DNA of 64,000 nucleotides from Magnetospirillum sp. XM-1 (lineage in GTDB: Bacteria > Pseudomonadota > Alphaproteobacteria > Rhodospirillales > Magnetospirillaceae): assembly GCF_001511835.1 (NCBI RefSeq), contig NZ_LN997848.1, positions 1,798,001-1,862,000 of the forward strand. The letters run 5' to 3'. Both the position numbers and the translations under genes were made by a program. The stretch's first letter is position 1; the number at the start of each line of letters is the position of its first letter. Of this stretch, positions 1 to 64,000 are shown piece after piece. The notes under the pieces are model-generated. The model worked only from the letters and a program-made list of their open reading frames with translations. It searched no databases and was not told the origin of the DNA.

Positions 1-288
1 GCGTTCGGGGGCGATGCGGTCGGCGACGGCCAGGCACAGCGCTAGGTCGAAGCGCCGGTCGGCGGTGACCGGCCGGGCGAGGTCTTCCGGGCTGGCGGCC
101 AGCACCTTCTGCTCCTTGACCTTGCGCTTGGGCAGCTTGGCCAGCAGCGCTTGCCCGCCGCCGCCCACGTCGCAGACCGAGGTGACGGGCGACAGCCTCT
201 CCAGCAGCAGGGGAACCAGCGCCCCGGCGGCATCGGCCTCCAGAAGCGGCCCGGTGAGCGGGTTCGTCACGCTGGCGTTGTCATCCAT
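1..288 (-). CDS. SAM-dependent methyltransferase-like protein, 3' part missing
   Basis: Reading leftward from the ATG at 288, 96 codons are open to the window edge, so only the N-terminal part is present. Residues about 37-47 read VCDVGGGGQAL, the glycine-rich motif I of class I SAM methyltransferases, here preceded by a valine and cysteine. The substrate cannot be told. It is the last visible gene of a minus-strand run (radical SAM enzyme, methyltransferase, this gene), 56 bases after the previous stop, so it is probably co-transcribed. The catalytic half lies outside the window, so an inactive methyltransferase fold cannot be excluded. Confidence 0.6.
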   Translation of the reverse strand, partial: MDDNASVTNPLTGPLLEADAAGALVPLLLERLSPVTSVCDVGGGGQALLAKLPKRKVKEQKVLAASPEDLARPVTADRRFDLALCLAVADRIAPER

Positions 289-344
289 GGAACTCTCCGT
301 CGCTGGGACTACCGCAGCTGTCGGTTGGGCCGGGGGTGCGGAAA

Positions 345-1025
345 TCAGGACAGGACGAAGAAGGCGTTGCCCTCGGGCCACGCGCCGGTCCAGTTCTCCT
401 TGACGCCCTTGAAGGTGTGGCTGAAGCGGTCGACGTTCCATCCGGTCTCGGCGAACAGCTTGCTCCACCAGGCGGCGGTGCGCGCCGTGATGTGGGTGAT
501 GTCCTTGTCGTAGTCGGGCACCACGAAATTGGGGCTGTCGTCGCTGATGCCCAACGGGATCACCGCGAACATGCGCTTGACCCGGGGGCGGGCGCGGGCC
601 AGCAGCTTGCGCAGATCGGGCTCGGCGATGTGCTCGAACACGTCCTTGGACAGCATCCAGTCGTATTCGCGCTCGAAGGCGGCCGGATCGTCGCAGCCTT
701 CCACCACGCGGCAGAAATGGCGGACCTCGGACGGGGCCTGATCGATGGCGTAGGCCGACAGGTCGACGCCGTAGGTGTCCACGTCCAGGATGCGCATGGC
801 CTTGACCAGAAAGCCCTTGGCGCAGCCGTAATCCAGCACCAGTTGGCCGGGGTCGATGGGCAGCTGGTTGATGATGAAATGCGCCATGCGCAGCGTCGCC
901 TCGGGCATCCATGAATAGTTCATGTAGCCGGAGATGCCGATCACCGCGCCGCGTTCGAAATAGGCCTCGCCATAGACCGAAGCTTCGATGGCCTTCTGGC
1001 CGTCAGGCTGTTGCATGGAAGACAT
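345..1025 (-). CDS. class I SAM-dependent methyltransferase
   Basis: A 226-residue protein with the methyltransferase motif I LVLDYGCAKGFLVKA and an acidic residue at the end of the next strand (YGVDLSAYA), as expected for SAM binding. A later DWMLSKDVFEHI resembles the post-core motif IV/V region. The ATG at 1025 is preceded by a very strong Shine-Dalgarno stretch (GGGGGAGAGGGGA); an ATG at 1043 would add six residues but has a poor site. It starts just after the radical SAM gene on the same strand. Together with the downstream methyltransferase-like gene this suggests one pathway that modifies a sugar, lipid or peptide. The methyl acceptor is unknown. Confidence 0.8.
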   Translation of the reverse strand: MSSMQQPDGQKAIEASVYGEAYFERGAVIGISGYMNYSWMPEATLRMAHFIINQLPIDPGQLVLDYGCAKGFLVKAMRILDVDTYGVDLSAYAIDQAPSEVRHFCRVVEGCDDPAAFEREYDWMLSKDVFEHIAEPDLRKLLARARPRVKRMFAVIPLGISDDSPNFVVPDYDKDITHITARTAAWWSKLFAETGWNVDRFSHTFKGVKENWTGAWPEGNAFFVLS

Positions 1026-1047
1026 TCCCCTCTCCCCCGTCATTCTG

Positions 1048-2574
1048 TCATGGGAAGTTGATGTGTTCGAGATCCGGGTTGGGCCGGATGGACTGGTAGT
1101 CGGCGCGGGACGCCAGCTCCTTGACGAAGCGGTTGTTGCGCATGAACAGGCACGAGGTGCAGTTCTTCCTGGGATCGAAGAACGGGTGCACCTTCTCGGT
1201 GAACAGGCGGCTCACCTCGGTGTTGGGCACGGTGCCCCACTTGGAGGGATTGAACTTGCGCTCGGAGATGTTGACGTTGCCGTCGGTCTCCTCCTCGGCC
1301 AGCACGGTCACCGAATCGCACGGGTAGCAGAACGAGCGGCCGCTCTCCTCGTGCCCGGTGGTGTCCCAGAAGACGTTGTAGGATTGCAGGAAGCACTGGC
1401 CCTTGTCCCACAGCTCCTCGGCCTCTTGGGGGGTGCCGTGGTACTTGAACTGCTGGAACAGCCCGCCGGTGGGCACGCCCTTGTCGTCGATGTGGCCGCC
1501 CTTGAACAGCATCTCGGCCAGGTCGCGGTGGGCCAGAAGCTGGGAGTCGCGGGTCAGGTTGCAATCGGTCAGCAGCCGGACGTAGTCGAAGCCGTTGGCC
1601 TTCAGCATGCCCGACAGCCGCTCTAAGATGCCGTCCTTGGCCCAGGGGCCGAACACGAAGGACATGCCCACCGTGACGTCCGGGTTGTTGCGCACCGTGG
1701 CGGGGATGTACTGGTCCTCGAAGCGGCCCTCGGGATAGAAGGGCGAGGCGTCCTCCGGCGTGATGGACAGCCGGATCCACTTGAAATGGCGGTAGACCTC
1801 TTCCGGCACCTTCTGGGGAAAGCCGTTGGTGATCAGGCCGAGATCGATGTCCAGCGTCGCCAGCCATTCCACGAATTCGGCGAAATGGGGCCACAGATTG
1901 GGCTGGCCGCCGCCCGACAGGATCAGGCCGCGCAGGCGGATGTCGGACCCGGTCAGCGCCTTGTAGCGCTCGTTGTATTCGGGGAAGCGCTGGCGGTTGA
2001 ACTCGGCCTGCTCGAAATACAGGGCTTCGACAAAGGCCTTGGCCTCCTCCAGGCTGACGGAATCGCGCTTGTTGCGGGCGATGGTCGAACAGAACTGGCA
2101 GCGCGACGAACAGACCTGATGGTTGGTCATGGTGGCGCGGATCAGGCTGCCATAGCCGGTGTCGCGCAGCTTCTCGAAGATGGGCCAGTGGGCTTCCAGC
2201 TTGGCGCCGGTGGCGGTGAAGCTCTTCTCGGTGTTGGTCAGGGTGTGGCGCACGCCCTCGGGCGTGATGCGCTGGCCGCTGCGCGCCCCCAGCTTTCCCG
2301 CCGCCAGGTCGGCGGCGTGGATGTTGAGCGACTCGGTGTCGCCGCGCCGCTCGAAGTGATCCATGATGAAGGCGGCCACTTCGGCGGTGATGGGGCGCTT
2401 CTCGATCAGCTTGCCGTCGTCGTCCAGCAGGTTGAAGCTGGTATGCACCGCCTTGTGCTTGCCTTCGGCCTTGGCGAACAGGGTGAGCTCCATGCGGCCG
2501 GTCTTGGCATTGGCGTCGTAGACCAGCCGATAGCGGTCTGTTTCTCGCTCGAGTTGTGGCGCGGCCTGGGTCAC
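1048..2574 (-). CDS. radical SAM protein with C-terminal auxiliary cysteine cluster
   Basis: The 508-residue protein carries the radical SAM cluster motif C155-x3-C159-x2-C162 (VCSSRCQFC), followed by the SAM-binding GGGQPN stretch at about 221-226. Its C-terminus has further cysteines at about 394, 416, 419, 472 and 475 (FCYPC and CTSC), resembling SPASM/twitch domains that hold auxiliary Fe-S clusters. About 150 residues precede the radical SAM barrel and I do not recognise that part. The start is the GTG at 2574 with AAGGAGAG about eight bases upstream. It heads a minus-strand run with two methyltransferase-like genes. Such enzymes modify peptides, sugars or cofactors; the substrate here cannot be named. 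Confidence 0.85.
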   Translation of the reverse strand: MTQAAPQLERETDRYRLVYDANAKTGRMELTLFAKAEGKHKAVHTSFNLLDDDGKLIEKRPITAEVAAFIMDHFERRGDTESLNIHAADLAAGKLGARSGQRITPEGVRHTLTNTEKSFTATGAKLEAHWPIFEKLRDTGYGSLIRATMTNHQVCSSRCQFCSTIARNKRDSVSLEEAKAFVEALYFEQAEFNRQRFPEYNERYKALTGSDIRLRGLILSGGGQPNLWPHFAEFVEWLATLDIDLGLITNGFPQKVPEEVYRHFKWIRLSITPEDASPFYPEGRFEDQYIPATVRNNPDVTVGMSFVFGPWAKDGILERLSGMLKANGFDYVRLLTDCNLTRDSQLLAHRDLAEMLFKGGHIDDKGVPTGGLFQQFKYHGTPQEAEELWDKGQCFLQSYNVFWDTTGHEESGRSFCYPCDSVTVLAEEETDGNVNISERKFNPSKWGTVPNTEVSRLFTEKVHPFFDPRKNCTSCLFMRNNRFVKELASRADYQSIRPNPDLEHINFP

Positions 2575-2722
2575 GGAAGGCTCTCCTTACTAACCGCCGA
2601 GGATGGCGGCAAATGCGTTAACAACGGATGAAGCGGCGGTTTGACGCCGGTCCGGAGTTTAGATGTGGCCCCGCCAATGGCCGCCTGCTACCCTCTCGTG
2701 CCATCAGAACGGGGGAAGGCGC

Positions 2723-3370
2723 ATGCTCGACAACACGGCCGTGTACCAGGTCAATCTCGACCACCGGACCGACCGCTGGCAGCAATGCCAGGAGAACCAC
2801 GCGGCCATGGGCTTCGAGTCCATGGGCATCCAGCGTGTTTCCGCCGCCTACGAGCAGGGTTACGCCCATCTGGGCTGCACCAAGTCGCACCTGAAGGCCT
2901 ATACCCGCTTCCTCACCGAGGATTCGCGGGACTACGTCATGGTGCTGGAGGACGATTTCGACTTCCGCATCAGCCGCGACGAGCTGGCCCAGCGCATGGC
3001 GTTCCTCGAATCCACCGGCAAGGACTGGGACGCGGTGCTGCTGACCGCGTCGCAGATCAACGGCTTCGCCACCGAGCATCCCGGCCTGGGCCGCGTGTTC
3101 GAATCGCTGACCACCGCCGGCTACATCACCCGGCGGACCTATGTGCCCAAGCTGATCGAGATTTTCGTCGAGTCCCTGGCCAACCTGGAAAAGTTCCGCC
3201 GGTTCGAGCCGCGCGACCTGATCACGTCGCGCTTTGCCAGCGACGTGTTGTGGCAGCGGCTGCAGCGGGCCGACAACTGGTTCGTCTTCGTGCCGGCGGT
3301 GGGCGAGCAGCGCCCGTCCTATTCCGACGCCATGGGCGGCTACGTGGACTACCGCTCCATTTCCATCTGA
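2723..3370 (+). CDS. glycosyltransferase family 25 protein
   Basis: A 215-residue protein with the features of family 25 (LPS-type) glycosyltransferases: an N-terminal VYQVNLDHRTDRW, the GCTKSHLKAY block near residue 52, and the metal/nucleotide-sugar motif VLEDDFDF near 73. Family members transfer galactose or glucose to lipooligosaccharide or to hydroxylysine. The ATG at 2723 has GGGGGAAGG just upstream; the frame extends 20 codons further but without family similarity. It is divergent from the radical SAM/methyltransferase run, which suggests a small surface-glycan or glycoprotein modification locus. Donor and acceptor are unknown. Confidence 0.8.
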   Translation: MLDNTAVYQVNLDHRTDRWQQCQENHAAMGFESMGIQRVSAAYEQGYAHLGCTKSHLKAYTRFLTEDSRDYVMVLEDDFDFRISRDELAQRMAFLESTGKDWDAVLLTASQINGFATEHPGLGRVFESLTTAGYITRRTYVPKLIEIFVESLANLEKFRRFEPRDLITSRFASDVLWQRLQRADNWFVFVPAVGEQRPSYSDAMGGYVDYRSISI

Positions 3371-3380
3371 GGACGCCGGC

Positions 3381-4337
3381 TCAATCGGCCGGGCGCGCCA
3401 TTCCGAAGCTTTGCTGGATCTCGGCGAAGATCATGATCAGCTGGCGCTGCACCCAGTCGAGGAATTCGTGCAGGCCGTGGGCGATCACGTCGTCGATGGT
3501 CTTTTCTGTCAGCACGGCGCGCAGTTCGTCCATCAGCTCCAGCGCCTTGACCCCGCCGCGTAGGCTATAGCGGGTGCGCAGCTGGCTCAGCAGCCATTCC
3601 ATCTGGCGCACGCACAAGATCACCGAGCGCGGGAAGGAATCCGAGAACAGCAGGAAGGCCGCCACCGATTCGGGCGTGATCTTGCCCGCCATCACCCGGC
3701 GCGACGCCTGATAGCCGGCCACCGCCTTCAACAGGGCGTTCCAGTGGCTGGTGTCGAGCGCCGAGCCTACGTCCTCGGGCCGGGGCAGCAGGGTGTGGTA
3801 CTTGATGTCCAGCAGGCGGGTGGTCTGGTCGGCGCGCTCGATGGACTTGCCCAGGTGATAGAAGTAGTGGGCCTGGTCGCGATAGAAGGTGCCCTCGGTG
3901 ATGCCCATGTGCAGCTGGCAGGCCTCCTTGATCTCCTCGCACAGGGCGGCCAGGTTGGCGGGCGCCACGGCGTTGGCCGACAATCCCGTCATCCAGCTGT
4001 TCATGCGGTTGATCTGGCGCCACATCTCGATGGAGATCAGCGGGCGCAGCGTCCGGGCGTTTTCCCTCGCCGCCTTGACCGAGGACAGGATGGAATTGGG
4101 GTTGTCGGGGTCCAGGATGTAGAAGTGCGGCACCGTCTTGGCGTCGGCCACCCGGTGGCGGGCGAAGAAGCGCTCCTCGTCGGCGTTGATCTGCACCACC
4201 GCCAGCCAGTTGCGCCCCGCCCGGTCACGGGCGAAGGTCTCGGCCACGCCCAGGATGCGGGCCAGGTTCTCGGCCCGCTCCATGTAGCGGGCCAGCCAGA
4301 AGATGCAGTCGGCGTTGCGGGCGAGTAACTCGGTCAT
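3381..4337 (-). CDS. alpha-E domain protein (DUF403)
   Basis: A 318-residue, largely helical protein beginning MTELLARNADCIFWLARYMERAEN, the conserved N-terminus of the alpha-E family. These proteins are encoded almost always beside circularly permuted ATP-grasp enzymes. Comparative genomics places them in predicted amidoligase systems that build or attach peptide-like groups, but no member's reaction is firmly established. Its ATG (4337-4335) overlaps the TGA of the upstream ATP-grasp gene by four bases, so the two are translationally coupled. A second alpha-E domain occurs at the end of the fused protein encoded at 9334-11895. Confidence 0.85.
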   Translation of the reverse strand: MTELLARNADCIFWLARYMERAENLARILGVAETFARDRAGRNWLAVVQINADEERFFARHRVADAKTVPHFYILDPDNPNSILSSVKAARENARTLRPLISIEMWRQINRMNSWMTGLSANAVAPANLAALCEEIKEACQLHMGITEGTFYRDQAHYFYHLGKSIERADQTTRLLDIKYHTLLPRPEDVGSALDTSHWNALLKAVAGYQASRRVMAGKITPESVAAFLLFSDSFPRSVILCVRQMEWLLSQLRTRYSLRGGVKALELMDELRAVLTEKTIDDVIAHGLHEFLDWVQRQLIMIFAEIQQSFGMARPAD

Positions 4338-5809
4338 TGGCCTTCTCCCGCCAGAACCCAGGTATCCTTCGACCCGCCCCCCTGGGACGAGTTGACCACC
4401 AGCGATCCCTCCTTCATGGCCACCCTTGTCAGGCCGCCGGCCAGCACCTTCGTCGATGCGCCGGTCACCGCGAAGGGGCGGAAATCCACGTGGCGGGGCT
4501 GGGTGCCCTTGTCCGTCAGTGTCGGGCTGACCGACAGGCCGATCATGGGCTGGCTGATGTAATTGGCCGGGTCGGCCTTGAGTTTGGCGCGGAACTCGTC
4601 GATCTCGGATTTGCTGGCCTTGGGGCCCAGGATCATGCCGTAGCCGCCCGATTCGCCCACCGGCTTGACCACCAGATGCTCCAGGTTGTCCAGCGTGTAC
4701 TGCAATCCCTCTGCCTCGCGGCAGATGAAGGTCTCGACGTTGGGAAGGATGGCGTCCTCGCCCAGGTAGTACTTGATGATGCGCGGCATGTAGGCGTAGA
4801 CCGCCTTGTCGTCGGCCACCCCGGTGCCCGGCGCGTTGGCCAGCGACACGTTGCCCTTGCGGTAGGCCTCCATCAGCCCCGGCACGCCCAGCATGGAATC
4901 GGGGCGGAACACCTTGGGGTCGAGGAAGGCATCGTCGATGCGGCGATAGATGCTGTGGACCGGGGCCCGTCCGGCGGTGGTCCGCATGTAGACCCGGTCC
5001 TTCTCCACCACCAGATCGCGGCCCTCCACCAGGGGCACGCCCATCTCGCGGGCCAGGAAGACGTGCTCGAAGAAGGCCGAGTTGTAGATGCCGGGCGACA
5101 GCAGCACCACGCAAGGGTCCTCGACCCCCGCAGGCGCGATCTCTTCCAGGGCCCGGCGCAGCATCAGGCCGTAATCGTCCACGGCCCGCACCCGGGTGCC
5201 TTCCATCAGATCGGGAAAGCATTGCAGCATCAGGTTGCGGTTCTCGACCACGTAGGAGACGCCGGACGGCGTGCGGGCATTGTCTTCGAGCACCCGGAAC
5301 AGGCCTTCCTGGTCGCGGATCAAATCGATGCCGCACACATGGGAATAGGTGCCGCAGGGCACTTTCATGCCGCGCATGAAGTCGTGGAAATTGGCGTTGC
5401 CCAGTACCAGATCGGCGGGCACCACCTTGTCGGCCAGGATCTTCTGGCCGCCGTAAAGGTCGGCCAGGAACAGGTTGATGGCGGCGACCCGCTGGATGAT
5501 CCCGGCCTCGAGCCGCGACCACTCGGCGGCCGTGATGACGCGGGGCAGGACGTCGAAGGGCAGGATGCGGTCGATGGCGTCCTTGTCGGAATAGACGGTG
5601 AAGGTGATGCCCAGATCGAACAGCTCCTTCTCCGCCCGGGCGGCGCGGCGGCGCAGGTCGTCGGGGTCCAGCGCGTTGAGGCGCTGGGCGATGGCCGCCA
5701 GCTCGGCCGCGCCGTCATCGCGGGCCGACAGCGCCTCGCAGAAGAATTCGGCGGGGTCGTAGCCCGAAAGCAGGCCGGGGCCGGGCAGGGCGAGTCTTGA
5801 TCGGGTCAT
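4334..5809 (-). CDS. circularly permuted ATP-grasp type 2 protein (DUF404/DUF407)
   Basis: A 491-residue stand-alone circularly permuted ATP-grasp enzyme. The signature VLEDNARTPSGVSYVVENR lies near residue 160-180, and a glycine-rich region (VVKPVGESGGYGM) near 390 should form the ATP-binding loop. ATP-grasp enzymes join a carboxylate to an amine using ATP, and this subfamily is predicted to be a peptide ligase of unknown substrate. The ATG at 5809 has GGGGGGAG eight bases upstream and a plausible promoter at 5849-5877. It is followed by alpha-E with a 4-base overlap and is divergent from the transglutaminase/DUF2126 gene. Confidence 0.88.
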   Translation of the reverse strand: MTRSRLALPGPGLLSGYDPAEFFCEALSARDDGAAELAAIAQRLNALDPDDLRRRAARAEKELFDLGITFTVYSDKDAIDRILPFDVLPRVITAAEWSRLEAGIIQRVAAINLFLADLYGGQKILADKVVPADLVLGNANFHDFMRGMKVPCGTYSHVCGIDLIRDQEGLFRVLEDNARTPSGVSYVVENRNLMLQCFPDLMEGTRVRAVDDYGLMLRRALEEIAPAGVEDPCVVLLSPGIYNSAFFEHVFLAREMGVPLVEGRDLVVEKDRVYMRTTAGRAPVHSIYRRIDDAFLDPKVFRPDSMLGVPGLMEAYRKGNVSLANAPGTGVADDKAVYAYMPRIIKYYLGEDAILPNVETFICREAEGLQYTLDNLEHLVVKPVGESGGYGMILGPKASKSEIDEFRAKLKADPANYISQPMIGLSVSPTLTDKGTQPRHVDFRPFAVTGASTKVLAGGLTRVAMKEGSLVVNSSQGGGSKDTWVLAGEGQ

Positions 5810-5848
5810 TGCTTCAGCTCCCCCCTTCGAAAATGCGGCGCGAAGTGC

Positions 5849-5877
5849 AGTCTATCGCGGCAATTCGAATTGATCAA
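5849..5877 (-). promoter_or_regulatory. candidate sigma-70-type promoter for the ATP-grasp/alpha-E pair
   Basis: On the minus strand TTGATC (5877-5872), a 17-base spacer and TAGACT (5854-5849) match the -35/-10 arrangement. The predicted start of transcription lies about 30 bases before the ATG at 5809. The surrounding 5810-5986 is the divergent intergenic region and is richer in A+T than the genes on either side. Confidence 0.45.
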
Positions 5878-5986
5878 ATTTAAGGCATGCATGGCAGCAT
5901 GCTGAAAAATGAAGCTTTTGCTGCAGCCCGATGCCGCTTGCTGTGCTAGGCTGACCATCGCTTTCCGCCACCCTCTTCGGATGATC

Positions 5987-8900
5987 ATGGGCATTCACGT
6001 CAAGCTTCGCCATACCACCCGCTACACGTATGACCGACCGGTCGTTCTGTCGCCGCAGGTGGTGCGGTTGCGCCCCGCGCCCCACAGCCGGACCCCGGTT
6101 CTGTCCTATTCCCTGGACATCGAGCCCAAGACCCATTTCATCAACTGGCAGCAGGACCCCCAGGGCAACTGGCTGGCCCGGCTGGTGTTTCCCGACACGG
6201 TGGAGTCCTTCACCGTCGACGTGGACCTGGTGGCCGACCTGTCGGTGGTGAACCCCTTCGACTTCTTCCTGGAGCCCGAGGCGGAGCACTTCCCCTTCAC
6301 TTACGACCACGTGCTGGATCACGAACTGAAGCCCTTCCTTCTGTGCGAGGAGGCGGGGCCGCTGCTCGACGCCTACGTGGCGGCCATCGACACGTCGCGG
6401 CCGGTGCAGACCACCAATTTCCTGGTGGCCCTGAACCAGCGGCTGCAAGCCGACATCAGCTACACCATCCGCATGGAGCCGGGGGTGCAGACCCCGGAGC
6501 AGACCCTGGCGCTGAAGACGGGATCGTGCCGCGATTCCGCCTGGCTGCTGGTGCAGATCCTGCGGCGCTTAGGGCTGGCGGCCCGTTTCGTCTCGGGCTA
6601 CCTGATCCAGCTGGTTCCCGACGTCAAGCCGCTGGACGGCCCGGTGGGCGCGGCCGCAGACTTCACCGACCTGCACGCCTGGACCGAGGTCTACCTGCCC
6701 GGCGCCGGCTGGATCGGTCTGGACCCCACCTCGGGCCTGCTGGCGGGCGAGGGGCACATTCCGCTGGCCGCCTCGCCCGATCCCACCAGCGCGGCGCCCA
6801 TCACCGGCGCGGTGGAAATGTGCAAGGTGGAGTTCGAGCACCACATGGGCGTCACCCGTGTCCTCGAGACTCCGCGCGTCACCAAGCCCTATACCGAGGA
6901 GCAGTGGCAGGCGGTGCTGGCGCTGGGCGACGCGGTGGACGAGAGGCTGAGGCAGGGCGACGTGCGCCTGACCCAGGGCGGCGAGCCCACCTTCGTCGCC
7001 ACCACCGACCCGGACGGCGAGGAGTGGAACACCGGCGCCGTCGGCCCCACCAAGCGGGCCTTCGCCGACACCCTGATCCGCCGGCTGCGCGACCGCTTCG
7101 CGCCCGGCGCGCTGATCGCCTATGGCCAGGGCAAGTGGTATCCGGGCGAAAGCCTGCCGCGCTGGGCCTTCTCGCTGATCTGGCGCGACGACGGCGAGGC
7201 GGTGTGGCGGAATCCTAAGCTGATCGCCCTGGAGACCGAGGACAACGCCCCCACCGTCGATCAGGCCCGCGACTTCGCCCAGGCGCTGTGCCGCCACCTG
7301 AACGTCGATTCCGATTACGCCCAGCCCGCCTGGGAGGACCCGGCCTATTACCTGCTGCGGGAAAACGCCCTGCCCATCAACGTCGATCCTATCGATTCCA
7401 AGCTGGAAAACCCCGAGGAGCGCGCCCGGCTGGCCGGGGTGTTCAAGCGGGGGCTGGGCACCCCCACCGGCTACGTCCTGCCGCTGCAGCCCTGGCAGGC
7501 CAGGGACGCCTTCCGCTGGATCACCGGCCCGTGGCCGACGCGCGACGGCAAGCTCTTGACCATTCCCGGCGATTCGCCCCTGGGCCTGCGCCTGCCGCTG
7601 GAATCCCTGCCGTGGATCGCCGCCGATTCCTATCCCTATCACCACGAGCGCGACCCCTTCGAGCCGCGCGGCCCCTTGCCCCCCGCCCGGCGCCAGCCCG
7701 CCCGGACCGAGCGGGTCCCCGGTTCGGGGGCGGCCAAGGCCACGGTGCTGCAACAGGTGCCGGTGGATTTGCGGCCCGTGGAGACCGCCAAGGGGCTGGT
7801 GTCCGAGAACGTGCGCACCGCTTTGTGCGTCCAGCCCCGCGACGGCCGTCTCAACGTCTTCCTGCCGCCGGTGGAAACCGCCGAGCAGTATCTGGACCTG
7901 ATCGAGGCGGTGGAACTGGCCGCCGCCGAGTTCGGCACGCCGGTGCATGTGGAAGGCTATCCGCCGCCCAACGATCCGCGCCTTAAAGTTATCAAGGTCA
8001 CCCCCGATCCCGGCGTCATCGAGGTCAACGTCCAGCCGGTGGAGCACTGGCGCGATCTGGTGGCCGGCACCGAGATCCTCTACGAGGAAGCCCATCAGGC
8101 CCGCCTGGGCACCGAGAAGTTCATGATCGACGGCCGCCACGTGGGGACGGGGGGCGGCAACCACATGGTGCTGGGCGGCTGGACCCCCGCCGACAGCCCG
8201 TTCCTGCGCCGCCCCGATTTGCTGGGCAGCCTGATCCGCTTCTGGCAGAACCATCCCAGCCTGTCGTACCTGTTCTCCGGCCTGTTCATCGGCCCCACCA
8301 GCCAGCATCCCCGCGTCGACGAGGCCCGTGACGACACGCTTTACGAGCTGGAGATCGCGCTGGGGCAATTGCCGCACCGGGGCACCAGCGTGGCGCCCTG
8401 GGTGGTGGACCGGGTGCTGAGAAACGTGCTGATCGATGCCAGCGGCAACACCCATCGCACCGAGATCTGCATCGACAAGCTTTATTCCCCAGACGGTCCC
8501 ACCGGGCGGCTGGGGCTCGTCGAATTCCGCGCCTTCGAGATGCCGCCCCATGCCCGCATGAGCCTGGTGAGCCAATTGCTGCTGCGCGCCCTGGTCGCCC
8601 GCTTCTGGGAGGAGCCCTACACCGAGAAGCTGGTGCGCTTCGGTTCGGCGCTTCGCGACCGCTACATGCTGCCTCACTGGATCGAGCAGGACCTGGACGA
8701 GGTGCTGGAATGGCTGGCGGCGGGCGGCATCGCCTTCGACAAGGCGTGGTTCGCCCCCCATCTGGAATTCCGCTTCCCCATGGTGGGGGCCGTCGCCCAT
8801 CGCGGCATCCGCATCGAGTTGCGCACCGCGCTGGAGCCCTGGCACGTCATGGGCGAGGAGCCCGGCGCGGGCGGCACCGTGCGCTACGTGGATTCGTCGG

Positions 8901-9313
8901 TGGAGCGCCTGCAGGTCAAGGTCAGCGGACTGGTGGGCGATCGCTACGTGGTGGCCTGCCAGGGCCGCCGCGTGCCGCTCAACCCCGTCGGCGCCTCGGG
9001 GGAATGGGTGGCGGGCGTGCGCTATCGCGCATGGTGGCCCACCTCCTGTCTGCATCCCACCATCGGGGTGCATTCGCCGCTGATCTTCGATCTGGTGGAC
9101 AGCTGGACGGGCGAGGCGGTGGCGGGCTGCACCTACCACGTCGCCCATCCGGGCGGGCGCAATTACGACAGCTTCCCGGTCAATTCCTACGAGGCCGAGG
9201 CGCGGCGCCGCGCCCGCTTTCTCGCCTTCGGCCATTCCCACGGGCCGTTGCGGGTGGAAGCTGGCGCGGTGCATCCCGACTACCCAAATACACTGGACCT
9301 TAGGCTACAATAG
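5987..9313 (+). CDS. transglutaminase-like protein with DUF2126 domain
   Basis: A 1108-residue protein. The N-terminal 280 residues form a bacterial transglutaminase-like domain with an intact Cys-His-Asp triad: C181 in KTGSCRDSAW, H230 in DLHAWTEVY and D246 in GLDPTSG. The rest is DUF2126, recognisable from LTQGGEPTFV and the YGQGKWYPGESLPRW block. Family knowledge links this architecture to circularly permuted ATP-grasp/alpha-E operons, where the transglutaminase part may cleave or transfer amide bonds. The start MGIHVKLRHTTRY at 5987 matches the family N-terminus; the Shine-Dalgarno is weak and an ATG at 5981 is nearly as good. It is the first gene of the plus-strand half of the locus. Confidence 0.88.
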   Translation: MGIHVKLRHTTRYTYDRPVVLSPQVVRLRPAPHSRTPVLSYSLDIEPKTHFINWQQDPQGNWLARLVFPDTVESFTVDVDLVADLSVVNPFDFFLEPEAEHFPFTYDHVLDHELKPFLLCEEAGPLLDAYVAAIDTSRPVQTTNFLVALNQRLQADISYTIRMEPGVQTPEQTLALKTGSCRDSAWLLVQILRRLGLAARFVSGYLIQLVPDVKPLDGPVGAAADFTDLHAWTEVYLPGAGWIGLDPTSGLLAGEGHIPLAASPDPTSAAPITGAVEMCKVEFEHHMGVTRVLETPRVTKPYTEEQWQAVLALGDAVDERLRQGDVRLTQGGEPTFVATTDPDGEEWNTGAVGPTKRAFADTLIRRLRDRFAPGALIAYGQGKWYPGESLPRWAFSLIWRDDGEAVWRNPKLIALETEDNAPTVDQARDFAQALCRHLNVDSDYAQPAWEDPAYYLLRENALPINVDPIDSKLENPEERARLAGVFKRGLGTPTGYVLPLQPWQARDAFRWITGPWPTRDGKLLTIPGDSPLGLRLPLESLPWIAADSYPYHHERDPFEPRGPLPPARRQPARTERVPGSGAAKATVLQQVPVDLRPVETAKGLVSENVRTALCVQPRDGRLNVFLPPVETAEQYLDLIEAVELAAAEFGTPVHVEGYPPPNDPRLKVIKVTPDPGVIEVNVQPVEHWRDLVAGTEILYEEAHQARLGTEKFMIDGRHVGTGGGNHMVLGGWTPADSPFLRRPDLLGSLIRFWQNHPSLSYLFSGLFIGPTSQHPRVDEARDDTLYELEIALGQLPHRGTSVAPWVVDRVLRNVLIDASGNTHRTEICIDKLYSPDGPTGRLGLVEFRAFEMPPHARMSLVSQLLLRALVARFWEEPYTEKLVRFGSALRDRYMLPHWIEQDLDEVLEWLAAGGIAFDKAWFAPHLEFRFPMVGAVAHRGIRIELRTALEPWHVMGEEPGAGGTVRYVDSSVERLQVKVSGLVGDRYVVACQGRRVPLNPVGASGEWVAGVRYRAWWPTSCLHPTIGVHSPLIFDLVDSWTGEAVAGCTYHVAHPGGRNYDSFPVNSYEAEARRRARFLAFGHSHGPLRVEAGAVHPDYPNTLDLRLQ

Positions 9314-9327
9314 ACGTTACCAACGTC
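9313..9327. repeat. short perfect inverted repeat between two amidoligase genes
   Basis: GACGTT-ACC-AACGTC is a perfect 6-3-6 inverted repeat. It begins at the last base of the transglutaminase stop codon and ends seven bases before the start of the fused ATP-grasp gene. It may be an operator or a small mRNA hairpin; it has no T-tract, so it is not a normal terminator. Confidence 0.4.
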
Positions 9328-9333
9328 GGGATT

Positions 9334-11895
9334 TTGGGGGAGGGGAAAATTCCGCGTCGTCTGCGTTCCCGCGTCGAGGGTCCGGCCTGGGCCTTCAACA
9401 CCGCCTACCATCCGCTGCCGGGTGCCTTCGACGAGGTGATGGCGCCGGGCGGCGCGGTCCGTCCCCATTGGAAGGGCTTCATCGACGGCATCGACCGCCT
9501 GGGGCCGGAAGAACTGGCGCGGCGCTGGGACATGGGGCAGCGCCTGATCCGCGACAACGGCGTCACCTACAACGTCTATGGCGACCCGGCGGGGCTGGAT
9601 AGGCCCTGGCGTCTCGACCCCCTGCCGCTGATCCTGTCGGCCGAGGAATGGGCGGGTCTGGCCAAGGGCATCGAGCAGCGGGCCGATCTGCTGGATTCTG
9701 TGCTGGCCGATCTTTACGGCGAGCGGTCGCTGGTGGGGCGCGGCGTCATCCCGCCCTCGGCACTGCACGCCAATCCCGCCTTCCTGCGGCCCTGCCACGG
9801 CTGGCTTCCGGCCGGCGGCCACTGGCTGCACCATTACGCCGCCGATCTGGTGCGCGGCCCCGACGGCGAGTGGCGGGTGCTGTCCGACCGCACCGAAAGC
9901 CCGTCGGGCGCCGGCTACGCCCTGGAGAACCGCACCATCGTCAGCCGCGTCCTGTCGGAATTCCACCGCTCGCTGCAGGTGGAAAGGCTGTGGCCGTTCT
10001 TCGAAGGCCTGCGCCGCTCGCTGCAGAACCTGTCGGTGCGCCACCGCGACGATCCGCGCATGGTGCTGCTGACGCCGGGCCCCTACAACGCCACCTATTT
10101 CGAGCACGCCTTCCTGGCCCGCCAGCTGGGCGTCACCCTGGTCCAGGGCGAGGATCTGACGGTGCGCGACAACACCGTCTACCTGAAGGCGCTGACCGGG
10201 TTGCAGCAGGTGGACGTCATCTTCCGCCGCACCGGCGGCACGTGGTGCGATCCCCTGGAGCTCAGGGGCGATTCCCAGCTGGGCGTCGCCGGGCTGCTGC
10301 AATCGGCCCGGCGCGGCAACGTGGCGCTGTTGAACGCCATCGGCACCGGCCTGCTGGACGGGGCCTCGCTGCTGGGCTTCATGCCGGCCCTGGCCCGCTC
10401 CTTGCGGGACGAGCATCTGATCCTGCCCTCGGTGCCCAGCTGGTGGTGCGGCGAGCCCGCCGCCCTGGATTACGTCTTGAAGAACCTGGAGCGTCTGGTG
10501 ATCCGCCCGGCCTTCGGACGGCGCGACCAGCCGGTGATCGGCGCCGCCCTGTCGGGCGCCCAGGCCGCCCAGATGCGCGCCGCCATCGCCGCCCGGCCCT
10601 GGGATTGGGTGGGCCAGGAGGTGCGGACCACCTCGACCCTGCCGGTATGGTCCGCCGAAGGGATCGAGCCCCGCCATTGCGTGCTGCGCGTCTTCGCCGT
10701 GCGCACCGAGAAGGGCTGGCAGGCCATGCCGGGCGGGCTGGCCCGGCTGTCGTCGGAACGCGACCTGCTGGCGTCGCGTTTGCAGACCGGCGGCGGCGGC
10801 AGCAAGGACGTGTGGATCGCCGCACCGCCCCAGCGCCTTACGGTGTCCGCCGTCCGCCCGCAGGCCCCGGCGGTGCGCCTGACCCGCGAGAACCGCGACC
10901 TGCCGTCGCGCGTCGCCGACAACATGTTCTGGCTGGGCCGCTATCTCGAGCGCTGCGAGGCCACCACCCGGCTGCTGCGCGCCGCCCTTGTGCGCATCGA
11001 GGACAGCCTGGCCGAGGGCGATTCCGCCCAGGCGCTGGCCATGATCCGCACCATGGCCGCCCTGGGGCTGTCGGTGCCGGAAGAGGACGGGACCGAGCCG
11101 GTGGAGGCGCTGGCCGACCGGCTGGTCGCCCACCATCTGGCCAGCGATGGATTGGGGCTGGCCGGCTGCGTCGAGCGCCTGCTGCGCATCGTCGTCCATC
11201 TGCGCGACCGCCTGTCCAACGACACTTGGCGGGCGCTGCACCTGCTCAAGGACGAGATCGGCCTCTTGGCCGCCGAGGCCGGCGGCGGCGACGTGCTGGG
11301 CCGGCTCAACGCCATGGTGCTGACCATGCAGGCGGTGAGCGGCCTGGCCATGGAGAGCATGACCCGCGGGCCGCAATGGCTGTTCCTGGATTCGGGCCGC
11401 CGCGTCGAGCGCGCCATCGCCATGGTCGAGATGGTCAGCGGTGCGCTGGCCGACGTGGAGGGCGAGGCAATGGTGCCGCTGGACCTGCTGCTCGAGACCT
11501 GGGACAGCGTGATGACCTATCGCTCGCGCTATCTGTCCACGCCCCGTCTGGCCGGGGTTCTCGACCTGCTGCTGTGCGACGAGGCCAATCCGCGCTCGCT
11601 GGGCTTCCAGCTCGCCACCCTGGAAGGCCACATGAACCGGCTGGCCGCCATGGGCGAGCATTCCGGCTTCTACAAGCCCGAGCAGAAGCTGATGACCGTG
11701 CTGTGCGGCACCATCCGCACCACCGACGTCATGGTGGTGTCGCGCTTCGACCGCGACGGCGGCTATCACGACGCGCTGCGGCTTTTGGACATGCTGCGCT
11801 CGCGGCTGTGGGAGCTGTCCGAGCAGGTGTCGCGCACCTATTTCATCCATGCCCAGTGGCGGCTGCCCACCGCGCCCATGGAGGAACTGGCGTGA
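9334..11895 (+). CDS. fused circularly permuted ATP-grasp and alpha-E protein
   Basis: One 853-residue polypeptide joins the two activities that are separate genes at 3381-5809. Residues about 15-500 are circularly permuted ATP-grasp (AFNTAYHPLPGAFDEVM near the N-terminus, LSDRTESPSGAGYALENR near 190); about 520-850 are alpha-E (SRVADNMFWLGRYLERCEA). The glutamate/aspartate of the usual EDNARTPSG signature is here SDRTESPSG. There is no ATG near the expected N-terminus. The TTG at 9334 is taken as start, but the purine run GGGGGAGGGG lies inside it, so an ATT at 9349 is also possible. The following transglutaminase overlaps its stop by four bases. Confidence 0.85.
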   Translation: MGEGKIPRRLRSRVEGPAWAFNTAYHPLPGAFDEVMAPGGAVRPHWKGFIDGIDRLGPEELARRWDMGQRLIRDNGVTYNVYGDPAGLDRPWRLDPLPLILSAEEWAGLAKGIEQRADLLDSVLADLYGERSLVGRGVIPPSALHANPAFLRPCHGWLPAGGHWLHHYAADLVRGPDGEWRVLSDRTESPSGAGYALENRTIVSRVLSEFHRSLQVERLWPFFEGLRRSLQNLSVRHRDDPRMVLLTPGPYNATYFEHAFLARQLGVTLVQGEDLTVRDNTVYLKALTGLQQVDVIFRRTGGTWCDPLELRGDSQLGVAGLLQSARRGNVALLNAIGTGLLDGASLLGFMPALARSLRDEHLILPSVPSWWCGEPAALDYVLKNLERLVIRPAFGRRDQPVIGAALSGAQAAQMRAAIAARPWDWVGQEVRTTSTLPVWSAEGIEPRHCVLRVFAVRTEKGWQAMPGGLARLSSERDLLASRLQTGGGGSKDVWIAAPPQRLTVSAVRPQAPAVRLTRENRDLPSRVADNMFWLGRYLERCEATTRLLRAALVRIEDSLAEGDSAQALAMIRTMAALGLSVPEEDGTEPVEALADRLVAHHLASDGLGLAGCVERLLRIVVHLRDRLSNDTWRALHLLKDEIGLLAAEAGGGDVLGRLNAMVLTMQAVSGLAMESMTRGPQWLFLDSGRRVERAIAMVEMVSGALADVEGEAMVPLDLLLETWDSVMTYRSRYLSTPRLAGVLDLLLCDEANPRSLGFQLATLEGHMNRLAAMGEHSGFYKPEQKLMTVLCGTIRTTDVMVVSRFDRDGGYHDALRLLDMLRSRLWELSEQVSRTYFIHAQWRLPTAPMEELA

Positions 11896-12767
11896 AGTTC
11901 AGGGTCCGCCACACCACTACCTACAAGTACACCGAGCCGGTGCAGCTGTCCCACCACGCCGCCCATCTGCGGCCGCGCGCCGTGGACGGCCAGAGCGTCG
12001 ATCAGGTCAAGATCGCCATCCGCCCGACGCCGGAAGTGCTGCACGAAGGCGGCCGGGACTATTTCGGCAATCCCATCACCTTCTTCACCATCCAGAGCCC
12101 CCATTCCACCCTGGTGATCGACGCCTCGTTCGTGGTGGAGACCGCCGGCCAGCCGCTTCTGCCCCAGATCGCCGTTCCCGCCTGGGATTCGGTGCGGCTC
12201 AACACCTGGTCGGGGGCGCGCGGCATCGACGAGGGGGTGATGGATTTCGTCTTCGCCTCGCCCCAGGTGCCGCCCCTGGCCGAGGCCGAGCGTTATGCCC
12301 AGCCCAGCTTCGCCCCCGGCCGGCCGCTGACCGAGGCGGTGATGGATTTGAACCGGCGCATCCACGCGGATTTCACCTTCGACCCCGAGGCCACCAGCGT
12401 GGGCACGCCGCTGGCCCAGGTCTTCCAGCAGCGGCGCGGCGTCTGCCAGGACTTCGCCCATGTGGGCATCGCCTGCCTTCGCGCCATGGGGTTGGCGGCG
12501 CGCTACGTCAGCGGCTACATCCGCACCAAGCCGCCGCCGGGCAAGGAAAAGCTGGTGGGCGCCGACGCCTCGCACGCCTGGCTGTCGGTCTACCAGCCCG
12601 GCTGGGGCTGGCTGGACCTCGATCCTACCAACGACATGGCGGCCGGACAGGACCATATCGTGGTAGCCTGGGGGCGCGATTACGACGACGTCACCCCGGT
12701 GCGCGGCGTGGTGCTGGGCGGCGGCGAGCATCAGGTGCTGGTGGCCGTGGATGTGCTGGAGTTCTGA
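11892..12767 (+). CDS. transglutaminase family protein
   Basis: A 291-residue protein with the bacterial transglutaminase-like fold: a beta-rich N-terminal half starting VKFRVRHTTTYKYTEPV, then the catalytic core with C185 (RRGVCQDFAH), H228 (ADASHAWLSVY) and D244 (LDLDPTND). The triad is complete, so it should be an active cysteine amidase, protease or transferase. It starts with GTG at 11892, overlapping the stop of the ATP-grasp/alpha-E fusion in a GTGA, so translation is coupled. It is the shorter of two transglutaminases in this locus and lacks DUF2126. The substrate is unknown. Confidence 0.88.
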   Translation: MKFRVRHTTTYKYTEPVQLSHHAAHLRPRAVDGQSVDQVKIAIRPTPEVLHEGGRDYFGNPITFFTIQSPHSTLVIDASFVVETAGQPLLPQIAVPAWDSVRLNTWSGARGIDEGVMDFVFASPQVPPLAEAERYAQPSFAPGRPLTEAVMDLNRRIHADFTFDPEATSVGTPLAQVFQQRRGVCQDFAHVGIACLRAMGLAARYVSGYIRTKPPPGKEKLVGADASHAWLSVYQPGWGWLDLDPTNDMAAGQDHIVVAWGRDYDDVTPVRGVVLGGGEHQVLVAVDVLEF

Positions 12768-12792
12768 TCGTCCCGCGGACAGGGGAGTTTCC

Positions 12793-14445
12793 ATGATCGC
12801 CAGGGTTCTCATGGCCGCTTTGCTGCTGCTCGCCACCCTTCCGGCGCGGGCCGAGGATCTGGCCGGGACCCTGAAGAAGGTCGGGGAGACCGGAACCCTG
12901 ACGCTGGGCATCCGCGAATCCTCCTATCCGCTGTCCTATCTGGACGACGCCCAGAAGCCGGTCGGCTATCACATCGACATCTGCCTCCGGCTGGCCGAGG
13001 CGGTGAAGGCTAGGCTGGCCCTGCCTGCCCTCAAGGTCGAAACCCTGCCGGTGACCTCGCAGAATCGCATCCCCCTGGTGCAGAACGGCACGGTGGACCT
13101 GGAATGCGGCTCGACCACCAACAACGAGGCGCGCTCGCGTCAGGTGGCCTTCGCGCCGACCACCTTCGTCACCAAGGTGCGCATGGCGGTGAAGAAGTCC
13201 TCGGGCATCACCAGTATCGCGCAGCTGGCCGGCAAGCCGGTGGCCATCACCACCGGCACCACCAGCGTTCAGCTGGTCCGCGCCCACAAGAAGGGCCAGG
13301 GCGTGGTGTTCAAGGAGGTCTACGGCAAGGACCACGCCGATTCCTTCCTGCTGCTGGAAAGCGATCGCGCCGTGGCCTTCATCATGGACGACAACCTGCT
13401 GGCCGGGCTGATCGCCACCTCGAAATCTCCCGACAGCTACGCCATCGTCGGCGAGGTGCTGAACGTCGAGCCCATCGCCATCATGCTGCGGCGCGACGAC
13501 CCCCAGTTCAAGGCGCTGGTGGACGACACGGTCAAGGCCATGATGGCCTCGGGCGAGGTGGACCGGCTTTACGCCAAGTGGTTCATGTCGCCCATTCCGC
13601 CGCGCGGCATCAACATGCACTTCCCCATGAGCGGGCAGCTGAAATCCCTGATCAAGGCGCCCGCCGACGCGCCCGCCGAGGCCTTCGCCCGCAAGACCGC
13701 CGCCCAGGGCGGCTATCGCTGGAACTGGGGCATCTATTTCGAGCCGGTGCCGTCGGGGGACGAGACGTACCTCTCCTGGCTGGCCGTCGCTTTGGTCTGG
13801 ACGCTGGCCATCTCGCTGGCCTCCTGGGCTTTGGCCCTGGTGCTGGGGGTGGTGGCGGGGGCGGCGCGCACATTGCCCGACCGCCGCGTCGCAGGCGCCG
13901 CCACCGCCTATGTGGAGCTGTTCCGCAACATCCCCCTGCTGGTGCAGATGTTCCTGTGGTTCTTCGTCATCCCGGAATTGCTGCCCGCCTCCTGGGCGCT
14001 GTGGGTCAAGCAGGAGATGCCCGCCAAGGAATTCTTCATCGCCGTCATTTGCCTGGGCCTCTTCACCTCGTCCCGGGTGGCCGAGCAGGTGCGCGCCGGC
14101 ATCGAAAGCCGCCCCAAGGGCCAGCGGCAGGCCGCCCTGGCCTTGGGCATGACCGAGGCCCAGGTGTTCCGGCACGTGACGTTGCCGGTGGCGCTGCGGG
14201 TGGTCATTCCGCCGCTGACCTCGGAATTCATGAACGTGTTCAAGAACTCCTCGGTGGCCTTCGCCATCGGCATGGCGGAGCTGACCTTCGTGGCGCGCCA
14301 GATGCAGGAGGAATCCGAGCAGGGCATCGAGACCCTGGCGGCGGTGACGCTGCTGTATTTCCTCTGCGCCTTCCTGGCCAACCGGGCCATGGCCCTGGTG
14401 GAGCGGCGCACCCGCGTGCCGGGTCTGTTGGGAGTGGGGCGCTGA
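12793..14445 (+). CDS. fused glutamate/aspartate-binding protein and ABC permease (GltI-GltJ)
   Basis: A single 550-residue frame. It has a signal peptide ([20 protein letters not shown]), a periplasmic amino-acid-binding domain to about residue 290 ([30 protein letters not shown], ending [12 protein letters not shown] as GltI does), a short linker, and from about 308 ([11 protein letters not shown]) a complete GltJ-like permease with the EAA loop ([18 protein letters not shown]). In enteric bacteria these are separate proteins. Fusion tethers the receptor to the membrane complex. ATG at 12793 follows AGGGGAG. gltK follows with a one-base overlap (TGATG), then gltL. Import of glutamate/aspartate is the likely role; the exact ligand is inferred. 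Confidence 0.88.
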
Positions 14446-15101
14446 TGTTCGCCGAGCTCGACTTTTCCGTCATCGCCGCCAGCCTGCCCTTCATCTGGTC
14501 GGGGCTGCTGTTCTCGCTCAAGCTCACTTTTGTGGCCATGAGCGGCGGCATCGTGCTGGGCACCCTGCTGGCCCTGGCCCGCCTGTCCGGGCCGGCGTGG
14601 CTGGCCGGGGCGGCGGCGGCCTATGTCAACGTCATGCGCTCCATTCCGCTGGTCCTGGTGATTCTGTGGTTCTTCCTGGCCATTCCGCTGCTGACCGGCG
14701 CGCCCATGGGGGCCGAGACCTCGGCGCTGATCACCTTCACGGTGTTCGAGGCGGCCTTCTATGCCGAGATCATGCGGGCCGGCATCAACAGCGTGCCCAA
14801 GGGCCAGACCTGGGCGGCCCAGGCGCTGGGCCTGAGCCGGGTGCAGATCATGGCCTTCGTGGTGCTGCCCCAGGCTTTCCGGGCCATGATCCCGCTGCTG
14901 CTGACCCAGACCATCGTCTTGTTCCAGGATTCGTCCCTGGTCTACGCCATCGGCGCCAAGGACCTGCTGAAGGCCGCCGAGGTGGCGGGCAAGAACTACA
15001 ACCGGCCGGTGGAGATGTACCTCTTCGCCGCCGGCCTCTATTTCGTCCTCTGCTTCTGCCTGTCCCAGGTGGTGAAGCGTCTTGCCGGAGCGCGGAGATG
15101 A
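14445..15101 (+). CDS. gltK: glutamate/aspartate ABC transporter permease
   Basis: A 218-residue HisM-type inner-membrane permease with several hydrophobic segments and the cytoplasmic EAA loop near residues 120-140 ([18 protein letters not shown]), which contacts the ATPase. It would pair with the permease half of the preceding fusion protein. It starts at the ATG that shares its A with the TGA of the fusion gene, and its own TGA overlaps the ATG of the ATPase by four bases, so all three transporter genes are translationally coupled. The length is normal for GltK. Confidence 0.9.
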
Positions 15102-15826
15102 TCGAGATCAAGGGCGTTTCCAAATGGTACGGCAGCGTCCAGGTGCTGGACGATTGCACGACCAGGGTCGCCAAGGGCGAGGTGGTGGTGGTGTGCGGCC
15201 CGTCGGGGTCGGGCAAGTCGACGCTGATCAAATGCGTCAACGGCCTGGAGCCCTTCGACGGTGGCTCGATCACCGTCAGCGGCGTGGCGGTCGAGGCGCC
15301 GGACACCGACCTCACCCGCCTGCGCGCCCGCGTCGGCATGGTGTTCCAGCATTTCGAGCTGTTTCCCCACATGAGTGTGATGGAAAATCTGTGCCTGGCG
15401 CCGGTCAAGGTGTTGGGGCGCCCGGCCGACGAGGCCCGCGCCAAGGCGCAAGGCTTGCTCGAACGGGTCGGGCTGGCCGCCCACGCCGCCAAGCACCCGG
15501 CCCAGCTGTCCGGCGGCCAGCAGCAGCGCGTCGCCATCGCCCGCGCCCTGGCCATGGACCCCGATTGCATGCTGTTCGACGAGCCCACCTCGGCGCTCGA
15601 CCCCGAGATGATCGGCGAGGTGCTGGACGTCATGGTGGAACTGGCGCGTGACGGCATGACCATGATGGTGGTCACCCACGAAATGGGCTTCGCCCGCACC
15701 GTCGCCGACCGGGTGGTGTTCATGGATCACGGCCGCATCGTCGAGGACGCCCCCAAGGAGGCATTCTTCGCCGCGCCCTCCAGCGAGCGCGCCACCCAGT
15801 TCCTGGCGCGCATCCTGCGGCATTGA
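15098..15826 (+). CDS. gltL: glutamate/aspartate ABC transporter ATP-binding protein
   Basis: A 242-residue ABC ATPase of the polar amino-acid (GlnQ/GltL) type, with all motifs intact: Walker [10 protein letters not shown] near 35-43, Q-loop (FQHFELFPH), signature LSGGQQQR, Walker [14 protein letters not shown] and the switch histidine in VVTHEMGFA. It powers the importer formed with the GltI-GltJ fusion and GltK. It starts in an ATGA overlap with gltK. No clear rho-independent terminator follows; the next gene begins 89 bases on with its own candidate promoter. Confidence 0.93.
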
Positions 15827-15853
15827 GGCCGTCCCTGGCATCGCAATGAGAAA

Positions 15854-15881
15854 TTGCCCGTCAATTTCCCGGTGATATAAG
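15854..15881 (+). promoter_or_regulatory. candidate promoter for the DUF4239 gene
   Basis: TTGCCC (15854-15859), a 16-base spacer and TATAAG (15876-15881) lie 35 bases before the ATG at 15916. The match is reasonable for a sigma-70-type promoter and would separate this gene from the gltL operon. Confidence 0.4.
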
Positions 15882-15915
15882 GAACGCCGCTGGATATTCG
15901 CGGGAAGATTTCGTC

Positions 15916-16698
15916 ATGTTGTCGGTTCTGATGTTGCCCCTTTGGGCTCAGGCTCTGATCTTTGTCGGCGGCGCCGTGACTGTGGCGATGCTGGCGCGCT
16001 GGGTCGTCAACGCGGCTCACGGCGGCCAGACGTTCGGACGCGCCCGCGAGGCGGCGAACATCCTGCGCCAGCCGACGACGACCCTGGTCGCCATGACCCT
16101 GGCCTTGAGCGGCATTCAGGTCATCGGAGAGTTTCACCGCACCGAGGCCGACACCGCCAGGGAGGCCAGCGTTCTCGAACGTCTCTACCGGGATGCGCAA
16201 GCCTATGGCGACGTCCAGACGGCCGAGTTCCGTGAAACCCTCGTCGCCTATGTCGAATCCGTGGTCGACAAGGAATGGTACGCCATGCGGCGGATGGAGG
16301 AAGACCCCGCCACCAAGCAGATCTTCGGCCGCATGCTCACCCTGTCCCACCAGATGTCAGCCTCCACCCAACGGGAGCAGATGTGGCTGAATGACATGAT
16401 GACGCAGGTGAACCTGTCGGCGGACCTGCGCCGGGCGCGCATTTCCAGCGCGCAAGCCAGCATGCCTTGGATCTTCTATCTGGTCGTCATCTCCGGGACC
16501 ACTGTGATTCTGTGTTTCTCGGCGCTGCTGTCCACGGGGCCGGGCAGCGAGGCGGTGATCGTGAGCCATGCCGTCGTCATCGGCCTGACCCTGTTGCTCG
16601 TCGTGTCGCTGGATCTTCCCTTTAGCGGCTCTCTCGGGGTCAGGCCTGATCCCTTCCTGGCCGCGCTGGACAACATCCGCCTGCTCGCCGAGCCCTGA
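15916..16698 (+). CDS. DUF4239 (bestrophin-like) membrane protein
   Basis: A 260-residue protein with four hydrophobic segments, at about residues 8-28, 50-65, 182-205 and 210-235, flanking a long central soluble region (about 70-180) rich in acidic and basic residues. The TM-soluble-TM arrangement and the C-terminal LDLPFSGSLGV motif match the DUF4239 family, which has been compared to bestrophin chloride channels; no function is established. It appears to be a single-gene unit with a candidate promoter at 15854 and a strong terminator at 16710. Nothing in the context tells its role. Confidence 0.7.
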   Translation: MLSVLMLPLWAQALIFVGGAVTVAMLARWVVNAAHGGQTFGRAREAANILRQPTTTLVAMTLALSGIQVIGEFHRTEADTAREASVLERLYRDAQAYGDVQTAEFRETLVAYVESVVDKEWYAMRRMEEDPATKQIFGRMLTLSHQMSASTQREQMWLNDMMTQVNLSADLRRARISSAQASMPWIFYLVVISGTTVILCFSALLSTGPGSEAVIVSHAVVIGLTLLLVVSLDLPFSGSLGVRPDPFLAALDNIRLLAEP

Positions 16699-16709
16699 CG
16701 AAAAGGAAA

Positions 16710-16745
16710 AGGCCAGTCGGTCCATTGGACTGACTGGCCTTTATT
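16710..16745. terminator. bidirectional rho-independent terminator
   Basis: An inverted repeat, AGGCCAGTC...GACTGGCCT with a three-base ATT loop and one internal mismatch, is flanked by A-rich sequence on the left (AAAAGGAAAA) and TTTATT on the right. It should end transcription of the DUF4239 gene rightwards and of tRNA-Pro leftwards. Confidence 0.85.
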
Positions 16746-16821
16746 GGTCGGAGTGAGAGGATTCGAACCTCCGGCCCCTGCCTCCCGAAGACAGTGCTCT
16801 ACCAGGCTGAGCTACACTCCG
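16745..16821 (-). tRNA. tRNA-Pro (anticodon CGG)
   Basis: On the minus strand a 77-base cloverleaf folds: acceptor stem CGGAGTG/CACTCCG, D arm GCTC/GAGC, anticodon stem CTGTC/GGCAG with loop TTCGGGA (anticodon CGG, reading CCG codons), and a T arm with GGTTCGAATCC. The 3' CCA is encoded (16747-16745) and the discriminator base is A. The C1-G72 pair with A73 is the bacterial proline type. It lies about 750 bases from a prolyl-tRNA synthetase gene on the opposite strand. Confidence 0.93.
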
Positions 16822-16904
16822 GTCGCCTGCGAGGCGCTTCTTATAGCGCCAAGATTGCGGCGGCGCAAAGGGATTTTGCGCCGCCGCGAAGAGCCGGAAA
16901 ACGA

Positions 16905-17375
16905 TCAGATTTCGCGGCCGATCAGGGAGTCGACGGAGAAGCGGCCGCCGCCCCGGATGGCGAAGGCCAGCGTGACCACGCCCCACAGCAGGGGGTATTC
17001 GAAGCCGCCGGCGGTCCAGAAGAAGCCATTGCCCAGGTGGACGCCGAACGCCGCCACCAGCAACAGGCCGGTGGCCAGGGCGGCGACGGCGCGGGTGGCC
17101 AGGCCGGCCGCCAGCATCAGGCCGCCCGCGAATTCGATCAGCCCGGCCACCAGCGCCATGCCGGCCGGCAGGCCCAGCTTGGTGGCGAAGAACTGGCCGG
17201 TGGCTTCCAGGCCATAGCCGCCGAACCAGCCGAACAGCTTCTGGGCGCCATGGGGAACCAGCAGCAGGCCGGCGGCGACGCGCACCATGGGCTCGGCCAG
17301 GGGCGACAGCGCCTGGGTGAGGGGGGCGATGGCGGGGATCACGGGCTGGGTGGAAGCGTGGGAGAAGGTGGACAT
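16905..17375 (-). CDS. DoxX family membrane protein
   Basis: A 156-residue protein with four hydrophobic segments beginning at about residue 30 (RVAAGLLLVPHGAQKLFGWFGG), which carries the conserved HGxQKLFG motif of DoxX proteins. Family members are small inner-membrane proteins associated with oxidative stress or thiosulfate metabolism, but most, including this type, have no proven reaction. It starts at ATG 17375. It is alone on the minus strand between tRNA-Pro and proS. A GTTTC-N7-GAAAC inverted repeat at 17464-17480 lies upstream and could be a regulator site. Confidence 0.85.
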   Translation of the reverse strand: MSTFSHASTQPVIPAIAPLTQALSPLAEPMVRVAAGLLLVPHGAQKLFGWFGGYGLEATGQFFATKLGLPAGMALVAGLIEFAGGLMLAAGLATRAVAALATGLLLVAAFGVHLGNGFFWTAGGFEYPLLWGVVTLAFAIRGGGRFSVDSLIGREI

Positions 17376-17463
17376 CGGAGACCTCGTGGGTGATGGGCTT
17401 TGCTGGAGGCGACTCTAGTCCCGAGGGTGCTAAATCAACAATTGCCGCATTTGTCACAGAACT

Positions 17464-17480
17464 GTTTCGCATGATGAAAC
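17464..17480. promoter_or_regulatory. inverted repeat in the DoxX/proS divergent region
   Basis: GTTTC-GCATGAT-GAAAC is a 5-7-5 inverted repeat between the divergent DoxX and proS genes. Its half-sites resemble those of the 20-bp palindrome at 56462-56481. It may be an operator; nothing in the sequence identifies the regulator. Confidence 0.3.
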
Positions 17481-17567
17481 GTAGGGCCGGGAGGCCGGTT
17501 CCGGCTGGAAAAAGCCGTCCGGATGGGCTATCGGGAAGCGTGCTCACAGTTCCGGTGGATTGAACCC

Positions 17568-19070
17568 ATGTCCAAGGCCAAGAAGACCGCTGTCACTCCG
17601 ACCCGCGAGGAGAACTTCCCCGAATGGTACCAGCAGGTGATCAAGGCCTCCGACATGGCGGAGAATTCGCCCGTGCGCGGCTGCATGGTGATCAAGCCCT
17701 GGGGCTATGGCTTGTGGGAATCCATCCAGCGCGACCTTGATCGCCGCATCAAGGAAACCGGGCACGAGAACTGCTATTTCCCGCTGTTCATCCCGCTGTC
17801 GTTCCTGGAAAAGGAAGCCGCCCACGTGGAGGGCTTCGCCAAGGAGATGGCGGTGGTCACCCACCACCGCCTGGTGGCCGAGGACGGCAAGCTGGTGCCG
17901 TCGGGCAAGCTGGAAGAGCCGCTGGTGGTACGCCCCACCTCCGAGACCATCATCGGCGACGCCTTTTCCCGCTGGATCCAGTCCTACCGCGACCTTCCCG
18001 TGCTGGTGAACCAGTGGGCCAACGTGGTCCGCTGGGAGATGCGGCCGCGCATCTTCCTGCGCACCGCCGAATTCCTCTGGCAGGAGGGCCACACTGCCCA
18101 CGCCACGGCCCAAGAGGCCATGGACGAAACCTTGAAGATGCTGGAAGTCTACCGCGCCATGTCGGAAGACGTGCTGGCCATGCCGGTGATCGTCGGCGAG
18201 AAGCCGGCGCACGAGCGCTTCCCCGGCGCCGACCGCACCTATTCCATCGAGGCCATGATGCAGGACGGCAAGGCGCTGCAGGCCGGCACCTCGCATTTCC
18301 TCGGCCAGCATTTCGCCAAGGCCCAGAACATCCGCTACCAGACCGCCCAGGGCGGCGAGGAGTTCTGCTACACCACCTCGTGGGGCGTCTCCACCCGCCT
18401 GATCGGCGGCGTGATCATGAGCCACGCCGACGACAACGGCCTGCGCATTCCGCCGCGCATCGCGCCCAAGCAGATCGTCTTCGTCCCCATCACCCGGGCC
18501 GACGGCGACGAGGCGCTGATAGAGGAGTTCCTGGCCCCCATCGTCAAGGAACTGTCGGCCCAGACCTATGCCGGCGAGCGCCTCAAGGTGCATGTGGACC
18601 GCCGCCCCCTGGCTCCGCCGGAAAAGCGCTGGGAATGGGTGAAGAAGGGCGCCCCCATCATCTGCGAGGTGGGGCCGCGCGACGTGGCCGGCGGCACCAT
18701 CGCCATGATCCGCCGTGACGGCGAGCTGAAGGGCCAGATCACGCCCAAGGACGAACTGGTGGGTCGTGCCGTCTCCATCCTGGAGGACATTCAGAACACC
18801 CTGTTCACCCAGGCGGCCAATGCGCTCAAAGACCGCACGGTGACGGTGAAGACCCTGGACGAGTTCCTCTCGGTGTTCGCCGACGACACCACCTTCGGCC
18901 GCAAGTTCGTGCGCGCCAAGTGGTGCGGCGACGCCGACACCCTGCCCAAGCTGGACGAGTACAGCGTCACCGTGCGCAACGTGCCGTTCGACCAGGACGG
19001 CGCCCCCGGCACCTGCGTGCTGAGCGGCCGTCCGGCGACGCAGGACGTGATCTTCGCCAAGTCCTACTGA
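17568..19070 (+). CDS. proS: prolyl-tRNA synthetase, archaeal/eukaryotic type
   Basis: A 500-residue class II synthetase that charges tRNA-Pro with proline. Class II motif 2 is visible as VVRWEMRPRIFLRTAEFLWQEGHTAHA and motif 3 in the GVSTRLIGGVIM region. It lacks the long editing insert between motifs 2 and 3 found in bacterial-type ProRS and has the extra C-terminal domain ending in a tyrosine (ATQDVIFAKSY), so it belongs to the archaeal/eukaryotic-like (ProS3) form. Many alphaproteobacteria instead use a short bacterial form. The start at MSKAKK (17568) is chosen by similarity; the Shine-Dalgarno is weak. A strong terminator follows the stop directly. Confidence 0.93.
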   Translation: MSKAKKTAVTPTREENFPEWYQQVIKASDMAENSPVRGCMVIKPWGYGLWESIQRDLDRRIKETGHENCYFPLFIPLSFLEKEAAHVEGFAKEMAVVTHHRLVAEDGKLVPSGKLEEPLVVRPTSETIIGDAFSRWIQSYRDLPVLVNQWANVVRWEMRPRIFLRTAEFLWQEGHTAHATAQEAMDETLKMLEVYRAMSEDVLAMPVIVGEKPAHERFPGADRTYSIEAMMQDGKALQAGTSHFLGQHFAKAQNIRYQTAQGGEEFCYTTSWGVSTRLIGGVIMSHADDNGLRIPPRIAPKQIVFVPITRADGDEALIEEFLAPIVKELSAQTYAGERLKVHVDRRPLAPPEKRWEWVKKGAPIICEVGPRDVAGGTIAMIRRDGELKGQITPKDELVGRAVSILEDIQNTLFTQAANALKDRTVTVKTLDEFLSVFADDTTFGRKFVRAKWCGDADTLPKLDEYSVTVRNVPFDQDGAPGTCVLSGRPATQDVIFAKSY

Positions 19071-19104
19071 GAAAAAGCCCGGTCGGCAGGCCGGGCTTTT
19101 TCTC
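19069..19104 (+). terminator. rho-independent terminator after proS
   Basis: GAGAAAAAGCCCGG and CCGGGCTTTTTCTC form a 14-bp perfect stem around TCGGCAGG, starting within the stop codon, with a T-run on the 3' arm. It works in either direction but only proS ends here. Confidence 0.92.
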
Positions 19105-19260
19105 TGCATAAAAATACATCTATAAAGTGTTGCTACCGCATTCGTGAGCAGCATATTGCATGTATGCAACTTTCATCTGCGTCGTATAAGATGATCTGAC
19201 GAAACAAGGCGCAATTCCGCCCGCTTTTCCGGGTGGGCCAAAGTGTGGGGGGTGTCGCAC
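19105..19260. other. AT-richer intergenic region upstream of the patatin gene
   Basis: This stretch is clearly lower in GC than its surroundings. It contains a perfect palindrome TTGCATGTATGCAA (19156-19169) and a TATAAG -10-like hexamer about 20 bases further on, so it probably holds the promoter and an operator for the patatin gene. No open frame in it looks real. Confidence 0.45.
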
Positions 19261-20244
19261 ATGCATGTGCGCTCGTCCGATTCCCGGTCAGATCTGCCGC
19301 CGCCGCTGCGGCCCGAGCTGGGATTGGCCTTGCAGGGCGGCGGGGCCTATGGCGCCTTCACCTGGGGGGTGCTTGACCGCCTGCTGGAGGAAAGGGCCTT
19401 CCGGCCGGCGGCCATCAGCGGGGCCAGCGCCGGCGCCATCAACGCCGCGGTGATGGTTTCCGGCCTGATCACCGGTGGCCGCGCCAAGGCCAAGGCGGGG
19501 CTGGAGGCGCTGTGGCGCGGCGTGGGCGGCATGGCGCTGTTCCGCATGCTGGGCACGCCGGGGGTGAGCCTGCAGTTGGACCTGATGACCCGCCTGCTGT
19601 CGCCCTACCAGTTCAATCCGCTCAACATCAATCCGCTCAGGGAGCTGCTCGGCCGCCTGATCGACTTCGACGCCCTGGCCTGCAAGGGGCGGCGCGTCGC
19701 CCTGTTCTTCTCGGCCACCAACGTGCGGACGGGAGCGCCGCGCATCTTCCGCGAGACCGAATTGTCGGTGGACGTGCTGATGGCCTCGTCCTGCCTGCCT
19801 TATCTTCATCATGCGGTGGAGATCGACGGCGAGAGCTATTGGGATGGCGGCTTTTCCGCCAATCCGCCGGTTCTGCCCATGGTTCTCGACGGCCGGTGCA
19901 GCACACTGCTGCTGGTCAAGCTGATGCCGGCGGCCGAGGAGGCGGTGCCGACCCAGGCCCAGCCCATCTTCGCCCGCATGCGGCGCCTGATGTTCGACGC
20001 GCCGTTGAAGCGCGACCTGGAATCCCTGGAGCTCATCCAGACCCGTCTGCGCCGCACCAACATGCGGCTGCCGAGGGATCTGGTGCGGCTGCAGGCGCTG
20101 GACATCCGCAGCATCGCCATGCCGGCCGACCTGCTCGGCCAGGAGGGGGGCAAGGGCGGGGCCGCCATGATCGAACAGATGCGCGCGGCCGGGCGAAACG
20201 CGGCCGAGGCCATGCTGGCGCGGGAGACTCAGGTTCCGGGGTGA
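19261..20244 (+). CDS. patatin-like phospholipase
   Basis: A 327-residue protein of the patatin family, which hydrolyses ester bonds of phospholipids or other lipids with a Ser-Asp dyad. The oxyanion-hole motif LQGGGAYGAF is near residue 23-31, the nucleophile S56 sits in SGASAGA, and the catalytic D195 in YWDGGFSANPP. All are intact. The ATG at 19261 has a GGGGGG run about nine bases upstream. Its 3' end overlaps the convergent glycosyltransferase gene by 16 bases. The actual lipid substrate is unknown. Confidence 0.9.
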   Translation: MHVRSSDSRSDLPPPLRPELGLALQGGGAYGAFTWGVLDRLLEERAFRPAAISGASAGAINAAVMVSGLITGGRAKAKAGLEALWRGVGGMALFRMLGTPGVSLQLDLMTRLLSPYQFNPLNINPLRELLGRLIDFDALACKGRRVALFFSATNVRTGAPRIFRETELSVDVLMASSCLPYLHHAVEIDGESYWDGGFSANPPVLPMVLDGRCSTLLLVKLMPAAEEAVPTQAQPIFARMRRLMFDAPLKRDLESLELIQTRLRRTNMRLPRDLVRLQALDIRSIAMPADLLGQEGGKGGAAMIEQMRAAGRNAAEAMLARETQVPG

Positions 20245-21182
20245 AGCCCCAGGCCGCCGTAGTAATCCGCCAGGGCCTTGCGGGTCGCGGGCAGATTGTA
20301 GCGGTCGGCCACCTTCTGTCCCTCGGCCCGCATGGAATCGATCCAGGCGTCGCCGTTCTGGATGCCGGTGACCAGCTTGTGCAGCGCGTCGGCTACGGCT
20401 TCGTGCTCGTCCGAACCGAACCAGAAGCCGTTTTCGGGCCGGGCGTATTCCAGCCCGCCATAGCCGTGATAGCCGGCAACCAGGCATCCCGACGCCATGG
20501 CCTCGATGGGGATCAGGCCCAAACCCTCGAAGTGGCTCAGCGCCAGCAGGATGTCGGAGGCGCCCAGGGTCTCGGCCAGCTGGTCCTCGGTGAAATTCTC
20601 GATCACCACGAACGGCACATGGCGGGTGTCGGGGTACTTGGCCTTGAACATGAAGCCGATCATCGAGGCGTGACGCGGCATCTTGCGTGGAATGGCGGCA
20701 ATCTGCAGCGTCTTGGCGCGGGGGCGGAACTTGTTGCGGTCGATGTCGTAAGGGATCAGCGCCACATCCCGTAGCCCCAGCACGCTTTCCAGCATCCGCC
20801 TGATGGGCTCGCACGAGCAGAACACGTCCTTAAAGCCCAATTGGGCGTAGGTGTTCTTGGGAATCAGGTCGTTGAACACATAGTACTGATTTTGGCAGAA
20901 CAGAAGCTTGGTGCAGGGGCGGCTGGTATGAAGCAGGGGCGCGAATTCGGGAAACTGGATGACCTCGGGAAAGACCAGCACGTCGTCGGGCCGCACCGTC
21001 TCGGGGGAAAAGCCCTCCAGCCGCCGCGCGGTCGAGGCGAACCAGAACGGCTTGCCGTCGGGCTGCCAGACCCAGGCGTCAAAGCCCATCTCGCTCAGCA
21101 ATTCCACATGCCGGTAGGCGGTCTTCACTCCTCCGGTGATGACGCTTCCCGGAAACGGGCACAGATAGATGATGCGGCCCAT
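20229..21182 (-). CDS. glycosyltransferase, GT4-like
   Basis: A 317-residue protein with a GT-B layout. The N-terminus IYLCPFPGSVITGGVKTAY has the glycine-rich acceptor-domain loop, and the C-terminal half carries the E-x7-E type motif (HFEGLGLIPIEAMASG) typical of family 4 retaining transferases. It would transfer a sugar from a nucleotide donor to an unknown acceptor. It starts four bases after the STAS-domain gene on the same strand, so the two are probably one transcript, an unusual pairing. The 3' ends of this gene and the patatin gene overlap. Confidence 0.82.
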   Translation of the reverse strand: MGRIIYLCPFPGSVITGGVKTAYRHVELLSEMGFDAWVWQPDGKPFWFASTARRLEGFSPETVRPDDVLVFPEVIQFPEFAPLLHTSRPCTKLLFCQNQYYVFNDLIPKNTYAQLGFKDVFCSCEPIRRMLESVLGLRDVALIPYDIDRNKFRPRAKTLQIAAIPRKMPRHASMIGFMFKAKYPDTRHVPFVVIENFTEDQLAETLGASDILLALSHFEGLGLIPIEAMASGCLVAGYHGYGGLEYARPENGFWFGSDEHEAVADALHKLVTGIQNGDAWIDSMRAEGQKVADRYNLPATRKALADYYGGLGLHPGT

Positions 21183-21186
21183 GCGC

Positions 21187-21489
21187 CTATTCGACCGTGA
21201 AGTACTTGTGCAGCTTGGCCACCTTCATCAGGGTCTCCACCTGTCCGGTGGCGCCTTTCAGCACCACGTCGCGGTGTTGCTGGGCGGCGGCGTCGCGCAC
21301 GATCAGCAGCATGCCCAGCGCCGATGAATCCATGAACTCCACCCGCGACAGGTCGAACCGCACCTTGGACGATCCCGCGCTGTTGATATGGCCCAGGATG
21401 TCGCGAAACGCCTTGTGATCCTTGTGGGTCATCCGGCCGCTGACCTTGATGGTCAGACCACCATCGCGGGAATCGAAATCATGCTCCAT
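21187..21489 (-). CDS. STAS-domain anti-sigma factor antagonist-like protein
   Basis: A 100-residue single STAS domain. The conserved VEFMDSSALGMLL contains the serine (S56 by comparison with SpoIIAA) that partner kinases phosphorylate. It should be a soluble switch protein that binds its kinase or target only when unphosphorylated. It is divergent from, and 80 bases away from, a protein that carries both a kinase-type ATPase domain and a PP2C phosphatase, its likely partner. The glycosyltransferase follows four bases downstream. Confidence 0.88.
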   Translation of the reverse strand: MEHDFDSRDGGLTIKVSGRMTHKDHKAFRDILGHINSAGSSKVRFDLSRVEFMDSSALGMLLIVRDAAAQQHRDVVLKGATGQVETLMKVAKLHKYFTVE

Positions 21490-21569
21490 AATGCCCCCGT
21501 CACGTCAAAGCCCATACGGGCGTTCCCATACCTAAGATTTGCCTTAAATTGGCGCCGGAGCAAGGAACA

Positions 21570-23465
21570 ATGACCATCGTTGCTGTCATGGAGGGCATCT
21601 CCTCGCGAATCGAGAAGCAGATCCGGCTGCTGGGCTGGCCGCTGGTCGATGCGCCGGGCGAAGGTGGGGCTCCGGGCGAGGGGGGGCGGGGCGGCCACCG
21701 GGCGGTGATGGTGCGCGAGACCTTCACCCCCGAAGCGCTGGTCGAGTGCCTTGCCGCGCCGTGGATCGGGGGAATCGAGGCCTCGGCCAACGGCGAGCAT
21801 CCGGCGGGGCCGTGTTTTCGCCGCCATCTGGCCGAGGGCGGGCTGGGCCTGTCGCTGCGCAGCGACACCGCCTATGGCGCCGACGTCGCCATTCCGTTCG
21901 CCGACGCCCTGGCGGAACGGCTGCTGGCCCAGGGAACCGACAGCTTCGACCTGGGCTTCATCGTCCAGGAGATGGTGTCCAACGCGCTTTTGCACGGCAA
22001 CCTGATGGTGGGCGGCATCGATTCCGAGGGGGGCGGGGGGCTGGACGGTTTCGGCGAGCGCATCGAGGCCGCCCTGGCCGACCCTCAGCGGGCGGGGCGC
22101 CGCGTGCAGATTTCCGCCTCCCTGGTCGGCGACCGCCTGGAGCTGGCGGTGGAGGATGACGGACCGGGCTTCGACCATCCGGACCATCACGCCAATCCCC
22201 GGCGGCCCCACGGGCTGCTCCTGCTGGAAAGCATGGTCTCGGACCTGCGCACCGAGGAGGGCGGGCGGCGGACCATCGCCACCCTGATCATTCCCACCCG
22301 CCAGCTGCGGCCCGGGCCGCTGGGGCTGGAAAGCGTGCGTGTTCTGGTGGTGGACGACAACCAGATGAACCGGGTGCTGATGGAAACCCTGCTGCTGCGC
22401 ATGGGCGTCGGGCGGGTGGAATCCGCGGAATCCGGGGAAAAGGGGCTGGCCGCCATCGAGCGCGAGAAGCCCGACCTCGTCCTGCTCGACGTCATGATGC
22501 CGGGCATGGACGGCTTCGAGATGTGCCGCCGCCTGCGCCGCCTGTATCCCCTGACCGAGCTGCCGGTGATCTTCGTCACCGCGCTCGACGGCCCCGCCGA
22601 CCGCAACACCTGTTTCGCGGTGGGCGGCAGCGACATGGTGGCCAAGCCCATCGACGCCAACGAGGTCGCCGCCCGGGTGGGCGTGCATCTGCGCCTCGGC
22701 CAGGCCATGGATCGCCTGACCGCGTATCAGGAACGGGTCCACGAGGAATTGCGCGCCGCGCGCGGCGCCCAGGCCGCCCTGATGCCGACCTCGGCGGAAT
22801 TGTCCGCCATCCGCATCCGCCACGGCCTGGTGGTGGACGGGCGCATCGAAAGCTCGTCCGAACTGGGGGGCGATTTCTGGACGGTGCTGCCCGCCGGCCC
22901 CAACCAGCTGTTCCTGCTGGTGGCGGATTTCACCGGCCATGGTCCGGTGGCGGCCTTCAACGTCTTTCGCCTGCATCTCCTGCTGTCGCGTCTGCCGCGC
23001 CGCATGCCGTCGCCTTCGGCCCTGCTGGAATACCTCAACCTGGAACTGAAGGCGGTGCTGCGCTCGGGCCAGTTCGCCGCCGCCTTCGCCGCCCTGATCG
23101 ACACGGAGACGGGGTCCATGACCTATGCCGGCGCGGCTTCGCCGCCGCCGGTCCTGGTGGTGGATGGCGAGGTCCGCTTCCTCGATTCCGACGGACCGCC
23201 GCTCGGTGCCTTCGCCGACGCCGAATACGAGGAAAGCCACGTCGACCTGCCGCATGGCGCGGCGCTGCTGGCCTATTCCGACGCGCTGGTGGAAAGTCTG
23301 GGAAGCGACGGCGCGCTGGCCTGCGACCAGGATGCCTTGCGTGCCTGGGTTCTCGGCGCCCAGGCCGGCCATTCCCTGGCCGACGAGGTGCTGACCCGTT
23401 TCCGGGACAAGGTGCCGGGCGAACCGCCGGACGACCTGACCCTGGTCAGCATCCGGCGGCCGTGA
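21570..23465 (+). CDS. partner-switching regulator: HATPase, receiver and PP2C phosphatase domains
   Basis: A 631-residue soluble protein. Residues about 120-245 form a GHKL ATPase domain like anti-sigma kinases (QEMVSNALLHGN, then VEDDGPGFD) with an unusual glycine-rich insertion. About 250-375 is a receiver domain with phospho-acceptor D307 (LLDVMMPGMDGFE). About 400-630 is a SpoIIE/RsbU-type PP2C phosphatase with metal ligands intact (ELGGDFW, ADFTGHG, PDDLTLV). It could both phosphorylate and dephosphorylate the STAS protein encoded next door, under control of an unknown histidine kinase. The ATG at 21570 is preceded by GGAGCAAGGAA. Confidence 0.85.
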   Translation: MTIVAVMEGISSRIEKQIRLLGWPLVDAPGEGGAPGEGGRGGHRAVMVRETFTPEALVECLAAPWIGGIEASANGEHPAGPCFRRHLAEGGLGLSLRSDTAYGADVAIPFADALAERLLAQGTDSFDLGFIVQEMVSNALLHGNLMVGGIDSEGGGGLDGFGERIEAALADPQRAGRRVQISASLVGDRLELAVEDDGPGFDHPDHHANPRRPHGLLLLESMVSDLRTEEGGRRTIATLIIPTRQLRPGPLGLESVRVLVVDDNQMNRVLMETLLLRMGVGRVESAESGEKGLAAIEREKPDLVLLDVMMPGMDGFEMCRRLRRLYPLTELPVIFVTALDGPADRNTCFAVGGSDMVAKPIDANEVAARVGVHLRLGQAMDRLTAYQERVHEELRAARGAQAALMPTSAELSAIRIRHGLVVDGRIESSSELGGDFWTVLPAGPNQLFLLVADFTGHGPVAAFNVFRLHLLLSRLPRRMPSPSALLEYLNLELKAVLRSGQFAAAFAALIDTETGSMTYAGAASPPPVLVVDGEVRFLDSDGPPLGAFADAEYEESHVDLPHGAALLAYSDALVESLGSDGALACDQDALRAWVLGAQAGHSLADEVLTRFRDKVPGEPPDDLTLVSIRRP

Positions 23466-23470
23466 CGGGA

Positions 23471-23536
23471 GCGGGCGGGACGCCCGCGCTCCAAGGGAAT
23501 GTCGCCCTTCTGTCGGAGCGCGGGCGTCCCGCCCGC
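23471..23536. repeat. REPIN-like inverted pair of the 22-bp repeat
   Basis: Two copies of the same 22-bp GC-rich unit face each other (23471-23492 and 23515-23536) around 22 bases that are themselves partly complementary (AAGGG/CCCTT). It fills the gap between two convergent genes and may also stop transcription. Identical units are at 50622-50687 and 60255-60359. Confidence 0.88.
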
Positions 23537-23540
23537 ATCC

Positions 23541-24869
23541 TCAGCTGAAGGCGGTGGCCAGTTCGTCCAGCAGGTTCTGGACTTCCTGCGACGGCCCTTC
23601 GATGGCCGACACGGAATCGACGGCGCCGTCGAAATCGTTGTCGCGGAACCGGCGCGCCGCCTCGATGCCCAACTGGTGGACCCGCTCGTGCGGGGCTTCC
23701 AGGGCGCGGAAGGCGGGATGGTTCCTGATCTTCTCGTCGGTGACCGAGTAGTACCACTTGCCCAGGCGGCAGCTCTTGTGGCTGGCCAGCTCGTCGGGGT
23801 TGATGGTGGTCTTTTCGGCCAGCATCTCGGCCAGGCGGCGGCGCCAGATCATGTGGTCCGACTTGGCCAGGTGGATCACCGCGTTGCGCATTTCCACCAG
23901 GTTCATCTCGTTCAGCATCTCGGCCAGGTTGCCGCTGGCCTTGGACGAGATGTCGATCACCGTGTTGATGGCCTTGGTGTCGTCCACCGAGCGGGCGGCG
24001 GCGGCCTCCAGGTTGTCGGCGATTTCCTGGGCGGCCTCGCGCTGCTGCGCCAGATGCTGGGAGATTTCCTGCATCAAGGTGGTGACGTCGCGGATTTCGT
24101 GGCTGACGGTGCGCATCTTGTCCACCGAGCCCAGCACCACCTGCTCGCCTTCGCGCACCGTCTCGGCGCCCTTGCCCATGCCGGTCAGGATGGCGGCGGT
24201 TTCCTCGGTCAGCATGTTGATGCGGGCGCGGATCTCCTGGGTGGCCTGTCCCACCTGATTGGCCAGGTTCTTCACTTCGGTGGCCACCACGGCGAAGCCC
24301 TTGCCGAACTCGCCGGCACGCGCCGCCTCGATGGTGGCGTTCAGCGCCAGGATGTTGGTCTGGCGCGCGATCTGCTCGATCTGCTTGACGCTGGCGCCGA
24401 TGGAGGACGACGCCTCGGTCAGGCGCGACACGCGCGACGCGGCGTCGTTCACCGTGGTGACGATGCTCTGCATGGTGCTGACCACCGCCTCGGTGCTGCG
24501 CGCACCCTCGTCCGAGACGTCCTGGACCGAACGGGCGTTGGCGGCCGCCAGTTCCGAGGTGCGGGCGATGGCCTGCACGGTGGACACCAGTTCCTCGGTC
24601 GAGGCGGAGATGGTGGCCATGCGCCGGCTCATCTCGCGGATGGAGCGCAGCGTGTGCACCGCCTGGGTCACGGTGCCGTTGAGGTGGATGGACATGCCCA
24701 CCGACTGGACCAGCAGCGACCGCGAGCGGTCCTCCAGCTTGCCCGCCAGGGTCCGGAGCTTGTCGGCCAGCGGGCCGCTGACGTCCGGCAGCGAGCGGTA
24801 GCCGCCCTCGATCAGGCGATCGACCATGGCCTCGAAATCGGCCGGGGAAATATCCTGCGAATCCGCCAC
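23541..24869 (-). CDS. soluble chemoreceptor (MCP) with C-terminal CZB zinc-binding domain
   Basis: A 442-residue methyl-accepting chemotaxis-type protein without membrane segments. The signalling hairpin tip with the invariant [18 protein letters not shown] lies in the middle. The C-terminal about 120 residues are a CZB domain ([10 protein letters not shown], then CRLGKWY and later histidines), which binds zinc in related receptors and diguanylate cyclases. It probably signals to CheA/CheW from the cytoplasm in response to zinc or to oxidants such as hypochlorite. The GTG at 24869 has AAGGGGG six bases upstream and is preferred over longer in-frame starts. Confidence 0.9.
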
Positions 24870-24898
24870 GTTGCACCCCCTTGGAAATTCTGGCCAAG

Positions 24899-24925
24899 AG
24901 TATAGGGGTTTGTACCGCACCGCAA
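24899..24925 (-). promoter_or_regulatory. candidate promoter for the CZB chemoreceptor
   Basis: Minus-strand TTGCGG (24925-24920), a short 15-base spacer and TATACT (24904-24899) lie about 30 bases before the GTG start. The -10 is good; the spacer is shorter than ideal. Confidence 0.3.
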
Positions 24926-25006
24926 GATGATGGGGTGGTGTCGGGGTTGAAACCCCGCCCCCTGTTCCGTATCCTCGCGCCAACCCAGAAAAGCCGAGGT
25001 TTCGCC

Positions 25007-25492
25007 ATGCCCTCCTTCGACGTCGTTTCCAAGACCGACCTTGCCGAGGTCGATAACGCCCTGGCGGGCATCACCCGCGAAGTGGCCCAGCGCTTCGATT
25101 TCAAGGGTTCCAAATGCTCGGTGGAGCGCAAGGACCAGATGATTACCGTCCTGGCCGATGACGATTCCAAGCTCAAGACCATGCACGAGCTGCTCAGCGT
25201 CCACTTCACCCGGCGCAAGGTCGATCCCAAGGCGCTGGACTACAAGAACGTGGAAAAGGCCTCGGGCAATACCGTCCGCCAGGAGGTCCGCATCAAGGAC
25301 GGCATCGAGGCGGTGCTGGCCAAGCGCCTGGTCAAGGAGATCAAGGACGCCAAGCTGAAGGTGCAGGTCGCCATCCAGGGCGACGAATTGCGCGTCAGCG
25401 GCAAGAAGCGTGACGACCTGCAGGAGGCCATCGCCCTGCTGCGCAAGCTGGAGGTGGACCAGCCCCTCCAGTACATCAACTTCCGGGACTGA
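25007..25492 (+). CDS. yajQ: YajQ family nucleotide-binding protein
   Basis: A 161-residue protein matching YajQ (UPF0234) along its length: [19 protein letters not shown] at the start, [29 protein letters not shown] and the ending QYINFRD. Members bind nucleotides or nucleic acids; in Xanthomonas and Pseudomonas a homologue binds cyclic di-GMP and works with a transcription factor. The window also encodes cyclic-di-GMP turnover proteins, so a role as effector is possible but not shown. ATG 25007 is fixed by the family N-terminus. A hairpin follows the stop. Confidence 0.93.
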
Positions 25493-25494
25493 GC

Positions 25495-25515
25495 CTCCCA
25501 GCCATGCGCTGGGAG
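25495..25515 (+). terminator. hairpin after yajQ, possible terminator
   Basis: CTCCCAGC-CATGC-GCTGGGAG forms an 8-bp stem two bases after the yajQ stop. There is no T-tract, so termination is uncertain. Confidence 0.4.
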
Positions 25516-25644
25516 CGGGTCGCCATGTCGGCGATGTCACGGTGGCGTAAATGACTCCGTAAGGAAAATCGGGCTATGCTGCACTGCGTCATCAAGGAAT
25601 GACCCAGTGTCGCGATCCCCGATGACCAGTGCATGGAGCATATT

Positions 25645-25857
25645 ATGAAACCGTCATTCGGCCTGCGCTTCGTTCATTCCAGCCTGATCTGCGAGGATGC
25701 ACTCGCGGTGGGCGAAAAGAAGCAGGCTCTGTGCGAGATCATTCGCGTGGCCGACGATATCGTCTGGTACGCGGTGCTGGGCCGCAACGGCGGCACCGTC
25801 AGCCGCGAATGGATCGAAGCCGCCCGCTTCCCCGACATCTGCGCCCAGGCGGCGTAG
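25645..25857 (+). CDS. small hypothetical protein
   Basis: A 70-residue protein that I do not recognise (MKPSFGLRFVHSSLICEDAL...). The ATG at 25645 has GGAG six bases upstream; an ATG at 25633 is also in frame. It has mixed alpha/beta character with a central IIRVADDIVWYAVLGRNGG and no signal peptide or membrane segment. It lies 21 bases before the next gene on the same strand. The good ribosome binding site supports its being real. Confidence 0.5.
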   Translation: MKPSFGLRFVHSSLICEDALAVGEKKQALCEIIRVADDIVWYAVLGRNGGTVSREWIEAARFPDICAQAA

Positions 25858-25878
25858 GGCGTTTGCGTTCACCCGGCC

Positions 25879-26352
25879 GTGAACATCTTTTTCCTCGACC
25901 GTGACCCCGTGGCGGCGGCCCGTCTGCATTCCGACCAGCATGTGGTCAAGATGGTCCTGGAGACGGCCCAGATCCTTTGCGCCGTGCTGCACCGCCACGG
26001 CGTCGAGGCCCCCTACCGTCCCACCCATGCCCGCCATCCTTCGGTGCTGTGGACCGGCGACAGCCTCAGCCATTGGGCCTGGGTGCGGGAACTGGGGCTG
26101 GCGCTGGGCGCGGAATACACCCATCGCCGTGGCCGGGTCCACGCGTCCGCCGAAATCATCGCCGCCTTGCCGCCCGTGCCGCCGATCCCCGACCACGGCT
26201 GGGTCGACCCGCCCCAGGCCATGCCCGAACCCTATCGCGGTCCCGACCCGGTGGCGGCCTATCGGGCTTATTACCGGGGCGAGAAGTCGGTGTTTCCCGG
26301 CAAGGGGCCGGCCACCTGGACCAACCGGGAGCGGCCGGGCTTCATGAGCTAG
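25879..26352 (+). CDS. conserved hypothetical protein of a phage/bacterial family
   Basis: A 157-residue protein starting with GTG (VNIFFLDRDPVAAARLHSDQHVVKMVLETAQIL). The pattern DP-x-AAR, D-x-HVVKM-x-LE, RPTHARHP and a later EYTHRRGRVH recalls a family seen in marine phages and scattered bacteria, whose function I do not know. The many conserved histidines and acidic residues would suit a metal-binding or nucleic-acid enzyme, but that is a guess. Its last 11 bases overlap the 3' end of the convergent glutathione peroxidase gene. Confidence 0.65.
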   Translation: MNIFFLDRDPVAAARLHSDQHVVKMVLETAQILCAVLHRHGVEAPYRPTHARHPSVLWTGDSLSHWAWVRELGLALGAEYTHRRGRVHASAEIIAALPPVPPIPDHGWVDPPQAMPEPYRGPDPVAAYRAYYRGEKSVFPGKGPATWTNRERPGFMS

Positions 26353-26935
26353 GCTCGGCCAGCGCTTTGTCGATGGCGGCGCGCAGCCGGGCGGCGTCGG
26401 GCGCGGTGGTGCTGGCGAACCAGTCTACCAGCCGTCCGTCGCGGCCCACCAGGATCTTGTGGAAGTTCCAGCGCGGCACGCCCAGCGGTCCCGTGCGCTC
26501 CGCCGCCCAGCGGTAGAACGGATGCGCGGCTGGGCCGGTCACCACCTGCTTTTCCAGCAGGGGAAAGTCGACGCCGAAATTGATCTCGCAGAAGCTGGCC
26601 ACCTCGGCGTTGGAGCCGGGTTCCTGCGCGCCGAAATCGTTGGACGGCACCCCCAGGACCACCAGGCCCCGGCCGCGATAGTCCCGCCACAGCGCCTCCA
26701 GCCCCTGGTATTGGGGCGTGAAGCCGCATCGGGACGCGGTGTTGACCACCAGCACCACCTTGCCCTTCAGGGAATTGGCCTCCACCTGCCCGCCGGAGAT
26801 GGCCGGCAGGGAAAGGGACGTCCAGTCGAGACGGTCTTGCGCCGCCCCGGCCATGGCGGCACCGGCCAGGCCGAGGGCCGCGATCATGGAAGCCATGACG
26901 GAACCGAGCGGGTTGGCGGGAATGAAGCGATGCAT
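26342..26935 (-). CDS. glutathione peroxidase-like protein, probably periplasmic
   Basis: A 197-residue thiol peroxidase of the glutathione peroxidase family. The catalytic cysteine is C70 in NTASRCGFTPQYQGLE; the family tetrad continues with glutamine (DFGAQEPGS) and the WNFHKILV block. An N-terminal hydrophobic stretch (GSVMASMIAALGLAGAAMAGAAQ) looks like a signal peptide, unlike the usual cytoplasmic members, so it may detoxify peroxides in the periplasm. The ATG at 26935 has GGAG six bases upstream. As in most bacterial members, cysteine replaces selenocysteine; thioredoxin is a more likely reductant than glutathione. Confidence 0.87.
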   Translation of the reverse strand: MHRFIPANPLGSVMASMIAALGLAGAAMAGAAQDRLDWTSLSLPAISGGQVEANSLKGKVVLVVNTASRCGFTPQYQGLEALWRDYRGRGLVVLGVPSNDFGAQEPGSNAEVASFCEINFGVDFPLLEKQVVTGPAAHPFYRWAAERTGPLGVPRWNFHKILVGRDGRLVDWFASTTAPDAARLRAAIDKALAEPSS

Positions 26936-27081
26936 ACTGGTCTCCGTGTCCTTCCATGAAGGTGGGGAGGACGCGCCATGGGTCAAGGACCCCATGGGAA
27001 TTGCCACTATGGACGGAACTGGTCGGACCACGTAATCTTGAGATAACCCAGCCGAAAGGCATAGGGGGGGAGTTCAGCTCG

Positions 27082-29271
27082 ATGCTTCGACTGGATGTCG
27101 GCACATTAGGGTTCACGGCTGCCATGACATCCATGGCGGCAGGCCTTGTGTTCGCCGGCTACGGACTGGCCCGCTACCGTGACCGCCGCTGGGGTGCGTT
27201 CAGCGCATCGGCGTTCTGCTATGGGATCGGCCTGCTGCTGCTCATTCATATGGGAGCCCTGTCCCCCGCCGTTTCGGTCCTGGGCGGCAACCTGCTGCTG
27301 TCCGTGGCTGCGGTGGCGCTCCATGCCTGCTGCCTCCAACTGGCGGAGCGGCCGGTCCGCCCCGTGGCCTATCTGGCCTTCGTTCTGCTCTACATGGCGG
27401 GAGAGACCTACTTCCTGTTCGGCGAGGACAGCATCGGCGGGCGCATCGTCCTGGCGTCGCTGATGCGGGTGCCGTTGTTCCTGCACGCTGCCTTGACGGT
27501 TCATCGCCGCCGCTGGGCGGAGCCGGGTCGGCTGGGCCTCACCCTGCTTCAGGCGGTGCTGGGCGGCTGGGCCGTCATTCTGCTGGTGCGCGGCCTGGCC
27601 GTGGCGGGTGGCGACCCGATCCATGAATTCGTCGCGATCAAGGGATTCCTCGCCTTCTACTACATCCTGGCGGGGCTGGCCTATGTGGTGATCCTGATCG
27701 CGCTGATGCTGGTCGACAGCGAGCGGCTGACCGGCCTGCTGGGCCAGGAGGTTTCGCGGCAGGCCGAGGCGCTGGAAACCCAGATCGCCCGCCAGCTGGA
27801 GGCCCAGGCCGAGCTGCGCCGCTCCGAGGCCGATCTGCGGGCCATCCTCGACAACATGCCCGACATCTTCTACCGCACCGACAACGAGGGGCGGCTGCTG
27901 ATGATCTCGCGCTCGGTGGAAACCCTGCTGGGCTACCCGGTGGACGAGGTGCTGGGCCACGACGCCGCCTTCTACCACGGCGCTCCCGACAGCCGGACCA
28001 ATCTGATCGCGGCGCTGGAAGCCGGCGGCGGCTCGGTCCTCGATTACGAACTGCGCATGCGTCACAAGGACGGAAGGGTGGTCTGGGCCTCGACCTCGTC
28101 GCGCTTCTACTATGATGCCGACGGCCGCCGGGCGGGAACCGAAGGCGTCGTCCGCCTGATCGAGGAACGCAAGCGGATCGAGATCTATATCCGCGAGAAC
28201 CAGGCGCTGATCCAGGCCATGCTGGACGCCTCGTCCGACGCCATCATGCTGTTTCGGCCCGACGGCACCCTGCTGGCGGTCAACGAGGTGATGGCCGAGA
28301 GATTTGGCCACCGGTCCGCGGCCGAGCTGACCGGTTCGTGCCTGTGGGACATGTTCCCGCCCGAGGTGGCCAAGGCCCGCGAGATCACCGTCGGCCGGGT
28401 GGTGGAAACCGGCGAGGCCATCCATTACCTGGACCGGCGCGGCGAGCTCTACCTGGACAATTCCATCTACCCGGTGCCCGGCCCCGACGGCGTCCCCGAC
28501 AAGGTGGCCGTCTATTCCCGCGACATCACCGCCCAGACCCTGGCCGAGGCCAAGGTGAAGACCTATCTGGCGGAACTGGAGCGCTCCAACGCCGAGCTGG
28601 AGCAGTTCGCCTATGTGGCCAGCCATGACCTGCGCGAACCGTTGCGGATGATCTCAAGCTATCTCTCCTTGCTGGAGCGCCGGTTCGGCTCGCGGCTGGA
28701 GGGCGACGGGCTGGAATTCCTGGCCTTCGCCCGCGACGGCGCCAAGCGCATGGACAAGCTGGTGCTCGACCTGCTGGAGTTCTCGCGCATCGAGCGCAAG
28801 GGCGCGCCCATCGTCGCCATGGAGATCGACCCGGCCCTTCGGCAGGCGCTCCGCCATCTGGAGCTTACCATCGCCGAAAGCGGAACCGAGGTGACGATCC
28901 CCCACGATGGCGACGCCCCCTGGGTGATGGGCGACCCCGACCAGATCATCCGCCTGTTCCAGAATCTGGTCGGCAACGCCGTCAAGTACCGCGCCCTCGA
29001 CCGGGCGCCGCGCATTTCAGTGACGTGGCGGCGCGAGGGGGCCGAGTGGGAATTCACCGTGGCCGACAACGGCATCGGCATCGAATCCCAGTACTTCGAG
29101 CGCATCTTCCGCATCTTCCAGCGGCTGCACACCGCCGAGCGCTACGAAGGCACCGGCATCGGCCTGGCCATCTGCAAGAAGATCGTCGAGCGCCATGGGG
29201 GGCGCATTTGGGTGGATTCGGTTCCGGGCGAGGGAACCTCCTTCCGCTTCACCCTGCCGGCGGCGGGCTGA
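27082..29271 (+). CDS. sensor histidine kinase with membrane-spanning sensor and two PAS domains
   Basis: A 729-residue protein. About the first 220 residues hold seven or so hydrophobic segments. A coiled coil, two PAS domains (about 255-370 and 380-500), a HisKA domain with H-box QFAYVASHDLREPLR and a HATPase domain (NLVGNAVKYR, ADNGIGIE, GTGIGLAIC) follow. There is no receiver domain, so the response regulator is elsewhere. The HisKA part is closely similar to that of the kinase at 57259. ATG 27082 follows a GGGGGGGAG run. Confidence 0.87.
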   Translation: MLRLDVGTLGFTAAMTSMAAGLVFAGYGLARYRDRRWGAFSASAFCYGIGLLLLIHMGALSPAVSVLGGNLLLSVAAVALHACCLQLAERPVRPVAYLAFVLLYMAGETYFLFGEDSIGGRIVLASLMRVPLFLHAALTVHRRRWAEPGRLGLTLLQAVLGGWAVILLVRGLAVAGGDPIHEFVAIKGFLAFYYILAGLAYVVILIALMLVDSERLTGLLGQEVSRQAEALETQIARQLEAQAELRRSEADLRAILDNMPDIFYRTDNEGRLLMISRSVETLLGYPVDEVLGHDAAFYHGAPDSRTNLIAALEAGGGSVLDYELRMRHKDGRVVWASTSSRFYYDADGRRAGTEGVVRLIEERKRIEIYIRENQALIQAMLDASSDAIMLFRPDGTLLAVNEVMAERFGHRSAAELTGSCLWDMFPPEVAKAREITVGRVVETGEAIHYLDRRGELYLDNSIYPVPGPDGVPDKVAVYSRDITAQTLAEAKVKTYLAELERSNAELEQFAYVASHDLREPLRMISSYLSLLERRFGSRLEGDGLEFLAFARDGAKRMDKLVLDLLEFSRIERKGAPIVAMEIDPALRQALRHLELTIAESGTEVTIPHDGDAPWVMGDPDQIIRLFQNLVGNAVKYRALDRAPRISVTWRREGAEWEFTVADNGIGIESQYFERIFRIFQRLHTAERYEGTGIGLAICKKIVERHGGRIWVDSVPGEGTSFRFTLPAAG

Positions 29272-29297
29272 GGCCTCACCCCAGGACATGCACCTAT

Positions 29298-29323
29298 CCC
29301 CTCTCCCGCAAGCGGGAGAGGGG
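29298..29323. terminator. strong hairpin between convergent genes
   Basis: CCCCTCTCCCGC-AA-GCGGGAGAGGGG is a perfect 12-bp stem between the 3' ends of a histidine kinase and the HD-GYP gene. There is no T-run. The same kind of hairpin is common between genes in many proteobacteria, so it may be a dispersed repeat that doubles as a transcription or RNA-stability element. Confidence 0.6.
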
Positions 29324-29335
29324 GAGGATGCGCCC

Positions 29336-32335
29336 TCACCCCAGATAGAGGGAGATGTCCACCTCGTCGATCTGTTCCGGCTTCAGGTAGCGTTCGGCAT
29401 AGCGCCGATAGACGCCCGAGGTCAGGAACAGGTCGAACAGGTCGGGATCGATGTGCTTGTCCTTTTTGAAGAAGCTCAGGATCTTCACGCATTCCGACAG
29501 GGTCTTGGCCTTCTTGTAGGGGCGGTCCGAGGCGGTCAGCGCCTCGAAGATGTCGGCGATGGCGGTGATGCGGGCGGGAACGGACAGGTCCTCGGCCGCC
29601 AGCTTCTTCGGGTATCCGGTGCCGATCAGCGTCTCGTGATGGGCGCCGGCATATTCCACCACCCGCGACAGGTGCTTGGGGAAGGGCAGGCGCTTCAACA
29701 TGATGATGGTCTGGATGATGTGCTCGTTGATCTTGAAGCGCTCTTCCTCGGACAGCGTTCCGCGTCCCACCGACAGATTGTAGACCTCGCCGAAATTGTA
29801 GAGGTTCTCGGGGATCTTGGTCTTGAAGCCGTAGGCGGGGTCGAACAGTTCCGTATTGGTCGGCCGCGGGATGACGTGCTGCGGCTTGTCGGCCAGCAAT
29901 CGTTCGGTGGCGGGCAGCGGCTCGGGCTCGCCCTCGTAGCGACGCAGTTCCTCGTGCGCCAGGCCCAGGCGGTCGTCGAAATGGCGCAGCCAGGTCTTGG
30001 TGGCGATGGATTTCAGCCGGTCGACCTTTTCCGGCGCCATGAATTCGCCGCCCAGATTGCACTCGGCGATGAAGGCGAAATCGTCGATCAGCGCCGCCTC
30101 GGCTGTCCTGAAGGCGGCCTCCGCCTCGTCCGCCGGGGTACCGGCGACGATGGCCTCCAGCATGCGGATGCGCTCGTCCCTCAGCAGCACCTCGAAGCGG
30201 GTGCGCACCTCGTGGATGCGGTTGTGGATGGTCTCCAGCTTGGTGGCCTTGTCCACCACGTATTCCGGGGTGGTGACCTTGCCGCAATCATGCAGCCAGG
30301 CGCCGATCTTGAACTCGCGCCACTCGTCGGGCGTGGTGAAGGCGAAGTCGGCCAGCGAGCCTTCGGTCACCTGGCAGGCTTCCTCCGCCAGCATCAGCGA
30401 CAGTTCGGGCACGCGCTCGCAATGGCCGCCGGTATAGGGGCTCTTGGCGTCGATGGCGCCGGCGATGATCTGGATCATGGCGTCCATCAGCCGTTCCTGC
30501 TGGTCCAGCAGGTCGCGGTTATAGAGCGCGGTGGCGGCCTGGGCAGCCAGGGCCTCGACGAAGCGCTGGATCTCGGGCGAGAACGGCACGATCTCGTCTT
30601 GGCCGTGGGGGCGCGAGTTGATCAGCTGCACCGCGCCGATGATGTCGCCGCCCCTAGGCTTCAACGGCACGGTCATGAACGAGACCGACTTGTAATTGGT
30701 GCGCGCGTCGAAGGCCTTGGTGCCGGAGAAATCGAACTCGGTGTCGTCGTAGGCGTCGGGGATGTTGACCGTGGTCTGGGCATGCACCGCATGGCTGACC
30801 ACGTTGTTGTGGTTCTCCTTGCCGTCCTTGAACATGGGGACGGGGGGCAGCGAGGGCGGCTCCTCGTGGGCGCCGCCCATGCGGATGTTCAAGGTGTCGT
30901 TGCGGATGATCTGGAAACGCAGGTTGTTGTCGGTGTCGCGGATGTAGAGCGTGCCGCCGTCGGCGTTGGTCAGCTCCTTGGCGCCCATCAGGATCATTTC
31001 CATCAAGACGCCGTGGTCGCGCTCCGCCGACATGGCGATGCCTAGGTCCACCACCCGCTCCAGCCGCTTCTGGGCGGCGGCCAGGTCGGTGGTGCGGCCC
31101 TGGATGGTCTCCTTCATCAGTCCGAACGCCTCGGACAGGTCGTGGAACTCGGTGATCAGCGAGGCGTGGGGGGCGGCGCCCGAGAAGTCGAACTCGCGCA
31201 CCCGGGACGCCTCGGCCACCAGATGGCGGACCGAGCGGGCGATGCGCCGGGCGAACAGCATGGCCAGCGGCACCACCACCAGCAGCACCAGCCCGGCGGC
31301 GTTGAGGATGCGCACCTGCATGTCGCGGATGGGGCCGGTGAAGTCGTCGAAGGGCGCGGCGACGCCGATGCCGATGGCCTGGCCGCTGGCATGGCGCCAT
31401 TCGGTCATCTGGGCCAGAACCTCGCCCCGGATGGCGGGGCGCAGTTGGGCCTCGCCCGGCGGGACCTCGCCCAGGACGCGGAGCAGGGGGGCCGGCACCG
31501 AGGCGAGGTCGGCCAGGGCGGCGGGCTCCTTGTCGGCTCCGGCCAGCAATTGCGGCGCGGCGGCCAGGATGCGGCGGTTCAGGTCGAGCAGCACCACGCC
31601 GCCATGGGGCGAGACGTTCTGCTGGGCGGCGAAATCCGACAGGCCCTTCAGCGCGATGTCGACGCCGAACACCGTTCCCTCGGTGGCGGCCATGCGCGAC
31701 GCGGTCAGTCCCGGCGCCTGCAGCGAATTGAAGATGTAGGGCTCGGACAGCACGCTGCCATTACCGGTCAGCGCCGCCTTGTACCAGGGGCGCAGGCGGG
31801 GGTCATAGGTGGGGTCGTCCTTGGACGCCGAGCCCAGCGGCCGGGAGGCGGCGTCGAGGAATGTCCACGTTTCGCGGCGCTTGCCGTCGGGGCCGGCGGC
31901 GATGGTGCGGATGACGAAATGGGTGCCGGCCGGCGCTTGGCCCGCGGCGGCGCGGATGCGCGCGTCGTCGCGCGCCGCGATCACCTGCAGGAAGGCGCCG
32001 TCGATCTGCGCCACATAGGCGGCATAGAGGCTGGCGTTCTGCTCCAACAGGCGCAGCATGAAGGGGATCGACGGGTGGTCGTTGCCGATGGGCTGGCCAA
32101 AGGCCGGCAGCGCGGCGCCCAGGCCCGCCAGGTCCAGCAGGTCGCCGATCTGGCCCTCCACCCGGTCGGCGACCTTGGCGGTGATCTCGCCGAACAGGCG
32201 CCGGGCGCCCTCGCGGGCGGCGTTGGTGCTGGAAAAATAGATGCTGCCCGCCGTGGTCACCGTCAGGCAGACCACGACGAAGGCGATGATCAACACGATG
32301 CTGAATTGCAGCCCCAGGCGCACCCGGCCAGCCAT
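29336..32335 (-). CDS. HD-GYP cyclic-di-GMP phosphodiesterase with Cache, HAMP and GAF domains
   Basis: A 999-residue membrane protein. It has a transmembrane segment at about 8-30, an extracytoplasmic double-Cache-like sensor to about 330 (YDPRLRPWYKAAL), a second segment and HAMP-like linker near 340-400, a GAF domain about 420-600, then HD-GYP. In the last, the metal dyad H682-D683 (WLHDCGKV) and HHETLIGTGYP are intact, so it should hydrolyse cyclic di-GMP in response to a periplasmic ligand. The Cache part resembles that of the adenylate cyclase at 38485. ATG 32335 has AAGGGGGAG close upstream. Confidence 0.9.
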   Translation of the reverse strand: MAGRVRLGLQFSIVLIIAFVVVCLTVTTAGSIYFSSTNAAREGARRLFGEITAKVADRVEGQIGDLLDLAGLGAALPAFGQPIGNDHPSIPFMLRLLEQNASLYAAYVAQIDGAFLQVIAARDDARIRAAAGQAPAGTHFVIRTIAAGPDGKRRETWTFLDAASRPLGSASKDDPTYDPRLRPWYKAALTGNGSVLSEPYIFNSLQAPGLTASRMAATEGTVFGVDIALKGLSDFAAQQNVSPHGGVVLLDLNRRILAAAPQLLAGADKEPAALADLASVPAPLLRVLGEVPPGEAQLRPAIRGEVLAQMTEWRHASGQAIGIGVAAPFDDFTGPIRDMQVRILNAAGLVLLVVVPLAMLFARRIARSVRHLVAEASRVREFDFSGAAPHASLITEFHDLSEAFGLMKETIQGRTTDLAAAQKRLERVVDLGIAMSAERDHGVLMEMILMGAKELTNADGGTLYIRDTDNNLRFQIIRNDTLNIRMGGAHEEPPSLPPVPMFKDGKENHNNVVSHAVHAQTTVNIPDAYDDTEFDFSGTKAFDARTNYKSVSFMTVPLKPRGGDIIGAVQLINSRPHGQDEIVPFSPEIQRFVEALAAQAATALYNRDLLDQQERLMDAMIQIIAGAIDAKSPYTGGHCERVPELSLMLAEEACQVTEGSLADFAFTTPDEWREFKIGAWLHDCGKVTTPEYVVDKATKLETIHNRIHEVRTRFEVLLRDERIRMLEAIVAGTPADEAEAAFRTAEAALIDDFAFIAECNLGGEFMAPEKVDRLKSIATKTWLRHFDDRLGLAHEELRRYEGEPEPLPATERLLADKPQHVIPRPTNTELFDPAYGFKTKIPENLYNFGEVYNLSVGRGTLSEEERFKINEHIIQTIIMLKRLPFPKHLSRVVEYAGAHHETLIGTGYPKKLAAEDLSVPARITAIADIFEALTASDRPYKKAKTLSECVKILSFFKKDKHIDPDLFDLFLTSGVYRRYAERYLKPEQIDEVDISLYLG

Positions 32336-32487
32336 GACGCTCCCCCTTATCGACCGAGCCCCCTCGTCGTGGCGCAGTCTGCACTGAATCCGAAATAAGA
32401 AAAGAGGGTAATCACCCTATCACCTTGCGCTTTCCGCGACGCAGGAACGACAAGATATATCGGGTGGGGGAGGCGTAAGAAAAGGGG

Positions 32488-33273
32488 CTACGACACTCCG
32501 CGCTCGCGCTTGTTGACGCGGGCCATGGACAGGCCCAGGCACAGCCCGGCCCAGGCCAGGGTCACCGCCAGGGACGCCAGGTAGGAGGTGTCGGTGAACA
32601 ACCGTTCCGGCCCGCCGTAGAAGGGGGCGCGGATGATCACCAAGGCGTGGCTGACCGGATTGGCCAGCATCACCGCCTTCATCCAGCCCGGCACGTTGCC
32701 GATGGGAAACAGCGCGCCCGACAGCATCCACAGGGGCATCAGGAACACCATCATCACCGCGTGGAAGGCCGAGGTGGACTTCATCCCCCAGGCCAGCAGG
32801 AAGCCCAGCGCGGAAAAGCCGATGCCGGTGAGCAGGAAGCCCATCAGCAGCAGGACCAGCGCGCCCGCTCCCAGATGCAGGCCCAGGAAGGGTGCGGCAA
32901 TGGTGAAGATCAGGGTCTGGATCATGGCGATGGAGGTGGCGCCCAGCACCTTGCCCAGGACGATGGCCAGGCGAGACACGGGCGCCACCAGCACGCCCTG
33001 CAGGAAGCCGGCGTCGCGGTCCTCGATGATGGTGATGGACGAGAAGATGGATGCGAACAGCATCATCATCAGCATCACGCCGGGATAGAAGTATTCGAGA
33101 TAGGTGACGTTCTCCATGCCCGCCGGGCGGAACGAGCCGCCGAAGCCGGCGCCCAGGAACAGCCAGAACAGCAGCGGCTGCGCCACGGTGCCGACCACGC
33201 GCTGGGGCTGGCGGATGAAGCGGGTGAACTCGCGCTTGGCCAGCGAGAAGGCGACGGGGGCCATGCCGGTCAT
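32488..33273 (-). CDS. ABC-2 type transporter permease
   Basis: A 261-residue inner-membrane protein with about six hydrophobic segments, and the ABC-2 features REFTRFIRQPQR at the N-terminus and IEDRDAGFLQGVLVAPVSR before the third segment. It would form an exporter with the ATPase encoded immediately upstream, whose stop overlaps this ATG by four bases (ATGA). Similar pairs move drugs, lipids or polysaccharides; a NodJ/daunorubicin-type export role is the nearest guess. Nothing nearby fixes the substrate. Confidence 0.88.
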   Translation of the reverse strand: MTGMAPVAFSLAKREFTRFIRQPQRVVGTVAQPLLFWLFLGAGFGGSFRPAGMENVTYLEYFYPGVMLMMMLFASIFSSITIIEDRDAGFLQGVLVAPVSRLAIVLGKVLGATSIAMIQTLIFTIAAPFLGLHLGAGALVLLLMGFLLTGIGFSALGFLLAWGMKSTSAFHAVMMVFLMPLWMLSGALFPIGNVPGWMKAVMLANPVSHALVIIRAPFYGGPERLFTDTSYLASLAVTLAWAGLCLGLSMARVNKRERGVS

Positions 33274-34244
33274 GATGCCGCCTTCCTGAGTTCGAGCGCC
33301 AAGGCGTGGTCGGGAACCGCCTTGCTGGTGACGTGGACGAAGACGTCGTCCAGGCCCGGCTGCTTGATGGCGATGGAGGCGATGTCGGCGCGGTACTTGT
33401 CCAGGATGCGTTCGAGCAGCGGCAGGCTTTCGCCGTTCTCGGTCTCCTCCAGGCGGACCTCGTCGCCGATGCAGCGCACGGCGAGGCCCATCTCGGCACG
33501 CAGGCGGGCGGCCAGGGCCTCGGCGTCACGCGCCTGGACCACCACCATCTCGGTGCCGATCATGGCCTTCAGGGCGGCAGGCGTGTCGTGGGCCAGCAGC
33601 TTGCCCTCGCGCATGATGGCGACGCGGTCCACGTCGTCGGCCTCGGAGAACACGTGGCTGGTCATCAGCACGGTCATGCCGCGCTCCTTTTGCAGGCGGT
33701 GCAGCGCGCCTAGGAAGTTGCGCCGGCTCATGGGGTCCAGACCGGTGGTGGGCTCGTCGAGCAGCAGCACCTTGGGGTCGGTCATCAGCACCTTGGCCAG
33801 CTCCACCTGCCGCGCCAGTCCGCCCGACAGGGTGTCCACCTTCTGGTCCAGGCGGCCGTCGAGATCGGTCCAGGACAGCGCCTCGTCGCGGCGGCGGGCG
33901 AAGTTCGCGCCGGTCAGGCCATAGAGGTCGGCATGGATCTTCAGGTTCTCGCCCACCGACAGGTGCTTGTCCACCGCCGGGCTTTGAAACACCACGCCCA
34001 TGATCTCGCGCACCCGGGCGGGCTGGGCGAACAGGTCGAAGCCGCCCACCGTGACCTTGCCCTGGCCGGGCAGGGTCATGCCGCACAGGATGCGGAACAG
34101 GGTGGACTTGCCGCTGCCGTTGGGGCCGGACAGGATGGCGAACTCGCCGTCCCGAACATCCAGGGTCAGGTCCGCGATGGCCTTCCGGGGCGGCATCTTG
34201 CGCGTGCCCGGATAGGTGTGGCTGAGATTGTCGATGGTAATCAT
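33270..34244 (-). CDS. ABC transporter ATP-binding protein (DrrA/NodI type)
   Basis: A 324-residue ATPase with Walker A GPNGSGKST, the Q-loop (FQSPAVDKHLSV), the signature in modified form LSGGLARQVELAK, Walker B VLLLDEPTTGLDP and the H-loop TSHVFSEADD. The C-terminal about 90 residues form the extra domain typical of export ATPases (QPGLDDVFVHVT). It is coupled to the ABC-2 permease. MITIDNLSHTYPG at 34244 fits the family N-terminus; a start at 34262 is possible. Neither has a convincing ribosome binding site. Confidence 0.9.
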   Translation of the reverse strand: MITIDNLSHTYPGTRKMPPRKAIADLTLDVRDGEFAILSGPNGSGKSTLFRILCGMTLPGQGKVTVGGFDLFAQPARVREIMGVVFQSPAVDKHLSVGENLKIHADLYGLTGANFARRRDEALSWTDLDGRLDQKVDTLSGGLARQVELAKVLMTDPKVLLLDEPTTGLDPMSRRNFLGALHRLQKERGMTVLMTSHVFSEADDVDRVAIMREGKLLAHDTPAALKAMIGTEMVVVQARDAEALAARLRAEMGLAVRCIGDEVRLEETENGESLPLLERILDKYRADIASIAIKQPGLDDVFVHVTSKAVPDHALALELRKAAS

Positions 34245-34302
34245 GGCCGGGCACTGTTCCATAGCCCGGCGGGTGGGTAAAGGCCCGCCTTATTAAAAAA
34301 CA

Positions 34303-35700
34303 TCAATGCTGCCCCGCCTTCACCGCACGCACGAACGCCACGAACCGCGGAGCCCAGGGATTGGCGCCGACGGATCGCATGTGGGCATAGGTGGCGAGCG
34401 TGTTGGCGATTATCAAGCCGTCCTGCTTTTCGGCGATGCCGGTGCCGCGGATGACCTGATAGGCGAAGCGGGGATTGCCGTCCATGTTCTCCAGGCGGGA
34501 ATGGTGGAATTCATGGGCGGGCAGCACGCCGGGACCGTCCTCCAGCCGGGGCCAGGGGAAGGCTTCCGTCTCGCGCAGGCGGACGTATCCCCTTCCCTGG
34601 GGGGCCTTGTGCATCACCGCGTCGGCGGGGATCAGCCCGACCATCTCGCGCTTTTCACCCTTCCAGACGATGGCGCGCGACAGATACATCAGCCCGCCGC
34701 ATTCGGCGTAGATGGGCAGCCCGGCCAGACCCTTCTCCCTGATCTCGGCCCGGAGCGAGGCGTTGGCCTCCAGCGCCGCGCCTTGCGTCTCGGGAAAGCC
34801 GCCGCCGATGAACAGCCCGTCCAGGCCGGGGGGCAGGTGCGGGTCGCGCGTGGCGTCGAAGGGCACCAACTCGGCGCCGGCGGCCTCCAGCGCCTCCATG
34901 TCGTCGCGGTAATAGAAGCCGAAGGCGGCATCCCTGGCGACGCCGATGCGCAACGAGGGCGCGGGCCGGGCGGGAACGGCGTGCCCGGCCACCTCCACCG
35001 GCGGGGCGGCCCGGGCCAGGGCGATCAGGGCGTCCAGATCCACCTGGGACGACACCGCATGGGCGAGGCGGTCGATGGCAGCGGTGGCCGCTTGCGCCTC
35101 GTTGGCGGGGACCAGGCCCAGATGCCGCTCCATGATCTCCATGTCGGGACCGCGATGGACGGCGCCCAGGACGGGAATGCGGGTGTAGTGGGCCACCACC
35201 TCGCGCAGCTTTTTCTCGTGGCGGGGGCCGCTGACCTTGTTGAGGATGACGCCGGCGATCTTCAGCGTGGGGTCGAAGGCCTGGTAGCCGATCAGGAGCG
35301 GCGCCACGCCCCGCGTCATGCCCTGGCAATCCACCACCAGCACCACGGGCGCGTCCAGCCACTGGGCCAGCATGGCCGAGGAATTGGACCCTTCCAGGTC
35401 GACGCCGTCGTAAAGGCCCTTGTTGCCTTCGATCAGGCTGATGTCGGCGCCGGCGGAATCCCGCTCGAAGGTCTGGCGGATGAGCGCCGGCGGCTGGGTG
35501 TGGAAGTCCAGGTTGCGGCAGGCCCGCCCGGTGGCGGCGCCCAGCCACAGGGGATCGATGTAGTCGGGGCCCTTCTTGAACGGCTGGACGGCCAGTCCGC
35601 GCGCCCGCAGAGCGGCGGCGAGGCCCACCGTCACCGTGGTCTTGCCCGAGGATTTGTGGGCCGCCGAAATCAGCAGCCGGGGGGCGGGACGCGTGTTCAA
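34303..35700 (-). CDS. cobyrinate / siroheme a,c-diamide synthase (CbiA family)
   Basis: A 465-residue amidotransferase. The N-terminal P-loop-type domain has AHKSSGKTTVTVGLA, then KKGPDYIDPLW; the C-terminal glutaminase domain has the nucleophile in YAECGGLMYLS and a histidine in the HEFHHSRLEN region. It amidates acetate side chains of a corrin or related tetrapyrrole using ATP and glutamine. No other corrin gene is adjacent, so sirohydrochlorin/siroheme (DsrN-like) is an alternative substrate. It starts with a TTG at 35700 overlapping the upstream TGA (TTGA), and ends at 34303. Confidence 0.85.
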   Translation of the reverse strand: MNTRPAPRLLISAAHKSSGKTTVTVGLAAALRARGLAVQPFKKGPDYIDPLWLGAATGRACRNLDFHTQPPALIRQTFERDSAGADISLIEGNKGLYDGVDLEGSNSSAMLAQWLDAPVVLVVDCQGMTRGVAPLLIGYQAFDPTLKIAGVILNKVSGPRHEKKLREVVAHYTRIPVLGAVHRGPDMEIMERHLGLVPANEAQAATAAIDRLAHAVSSQVDLDALIALARAAPPVEVAGHAVPARPAPSLRIGVARDAAFGFYYRDDMEALEAAGAELVPFDATRDPHLPPGLDGLFIGGGFPETQGAALEANASLRAEIREKGLAGLPIYAECGGLMYLSRAIVWKGEKREMVGLIPADAVMHKAPQGRGYVRLRETEAFPWPRLEDGPGVLPAHEFHHSRLENMDGNPRFAYQVIRGTGIAEKQDGLIIANTLATYAHMRSVGANPWAPRFVAFVRAVKAGQH

Positions 35701-36698
35701 GCCGCCCCCGGCACCTTGGCCCTGGTCCGTTCGCGCCACATCACCTGGGCCATGCCCTCGGCCTCGTCCACGGAAGACGCGCGGCCCATGGCGCGCAACG
35801 CGATGGCCATGGTGCCGGCGATGGCGGCGCTGGCCGTCTCGTTGGATTCGGCGCCGCTCCACAGCGCCTTGAGGCGGTCGAGGTCCAGATGCTCCTCGTG
35901 GGGCCGCGCGCCGTCGACCAAAGCGGGCCAGTCCTCGGTCAGCGGCTGGCCGTCCACCAGGGAGAGCACCTCGCAGGCCTTTTCCGGGCGGCGCTCCACC
36001 TCGCCGCCTTCGCCCTTGAACACCGCCATGCGGGCCTCGCCCAACAGGCGCGAGGCCTCCTGATGCACCGGGGCGTAGGCGGGGTGCGAGACGGAAGACA
36101 GCGCGCAGGACGCGCCAAAGGGATTGGCGAGGCGCGCCACGGTGTGGACCGGCGAGCGCAGGCCCAGCTTGTGGCGGAGCTCCATGATGGCGTGCAGCGG
36201 CGGCGACAGGTGTTCCAGCGTCATATAGGCGAAGTTGCCGCGCTCCAGCCGCGCCACCGCGTCGGCCATGGAGGTGCTTTGCGTCAGCCCCAGGGCGGAA
36301 AGGGCCTCGGACGTCCAGACCCGCCCGGCGGTGTGGCCTTCCGAGCCGTGCATGAACACCCGGATGCCGTGACCGGCCAGGGCCAGTGCGGCCAGCAGGT
36401 AATAGGGCAACTGGCGGGTCTTGCCGGCATAGCTGGACCAGTCCAGGTCCACCTTGGGCGCGCCCCGGGGTGGGGTGATGCTGGTGCGGATGGCGGCGGC
36501 CAGCCCGGCGGCCTCTTCCGGCGTCTCGGTCTTGACCCGAAGCAGGCAGAGGAAGGCCCCCAATTGCACCGGCTCCACGCCGCCCTTCAGCACCATGGCG
36601 AAGGCGTCGCGGGCCTCCTCGAAGGTCAGCGGGCGCGACAGGCGCGGCCCCTTGCCGAGAATGCGGACATATTGGGCAAAGGGATGTTCCTGGCTCAC
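35697..36698 (-). CDS. TrpD2/YbiB-like protein (anthranilate phosphoribosyltransferase fold)
   Basis: A 333-residue protein of the glycosyltransferase family 3 / TrpD2 group (PFAQYVRILGKGPRLSRPLTFEEA, LGAFLCLLRVKTETPEE). TrpD2 proteins keep the anthranilate phosphoribosyltransferase fold, but at least one binds nucleic acid instead of making tryptophan. The GTG at 36698 has AAAGGA six bases upstream; an ATG at 36722 is the alternative. Translation of the following CbiA gene is coupled to it, which suggests a joint role, perhaps in siroheme- or nitrite-related metabolism as in some relatives; this is inference. Confidence 0.78.
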   Translation of the reverse strand: MSQEHPFAQYVRILGKGPRLSRPLTFEEARDAFAMVLKGGVEPVQLGAFLCLLRVKTETPEEAAGLAAAIRTSITPPRGAPKVDLDWSSYAGKTRQLPYYLLAALALAGHGIRVFMHGSEGHTAGRVWTSEALSALGLTQSTSMADAVARLERGNFAYMTLEHLSPPLHAIMELRHKLGLRSPVHTVARLANPFGASCALSSVSHPAYAPVHQEASRLLGEARMAVFKGEGGEVERRPEKACEVLSLVDGQPLTEDWPALVDGARPHEEHLDLDRLKALWSGAESNETASAAIAGTMAIALRAMGRASSVDEAEGMAQVMWRERTRAKVPGAA

Positions 36699-36787
36699 CG
36701 GTGATCCTTTCTCGGCTGACATCGAGGGGCAATGATAGTCCAATATCCCCGGGTGTTGGAAAGCTCCTTATTTGAGGGAAGTGTAAT

Positions 36788-37468
36788 ATGCCTTTAACAG
36801 TCGAGGCCGCCTTCAACCGTGCCGCCCGCTCCTATGACGGCCTGCGCCGCCAGTTGATTCCGTGCTTCGACGATTTCTACGGTGCCGCCCTGGATCTGGT
36901 GGCGGAATACGCGCCGCCGGCTGCGCACATTCTCGACCTGGGGGCGGGGACCGGATTGCTCTCCGCCCTGGTGGCCGAACGCCTGCCCGACGCCCGACTG
37001 GTGCTGACCGATCTGGCCGAGGGCATGCTGGCCCAGGCCCGTGAGCGCTTCGCCGGGCGCTCGGTTCCGGTGGAGCTTCGGGTGATGAACCACCTCGATC
37101 TGGCGGAAGAGGGCGCCTACGACGTGGTGATGTCGGCGCTGTCCATCCACCATCTGGAGGATGAGGGCAAGCGGGCGGTCTACGCCGCCATGGCCCGCGC
37201 CGTGCGTCCCGGCGGGCTGGTGCTCAACGCCGATCAGGTGGCGGGCGACACTCCGGAGATGGAGGCGCGCTATTGGACCCACTGGCACGAGTCCATCCGC
37301 CGCGCCGGCGTGTCGGACGACGATGTCGCGGCCGCCATCGAGCGCCAGACCCTGGATCGCCGCGCGCCGTTGGCGCCGCAGCTGGGATGGCTGCGCCAGG
37401 CCGGTCTGGCCGAGGTGGAGTGCCGCTACAAGAACGTCAGCTTCGCGGTGATGGCGGGGATCAGGTGA
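36788..37468 (+). CDS. class I SAM-dependent methyltransferase
   Basis: A 226-residue protein with a complete SAM-binding motif I (HILDLGAGTGLLSAL, near residue 47-61), motif II acidic residue (LVLTDLAEGML) and a post-motif VMSALSIHHLEDEGK typical of UbiE/Methyltransf_25-type enzymes. The acceptor is unknown. The ATG at 36788 has GAGGGAAG upstream. It is divergent from the TrpD2/CbiA pair, and its 3' end overlaps the convergent unknown gene by eight bases. Confidence 0.83.
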   Translation: MPLTVEAAFNRAARSYDGLRRQLIPCFDDFYGAALDLVAEYAPPAAHILDLGAGTGLLSALVAERLPDARLVLTDLAEGMLAQARERFAGRSVPVELRVMNHLDLAEEGAYDVVMSALSIHHLEDEGKRAVYAAMARAVRPGGLVLNADQVAGDTPEMEARYWTHWHESIRRAGVSDDDVAAAIERQTLDRRAPLAPQLGWLRQAGLAEVECRYKNVSFAVMAGIR

Positions 37469-37865
37469 TAGAGGCGATGGCCCGGCGGATGTTGCCGATG
37501 CAGGCCTGAATCCGGGTGACCCCGCCCGAGGTGGACAGGCGGTCGGCGGTCTTCATGCCCCGCCATGCCCGGGTGGTGTCGGCAAGGATCTGACGGATGT
37601 CGTTATCGACGCCTGCCGCATGGCGCAGCAGGCTTTGGCAGTCGGAAACGCAGATGATCAGGTCGGGCCGGATATGGAATTCGGCGGGGGCGATGGGGAA
37701 AATCTTCAGGTACTCGGCGACCGCCAGATCGATCCTGCGGCCGGTTTCGAGGATTTGGTCCATAAGGGCAAGGACGGCGCCTTCGAACAGAATCTGCCGG
37801 TCGGCTCCCTCGGCCATGCCGTCGTGTTCAGCCCCCAAAAAGTCCGGCACCGTTCCGATCCCCAA
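37461..37865 (-). CDS. hypothetical protein
   Basis: A frame of up to 134 residues that I do not recognise. The longest version begins with TTG (37865); GTG at 37850 and ATG at 37817 are alternatives, none with a strong ribosome binding site. It looks mostly helical (LMDQILETGRRIDLAVAEYL, ending GGVTRIQACIGNIRRAIASI), has four scattered cysteines and no signal peptide or membrane segment. Its base composition is nearer to the lower-GC patch beyond it than to the genes on its left. It may be a real small gene, or a remnant. Confidence 0.45.
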   Translation of the reverse strand: MGIGTVPDFLGAEHDGMAEGADRQILFEGAVLALMDQILETGRRIDLAVAEYLKIFPIAPAEFHIRPDLIICVSDCQSLLRHAAGVDNDIRQILADTTRAWRGMKTADRLSTSGGVTRIQACIGNIRRAIASIT

Positions 37866-37896
37866 TCTCGCACAACCTGCGCCTGTTTATACTGGG

Positions 37897-38208
37897 CTAG
37901 TTCCGCCCGATTTCCGGTAGAAGAAGGCCGAGGAAAATAGCGCGTGCGACGGCATGCGCCCGCGTCGCGGCACCAAGCTTCTTCATGGCGTTCAATATAT
38001 GGAAGTTAACACCACCTATGGATATTCCAAGATGGCGCGCAATCTCCTTACTGCTCTTTCCAGACGCAATGAGCTGTAAGACGTCACGTTCCCGCTCTGT
38101 CAGATTACTTTCAACGCTGGAACCGTCCACTTCCGCACCATATAGTGTCAAAACTTCCAAGGGTGCAGAATACTTGTGCCTTAATGGGGCGATCAAGCCA
38201 GATATCAA
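37897..38208 (-). CDS. short LuxR-type helix-turn-helix protein, possibly truncated
   Basis: Up to 103 residues. The C-terminal 65 are a clear LuxR/GerE DNA-binding domain: LTERERDVLQLIASGKSSKEIARHLGISIGGVNFHILNAMKKLG. No receiver or autoinducer-binding domain precedes it, since the frame is stopped two codons before the only upstream start (TTG 38208). LuxR regulators are usually over 200 residues, so this is either a stand-alone HTH protein or the remains of a larger one. The region is of visibly lower GC than its neighbours, which suggests acquisition from elsewhere. Confidence 0.55.
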   Translation of the reverse strand: MISGLIAPLRHKYSAPLEVLTLYGAEVDGSSVESNLTERERDVLQLIASGKSSKEIARHLGISIGGVNFHILNAMKKLGAATRAHAVARAIFLGLLLPEIGRN

Positions 38209-38484
38209 GACCTAGCAATTCAACTAGGGCTAAACCGGGAGGATGATGGGACGTTTTTTGTATGGCCACATTCCAGCATATGACGAACGTCAAGGTTATC
38301 GTAAGTAATCACTCAGCATTGCTATGCCGGTTGAGTCCGGGCGTCGGGGGATTTTCAGGCTTTCATTTTTTGGCCCCGGGCAGGCCTGCCCTTAGTTCTA
38401 AATCTCGCGGAATCGTAATTGTATTTTATCGACAAGCAGCGAATAGATGTGGCTGTGCCGGGGTCGCCGCGCCGGGTTTGGCGG
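38209..38484. other. lower-GC intergenic region without a convincing gene
   Basis: 276 bases between the HTH fragment and the adenylate cyclase stop. The base composition is well below that of the surrounding genes. A plus-strand frame from 38262 crosses into the cyclase antisense and has no ribosome binding site or recognisable domain. It probably holds the upstream region of the HTH gene and possibly decayed sequence. Confidence 0.5.
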
Positions 38485-40731
38485 CTATTTCGTCTTCATC
38501 TCGTAGACCCCGGTCCAGTCGGCCGGCGGCGGGTCGGCGAGATAGTGGCGGCAGCGCTCGATGAAGATGGCGGGCACTTTGTCGGCGGGGGCGGCTTCGG
38601 CCAATTTCTCGTAGGCGGCGATGGCATCTGACCAGCGGCGTTCCTGATAGGCGGCGAAGGCTTCCTCCGTCAGGCGGCAGATCTCCAGGTCCTGCGGCGT
38701 GGGGGCCAGTTCGGGATATCCTTCGCGCATGGCCATCAGTTCATAGACCATGGCGCCGGCCTTGCGCCCCTTGACCGCCACCAGGTCGAGCGGGCGGGCC
38801 AGGACCGTTTCTCCCGCGTCGGCGATCACCGCCTGGCTGACGCAGATCTGGGTGCCGTAGACCTTGTTGACCCCTTCCAGGCGCGACGCGACGTTGACGC
38901 CGTCGCCCATGGCCGTGTAGCTCATGCGCCACGGCGAGCCGATATTGCCGACGATCACCGGGGCGGTATGCAGGCCGATGCGCACGAACATGGTGGGCAG
39001 GCCCTGGGCGGCCCATTCGGCGTTCATCAGGGCCTGGACCCGGCGCGACTTCAGTGCCGCGACGCAGCCGCGCAGCGCGTGGTCGTCGCGCCAGGTGGGC
39101 GCCCCCCAGAAGGCCATCACCGCGTCGCCCACGTATTTGTCGACGGTTCCGTCCTCCTCGGCCACGCATTCGGAAATGGCCGCCAGATGGCGCGAGACGT
39201 GGACCAGCAGGTCGCCGGCCGCCATGCGCTCCGAAAGGCCGGTGAAGTCGGCCACGTCGGTGAACATCACGGTCAGCGTGCGGTTCTGGCCGCCCAGCTC
39301 GATGGGGCGTCCGCTGGCCACCAGTTCGCGCACCAGATCGCGGGGCACGAACATGCCGAAGGTCCGAAGCGCGCGCTTCATCATGTTCATCGAGTGGATG
39401 AGCTCGTTGACCTCGGCGACGATGGCGTGCAGCGCGATGGGGCCGACCAGGTCGAATTTCTGGATCTTCTGGATCTCGTGGGTCAGCAAGGTGAGCGGCC
39501 GGGTGATCCAGCTGGCCAGCAGGGCGACCAGCAGCAATCCGATGACCATGGCGGCAAAGCCGGCGACCACCAGATCGCGGCTGTTCTCCTTCAGCGTGCC
39601 GACGAAATCGTCCTCCAGCACGATGATCACCATCAGCCAGTTCTTGCCCAGGTCGGCGGGGAACGGGTTGAACGAACCCAGGTGGCGCTGGCCGCCGGAA
39701 TCGAAGCTGACGTTGTGGGACTTGTGCTTGCGGTAGGCGGCGAAGGCGTCGGTGATGACCTTCTCGCCCAGCTGGTCGGCCTTGACCAGCGAGTATTTCA
39801 GCCCGTCCTGGCTCACCGTGCGGGTGGCGTCGGGATGGGCGATCAGCTGTTCCTTCTCGTCGACGATGAAGGCTATGCCGGACCGCCCCAGGTCCAGGCT
39901 GGCCAGGAAATCGGACATCTGGTTGGTGGAGACGTTGGCGGCCGCCGCGCCGATCACCCTGCCGTCGGCGGCGAAGATGGGATAGGCGGCGGTGATGCCG
40001 GGCTGGCGGTTGCTGGTATAGACCAGCAGGTCGCTCCAGATCAGGCCCTTGGTGGCGATGGCGTCCTTGTACCAGGGACGCGGGCGGGGGTCGTAGTTCA
40101 GCTCGTTGGAGGTCTCCGTCCCCACGACCTCTCCCGTCGGCGTCACATAGGTCCAGACGTCGGAATACGTGCCCCCCTTGCGGTCGACGACGCGCAGCGC
40201 GAAACGGGCCTTTTCCGGCGGCTTGGCGTCGTGGGCGCCGAACTTGGCCGAGCCCGGCGGAATGGGAAAGGCCTGGAGGAACCGCCCGTCCGCGTCGAAG
40301 GCGAGGTAGATGCTCTGCAATTGCGGCTGGGTGGCCAGGATGCTGGTCATATAGGGGAACAGGCTGCCGTCGCGGGCCTTGGCCTCGTCGATGGCGGCCA
40401 GCCGTGCCGTGGCCTGGACGCTGGTCTCGACAGGATCGAGCAGGGCCATGGAACTGGAGATGCCCGAAGCCGACACCCGTTCCACGAAGCGTCCCATCAG
40501 CTCCAGCACGGATGTGGAGTTCTTGTGGTAGGCGAAGGTCACCAGGGTGACCACCGTGATGCTCAACAGCGTGGCGAACGCCGTCAGGATGTTGACCCTG
40601 AGCGTCAGTCCCTTGCCCCGCTTCTTGCGGCGCCGTTCCGCAGCGGCAGCCGCAGCGGCCGCGGCACCGTTCTCGGCGGCGCCGGAGGGCGCGCCGGATG
40701 GAGCGTCAGGCACGGGGGGCATGGTGTTCAT
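38485..40731 (-). CDS. class III adenylate/guanylate cyclase with Cache sensor
   Basis: A 748-residue membrane protein. An alanine-rich, basic N-terminus (AAAAAAAAERRRKKRGK) precedes a transmembrane segment at about 45-65, a large periplasmic double-Cache domain to about 360 (YDPRPRPWYKDAI), a second segment near 370-395, a HAMP-like linker, and a class III cyclase catalytic domain. Both metal aspartates appear present (MFTDVADFTGLSE and DKYVGDAVMAFWG). A short helical repeat-like tail (AYQERRWSDAIAAYEKL) follows. It should make cAMP (or cGMP) in response to a small periplasmic ligand. ATG 40731 is chosen over a TTG at 40761. Confidence 0.88.
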   Translation of the reverse strand: MNTMPPVPDAPSGAPSGAAENGAAAAAAAAAERRRKKRGKGLTLRVNILTAFATLLSITVVTLVTFAYHKNSTSVLELMGRFVERVSASGISSSMALLDPVETSVQATARLAAIDEAKARDGSLFPYMTSILATQPQLQSIYLAFDADGRFLQAFPIPPGSAKFGAHDAKPPEKARFALRVVDRKGGTYSDVWTYVTPTGEVVGTETSNELNYDPRPRPWYKDAIATKGLIWSDLLVYTSNRQPGITAAYPIFAADGRVIGAAAANVSTNQMSDFLASLDLGRSGIAFIVDEKEQLIAHPDATRTVSQDGLKYSLVKADQLGEKVITDAFAAYRKHKSHNVSFDSGGQRHLGSFNPFPADLGKNWLMVIIVLEDDFVGTLKENSRDLVVAGFAAMVIGLLLVALLASWITRPLTLLTHEIQKIQKFDLVGPIALHAIVAEVNELIHSMNMMKRALRTFGMFVPRDLVRELVASGRPIELGGQNRTLTVMFTDVADFTGLSERMAAGDLLVHVSRHLAAISECVAEEDGTVDKYVGDAVMAFWGAPTWRDDHALRGCVAALKSRRVQALMNAEWAAQGLPTMFVRIGLHTAPVIVGNIGSPWRMSYTAMGDGVNVASRLEGVNKVYGTQICVSQAVIADAGETVLARPLDLVAVKGRKAGAMVYELMAMREGYPELAPTPQDLEICRLTEEAFAAYQERRWSDAIAAYEKLAEAAPADKVPAIFIERCRHYLADPPPADWTGVYEMKTK

Positions 40732-40827
40732 CTGTGCTGGATCACCGGCAAACTTAAACAAGTTGTGACAATGCTACCTCACTAGGTGGGGCGCGTCATC
40801 CGGTTAGACCATAGCAGGAGATCAGAA

Positions 40828-43230
40828 TCAGCCCTGGAATTGCTGGAGCCAGCCGGCCAACTGGTTGGCGGGCATGGGCTTGGCGTAGCGGAATCCCTGG
40901 ACCTTGATGCAGCCGGCGTCCCTGAGGTGCCGTTCCTCGCCCTCGGTTTCGACGCCCTCGGCGACGATGGACATGTCCAGCGCGTCGGCCAAACCCAGGA
41001 TTGCCGAGACGATCGCGGCGTTTTCGCTCTGGTTATTGACGTCGCGCACGAAGGAGCGGTCGACCTTGATGGTCGAAAGCGGCAGCCGCTTCAGGTAGGA
41101 CAGGCTGGAATAGCCGGTGCCGAAATCGTCCACCGAGACCTGGATGCCGATCTCGCGCAGGCGGTTCAACTGCTCGATGGCGCGTTCGGGCTCGGCCATC
41201 ACCGTGCTCTCGGTCAGCTCGATCTCAAGCTGGGCGGGCTGGACGCCGTACTGGGCCATCAGGTCGGAGATGCATTCCACCAGGGCGTGGTTGAGGAATT
41301 GCCGCCCCGAGACGTTGACCGCCACCTTGATGCCGCTCAACCCCTCCTCGCGCCAGGCGGCGATCTGGCGGCACGATTCCTCCAGCACCCACCAGCCGAT
41401 CATGGAGATCAGGTTGCTTTCCTCGGCCACCGGAATGAACAGGGCCGGCGAGACCTGGCCGCGATCGGGGCTGTTCCAGCGGATCAGCGCTTCCACGCCG
41501 CTGGTCTGGCCGGTCTGCAAGTCCACCTGCGGCTGGTAGAACAGCTGGAACTCGCCCCGGACCAGGGCGCGGCGCAGCGCCTCCTCCAGCTTCAGGCGGT
41601 CCAGCGCCTCGTCGTTCATGTTGGAATCGTAGAAGCAGAAGGTGTTGCGGCCCTTCTGCTTGGCCCGGTACATGGCGGTGTCGGCGTCCTTCATCAGGGC
41701 GTTGAAGTTGTCGCCGTCCTCGGGGTAGAGCGCGATGCCGATGCTGGCGCCCACGTGAACCTTGTGTCCGGCCAGTTCCACCGGCTCGTCCAGGGCGGCG
41801 GAGATCTTTTCCGCCACCTCGGCCAGTTCGCTGCTGCTCTGGAAGTGGGTCAGCACCACCACGAATTCGTCGCCGCCCAGGCGCGCCACCGTGTCCGAAC
41901 GCCTCAGCGTATGGCGCAGACGGTCGGCCACCACCTTCAGCAACTGGTCGCCGGCCACGTGGCCGAGCGAGTCGTTGACGATCTTGAAGCGGTCGAGGTC
42001 GAGGAACATCAGCCCGATGCGGCGGCCCTCGCGCTTGGCCACCTCGATGGCGTGGTGGACGCGGTCCTCCAGCAGCAGGCGGTTGGGCAGGCCGGTCAGG
42101 GTGTCGTGGGTGGCCTGGTGGACCAGCAGCTGTTCGGCCTGCTTGCGCTGGGTGATGTTCTCCTTGACCGCCATGAAATGGGTCACGGCGCCGTTATCGT
42201 CGCGGATGGGCGAGATGGTGGCGTATTCCCAGAACAGGCTGCCGTCCTTGGCGCGGTTGCACAGCTCGCCCTGCCAGGTGGTGCCGTTGGACAGGCAGTA
42301 CCACATGTCGCGGTAGAGCGAGGCCACCGTCTCGCCCGATTTCAGCAGGCGGGGATTGCGGCCCAGCACCTCGTCCTCGGAATAGCCGGACACCAGCACG
42401 AAGGCGCGGTTGACGTATTCGATGGCGCCATGGGAATCGGTGATCATCACCGAGACCGGCGCCTGTTCCAGGGCGGTTTCCAGCTTGCGCAGCTGAAGCC
42501 GGCGCTGGTGGATCTGCGTCACGTCGCGCGAGAACATCGCCACCCGGTCGTGGTGGCCGGCGGCGTTGGCGACCGGATGCATGTGGATGTCGAACAGCCG
42601 GGCGCCGATGGCGTGGTGGCTCTCGACGCTGTCGCCCCGGGCCAGGACGCCTTCGATGCCGCGGCGGATGGGGGTGGCGACGGAATCCGGCAGGTGGTCC
42701 CACGCCGGCTGGCCCGGCAGGTCCTCGCCGCTTTTCTCGAAGATGGCGGCGGCGGCGGCGTTGAGCGCCAGGATGGTGCCCTGGGCGTTCAGCAGCACGA
42801 TGCCGTCGGTGGACGAATCCAGCATGGCGCGGATCAGCGCCCTTCCGTCCAGGATGGCCTGTTCCGCCAGCTTGCGCTTGCTGACGTCGTAGATCCAGGC
42901 CAGGTTCACCGCCTCGCCGTTCAAGGTGGCGGGGCGGATGGTCAGCACCGACCAGAAGGACGAGCCATCGACGCGGAAGAACTTCACGTCGGCGTCGACG
43001 ATTTCGCCCGCTTCCTTCAGCTGGCGCACCACCTCGTGGCGCTGGGCGTCGTCGGCGAACAGGCGCCGCGCCGGATGGCCGATGCACTGTTCGCGTGCCA
43101 TTCCGGTGATCTCGCAAAAGCGACGGTTGGCGAACACCACCTTGCCGTCCCTGCGCCGGGACACGGAAACACCAACCGGGCTCTCGTCGAGAATGCCCAG
43201 GAAATCAGTGATTTCGGTCGGAAGGGACAT
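40828..43230 (-). CDS. PAS-GGDEF-EAL cyclic-di-GMP signalling protein
   Basis: An 800-residue soluble protein: three PAS domains (about 10-125, 130-245, 250-370), a GGDEF domain with intact RLGGDEFVVVL near 450, and an EAL domain with VEALIRW near 577, DDFGTGYSSL and AEGVETEGE. Both catalytic centres look intact, so it may synthesise and degrade cyclic di-GMP, with the PAS domains sensing redox, oxygen or ligands. It begins at ATG 43230. It runs in the same direction as the adenylate cyclase, 96 bases upstream of it. Confidence 0.92.
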   Translation of the reverse strand: MSLPTEITDFLGILDESPVGVSVSRRRDGKVVFANRRFCEITGMAREQCIGHPARRLFADDAQRHEVVRQLKEAGEIVDADVKFFRVDGSSFWSVLTIRPATLNGEAVNLAWIYDVSKRKLAEQAILDGRALIRAMLDSSTDGIVLLNAQGTILALNAAAAAIFEKSGEDLPGQPAWDHLPDSVATPIRRGIEGVLARGDSVESHHAIGARLFDIHMHPVANAAGHHDRVAMFSRDVTQIHQRRLQLRKLETALEQAPVSVMITDSHGAIEYVNRAFVLVSGYSEDEVLGRNPRLLKSGETVASLYRDMWYCLSNGTTWQGELCNRAKDGSLFWEYATISPIRDDNGAVTHFMAVKENITQRKQAEQLLVHQATHDTLTGLPNRLLLEDRVHHAIEVAKREGRRIGLMFLDLDRFKIVNDSLGHVAGDQLLKVVADRLRHTLRRSDTVARLGGDEFVVVLTHFQSSSELAEVAEKISAALDEPVELAGHKVHVGASIGIALYPEDGDNFNALMKDADTAMYRAKQKGRNTFCFYDSNMNDEALDRLKLEEALRRALVRGEFQLFYQPQVDLQTGQTSGVEALIRWNSPDRGQVSPALFIPVAEESNLISMIGWWVLEESCRQIAAWREEGLSGIKVAVNVSGRQFLNHALVECISDLMAQYGVQPAQLEIELTESTVMAEPERAIEQLNRLREIGIQVSVDDFGTGYSSLSYLKRLPLSTIKVDRSFVRDVNNQSENAAIVSAILGLADALDMSIVAEGVETEGEERHLRDAGCIKVQGFRYAKPMPANQLAGWLQQFQG

Positions 43231-43386
43231 GGGAGGCGAGGTCTCAGGGAAGGGGCGGTTGAGTCAAATCTAACCGCAAAATGACGAAGTGTCACGACGG
43301 GGATCGGGTGTTCGCCCCACATGGCTTGAATCCCTCCGCCGTGTCCGCCACCTTCAGGTTTTGGCGTTCGCGCAAGGGAGGCGGGC

Positions 43387-44211
43387 ATGCGGCGGATCAT
43401 CCTGGCCCTGATCGTGGTCTTGCTGGCGGATGGTCCTGGGCGGGCGGCGGATTTGCCGCTGTTCGACGCCCACATCCATTTCAGCCACGACGCCCGCGCC
43501 ACCCTTTCCGCCGAGGAGGCGGCGGCCCGGCTGCGCCGCGCCGGAGTGACCCGGGCGCTGGTCTCCAGTTCCGACGATGCCGGCACCCAGGCCTTGGCAA
43601 CGGCGGCGCCCGATCTGGTGGTGCCGGCGCTCAGGCCCTACCGCAAGCGGGGCGAGCTGACCTCGTGGCTGCGCGATCCCGGCAACATCGCCTATGTGGA
43701 GGGCCTGCTGGCCCGCAACCGCTATGTGGCCATCGGCGAGTTCCATGTGGACGGGGCCGATGCCGACCTGCCCAACGTGCGCCGCCTGGTGGACCTGGCG
43801 CGGAGCCACGATCTGTTCCTGATCGCCCATTCCGACGCCAACGCGGTCGAGCGGCTGTTCCGCCACGATCCCCGGGCCCGGGTGCTGTGGGCCCATGCCG
43901 GCTTCGAGCGGCCCGAGACGGTGGCCGACATGATGCGCCGCCACAAGGCCCTGTGGGCCGACCTGTCGTTCCGCTACGAGGTGGCCCGGGACGGCAAGGT
44001 GGCGCCCGGCTGGCTGGCGGTGTTCGGCGAATTCCCGGACCGCTTCATGGTCGGCACCGACACCTACACACCCGAGCGCTGGAAGGACGTGGAAAGCCAC
44101 GCCGCCTGGGCGCGGTCCTGGCTGAGGACCTTGGCGCCCGATCTGGCCGAGGCCATCGCCCACGGCAACGCCGAACGGCTGGTCAGGATGTCTTCGGCAA
44201 CGTCACGGTGA
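43387..44211 (+). CDS. amidohydrolase family protein, probably exported
   Basis: A 274-residue TIM-barrel metal-dependent hydrolase. A signal peptide (MRRIILALIVVLLADGPGRAAD) is followed by FDAHIHFSHD, the HxH metal site of amidohydrolases. Later metal ligands may be in AIGEFHVDG, LIAHSD, WAHAGFE and VGTDTYTPERW. It should hydrolyse a small molecule in the periplasm; the substrate is unknown. The GTD and HAG motifs are like those of the amidohydrolase 2 group. Its 3' end overlaps the convergent kinase gene by 29 bases. Confidence 0.8.
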   Translation: MRRIILALIVVLLADGPGRAADLPLFDAHIHFSHDARATLSAEEAAARLRRAGVTRALVSSSDDAGTQALATAAPDLVVPALRPYRKRGELTSWLRDPGNIAYVEGLLARNRYVAIGEFHVDGADADLPNVRRLVDLARSHDLFLIAHSDANAVERLFRHDPRARVLWAHAGFERPETVADMMRRHKALWADLSFRYEVARDGKVAPGWLAVFGEFPDRFMVGTDTYTPERWKDVESHAAWARSWLRTLAPDLAEAIAHGNAERLVRMSSATSR

Positions 44212-46741
44212 CCGTGGTGCCCTTGCCGGGTTCCGACTGGATGGCGACGGTGCCGCCGAGCAATTCGGCGATGCGCCGGCAGATGGCCAGGCCGAGCCCG
44301 ACGCCGCGGGCGGGATCGGCGCGCAGCGGGTCGACCCGCTGGAAGGGTTCGAAGATCTGCGACAGCTTGTCGGCGGGAATGCCGCAGCCGGTGTCGGCGA
44401 CGGTGAGCCGCACGCCCTGGGCGTCGGCCTCGACGCGCAGGCGGATGTGGCCTCCGGCCTCGGTGTATTTGATGGCGTTGCCCAGCAGGTTGATGACGAT
44501 CTGGCGGACGGCGCGGGAATCGGTGACCAGCGGTACCGATTCCCCCATCTCCATATCGAGGCCGATATCCTTGGCGATGCATTGCGGGCGCAGCATGCCG
44601 ACGCATTCCCGCGCGATGGCGGCCAGGTCGCAGGACGCGACCGAGATGCGGTAGCTGCCCAGCTCGATGCGGCTGATGTCGAGCACTTCGTCGATGATGG
44701 ACAGCAGATGGCGGCCGCTGTCGCCGATGGCGGCCACGAAGTCGGCGTGGTAGGGCGGCAAGGGACCGGCCATCTCGCTGGTCATGATCTCGGTGTAGCC
44801 CAGCACGGCGGTGAGCGGCGTGCGCAATTCGTGGCTCATATGCGACAGGAAGACGGTCTTGGCGCGGTTGGCGTCCTCGGCGGCCTGCAAGGCGGCGACC
44901 AGGGCGTCCTCGGCGGATTTGCGCGCCGTGATGTCCTCCTTGATCGCCAGGAAGTGCAATATGGCGCCATCGGGCGAGCGGATGGGCGAGATCGAGGCCC
45001 GCTCCCAGAACAGCTCGCCGCTTTTCTTGCGGTTCTGCATCTCGCCTTCCCAGGTCCCGCCGGCGGCGATGGTCTGCCACAGCTCGGCATAGACGGAATC
45101 GGGAGTGAGGCCCGATTTGAGGATGCGGGGGTTGAGGCCGCGCACCTCGTCCAGGGTGTAGCCGCAGACCTGGACGAATTTCGGGTTCACGTAATCGATG
45201 TTGCCGCGCGGATCGGTGATCACCACCGAGACCGGGCTCTGCTCCACGGCGCGCGACAGGGTGCGCAGCGCCTCCTCGGCCCGCCGGGCCTCGGTGACGT
45301 CGGTGTGGGTGGTGACAAAGCCTCCGCTGGGCAGGGGGTTGCCGATGACCTCCAGCGCCGTGCCGTCGCTCCGCTGGCGCTGGAACCGGTGCGGCTGGAA
45401 GCTGCGGGCCAGGGCCACGCGCTCGGCCACCTGGACCTCGGGATCGCCGGGGCCGTATTCGCCCCGCCTGGCGTTGAAGCGGAGGTAGTCCTCCAAGGTG
45501 GTGCCGGGACGGGTCATCTCGGGCGGCAGGCGCAGCAGTTCGGCGAAACGTCGGTTGCTGGCCACCAGGCGCAGGTCGTCGTCATAGACGCTGACGCCCT
45601 GGCTGATGTTGTCCAGGATGGTTTCCAGGGTGCGCGACTTGGCGGAAAGCTCGCGGCGGCTGGCATTCAGGTCGGCGGTGCGTTCCTTGACCCGGGCTTC
45701 CAACTCGCCGTGGGCGGCGGCCAGGGCGCGCCGCGCCCCCTCCCAGCGCCCGGCGATGTGGTGGGCGATGGCGAAGCCGATGGACGACACGACAAGCAGC
45801 AGGGCGCCGACCATGGTCGAGATGCGCGTCACCTCGGGCGTGATCTCGTCGACGAAGCTGGAGCGGGGCCGCGCCAGCGCCACCGTCCAGCCGGCGTGCA
45901 GCCGGACGAAGGAGGCGACCACTTCCTCGTTGCCGGCCTGGGCGAAATAGTTGCGCACCACCGCCCGGCCCGGAGCGGCGGCGCTGTCCTGGAAGGCCTT
46001 GGCGGCGGCGGCCAGGGCGGTGTCGGGGGCGTCAGCCGTCTGGCCGTGCCCGGCCGCCGCGATCACCGCGCCCTGGCGGTCCACCAGAATGCCCATGTCG
46101 AAGGGCGGCAGGATGGTGGACGCGAAGATCTCGGTCAGCTTGGGCAGGTGGATGACGCCCCCCAGGTGCAGGATCAGGTTGCCCTGCTCGTCCAGGCGGG
46201 GCACGTCGATGGCCACCGCCGGAACGCCGTCGGCTCCGATGAAGGCGTCTGAAATCGCCGGCTGGCCCGTGCGGGCCGCGTCCTGGAAGTAGCTGCGGTC
46301 GGCGAGGTTGAAGCGCTTGAGCAGCCGCTGCACGGCGAAGGGGTGGCTGAGGTAATGGTCGCCGCTGGGTTGCAGCACGAACAGCACGGAAAAGCGCTGG
46401 TCCTCCAGCAGGCCGTCCAGAATGCGGCGCTTGGCGGCGTCCGCGTCGGCGGGAATGCCGTTGAGGCCGCGCTCCACCCGTCCCAGGTCGGGCAGTTCCG
46501 CCATGGCGGGCATGCTGGCGACGAAGCGCAGGTCGCCGGTCATCTCCTCGATGGAGCGGTCGAAGCCGGCGGCCAGGGCCGCCGCCACCTGACCCCGCTC
46601 GCGGCCCCACTGGGCCACCGCCTGGCGCTCCAGGGCATGGCGGAGGTAGCCCACCACCACGATGATCGAGACGAGACAGGTCGCCGCGATCGCCACCGCG
46701 ATACGGACCCGCAGTCCCAGACGTCCCTCTCCTGCGCTCAT
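44183..46741 (-). CDS. sensor histidine kinase with Cache and PAS domains
   Basis: An 852-residue membrane kinase. It has a transmembrane segment at about 12-32, a periplasmic double-Cache-like domain to about 310, a second segment near 315-335, a coiled coil (ELEARVKERTADLNASRREL), a PAS domain with PAS-7-type sequence (about 375-495), a further PAS/PAC (about 500-615), HisKA with H-box [11 protein letters not shown], and HATPase (NLLGNAIKYT, ADTGCGIP, GVGLGLAI). No receiver domain is attached. It starts at ATG 46741, 45 bases after the stop of the next kinase gene on the same strand, so the two may be co-transcribed. Confidence 0.88.
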   Translation of the reverse strand: MSAGEGRLGLRVRIAVAIAATCLVSIIVVVGYLRHALERQAVAQWGRERGQVAAALAAGFDRSIEEMTGDLRFVASMPAMAELPDLGRVERGLNGIPADADAAKRRILDGLLEDQRFSVLFVLQPSGDHYLSHPFAVQRLLKRFNLADRSYFQDAARTGQPAISDAFIGADGVPAVAIDVPRLDEQGNLILHLGGVIHLPKLTEIFASTILPPFDMGILVDRQGAVIAAAGHGQTADAPDTALAAAAKAFQDSAAAPGRAVVRNYFAQAGNEEVVASFVRLHAGWTVALARPRSSFVDEITPEVTRISTMVGALLLVVSSIGFAIAHHIAGRWEGARRALAAAHGELEARVKERTADLNASRRELSAKSRTLETILDNISQGVSVYDDDLRLVASNRRFAELLRLPPEMTRPGTTLEDYLRFNARRGEYGPGDPEVQVAERVALARSFQPHRFQRQRSDGTALEVIGNPLPSGGFVTTHTDVTEARRAEEALRTLSRAVEQSPVSVVITDPRGNIDYVNPKFVQVCGYTLDEVRGLNPRILKSGLTPDSVYAELWQTIAAGGTWEGEMQNRKKSGELFWERASISPIRSPDGAILHFLAIKEDITARKSAEDALVAALQAAEDANRAKTVFLSHMSHELRTPLTAVLGYTEIMTSEMAGPLPPYHADFVAAIGDSGRHLLSIIDEVLDISRIELGSYRISVASCDLAAIARECVGMLRPQCIAKDIGLDMEMGESVPLVTDSRAVRQIVINLLGNAIKYTEAGGHIRLRVEADAQGVRLTVADTGCGIPADKLSQIFEPFQRVDPLRADPARGVGLGLAICRRIAELLGGTVAIQSEPGKGTTVTVTLPKTS

Positions 46742-46786
46742 CGCCCCGGTTTCATCCGATTTTGTTGATGTATTGTGGATGCACTT

Positions 46787-48199
46787 TCAGGTCTGGTGCA
46801 AGACACGTAACGCGGGTCGGTCGGTCCAGGCTTCGGGACAGCGGTCGGGCGGCAGGGTCACCGTCACGGTGGTTCCCTTGCCCGGGGTGCTGGCGATGGT
46901 CAACGCGCCGCCATGGGCCTCGGCCAGGGCGACGGCCAGGGGCAGGCCCAGGCCGATGCCCTCGGTTCCCCGGGTGAAGGCGGTTTCCACCCGGCAATAC
47001 TTGGTCAGGGCCCTCTCGATTCCCTGGGCGTCCATGCCGACGCCGCTGTCGGCGACGATGAAGTGCCCGCCGGCCGAATCCCGGCGGGTTCTCAGCTCCA
47101 CCTGTCCGCCCCGTGGGGTGAACTTGATGGCGTTGACCAGCAGGTTGGCCAGAATCTGGTGCAGCCGCAATTCGTCGCCGACGACCACGGCAAAGGCCGG
47201 GTCCAGGGATACCGTCACGGTCACCCCGGTGGCGTCGGCCCGTGCCTGCGCCATGCGTAGGACCGCGCTCACCAGCGGCCGGATGGCCACATGCTCGTCG
47301 CGAAGCTCCATCTTGCCGGCCTCGATCTTGGAAATGTCCAAGATGTCGTTGATCAGGGCCAGCAGATGCCGGCCCGAGGACAGGATGTCCTTGACGTAGG
47401 AGGCGTACTTGTCCGGCGCGTCGCCCATGGCCCGGCTGTCGATGGCGTCGGCGAAGCCGATGATGGCGTTGAGCGGCGTCCTGAGCTCGTGGCTCATGTT
47501 GGCCAGGGTTTCCGACTTCATCTGGTTCCGGCTTTCCGCCTCGGCTTTCTCGTGGCCGAGGCGTTCGCTGATCATCAGGGTGAAGGCCATGGTCCAGCCC
47601 ACCACGAAGAAGATCTGCTCCATCACCACCAGGGCGTTGATGGCGGTGGGCGACAGGATGTCGCGGGTGGGGCCCTGGGACAGGGACAGCAGCGCGCAGA
47701 TCAGGAACGAGACGGACAGCATGCCGGCCACGAAAGCGGCCACCAGATGGGAACGGAACCCGGTGCGGCGGAATTCGCCGAAAACCATGAACACGATGAC
47801 CATGGTCACCAGGGCGTAGAACACCAGATAGCAGAACAGCCGGATCTGATAGGAGGGGGCGACGTAGAAGAAATAGGCGAACTCGGCGCAATAGGCCGCG
47901 CCCAGAGCGGCCAGCAGCCAGGGGTGCAGGCGCTTGCCGAAAAACTGCATGATGCCGTGCAGGGTCAGCAGATAGCCGGCGCAGATCAGGGCGTTGGCCA
48001 GCGGGAGCGAAATGAGCGGCGGCAGGAGGGGGCGGGCCCAGATGCCCAGATAGCCCAGACCCAGCAGGGAATTGGCCCAGGCGATGGATTTGAGGCCGGC
48101 CACCGGGCGGTGGCCGCAGCACAGGAACCAGGCGAAGGCGCCCGCCATGGCCGAGATCAGGACGAGGACGAGGAACAGCGTGCCGATATCCAAACTCAC
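46787..48199 (-). CDS. sensor histidine kinase with membrane-embedded N-terminus
   Basis: A 470-residue protein. The first about 210 residues contain six or seven hydrophobic segments, reminiscent of integral-membrane sensor modules. A short linker leads to HisKA with [17 protein letters not shown] and HATPase ([27 protein letters not shown]). There is no PAS domain. The start is taken as GTG 48199, with GAAGGA nine bases upstream; an ATG at 48220 lacks a binding site. The C-terminus of its ATPase domain ([14 protein letters not shown]) is almost the same as that of the next kinase, which suggests common ancestry. Confidence 0.85.
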
Positions 48200-48346
48200 C
48201 CGTCCATATCCTTCAGCCATGTTCTGATCATTATGGGAATTGGAAGAGGCGTCGCCAAGCGGCGCGAAGAATATTGCCCGCTCCGCGCCCTGCCGGGGGC
48301 GTGGCGACTTGCCCGCCATCGCGGGCGGTTCTATAGTTCGCGGACC

Positions 48347-49299
<953 letters not shown>

Positions 49300-49300
<1 letters not shown>

Positions 49301-50610
49301 TGGCCGCCCGCAATTCCTCGGGCCTGGTGGCCTATGTCAACGCCCGCCTGCTCGATCCCGCCTCCGGCCTGGACACCAGGGGCGCCCTGCTGACCAACGG
49401 CGAGACCATCGCCGACGTGGGGCCCGGCCTGTTCCAGGGCGGCGTGCCGTCGGGAATGGAAGTGGTGGATTGCCGGGGCCAGTGTCTGGCCCCCGGCCTG
49501 GTGGACATGCGCGTCCAGCTGCGCGAGCCGGGCGAGGAGCACAAGGAGAGCCTCAAATCGGCGGGCGAGGCGGCGGTGGCCGGCGGCGTCACCTCCATGG
49601 TCTGCCTGCCCAACACCGATCCGGTGATCGACGACGTGGCCTCGGTGGAGTTCGTGGCGCGCCGCGCCCGCAAGATCGGGCTGGCCAAGGTCTATCCCTA
49701 TGCCGCCGCCACCAAGAACCTGGAAGGCAAGGAACTGGCCGAGATGGGCATGCTGGCCGAGGCCGGCGCCCTGGCCTTCACCGATGGCGTCCTGGCCGTG
49801 CGCGACGCCCAGGTGATGCGCCGGGCGCTGTCCTATGCCGCCACCTTCGGCCTGATGATCGTCCAGCACCCCGAGGAGCCGTCCCTGGCCAAGGGCGGCA
49901 TGATGAACGACGGCGAACTGGCCACCCGCATGGGCCTGGCCGGCATCTCGCCGGCGGCCGAGATCATCATGCTGGAACGCGACATGCGTCTGGTGGAAAT
50001 CACCGGCGGCCGCTACCACGCCGCCCATGTCAGCACCGGCGAGGGCGTCGAGATCATCCGCAAGGCCAAGGCCAAGGGATTGGCCGTCACCTGCGACACC
50101 GCGCCGCCCTATTTCGCCCTGAACGAACTGGCGGTGAAGGATTACCGCACCTTCGCCAAGCTGTCGCCGCCGCTGCGTTCGGAGGCCGACCGTCTGGCCA
50201 TCGTCGCCGGGCTGCAGGACGGCACCATCGACGCGGTGGCGTCCGACCATTCGCCCCAGGACCAGGATTCCAAGCGGGTGCCCTTCGCCGTGGCCGAATT
50301 CGGCGGCGTGGGCCTGGAAACCCTGCTGCCGGTGACGCTGGACCTCGTCCATAACGGCCATATGAGCCTGATCCAGGCCCTGAAGCTGGTGACCTGCGCG
50401 CCGTCCGCCATCCTGGGGCTGGCCGCCGGCCGCCTCAAGGTGGGGGCGGCGGCCGATCTGGTGCTGTTCGATCCCGACCGCGGCTGGAAGGTCAACGCCA
50501 AGACCTTCCACTCCAAATCCAAGAACTCCCCCTTCGACGACCGCCCGGTACAGGGCATGGTGATGCGCACCATCGTCGACGGCCGCACGGTGTTCAAGCA
50601 CGATGCTTGA
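49300..50610 (+). CDS. pyrC: dihydroorotase-like protein (PyrC), HxH motif missing
   Basis: A 436-residue type I dihydroorotase homologue. In the usual position of the HxH metal site it reads GLVDMRVQLREPGEEHKE, so both histidines are replaced. The later ligands seem kept: a histidine in IVQHPEEP, one in AAHVSTGEG, and the aspartate in ASDHSPQDQDSK. Related proteins in alphaproteobacteria share this change and may be active in a variant way, or may be non-catalytic partners that stabilise aspartate carbamoyltransferase, as PyrC' does in pseudomonads. GGAGGAG lies seven bases before the ATG, within the end of pyrB. Confidence 0.9.
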
Positions 50611-50621
50611 TCTCGGGACAG

Positions 50622-50687
50622 GCGGGCGGGACGCCCGCGCTCCTACGGTGGGGTACCGTTCCATGGGAGCGCGGGCGTCCCGCCCGC
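50622..50687. repeat. REPIN-like inverted pair between pyrC and plsY
   Basis: Two identical 22-bp units face each other (50622-50643, 50666-50687) around 22 bases with their own complementarity (ACGG/CCGT). They match the units at 23471 and 60255 exactly. The element sits within a probable operon and could lower expression of plsY. Confidence 0.88.
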
Positions 50688-50712
50688 ATTTCCGAGCCGA
50701 GGGGCCCCGCAC

Positions 50713-51318
50713 ATGATCCCCCTCATCCTCGCCGCCCTGGGCGGCTATCTGCTGGGCTCCGTTCCCTTCGGTCTAGTCCTGACCCGTCTGGCGGGCTTGG
50801 GCGACATCCGACAGATCGGCTCGGGCAATATCGGCGCCACCAACGTGCTGCGCACCGGCCGCAAGGGCCTGGCGCTCGCCACTCTTCTGCTGGACGGCGG
50901 CAAGGGGGCCATCGCCGTCGGGCTGGTCTGGGTCCTGCTGGGCCGGGATCTGGTGCCGGTGGCGGGCTTCGCCGCCGTGCTGGGCCACAATTTTCCCGTC
51001 TGGCTGGGCTTCAAGGGCGGCAAGGGCGTCGCCACCACCATCGGCACCATGCTGGCCGCCGCCTGGCCGGTGGGGCTGGCCTGCATCGCCACCTGGCTGG
51101 TGAGCGCGGCGCTGTTTCGCATCTCGTCCCTGTCGGCGCTGATCGCCCTGGCGGCCTCGCCCGGCTTCGCCCTCTATCTGGCCGGTCCCGAATATGCCCT
51201 GATGGCCGCCGGTCTGGCGGTGATGGGCTTTTACCGCCACAAGGCCAACATCATCCGCCTGATCCGGGGCGAGGAGCCCCGAATCGGGGGCAAGAAGAAG
51301 GACGCGGGCGAAGGATGA
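50713..51318 (+). CDS. plsY: acyl-phosphate:glycerol-3-phosphate acyltransferase
   Basis: A 201-residue inner-membrane protein with five hydrophobic segments that makes lysophosphatidate from acyl phosphate. The three conserved loops are visible: GSVPFGLVLTR at the start, GSGNIGATNVLR (motif 1), GHNFPVWLGFKGGKGVATT (motif 2). Its length is typical. The order pyrB-pyrC-plsY is common in alphaproteobacteria. Its stop overlaps the ATG of the cupin gene by four bases. The REPIN-like element at 50622 separates it from pyrC. Confidence 0.95.
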   Translation: MIPLILAALGGYLLGSVPFGLVLTRLAGLGDIRQIGSGNIGATNVLRTGRKGLALATLLLDGGKGAIAVGLVWVLLGRDLVPVAGFAAVLGHNFPVWLGFKGGKGVATTIGTMLAAAWPVGLACIATWLVSAALFRISSLSALIALAASPGFALYLAGPEYALMAAGLAVMGFYRHKANIIRLIRGEEPRIGGKKKDAGEG

Positions 51319-51656
51319 GCCCGCCGCCCGCCGCCGGAAGCCTGATCCAGCCTTTGCCGGATGCTTTCGACGCCGAGGTGTTCGACGCCCTGCTGGACGG
51401 CGGCAAATTCCGTCTGCTGCGCATCGTTTCAAATGGTCAGGCTACGCCCGAGGGCCAGTGGCTGGACCAGGACGACGACGAATGGGTTCTGCTGGTGGCC
51501 GGCGCCGCCATGCTCCTCATCGAAGGCGAGGAGACGGGGCGGGGCATGGTTCCCGGCGACTGGCTGCTGCTTCCCGCCCATTGCCGCCACCGGGTGGACT
51601 GGACCGACCCGGACCAGCCCACCGTGTGGCTGGCCCTGCACCGGGACGCGGGTTAA
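51315..51656 (+). CDS. cupin domain protein
   Basis: A 113-residue single cupin barrel. The line EWVLLVAGAAMLLIEGEE followed by MVPGDWLLLPAHCRHRVDWTD contains the typical G-D and P-x(2)-H-x-H patterns of cupin motifs 1 and 2. The metal-ligand set is incomplete in motif 1 (no histidine pair), so it may bind a ligand instead of catalysing a reaction. It is translated from an ATGA overlap with plsY and ends six bases from the convergent hydrolase gene. The function is unknown. Confidence 0.78.
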   Translation: MSPPPAAGSLIQPLPDAFDAEVFDALLDGGKFRLLRIVSNGQATPEGQWLDQDDDEWVLLVAGAAMLLIEGEETGRGMVPGDWLLLPAHCRHRVDWTDPDQPTVWLALHRDAG

Positions 51657-51662
51657 GCCCGC

Positions 51663-52562
51663 CTAGCGCATCGCCGCGTCGAGAAAGCCGAACATGCGGG
51701 CCGCCGAATCCTCGGTGGTGCCGTGGTCGTAGCGGTACATGACCTGATTGCCCCGGACATCCGTTTTTGAAAACCCGTTCAACTGGCGGCAGTCCCAGCA
51801 ATGGGTGGCGTCGGGGTAGAGGTGCCATTCCACCGGCGCGCCGGCGGCCCTGGCGGCGTCGAGCGGCGGCTGGCAGTCCTTGGCCGGGGTCTCGGTGTCG
51901 TCGCCGCCCATCAGCACCAGAAGGGGCGTGGCCACGTCCGGTCCGGCGATGTCGAAGGCCGAACCGTTGCGCGGCCGGATGGTGAAGCAGCCGGGATACA
52001 TGGAGACCACCGCCCGGAAGCTCTCGCCGTCGCCCAGCACCCCGGCCCACGAGGTCCTGGACGCCATCAGCCCGACCATGGCCCCCCACGACCAGCCGGC
52101 CAGGCCGACCCGCTTGGAATCCACATAGGGCAAGCTCCGCAGGTGGTGGGCGGCCTGGAAGGCGTCGCGCACGCCGCGGGCGAAGACCACGCCGTTCTTG
52201 GGGCCCATGCAGACCGTGTCGACGTTGCGCGGCCCCAGGGCGTCGATCAGCAGCACCACGTAGCCCTTCTCGACCCCGCGCCGCGCCCAGTCCTGCATGG
52301 AGGCGTTGGGGCGCTTGCTCTGCTGGCCCAGGCCGCCGCACTGGTGGAACAGCACCAAAGCGGGGAAGGGGCCGGGGCCTTCGGGCTTGAACACCGCCAT
52401 GCGCGGCGTCGCGTTGGCCTCGAGCGCCGAGGCCTCGGCGGGAAAGGTCAGGTCGGGGGCCTGGGCGGCGGCCCCCCGCAACTCGCCCGGCGCTGGGATT
52501 TCCGCCGCCCAGGCGCCGCCGCCCATGGCGAGAAGGGCGCCGACGAGGATGCTTCTGATCAT
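51663..52562 (-). CDS. dienelactone hydrolase family protein, exported
   Basis: A 299-residue alpha/beta hydrolase with a clear signal peptide (MIRSILVGALLAMGGGAWAAE). The nucleophile elbow is GLAGWSWGAMVG, the acidic residue is probably in LMGGDDTETP, and the histidine in PDATHCWD. The arrangement matches the dienelactone-hydrolase-like group; the usual cysteine nucleophile is a serine here. Several cysteines could form disulfides in the periplasm. It starts four bases after the stop of the upstream chemoreceptor gene, so they may be co-transcribed. The substrate is unknown. Confidence 0.8.
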   Translation of the reverse strand: MIRSILVGALLAMGGGAWAAEIPAPGELRGAAAQAPDLTFPAEASALEANATPRMAVFKPEGPGPFPALVLFHQCGGLGQQSKRPNASMQDWARRGVEKGYVVLLIDALGPRNVDTVCMGPKNGVVFARGVRDAFQAAHHLRSLPYVDSKRVGLAGWSWGAMVGLMASRTSWAGVLGDGESFRAVVSMYPGCFTIRPRNGSAFDIAGPDVATPLLVLMGGDDTETPAKDCQPPLDAARAAGAPVEWHLYPDATHCWDCRQLNGFSKTDVRGNQVMYRYDHGTTEDSAARMFGFLDAAMR

Positions 52563-52565
52563 CGC

Positions 52566-54269
52566 TTACCCTTCGGCCCCGTTGTCCTTGCGCATGGAGG
52601 CCATGAACTGGTGCACCTCGCGGTCCAGGGATTGCGCCTCGGTGGTCAGGCGCCGGGCGATGCCCTGGACGGAATCGGCGCTGGTGCCCGCCGAGGCGGT
52701 GGCCGAGGCCAGTTGTCCCAGCACGGAGGAGACCTCCTGGGTGCCGGCCGAGGCTTCCTGCACGTTGCGGGCGATCTCGGCGGTGGCGGCGCCCTGTTCC
52801 TCGACGGCCGCCGCGATGGCGCCGGCGATCTCGTTGATGCGGCCGATGGTGGCGGCGATGGAGGCGATGGCGTCGACCGCTTCCCTCGTGCGGGTCTGGA
52901 CCGTCCCCACCTGATTGGAGATTTCCTCGGTGGCCCTGGCGGTCTGGGTGGCCAGATGCTTGACCTCGTTGGCGACCACGGCGAAGCCCTTGCCCGCCTC
53001 GCCCGCCCTGGCCGCCTCGATGGTGGCGTTCAAGGCCAGCAGGTTAGTCTGGGCGGCGATGTCGTTGATCAGGGTCACCACCTCGCCGATATGGCCGGCG
53101 GCCTCGGCCAGGCCCATGACCAGGGCGTTGGTGCGCTCGGCCTCGGCCACCGCCTTGCCCGAGGTGTCCGAGGATTCGTGGACCTGGCGCGAGATCTCGT
53201 GGATGGAGGCGGACAATTGCTCGGCCGCCGCCGCCACGGTGGCGACGTTGCCCGAGGCCTGCTCGGCGGTGGCGGCCGCCGTGTTGGCCCTGTCGCCGGC
53301 CTCGTTCACCGCACCCGAGACGATGTTGGCGGCGCTTTCCATCTCGCCCACCGCCTGGACCACCACGTCGGTGACCCGCTTGATGGAGGTTTCGATGTCG
53401 TCGGCCAGTTGCAGCCGGGCCTGCCTGCGCTGGGCGCTGGCGGCCTTGTAGCTCTCCTGCTGGGCGGCGCGGGCCTCGGCCGCGCTGGCCGCCTCGTCCC
53501 TGAGCACGGCCACGGCGGCCAGCAGGGTGCCGATCTCGTCGGTGCGGCTGGTCTTTTCCACCTGGGCGGAATAGTCCTGGCGGGCCAGGCGCTGGGCCAC
53601 GTCGGCCAGATGCCGGATCGGGGTGGCGATGTTGCGGGCCAGCAGCCCGACCAGTCCGAGGGCGACCACCACCACGCTCAATGCGATGGCCGAGAACTCG
53701 ATGGCGGCGGTGCGGAACTCGGCGTCGATGTCGTCGATATAGACGCCGGTGCCCACCACCCAGTTCCAGGGGGCGTGGGCCATGGTCACCGACACCTTGG
53801 GAACCGGAGTGTCCGATCCGGGGCGGGGGAACTTGTAGAATTCCACTCCCTTGCCCGACTTGGCCCCGGAGATCAGGCCGCGGATGTAGTTTTTGCCGTC
53901 GGAATCCTTGCTGTCGATGAAGTTCTTGCCTTCCCGCTCCGGGCGGGTGGGGTGCAGCACGTTGATGCCGTCGTAATCGTAGATGAAGAAGTATTCGTCG
54001 CCCTGATAGCGGAGCGGGCGGAGTGTCTCGAGCGCCTGGGCCTTGGCCGTCGCCTCGTCGAATTCGCCCGCCTTGGCGCGGTCGTGGAAGGATTTGAGGG
54101 TGCCCCGCGCCACTTCGGCCAGGGCCGTCACCTTGCCGATGCGGTCGTCGAGCATGGATTGCCGCAACTGGCTGAGCGCCACCGCCGACAAGATCACGAA
54201 TCCCACCAGCGCCAGGACGGCGGTGGACATCAGTTTTAGTAGAATCCCCGAGCCCTTGGACATGGCCAT
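52566..54269 (-). CDS. methyl-accepting chemotaxis protein with single-Cache sensor
   Basis: A 567-residue transmembrane chemoreceptor. It has a first membrane segment at about 10-32, a periplasmic Cache_2-type domain to about 185 ([33 protein letters not shown]), a second segment at 188-210, HAMP, and the signalling domain with [20 protein letters not shown]. The methylation helices are normal, and no CheR-docking pentapeptide ends the protein. Its ligand is likely a small organic acid, as for related Cache_2 receptors. ATG 54269 follows GGGGAGAGGAG; a second ATG six bases on is an alternative. Confidence 0.92.
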
Positions 54270-54356
54270 CTCCTCTCCCCAATCGGCTTATGTCTGCCGT
54301 TTAGGAGAGAGTATTCCTCTCGGGGCGTTACTTCCAGTAATGAACCGTTACGTCGT

Positions 54357-54827
54357 TTAGCCGGGATTGCGCCGGGCGATCATGTTGACCGCCCGCATGC
54401 TGAGCACGATTTCGTTCCTCTGGTTCAGGACCTCGATGAACGAGGTCACCACGCCCCGGTCGGGTTTGGACCGCGAGGCGACGGCGTCCTGGATGGTGAC
54501 CCGCACCGAGAGGATGTCGCCGGGCCGCACCGGGCGCACCCAGCGCAGCTCGTCCACGCCGGGCGAGGCCAGGCTGGCGCATTTGGTCAGGTAATGCTCG
54601 GCGTACAGCCGCATCATCAGGCCGCAGGTCTGCCAGCCGCTGGCGATCAGCCCGCCGAAGACGGTGTCTTTGGCCGCCGCCGGGTCGGTGTGGAAGTCCT
54701 GGGGGTCGTAGCGCCTGGCGAACGCGATGACCTCGTCCTCCTCCACCGTGATGGAGCCGAATTCATGCACGGCGCCGGGCAGATAATCCTCGAACCAGCG
54801 GTCGGTGATGGGGGAGGCGAAGGTCAT
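54357..54827 (-). CDS. MaoC family dehydratase
   Basis: A 156-residue hot-dog-fold protein with the (R)-hydratase features: a RYDPQDFHTDP line holding the catalytic Asp and His, followed by FGGLIASGWQTCGLMMRL. It would hydrate or dehydrate an acyl-CoA. The ATG at 54827 has GGGAG five bases upstream, so an in-frame ATG 30 bases earlier is rejected. It is on the same strand as the upstream DAHP synthase but is separated from it by the palindromic element at 54883. Confidence 0.9.
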   Translation of the reverse strand: MTFASPITDRWFEDYLPGAVHEFGSITVEEDEVIAFARRYDPQDFHTDPAAAKDTVFGGLIASGWQTCGLMMRLYAEHYLTKCASLASPGVDELRWVRPVRPGDILSVRVTIQDAVASRSKPDRGVVTSFIEVLNQRNEIVLSMRAVNMIARRNPG

Positions 54828-54882
54828 GGGATCTCCCTTGTACGCTGAGTTGGCCAAAAGGTGCGCAGCGATTACCCTTCTC

Positions 54883-54992
54883 CGTCATACCCGGCCTTGT
54901 GCCGGGTATCCACGCCTGTCCGCCGGTTGCGCTGTTTCATGCGCCGTTCCGGCGGGGCCGCGTGGATGGCCGGGACAAGCCCGGCCATGACG
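54883..54992. repeat. 110-bp nested palindromic intergenic element
   Basis: The ends CGTCAT and ATGACG, and next CCACG/CGTGG, are inverted. Each arm carries its own hairpin (ACCCGGCCTTGTGCCGGGTA on the left, GGCCGGGACAAGCCCGGCC on the right), and the centre has CGCCGG/CCGGCG. This layout is typical of dispersed palindromic elements in alphaproteobacteria. It lies between the DAHP synthase and MaoC genes. Confidence 0.8.
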
Positions 54993-55011
54993 AAAGAGAA
55001 GGAGGACGGTC

Positions 55012-56400
55012 TCAGCTCTTGTGCTTGCCCTGGGCCTTGGCGCGCAGCAGGGCGCGCTCGTCCTTCAGCTGCTCGGCGATCAGGAAGGCCAGCTCCAGCG
55101 ACTGGGTGGCGTTGAGGCGCGGGTCGCAGGCGGTCTGGTAGCGGTCGCCCAGATCCTCCTCGGCGACGCCGGTCATGCCGCCCAGGCACTCGGTGACGTC
55201 CTGGCCGGTCATCTCGAAATGCACGCCGCCGGCATGGCTGCCCTCGGCCTTGTGGACGGCGAAGAAGGCGCGCACCTCGGCCAGGATGGCGTCGAACGGA
55301 CGGGTCTTGTAGCCGCCCGCCGCCTTGATGGTGTTGGCGTGCATGGGATCGCACGACCACACCACCTTGCGGCCCTCGCGCGCCACGGCGCGGATCAGGC
55401 CGGGCAGCACCTGCTCGACCTTCTCGGCGCCCATGCGGGTGATGACGGTGATGCGGCCCGCCTCGTTCTCGGGGTTGAGGCGGTCGATCAGGCGCAGCAG
55501 GTCGTCGGCGCTCATGCCGGGGCCGGCCTTGAAGCCCAGCGGGTTGCCGACGCCGCGCAGGAACTCCACGTGGCCGGCGTCCAGCTGGCGGGTGCGCTCG
55601 CCGATCCACAGCATGTGGGCCGAACAGTCGTACCAGTCGCCGGTGGTGGAATCGATGCGGGTCAGCGCCTGCTCGTAGGGCATCAGCAGCGCTTCGTGCG
55701 AGGTGAAGAAATCGGTCTCGCGCAGCTGGGGCGTGGTGTCGCTGGTCATGCCGCAGGCCTCCATGAAGGCCAGGGTCTCGTCCAGGCGGTCGCACAGGTC
55801 CTGATAGCGGGCGGCCTGGAGCGTGCCGGCGACGCAGCCCAGCGTCCACTGGTGCACCTTGTGCAGGTCGGCGTAGCCGCCCTGGGCGAAGGCGCGCAGC
55901 AGGTTCAGCGTGGCGGCCGACTGGTTGTAGGCGCGGATCATGCGCTCGGGGTCGGGGATGCGGGCTTCGGCGGTGAACTCGCTGCCGTTGACGTTGTCGC
56001 CGCGGTAGCTGGGCAGGGTCACGCCGTCGATGGTCTCGGTGTCGGCCGAGCGCGGCTTGGCGAACTGCCCGGCCATGCGGCCCACCTTGACCACCGGCAT
56101 GGCGGCGCCGTAGGTCAGCACCACCGCCATCTGCAGCAGCACCCGGAAGGTGTCGCGGATGTTGTTGGCGTGGAACTCGGCGAAGCTTTCGGCGCAATCG
56201 CCGCCCTGGAGCAGGAAGGCCTTGCCGTCGGCCACGTCGGCCAGCGACGCCTTCAGGCGACGGGCCTCGCCCGCGAAGACCAGCGGCGGAAAGTTGCGCA
56301 AGCTCTCCTCGACCTCGGCCAGCTTGTCGGCGTCGGGATAGGTGGGGACCTGATGGATCGGCTTCGCGCGCCAGCTTTCCGGCGACCAATTCTCGGACAT
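55012..56400 (-). CDS. aroG: class II 3-deoxy-7-phosphoheptulonate (DAHP) synthase
   Basis: A 462-residue type II (plant/Mycobacterium-like) DAHP synthase, the first enzyme of aromatic amino-acid synthesis. Conserved blocks include [31 protein letters not shown], and [11 protein letters not shown] and [18 protein letters not shown], which hold metal and phosphoenolpyruvate ligands (the cysteine in GDCAES, the histidine and glutamate in HFEMTG). The upstream region has a 20-bp palindrome and a duplicated block, possibly control sites. The ATG is at 56400. Confidence 0.94.
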
Positions 56401-56431
56401 GGGACTTCAATCTCCTGGCGTTCCGCGCCTT

Positions 56432-56496
56432 GCGAAACGGAAAAAGTCGTTCTCTACCTGACGTTTCGCCATGGCGAAACGGAAAGCCGTTCTCTA
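56432..56496. repeat. duplicated block with a perfect 20-bp palindrome upstream of aroG
   Basis: GCGAAACGGAAA followed by CGTTCTCTA occurs at 56432-56456 and again at 56474-56496, 42 bases apart. The second copy forms half of the perfect palindrome CGTTTCGCCATGGCGAAACG (56462-56481). It lies between the divergent aroG and methyltransferase genes and could be an operator. Confidence 0.6.
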
Positions 56497-56564
56497 TACG
56501 ACGGCCCAGGCTATATTTCCAGCCCGGACGACGGGATACGGCCATGAAAATTCCGAGGATCGAA

Positions 56565-57185
56565 ATGAGCGACGCCGCCACCCACTGGCAGAATGTCTGG
56601 ACGACCAAGCAGCCGGAAGAGGTCTCCTGGCATCAGGACGATCCCGCTTTGTCCCTGGCCATGATCCGGGCCGCATCCCTGCGCCGGGACGCCGCCATCG
56701 TCGACGTGGGAGGCGGCGCCTCGGTTCTGGTCGACCGCCTGCTGGAGCAGGGATTCGTCCATGTGGCGGTGCTCGACATCGCCGGGGCGGCCTTGCAGAC
56801 CGCCGCCGAGCGCCTCGGGCCCCTGGGCGACGACGTCACCTGGATCGAAACCAGCGTGCTGGACTGGCGGCCGGTGCCCGGCCTGTTCGACCTGTGGCAT
56901 GACCGCGCCGTGCTGCACTTCCTGACCGATCCGGCGGACCAGGCCCGCTATGTGGAGGTGATGAAGAGGGCGCTGGGTCCCGAGGCCACGGTGATCATCG
57001 CCGCTTTCGCCCCCGACGGGCCGGAGAAATGCTCGGGCCTGCCCGTGCGCCGCCACGATTCCGCCAGCCTGTCCGCCTTGCTGGGGGCGGACTTCCGGCT
57101 GGTGGAGGAGGCGCGGGCCGAGCACGTGACGCCGGGCGGCGCGTCGCAGAAGTTCCAGTGGTGCCGGTTCGTCAGGGTTTCGTAA
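56565..57185 (+). CDS. class I SAM-dependent methyltransferase
   Basis: A 206-residue protein that begins MSDAATHWQNVWTTKQPEEVSWHQ, the N-terminus of a widespread methyltransferase group, with motif I AAIVDVGGGASVLVD near residue 45-58 and a W-H-D line (LFDLWHDRAVLHFL) in the motif IV region. The substrate is not known; some members act on small thiols or metalloids. The ATG at 56565 has GAGG six bases upstream. It is divergent from aroG. Confidence 0.82.
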   Translation: MSDAATHWQNVWTTKQPEEVSWHQDDPALSLAMIRAASLRRDAAIVDVGGGASVLVDRLLEQGFVHVAVLDIAGAALQTAAERLGPLGDDVTWIETSVLDWRPVPGLFDLWHDRAVLHFLTDPADQARYVEVMKRALGPEATVIIAAFAPDGPEKCSGLPVRRHDSASLSALLGADFRLVEEARAEHVTPGGASQKFQWCRFVRVS

Positions 57186-57258
57186 GGTCGTCAGCCTTCT
57201 CGTCCTGAGTGATATCCCCTATGGTATCCATGGTGGCGGGTGTTTCGGGGGCAGGGCG

Positions 57259-58875
57259 ATGCGAGGGATGGATGGCGGGCAGGGGCTTTCCCGGCGGGTC
57301 TGGCAGACCGGTCTGCTGTTCGTCGCCTTCGTGCTGTCCTTCGCCCTTTACGTCTACGGTGAAAAGCAGATCGACCGCGCCAACGAGCGGCGGCAACTGT
57401 CGTTCCATCTTGCCGACCAGTTGCGTCAGTCCTCGGACGATCTCACCCGCATGGTGCGGTCCTACGTCGCCACCGGCGACGCCGAATTCAAACGCTCCTA
57501 CCACGATATCCTGGACATCCGCGAAGGAGCGAAGCCGCGGCCGGACAATTTCGACAATTTCTACTGGTACCTGACGCCGGCCTCGCCCGGCTTTGCCCGC
57601 CCCGAGGCGGGGCCCGGCCTTTCCCTGATGGAAATGATGCGCCAGGCCGGATTCTCCAACGAGGAGTTCCAGCGGCTGTCCGAGGCCAAGGCCCGCTCCG
57701 ACGAACTGACCCTCCGGGAATTGGAGGCCATGCGGCTGGCCGAAGTCGCCGGCCCGGCCGATCCGGACGCCCGGCTGCGGGCGGTCCGCATGGTCCACGA
57801 CGAGGAATACCACCGGGGTAAGGCGGCGATCATGACTCCCATCCGGGAATTCAATGATCTGGTCGAACAGCGGACTCTGGCCGCCGTCCGCCGCGCCGAG
57901 ACCGTCGCCTTCGCCCTGCGTCTGGTGTTCATGGCCTTCGCCATCGCGGTGGGCACCCTGCTTTGGCTCACCTACGCCGAGGCCCGCGCCATCCTGGGCG
58001 GTTCGGTGCCCGAGGTCCACGAGCGGATCACCCGCATCGGCCAGGGCGACTTCACGATGCCCGAGAACCGCAGGCCCAGGGACGGCGGCAGCGTGCTGGC
58101 CGGGCTGGACCGCATGGCCGAGAAGCTTGGCGCCATGGAGGCCGAGCGCGCCCGGACCACGGCGGAACTGGAGGACAAGAACAAGGCGCTGGAGCGGTCG
58201 AACGCCGATCTGGAGCAGTTCGCCTATGTGGCGTCCCACGACCTGCAGACGCCTTTGCGCAACATCGTCAGCTATACCCAGCTGATGGAGCGCCGCTACA
58301 AGGGCCGGCTGGATGCCGATGCCGACGAGTTCATCGCCTTCATCGTCGCCAACACCAAGCAGATGAACCAGCTGATTCTCGATCTGCTGGAATACTCGCG
58401 GGCGTCGCGCCAGACCGTTGTCCTGGAAGCCTGTTCGGCGGGCGAGGCCATGGTCCAGGCGCGGGACAACCTGCGTCAGGACATGGACATGGCCGATGTC
58501 GAGGTTCGCGTCGGCCCTCTGCCCGAGGTGATCACGCTGCAATCCCACCTCGTCAGCCTGTTCCAGAACCTGTTGGGCAACAGCATCAAATACCGTTCCG
58601 CCGACCGTCCCGCGCTGATTTCGGTCACGGCCGAACCGGCGGCCGACGGCTTCTGGCACTTTGCCGTCGCCGACAACGGCATCGGCATCGATCCCCAGTA
58701 CCACGACAAGGTGTTCGAGCTGTTCCAGCGGCTCAGCCCCACGGCCCAGGCCGAGGGAACCGGGATCGGGCTGACGCTGTGCCGGCGCATCGTCGAGCGT
58801 TCCGGCGGCAAGATCTGGCTGGAATCAGAGCCGGGACGCGGCGCCACCGTCCATTTCACCCTGCGGGGCGCGTGA
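57259..58875 (+). CDS. sensor histidine kinase
   Basis: A 538-residue membrane kinase. It has a segment at about 13-34, a periplasmic region of about 180 residues dominated by helices (RSSDDLTRMVRSYVATGD), a second segment near 218-240, a HAMP domain, a coiled coil, HisKA with QFAYVASHDLQTPLR and HATPase (NLLGNSIKYR, ADNGIGID, GTGIGLTLC). There is no receiver. The HisKA/ATPase half is very like that of the kinase at 27082 although the sensors differ. It ends one base before the convergent bluB stop. Confidence 0.88.
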   Translation: MRGMDGGQGLSRRVWQTGLLFVAFVLSFALYVYGEKQIDRANERRQLSFHLADQLRQSSDDLTRMVRSYVATGDAEFKRSYHDILDIREGAKPRPDNFDNFYWYLTPASPGFARPEAGPGLSLMEMMRQAGFSNEEFQRLSEAKARSDELTLRELEAMRLAEVAGPADPDARLRAVRMVHDEEYHRGKAAIMTPIREFNDLVEQRTLAAVRRAETVAFALRLVFMAFAIAVGTLLWLTYAEARAILGGSVPEVHERITRIGQGDFTMPENRRPRDGGSVLAGLDRMAEKLGAMEAERARTTAELEDKNKALERSNADLEQFAYVASHDLQTPLRNIVSYTQLMERRYKGRLDADADEFIAFIVANTKQMNQLILDLLEYSRASRQTVVLEACSAGEAMVQARDNLRQDMDMADVEVRVGPLPEVITLQSHLVSLFQNLLGNSIKYRSADRPALISVTAEPAADGFWHFAVADNGIGIDPQYHDKVFELFQRLSPTAQAEGTGIGLTLCRRIVERSGGKIWLESEPGRGATVHFTLRGA

Positions 58876-59652
<777 letters not shown>

Positions 59653-59676
59653 TCACTGTAGCGTTACTGTTCTTCC

Positions 59677-60237
59677 ATGACCAAGAATTGCGATCTCTGG
59701 GTATTCGGCTACGGCTCGCTGATGTGGCGGCCGGGCTTCGATGCCGATGAAACCTGCCGGGCCCGCCTCGACGGCTGGCACCGGGATTTCTGCGTCTATT
59801 CCCGCCACTGGCGCGGCACGCCCGAACGGCCCGGTCTGGTGCTGGGCCTGGACGAGGGCGGCTCGTGCCGGGGGCTGGCCTTCCGGGTGGGGCGGGCGCG
59901 GGCGGCGGACGTGATCGACTACCTCAACGAGCGCGAACTGGTCGGATATGCCTATGTGGCACGCTATCTGCCGGTTCTCTGTGACGATGGTCGCGTGGTC
60001 GAGGCCTATACCTTCGTGGCCGACACCGGCCATCACCACTACGCCGGTCAACTGCCGCTGGAGCGGGCGGCGGCCATCATCATGGACGCCGAGGGCCAGG
60101 GCGGGCTGAACCGCGACTACCTGATCAACACCATCCGCCAGTTGGAAAGCGACGGCTTCGCCGAGGCCGAGCTGCACGCCTTGCTGGTCGAGGTGGAGCG
60201 CCAGACCGGCATCATCGAGGCCGGCGCGGGCATCTGA
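59677..60237 (+). CDS. ChaC-like gamma-glutamylcyclotransferase
   Basis: A 186-residue protein that should cleave glutathione to 5-oxoproline and Cys-Gly. It starts DLWVFGYGSLMWRPGF, the substrate-binding loop of ChaC proteins, and has the general base glutamate in LNERELVGY. The length and spacing are normal. It is divergent from bluB, and the REPIN-like cluster starts 18 bases after its stop. Confidence 0.92.
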   Translation: MTKNCDLWVFGYGSLMWRPGFDADETCRARLDGWHRDFCVYSRHWRGTPERPGLVLGLDEGGSCRGLAFRVGRARAADVIDYLNERELVGYAYVARYLPVLCDDGRVVEAYTFVADTGHHHYAGQLPLERAAAIIMDAEGQGGLNRDYLINTIRQLESDGFAEAELHALLVEVERQTGIIEAGAGI

Positions 60238-60254
60238 GGCGCGGTTCCGGGTAT

Positions 60255-60359
60255 GCGGGCGGGACGCCCGCGCTCCACGAGACGCTTCGTTCCGGAGCGC
60301 GGGCGTCCCGCCCGCATTCCAAGGAATGCCCCGCCCCGGAGCGCGGGCGTCCCGCCCGC
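60255..60359. repeat. three copies of the 22-bp repeat (REPIN plus a single unit)
   Basis: An inverted pair (60255-60276 and 60294-60315, 17-base spacer with ACGA/TCGT) is followed by a third copy in the second orientation (60338-60359). All are identical to the units at 23471 and 50622. The element fills the space between two convergent genes. Confidence 0.88.
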
Positions 60360-60369
60360 ATTCGCCATC

Positions 60370-61380
60370 CTACCGGCAGTAGCGCCGGTCCTCGGACTGC
60401 ACCACGTCGCCCAGGTCGAGGTTGATGCGGAAGGCCCGGCAGGGGCGGTCGTCGCGGGGAAGCTGGCGCACCGATCCGGCCAGGTTGCCGTGACGCCATT
60501 GCACCGGGCGTTCGGGATTGTCCCAGGCCACCTCGATGGCGCTTCTCACCGCCCATTCGGCCTTGGCCGGGATGAAGTCGGGAAAGGTGAAGACGGCGCG
60601 CCCGTCCTGAATGCTTCTTTCCTGCCCCGTGGGCAGGCTGGGGCCCGATCCGACCCGGTCGGAGATCAGGGCGAGGACCACGGTGGCGGCGAGGGCGGCG
60701 GCAATGGCCGCGCCGCCGCGCCGCAAAAGGACGACGCGCCTCTTTCCGGCCGGTTCCGCCAGGGCCGCCAGGGCCGCCGACAGTTCGCGGCGCAGGCCAT
60801 CGGCCAGGGTCGGCGCGGCCGGGTTGTCCTGCATGGCGCGCTCCACCCAATCGCCCAGGCGGCCGAGATCGGCGTTGATCAGGACCCGGCGCTCGGCCGA
60901 GGCCAGATCGATGCCCGGCGTATGGGCGGGCGGGGTGTCGGGCAGGACGTGCAGCCGGCCGCGGCCGAACTGGCCGGGCTGGAAACGGTGGCCCGACGGC
61001 AGCATGGTCAACAGGCGGCGTTCCAGGATATGGGCGGCGCGGTTCAGGTCGTCGGCCCGGAACGCGCCGATGAAATAGCCGTCGCCGCCGCGATGGGTCC
61101 AGACCACGCCGTCTCCCGGCGGGGCCAGGACGTCCAGGATGCCCGCCGTGACGGCGATGTGAACGAGCCCCCGGGGCCCCAGCACGATGAAGTCGGGGGA
61201 TTGCTGGCCGGCGTGGGAGGCGCAGGTGAAGACCGTGTGATCGTCGGACAGCTGGTCGCGCAGGGCGGTCCAGACCCGCTGCCTGGCGTCCTGGCGGCGT
61301 CCGCTGAATGCGGCATCGATTCTTGGAACCATGATGGCCATGGCGGCACGCGTCTCCACTGGTGCGGGCGGAGAATGCAT
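60370..61380 (-). CDS. hypothetical membrane protein with NERD-like N-terminal domain
   Basis: About 336 residues. The first about 130 resemble a nuclease-related (NERD-like) or restriction-type fold weakly (DFIVLGPRGLVHIAV, then WTHRGGDGYF). A single transmembrane segment follows (AAIAAALAATVVLALI). The last about 90 residues (VQWRHGNLAGSVRQLP, then CRAFRINLD) look like the C-terminus of the 17-kDa/RT0821-type surface antigens, ending in a cysteine-arginine. I know no protein with this combination. The start is uncertain: ATG 61380, 61341 or 61332, none with a good ribosome binding site. Confidence 0.6.
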   Translation of the reverse strand: MHSPPAPVETRAAMAIMVPRIDAAFSGRRQDARQRVWTALRDQLSDDHTVFTCASHAGQQSPDFIVLGPRGLVHIAVTAGILDVLAPPGDGVVWTHRGGDGYFIGAFRADDLNRAAHILERRLLTMLPSGHRFQPGQFGRGRLHVLPDTPPAHTPGIDLASAERRVLINADLGRLGDWVERAMQDNPAAPTLADGLRRELSAALAALAEPAGKRRVVLLRRGGAAIAAALAATVVLALISDRVGSGPSLPTGQERSIQDGRAVFTFPDFIPAKAEWAVRSAIEVAWDNPERPVQWRHGNLAGSVRQLPRDDRPCRAFRINLDLGDVVQSEDRRYCR

Positions 61381-61437
61381 AAACAATCATCGGAGGAAAA
61401 GATGTTATTTTGCTACCCCCGAGGGGCGGCCCGCCGC

Positions 61438-62253
61438 TCAGGCCATGGGGCGTTCAAGCTGCAGGATGAAACGGCAAAGCGCGTCATGGGTGGATTCGCC
61501 CCATATGCCCTTGATTTGCGCGGGATCGGCGTGGGCGCGGGCGCCCAGATCGGCGAACAGGGCGCGCATCAGCGCGGCGAAGGCGCTTTCGCCTAGCCGC
61601 CAATGTTCGTCGCGGGCGCCGCTCTTGGCCGGGCCGAGGCGGGTGTTGACCAGATCCATGAACCAGGCGCGGCGCTTTTTGAAATCCGCGAAGGACTGGG
61701 CCACCACCATCAGGACGTCGTCGATCAGCCGGACGGCGTCCGGGTCGGCATGGACGGCGCGCCAGTCGTGTTGCCCGGCGGGCGTGGTGTGGCGTTCCAC
61801 CAGCGCCGCCGACCGGCGGCGGCATTGCTCGAACAAGGTGGGGCCGATGATCTTGTCGATGGCCACGTGGAAGCCGGGGATCATCCGCCGCGACAGGATT
61901 CCCTCGCCGCCCTCGTCGCCGCTCCTGGGCGGGAACAGATGGGCGAAGCGGCGCATCAGGATGCGTTCGAACGGCTGGTCGCGCTCGCCTTCCCAGCGCA
62001 GGGCCTCGCGCTCGCGGGTGCAGTCGTCCCAGGCCCGCTGGTAATAGGCCTTGAACCGCGCCTGCTCGGCTTCGATGAAGTGCTGGGCCACGGCACGGAT
62101 CTGGATCGCGGTCAGGCTGCCGCCCGCCTTGGCCGCCTCTACCTCGAGCCGCGTGGCGAAGTGGCCGATCATGGTGGAGCCCACCGTCTTGCAGCATTGC
62201 GGACCGGCGGCGGATGGCGGGTTCTGGTTCGGCGGCGGCGTGCGGGTGACCAT
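61438..62253 (-). CDS. hypothetical protein
   Basis: A 271-residue protein that I do not recognise. It looks mostly helical, with a proline-rich start (MVTRTPPPNQNPPSAAG), an early CC pair, and charged segments such as QHFIEAEQARFKAYYQRAWDD and SFADFKKRRAWFMDLVNTRLG. There is no signal peptide or membrane segment. The ATG at 62253 is preferred over a longer frame, because what precedes it looks like promoter-side sequence. It is divergent from nadE. The codon use is like that of its neighbours, so it is probably a real gene. Confidence 0.6.
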   Translation of the reverse strand: MVTRTPPPNQNPPSAAGPQCCKTVGSTMIGHFATRLEVEAAKAGGSLTAIQIRAVAQHFIEAEQARFKAYYQRAWDDCTREREALRWEGERDQPFERILMRRFAHLFPPRSGDEGGEGILSRRMIPGFHVAIDKIIGPTLFEQCRRRSAALVERHTTPAGQHDWRAVHADPDAVRLIDDVLMVVAQSFADFKKRRAWFMDLVNTRLGPAKSGARDEHWRLGESAFAALMRALFADLGARAHADPAQIKGIWGESTHDALCRFILQLERPMA

Positions 62254-62396
62254 GAACGAACCATAGCGCGCCCGGCCCGGACAGTGAACCGACTCTCTCG
62301 CTTCGGCCCGCAAGGCAAGGCGGCAGCGGTGCGTTGACAGGGCCGAATCCGCTCCCTAGTGTGCCTGGATATTGCTCACCAGGGCCGCATCGCCTC

Positions 62397-64000
62397 ATGT
62401 CCGACACCTTGTCCATCGCCCTTGCCCAGATCAATCCCGTGGTCGGCGACGTCGCCGGCAATCTGGCGCTGATTCGTGCCGCCCGCGCCAAGGGCGCCGA
62501 GTTGGGGGCCGATCTGGTGGTGTTCGGCGAACTCACCATCTGCGGCTATCCGCCCGAGGATCTGGTGCTGAAGGGGGCGTTCCTCGACGCTTGCGAGGCG
62601 GCGGTGAACGAGCTGGCGGCCGAGACCGAAAGCGGCCCCGCCGTGCTGGTCGGCGCGCCCTGGCGGGTCAAGGACAAGCTGCATAACGCCGCCTTGCTGC
62701 TCGACCACGGCCGCGTCGCCGCCACCCGGCTGAAGCACCACCTGCCCAATTACGGCGTGTTCGACGAGGTCCGGGTGTTCCAGCCCGGCCCGGCGCCCGG
62801 CCCGGTATCGTTTCGGGGCGTGCGTCTGGGCATCATGATCTGCGAGGACATGTGGTACCAGGACGTGGCCGAGACCCTGGGTGAAAGCGGCGCCGAGATC
62901 CTGGTGGTGCCCAACGGCTCGCCCTTTGAGATGGACAAGCCGACGCTCCGCCTCGACCACGCCCGCGCCCGGGTCGAGGAGACCGGCCTGGCCCTGGTCT
63001 ACGTCAATCAGGTGGGCGGCCAGGACGAACTGGTGTTCGACGGCGCGTCCTTCGTGCTGAACGGCGACGGCAAGGTTGCCGCCTCTCTCGCGCCATGGCA
63101 GAGCGAGGTGGCGCTCACCAAATGGACGCGCGAGCCCAGCGGCTGGCGCTGCGAAGGCCCCAAGGCCCCGCCCACCTCTCGGCTGGAGGGCGTCTACCAG
63201 GCGCTGGTCACCGGGCTGCGCGACTATGTGGGCAAGAACCGCTTTCCCGGTGTGGTGCTGGGCCTGTCGGGCGGCATCGACAGCGCCATCTGCGCGGCCA
63301 TCGCCGCCGACGCGCTGGGCCCCGACAAGGTGTGGTGCGTGATGATGCCGTCGCCCTACACCTCGGTCGAAAGCCTGGAGGACGCCGCCGAATGCGCCCG
63401 TCTGCTGGGCGTGCGCCTCGACACCGTCAATATCGGCCCGGCCATGGGGGCGTTCGACCAGATGCTGGCGCCGCTGTTCGTGGGCAAGGGCTCGGACATC
63501 ACGGAAGAGAACCTGCAATCGCGTTCGCGCGGGCTGACGCTGATGGGCATTTCCAACAAGTTCGGCCCCATGGTGCTGTCCACCGGCAACAAGAGCGAGA
63601 TGAGCTGCGGCTACGCCACCCTTTACGGCGACATGTGCGGCGGCTACGCGGTGTTGAAGGACGTCTACAAGACTACGGTGTTCGCGCTGTCCTCCTGGCG
63701 CAACCTCCACCGCCCGCCGGGCTGCCTGGGCCCCGACGGTCCCGTGATGCCCGACCGGGTGATCACCAAGCCGCCCTCGGCCGAGCTCAAGCCCGACCAG
63801 AAGGACCAGGACACCCTGCCGCCCTATGACGAGCTGGATTCCATGCTGGAAGCCATGATCGAGGAGGAGAAGAGCGTCGCCGAGATTACGGCCGCCGGCT
63901 TCGACGAGGCGGTGGTCAAGCGCGTCTGGCGCATGCTCGACCGTGCCGAGTACAAGCGCCGCCAGGCCCCGCCCGGCGTCAAGATTTCGTCCCGCTCGTT
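62397..64000 (+). CDS. nadE: glutamine-dependent NAD synthetase, 3' end cut by the window
   Basis: 534 codons of a two-domain enzyme. The N-terminal nitrilase-type glutaminase has its triad in VFGELTICGYPPEDL (Glu), RLKHHLPNYGVFDE (Lys) and GIMICEDMW (Cys). From about residue 280 the ammonia-dependent synthetase has the P-loop VLGLSGGIDSAICA and later STGNKSEMS. It converts nicotinate adenine dinucleotide to NAD. The frame is open at the window end, near the expected C-terminus. ATG 62397 is fixed by similarity. Confidence 0.95.
   Translation, partial: MSDTLSIALAQINPVVGDVAGNLALIRAARAKGAELGADLVVFGELTICGYPPEDLVLKGAFLDACEAAVNELAAETESGPAVLVGAPWRVKDKLHNAALLLDHGRVAATRLKHHLPNYGVFDEVRVFQPGPAPGPVSFRGVRLGIMICEDMWYQDVAETLGESGAEILVVPNGSPFEMDKPTLRLDHARARVEETGLALVYVNQVGGQDELVFDGASFVLNGDGKVAASLAPWQSEVALTKWTREPSGWRCEGPKAPPTSRLEGVYQALVTGLRDYVGKNRFPGVVLGLSGGIDSAICAAIAADALGPDKVWCVMMPSPYTSVESLEDAAECARLLGVRLDTVNIGPAMGAFDQMLAPLFVGKGSDITEENLQSRSRGLTLMGISNKFGPMVLSTGNKSEMSCGYATLYGDMCGGYAVLKDVYKTTVFALSSWRNLHRPPGCLGPDGPVMPDRVITKPPSAELKPDQKDQDTLPPYDELDSMLEAMIEEEKSVAEITAAGFDEAVVKRVWRMLDRAEYKRRQAPPGVKISSRS

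Follow-up and report, generated by a model that had tools for sequence, protein, structure and literature searches.

A CP-ATP-grasp/alpha-E/transglutaminase locus of Magnetospirillum sp. XM-1 with a likely ligase and a fused paralogue that lacks predicted active-site residues

The locus raised the question of whether two copies of the same domain pair, one split over two genes and one fused in a single protein, represent two working ligases. It lies in a 64,000-nucleotide stretch of the Magnetospirillum sp. XM-1 genome, which is called the window here. A sequence-only reading had placed five genes in the locus, described all catalytic motifs as intact, and taken the two ligases as a sign of two different bonds made in one pathway. 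We leaned towards another answer, in which the locus is one working amide-bond machine accompanied by a dead paralogue. The features of the locus, in positions of the window, were as follows.

3381-4337, minus strand: alpha-E protein of the split pair, 318 aa (Pfam PF04168, E 3.2e-84)
4334-5809, minus strand: CP_ATPgrasp protein of the split pair, 491 aa (PF14403/PF04174, E 6e-159)
5810-5986: divergent intergenic region between the split pair and the DUF2126 gene
5987-9313, plus strand: transglutaminase (TG)-type domain with DUF2126 (DUF2126 at 1331 bits)
9334-11895, plus strand: fused CP_ATPgrasp and Alpha-E protein, 853 aa, exact start codon unsure
11892-12767, plus strand: small transglutaminase-type protein, 291 aa (PF08379, PF01841)

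All five genes were borne out by Pfam profile matches and ORF coordinates, and the CP_ATPgrasp, Alpha-E, transglutaminase and DUF2126 models were matched far above the Pfam cut-offs. The tight coupling of starts was also confirmed. A 4-nt start/stop overlap joined alpha-E and ATP-grasp in the split pair (4334/4337), and another joined the fused gene and the small TG (11892/11895). The ORF of the DUF2126 gene opened at 5909, and the ATG at 5987 is its probable start, as judged from a homologue (locus L041). The two alpha-E genes were the only ones in the genome (4.99 Mb, two contigs) at E 0.001. The alpha-E of the split pair carried two E-R motifs, E20-R21 and E167-R168, and each of the four residues was conserved in 98 or more rows of either group (105 split and 104 fused alpha-E rows). 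The best database match of the fused protein was from Paramagnetospirillum caucaseum, with 91% identity. Between the two divergent halves, at 5885-5902, lies a GCATGC inverted repeat that was called terminator-like for the minus strand and could serve as an operator.

The locus is a member of a system already predicted by comparative genomics. The domains were above the Pfam cut-offs, the genes were adjacent, and the arrangement was kept elsewhere. It shared its domains, the ATP-grasp/alpha-E adjacency and a nearby transglutaminase with the CP-ATP-grasp/alpha-E/transglutaminase/Anbu system predicted by Iyer et al. 2009, as far as that system is described in the available text of PMC5666114 and PMC6376114. 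It differed in having no Anbu in the locus and in carrying a divergent DUF2126 - fused - TG operon. The earlier assignment to a predicted amidoligase system with no known product was right, and our literature search found no product of such gene sets in print.

We then compared the active-site residues of the two ATP-grasp proteins, which are paralogues with 34% identity. Residues were mapped to E. coli Gss by a short, weak profile alignment (probability 0.1%, E 0.4) and the shared fold. The predicted Mg/ATP site of the split protein was intact, with D162, E175, N177, K335, K382, G388-G389, D442 and N473. These residues were invariant in every scorable row of the 102 split sequences from the fetched loci, and E175 and N177 were both kept in 101 of 101 scorable sequences. 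With a complete glutathione-synthetase-type residue set, the split ATP-grasp is likely to be an ATP-dependent carboxylate-amine ligase.

The fused protein of the window retained the ATP-grasp fold. Its S183, R185, A343, R390 and V449 replaced E175, N177, K335, K382 and D442. The E-x-N motif had become S-x-R, and both lysines and the Gly loop were gone, all of them predicted Mg/phosphate residues. The loss extended to the family. Among 109 fused sequences, E175 was kept in one and N177 in none, with R in its place in 92. K335 was replaced in at least 102, and K382, one of the two lysines, was kept in 46. G388 of the Gly loop was kept in 5 and G389 in 24. The sole fused protein of the 109 with the Glu of E-x-N came from Geminisphaera colitermitum (locus L177, 4757-7201), and it had Arg for Asn. 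The best 120 of 7998 protein-search matches to the fused protein, which may overlap the 109, gave similar values: N177 in 0, R in 112 and K382 in 44. The structure 3n6x of Mfla_0391 ('putative glutathionylspermidine synthase') belongs to the same ATP-grasp family as both window proteins (E 9.6e-159 to the split and 7.6e-88 to the fused). In the alignment, it has the E-x-N motif (as E-D-N) and the Gly loop, whereas the fused protein of the window has neither. In a FastTree tree of 208 sequences, the split and fused groups were parted by one branch with a local support of 100; the tree carried a long-branch warning, which included one fused row at the split side.

Because residues invariant in the split family were lost throughout the fused one, the fused ATP-grasp is best read as a conserved pseudo-ligase, and in the family members seen it appears to be without catalytic activity. 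The claim that all catalytic motifs are intact held for the Cys/His/Asp triads of the transglutaminases and for the split ATP-grasp; it failed for the fused ATP-grasp. Inactive CP-ATP-grasp versions were reportedly noted already in the Pfam text and by Iyer et al. 2009, and no priority is claimed. What is new here is that the predicted active site is gone from the fused form across the family.

The loss of the canonical site is compatible with unusual chemistry. The fused ATP-grasp may have been repurposed, either to bind a nucleotide or acyl-phosphate with no metal site of the usual kind or to carry out a different transfer. One replacement, N177 to R, dominates in both sets of fused proteins, and an alignment of 45 fused proteins showed further invariant residues. 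Both observations suggest that the fused pocket retains a function. However, the Mg/ATP-phosphate positions expected from glutathione synthetases are gone, and no positive sign of chemistry was seen. We regarded repurposing as unlikely and preferred the pseudo-ligase.

The co-occurrence of the genes also separated the two forms. Of 240 genomes of the class, 83 had alpha-E and 34 had DUF2126. Among the 69 alpha-E genomes of the class that were fetched and annotated, the split pair was present in 66, the fused gene in 32 and DUF2126 in 34. The split pair occurred with neither the fused gene nor DUF2126 in 29 of its 66 genomes, and the fused gene occurred with the split pair in 30 of 32. The two exceptions (G099 and G127) were incomplete genomes, at 84% and 74%. 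The fused gene was present without DUF2126 in 5 of the 69 genomes and DUF2126 without the fused gene in 7, in one of which (G124) the fused gene was cut by a contig end. The dependence was one-way, with the split pair occurring on its own and the fused set depending on it, which is a second new point. These results supported one pathway in which the fused set is an add-on. The sequence-only reading had suggested such a comparison, and held that a split pair conserved or expressed independently of the fused set would refute its view of the locus. This was half borne out. Independent conservation was found for the split pair, while the converse dependence of the fused gene stood. As for expression, P. 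putida expresses genes of the split set along with Anbu, according to PMC3325844 and PMC8050072.

In the phylum, alpha-E was found in 172 of 299 genomes drawn at a completeness of at least 95%. Of the genomes with weak best alpha-E matches among the matches listed, five were checked, and all five had a split-type ATP-grasp, as called by score and ORF length. Among the 69 annotated genomes of the class, a TG gene adjoined the split pair in 13 of 29 genomes with the fused/DUF2126 set elsewhere, versus 23 of 29 lacking the set. The two sets may share amidases.

The recurrent arrangement was a split pair near an operon of TG-DUF2126, fused ATP-grasp-alpha-E and TG, and the DUF2126 set was found in six phyla by record title. 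We examined 80 named DUF2126 loci, which were the closest matches to the DUF2126 of the window and included several short contigs. The window order, in which the split pair and the DUF2126 - fused - TG operon diverge, was found in 11 of them (nine Burkholderiales and two Nitrospirales by record title). The halves were less than 0.4 kb apart, as in the window, in three of the 11, and 2.6-3.3 kb apart in eight. These eight Burkholderiales loci (L116, L123, L125, L138, L147, L152, L159 and L180) often had a sigma-54-like site on both sides. In 38 of the 80 loci the fetched flank contained a split gene, and in 34 it contained both. Among the 69 annotated genomes, the split pair was within 6 kb of DUF2126 or the fused gene in 8, the window included. 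When 101 split proteins were placed on a tree, proximity to the DUF2126/fused set required nine changes, at least six of them on well-supported branches. This meant that the link was re-made or lost repeatedly and not inherited once. Two loci (L169 and L019) had gaps of several kb from DUF2126 to the fused gene, versus the usual close spacing.

The DUF2126 half was modelled with a glutamine-synthetase fold, a third ligase fold that the sequence-only reading had missed. The best Foldseek E was only 0.019, and identities were 6-14% among the matches listed. DUF2126 differed from glutamine synthetase in its large insertions and in its fusion to a Cys amidase. Sequence and model together gave a predicted ligase-type domain of glutamine-synthetase fold fused to a cysteine (transglutaminase-type) amidase. 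DUF2126 is thus a candidate third ligase, and the model support for this fold is also new. The Cys-His-Asp triad was present in both TG proteins of the window, and that of the small TG (C184/H227/D243) was intact. Among 113 DUF2126-linked TG rows, Cys, His and Asp were present in 110, 111 and 111, the remainder being gaps. In the other 153 TG rows, they were present in 134, 137 and 137, with 10-15 gaps and a few other letters.

Together, the anatomy fits a system of ATP-dependent amide or isopeptide ligation that brings its own cysteine amidases, with Anbu encoded elsewhere. In the machine proposed here, the split ATP-grasp with its alpha-E partner would be the ATP-dependent carboxylate-amine ligase. 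DUF2126 would add a second ligase-type domain on a Cys amidase, and the small TG would be a second, free amidase. The fused ATP-grasp-alpha-E would be a non-catalytic partner, such as a scaffold, substrate holder or regulator. Its presence depends on that of the split ligase, with which it probably works. A small peptide or protein would receive an amide or isopeptide group from the ligases; trimming or removal of that group would fall to the Cys enzymes and to the Anbu homologue encoded elsewhere. By analogy with relatives, nitrogen limitation (NtrC/sigma-54) would switch the set on.

The nitrogen link was examined by scoring 12 consensus positions of sigma-54 sites in the 500 bases before the domain start. 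A score of at least 10 was found before 31 of 101 split ATP-grasp genes (2.1% at random positions of the same loci) and before 30 of 111 DUF2126 genes (2.7%). Before the fused genes, it was found in 8 of 109 (2.9%), and these serve as the better control, since the random positions were mostly coding sequence. At a score of at least 11, the counts were 10 split, 16 DUF2126 and 1 fused. Among 15 loci with diverging halves, the window included, a score of at least 10 was found on both sides in eight, on one side in three and on neither in four. Sigma-54-like sites before both halves in relatives are the last new point. The window was one of the four loci without such a site on either side, with best scores of 8 and 7 within 500 bases on each side, and its intergenic region 5810-5986 had no sigma-54-like site of at least 8 of 12 on either strand. 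Nitrogen control of the window locus may be suggested from relatives only.

Published expression values for two relatives agree with nitrogen control. In Burkholderia cenocepacia, I35_5080-5083 matches by description (DUF404/407, DUF403, transglutaminase and large transglutaminase), and the gene set agrees with the order in B. arboris locus L110. These genes fell by log2 8.2, 9.4, 9.4 and 6.0 in an ntrC mutant (PMC5491218). They differ from the window in forming a co-oriented NtrC-dependent run, as judged from L110 for orientation, whereas the halves of the window are divergent with no visible sigma-54 site. In P. putida, the Anbu, transglutaminase and CP-ATP-grasp genes of PP_2685-2688 were up on nitrogen limitation, as was PP_2687, the probable alpha-E by gene order; here the split set lies together with Anbu, unlike in the window. 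For nitrogen limitation, PMC3325844 lists PP2685-2687 at 11.1, 6.6 and 7.1; for nitrate versus ammonium, PMC8050072 gives log2 4.44 for PP_2685 and 3.99 for PP_2688. A marine metagenome study, in its available text, ties these domains to urea metabolism (PMC3597751).

There was no Anbu at the window locus. The genome does encode an Anbu homologue (G000:C1:4639068-4639616), on the same contig at a distance of about 2.8 Mb, and no Anbu partner gene was found there within 19 kb. Many other genomes likewise lacked Anbu next to the split pair, so its presence beside the locus is not a strict requirement for membership. An Anbu-type ORF was found in 35 of the 101 class loci examined.

This last count and the Anbu of this genome speak for an alternative in which proteins are tagged for turnover by the proteasome-like Anbu in nitrogen starvation, functionally like pupylation. 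Pupylation also uses a glutamine-synthetase-type ligase, the fold modelled for DUF2126. The nitrogen response of relatives agrees with tagging (PMC5491218, PMC3325844 and PMC8050072), and protein tagging was proposed earlier in print from gene context (PMC6376114). The available text of the latter also reports that the Y. bercovieri ATP-grasp frees phosphate from ATP. However, it describes an amidase activity of the Y. bercovieri Anbu no higher than background, and pull-downs that showed no specific interaction between proteins of the Anbu operon; the pull-down result also weighs against the main reading. In addition, without a dedicated search, neither a tag peptide nor an unfoldase gene was noticed next to the loci, and the Anbu of this genome is far from the locus. 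We considered tagging a possible but doubtful function. A bolder form would be a nitrogen-starvation-induced Gram-negative conjugation system, in which the active ATP-grasp works only with a pseudo-ligase adaptor and DUF2126, fused to its own amidase, attaches and removes a peptide group for Anbu turnover, a counterpart of pupylation outside Actinobacteria. This was judged distinctly improbable.

The model of the sequence-only reading, with both ATP-grasp proteins active and making two different bonds in one pathway, fared worse. The two proteins share fold and ancestry, and R444, R462, D482 and W484 were kept in 97-103 of the 109 fused proteins. However, E175, N177 and K335 were lost from nearly all of them and the Gly-loop glycines from most, and in 22 of 23 genomes the fused domain was less like that of the window than the split one was. 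The step from two ligases to two bonds is not supported in that form, given the apparently dead fused ATP-grasp, and it had counted the ligase-type domain of DUF2126 only as a transglutaminase. We regarded this model as very unlikely.

The locus has further genes on both sides. On the minus strand, a SAM methyltransferase (345-1043) adjoins a divergent radical SAM protein (1048-2574; below the Pfam cut-off and far below that of the NCBIfam viperin model). A Glycosyltransferase-25-like ORF (2663-3370, plus strand; Pfam score just under the cut-off) is convergent with the alpha-E gene, its end 10 bases away. A Glu/Asp-type ABC transporter (12793-15826, plus strand) follows the small TG after about 25 nt and is possibly co-transcribed with it; its solute-binding protein and first permease form one polypeptide. 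A small-molecule cluster including any of these genes, suggested by their closeness and by the shared strand of the ABC genes, was largely refuted and hardly credible, since at E 1e-30 none of 180 related loci had a homologue of the radical SAM protein, the methyltransferase, the glycosyltransferase, the SBP-permease or the second permease, and 8 of the 180 had one of the ABC ATPase.

The proteins of this system are common, with alpha-E in more than half of the phylum genomes drawn (172/299), yet our literature search found no product in print. The results single out the split protein for ligase assays, make the fused protein a probable pseudo-enzyme, add DUF2126 with its modelled glutamine-synthetase fold as a third candidate ligase, and point to nitrogen limitation as the condition for experiments. 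These four points turn an open-ended question into a few direct experiments.
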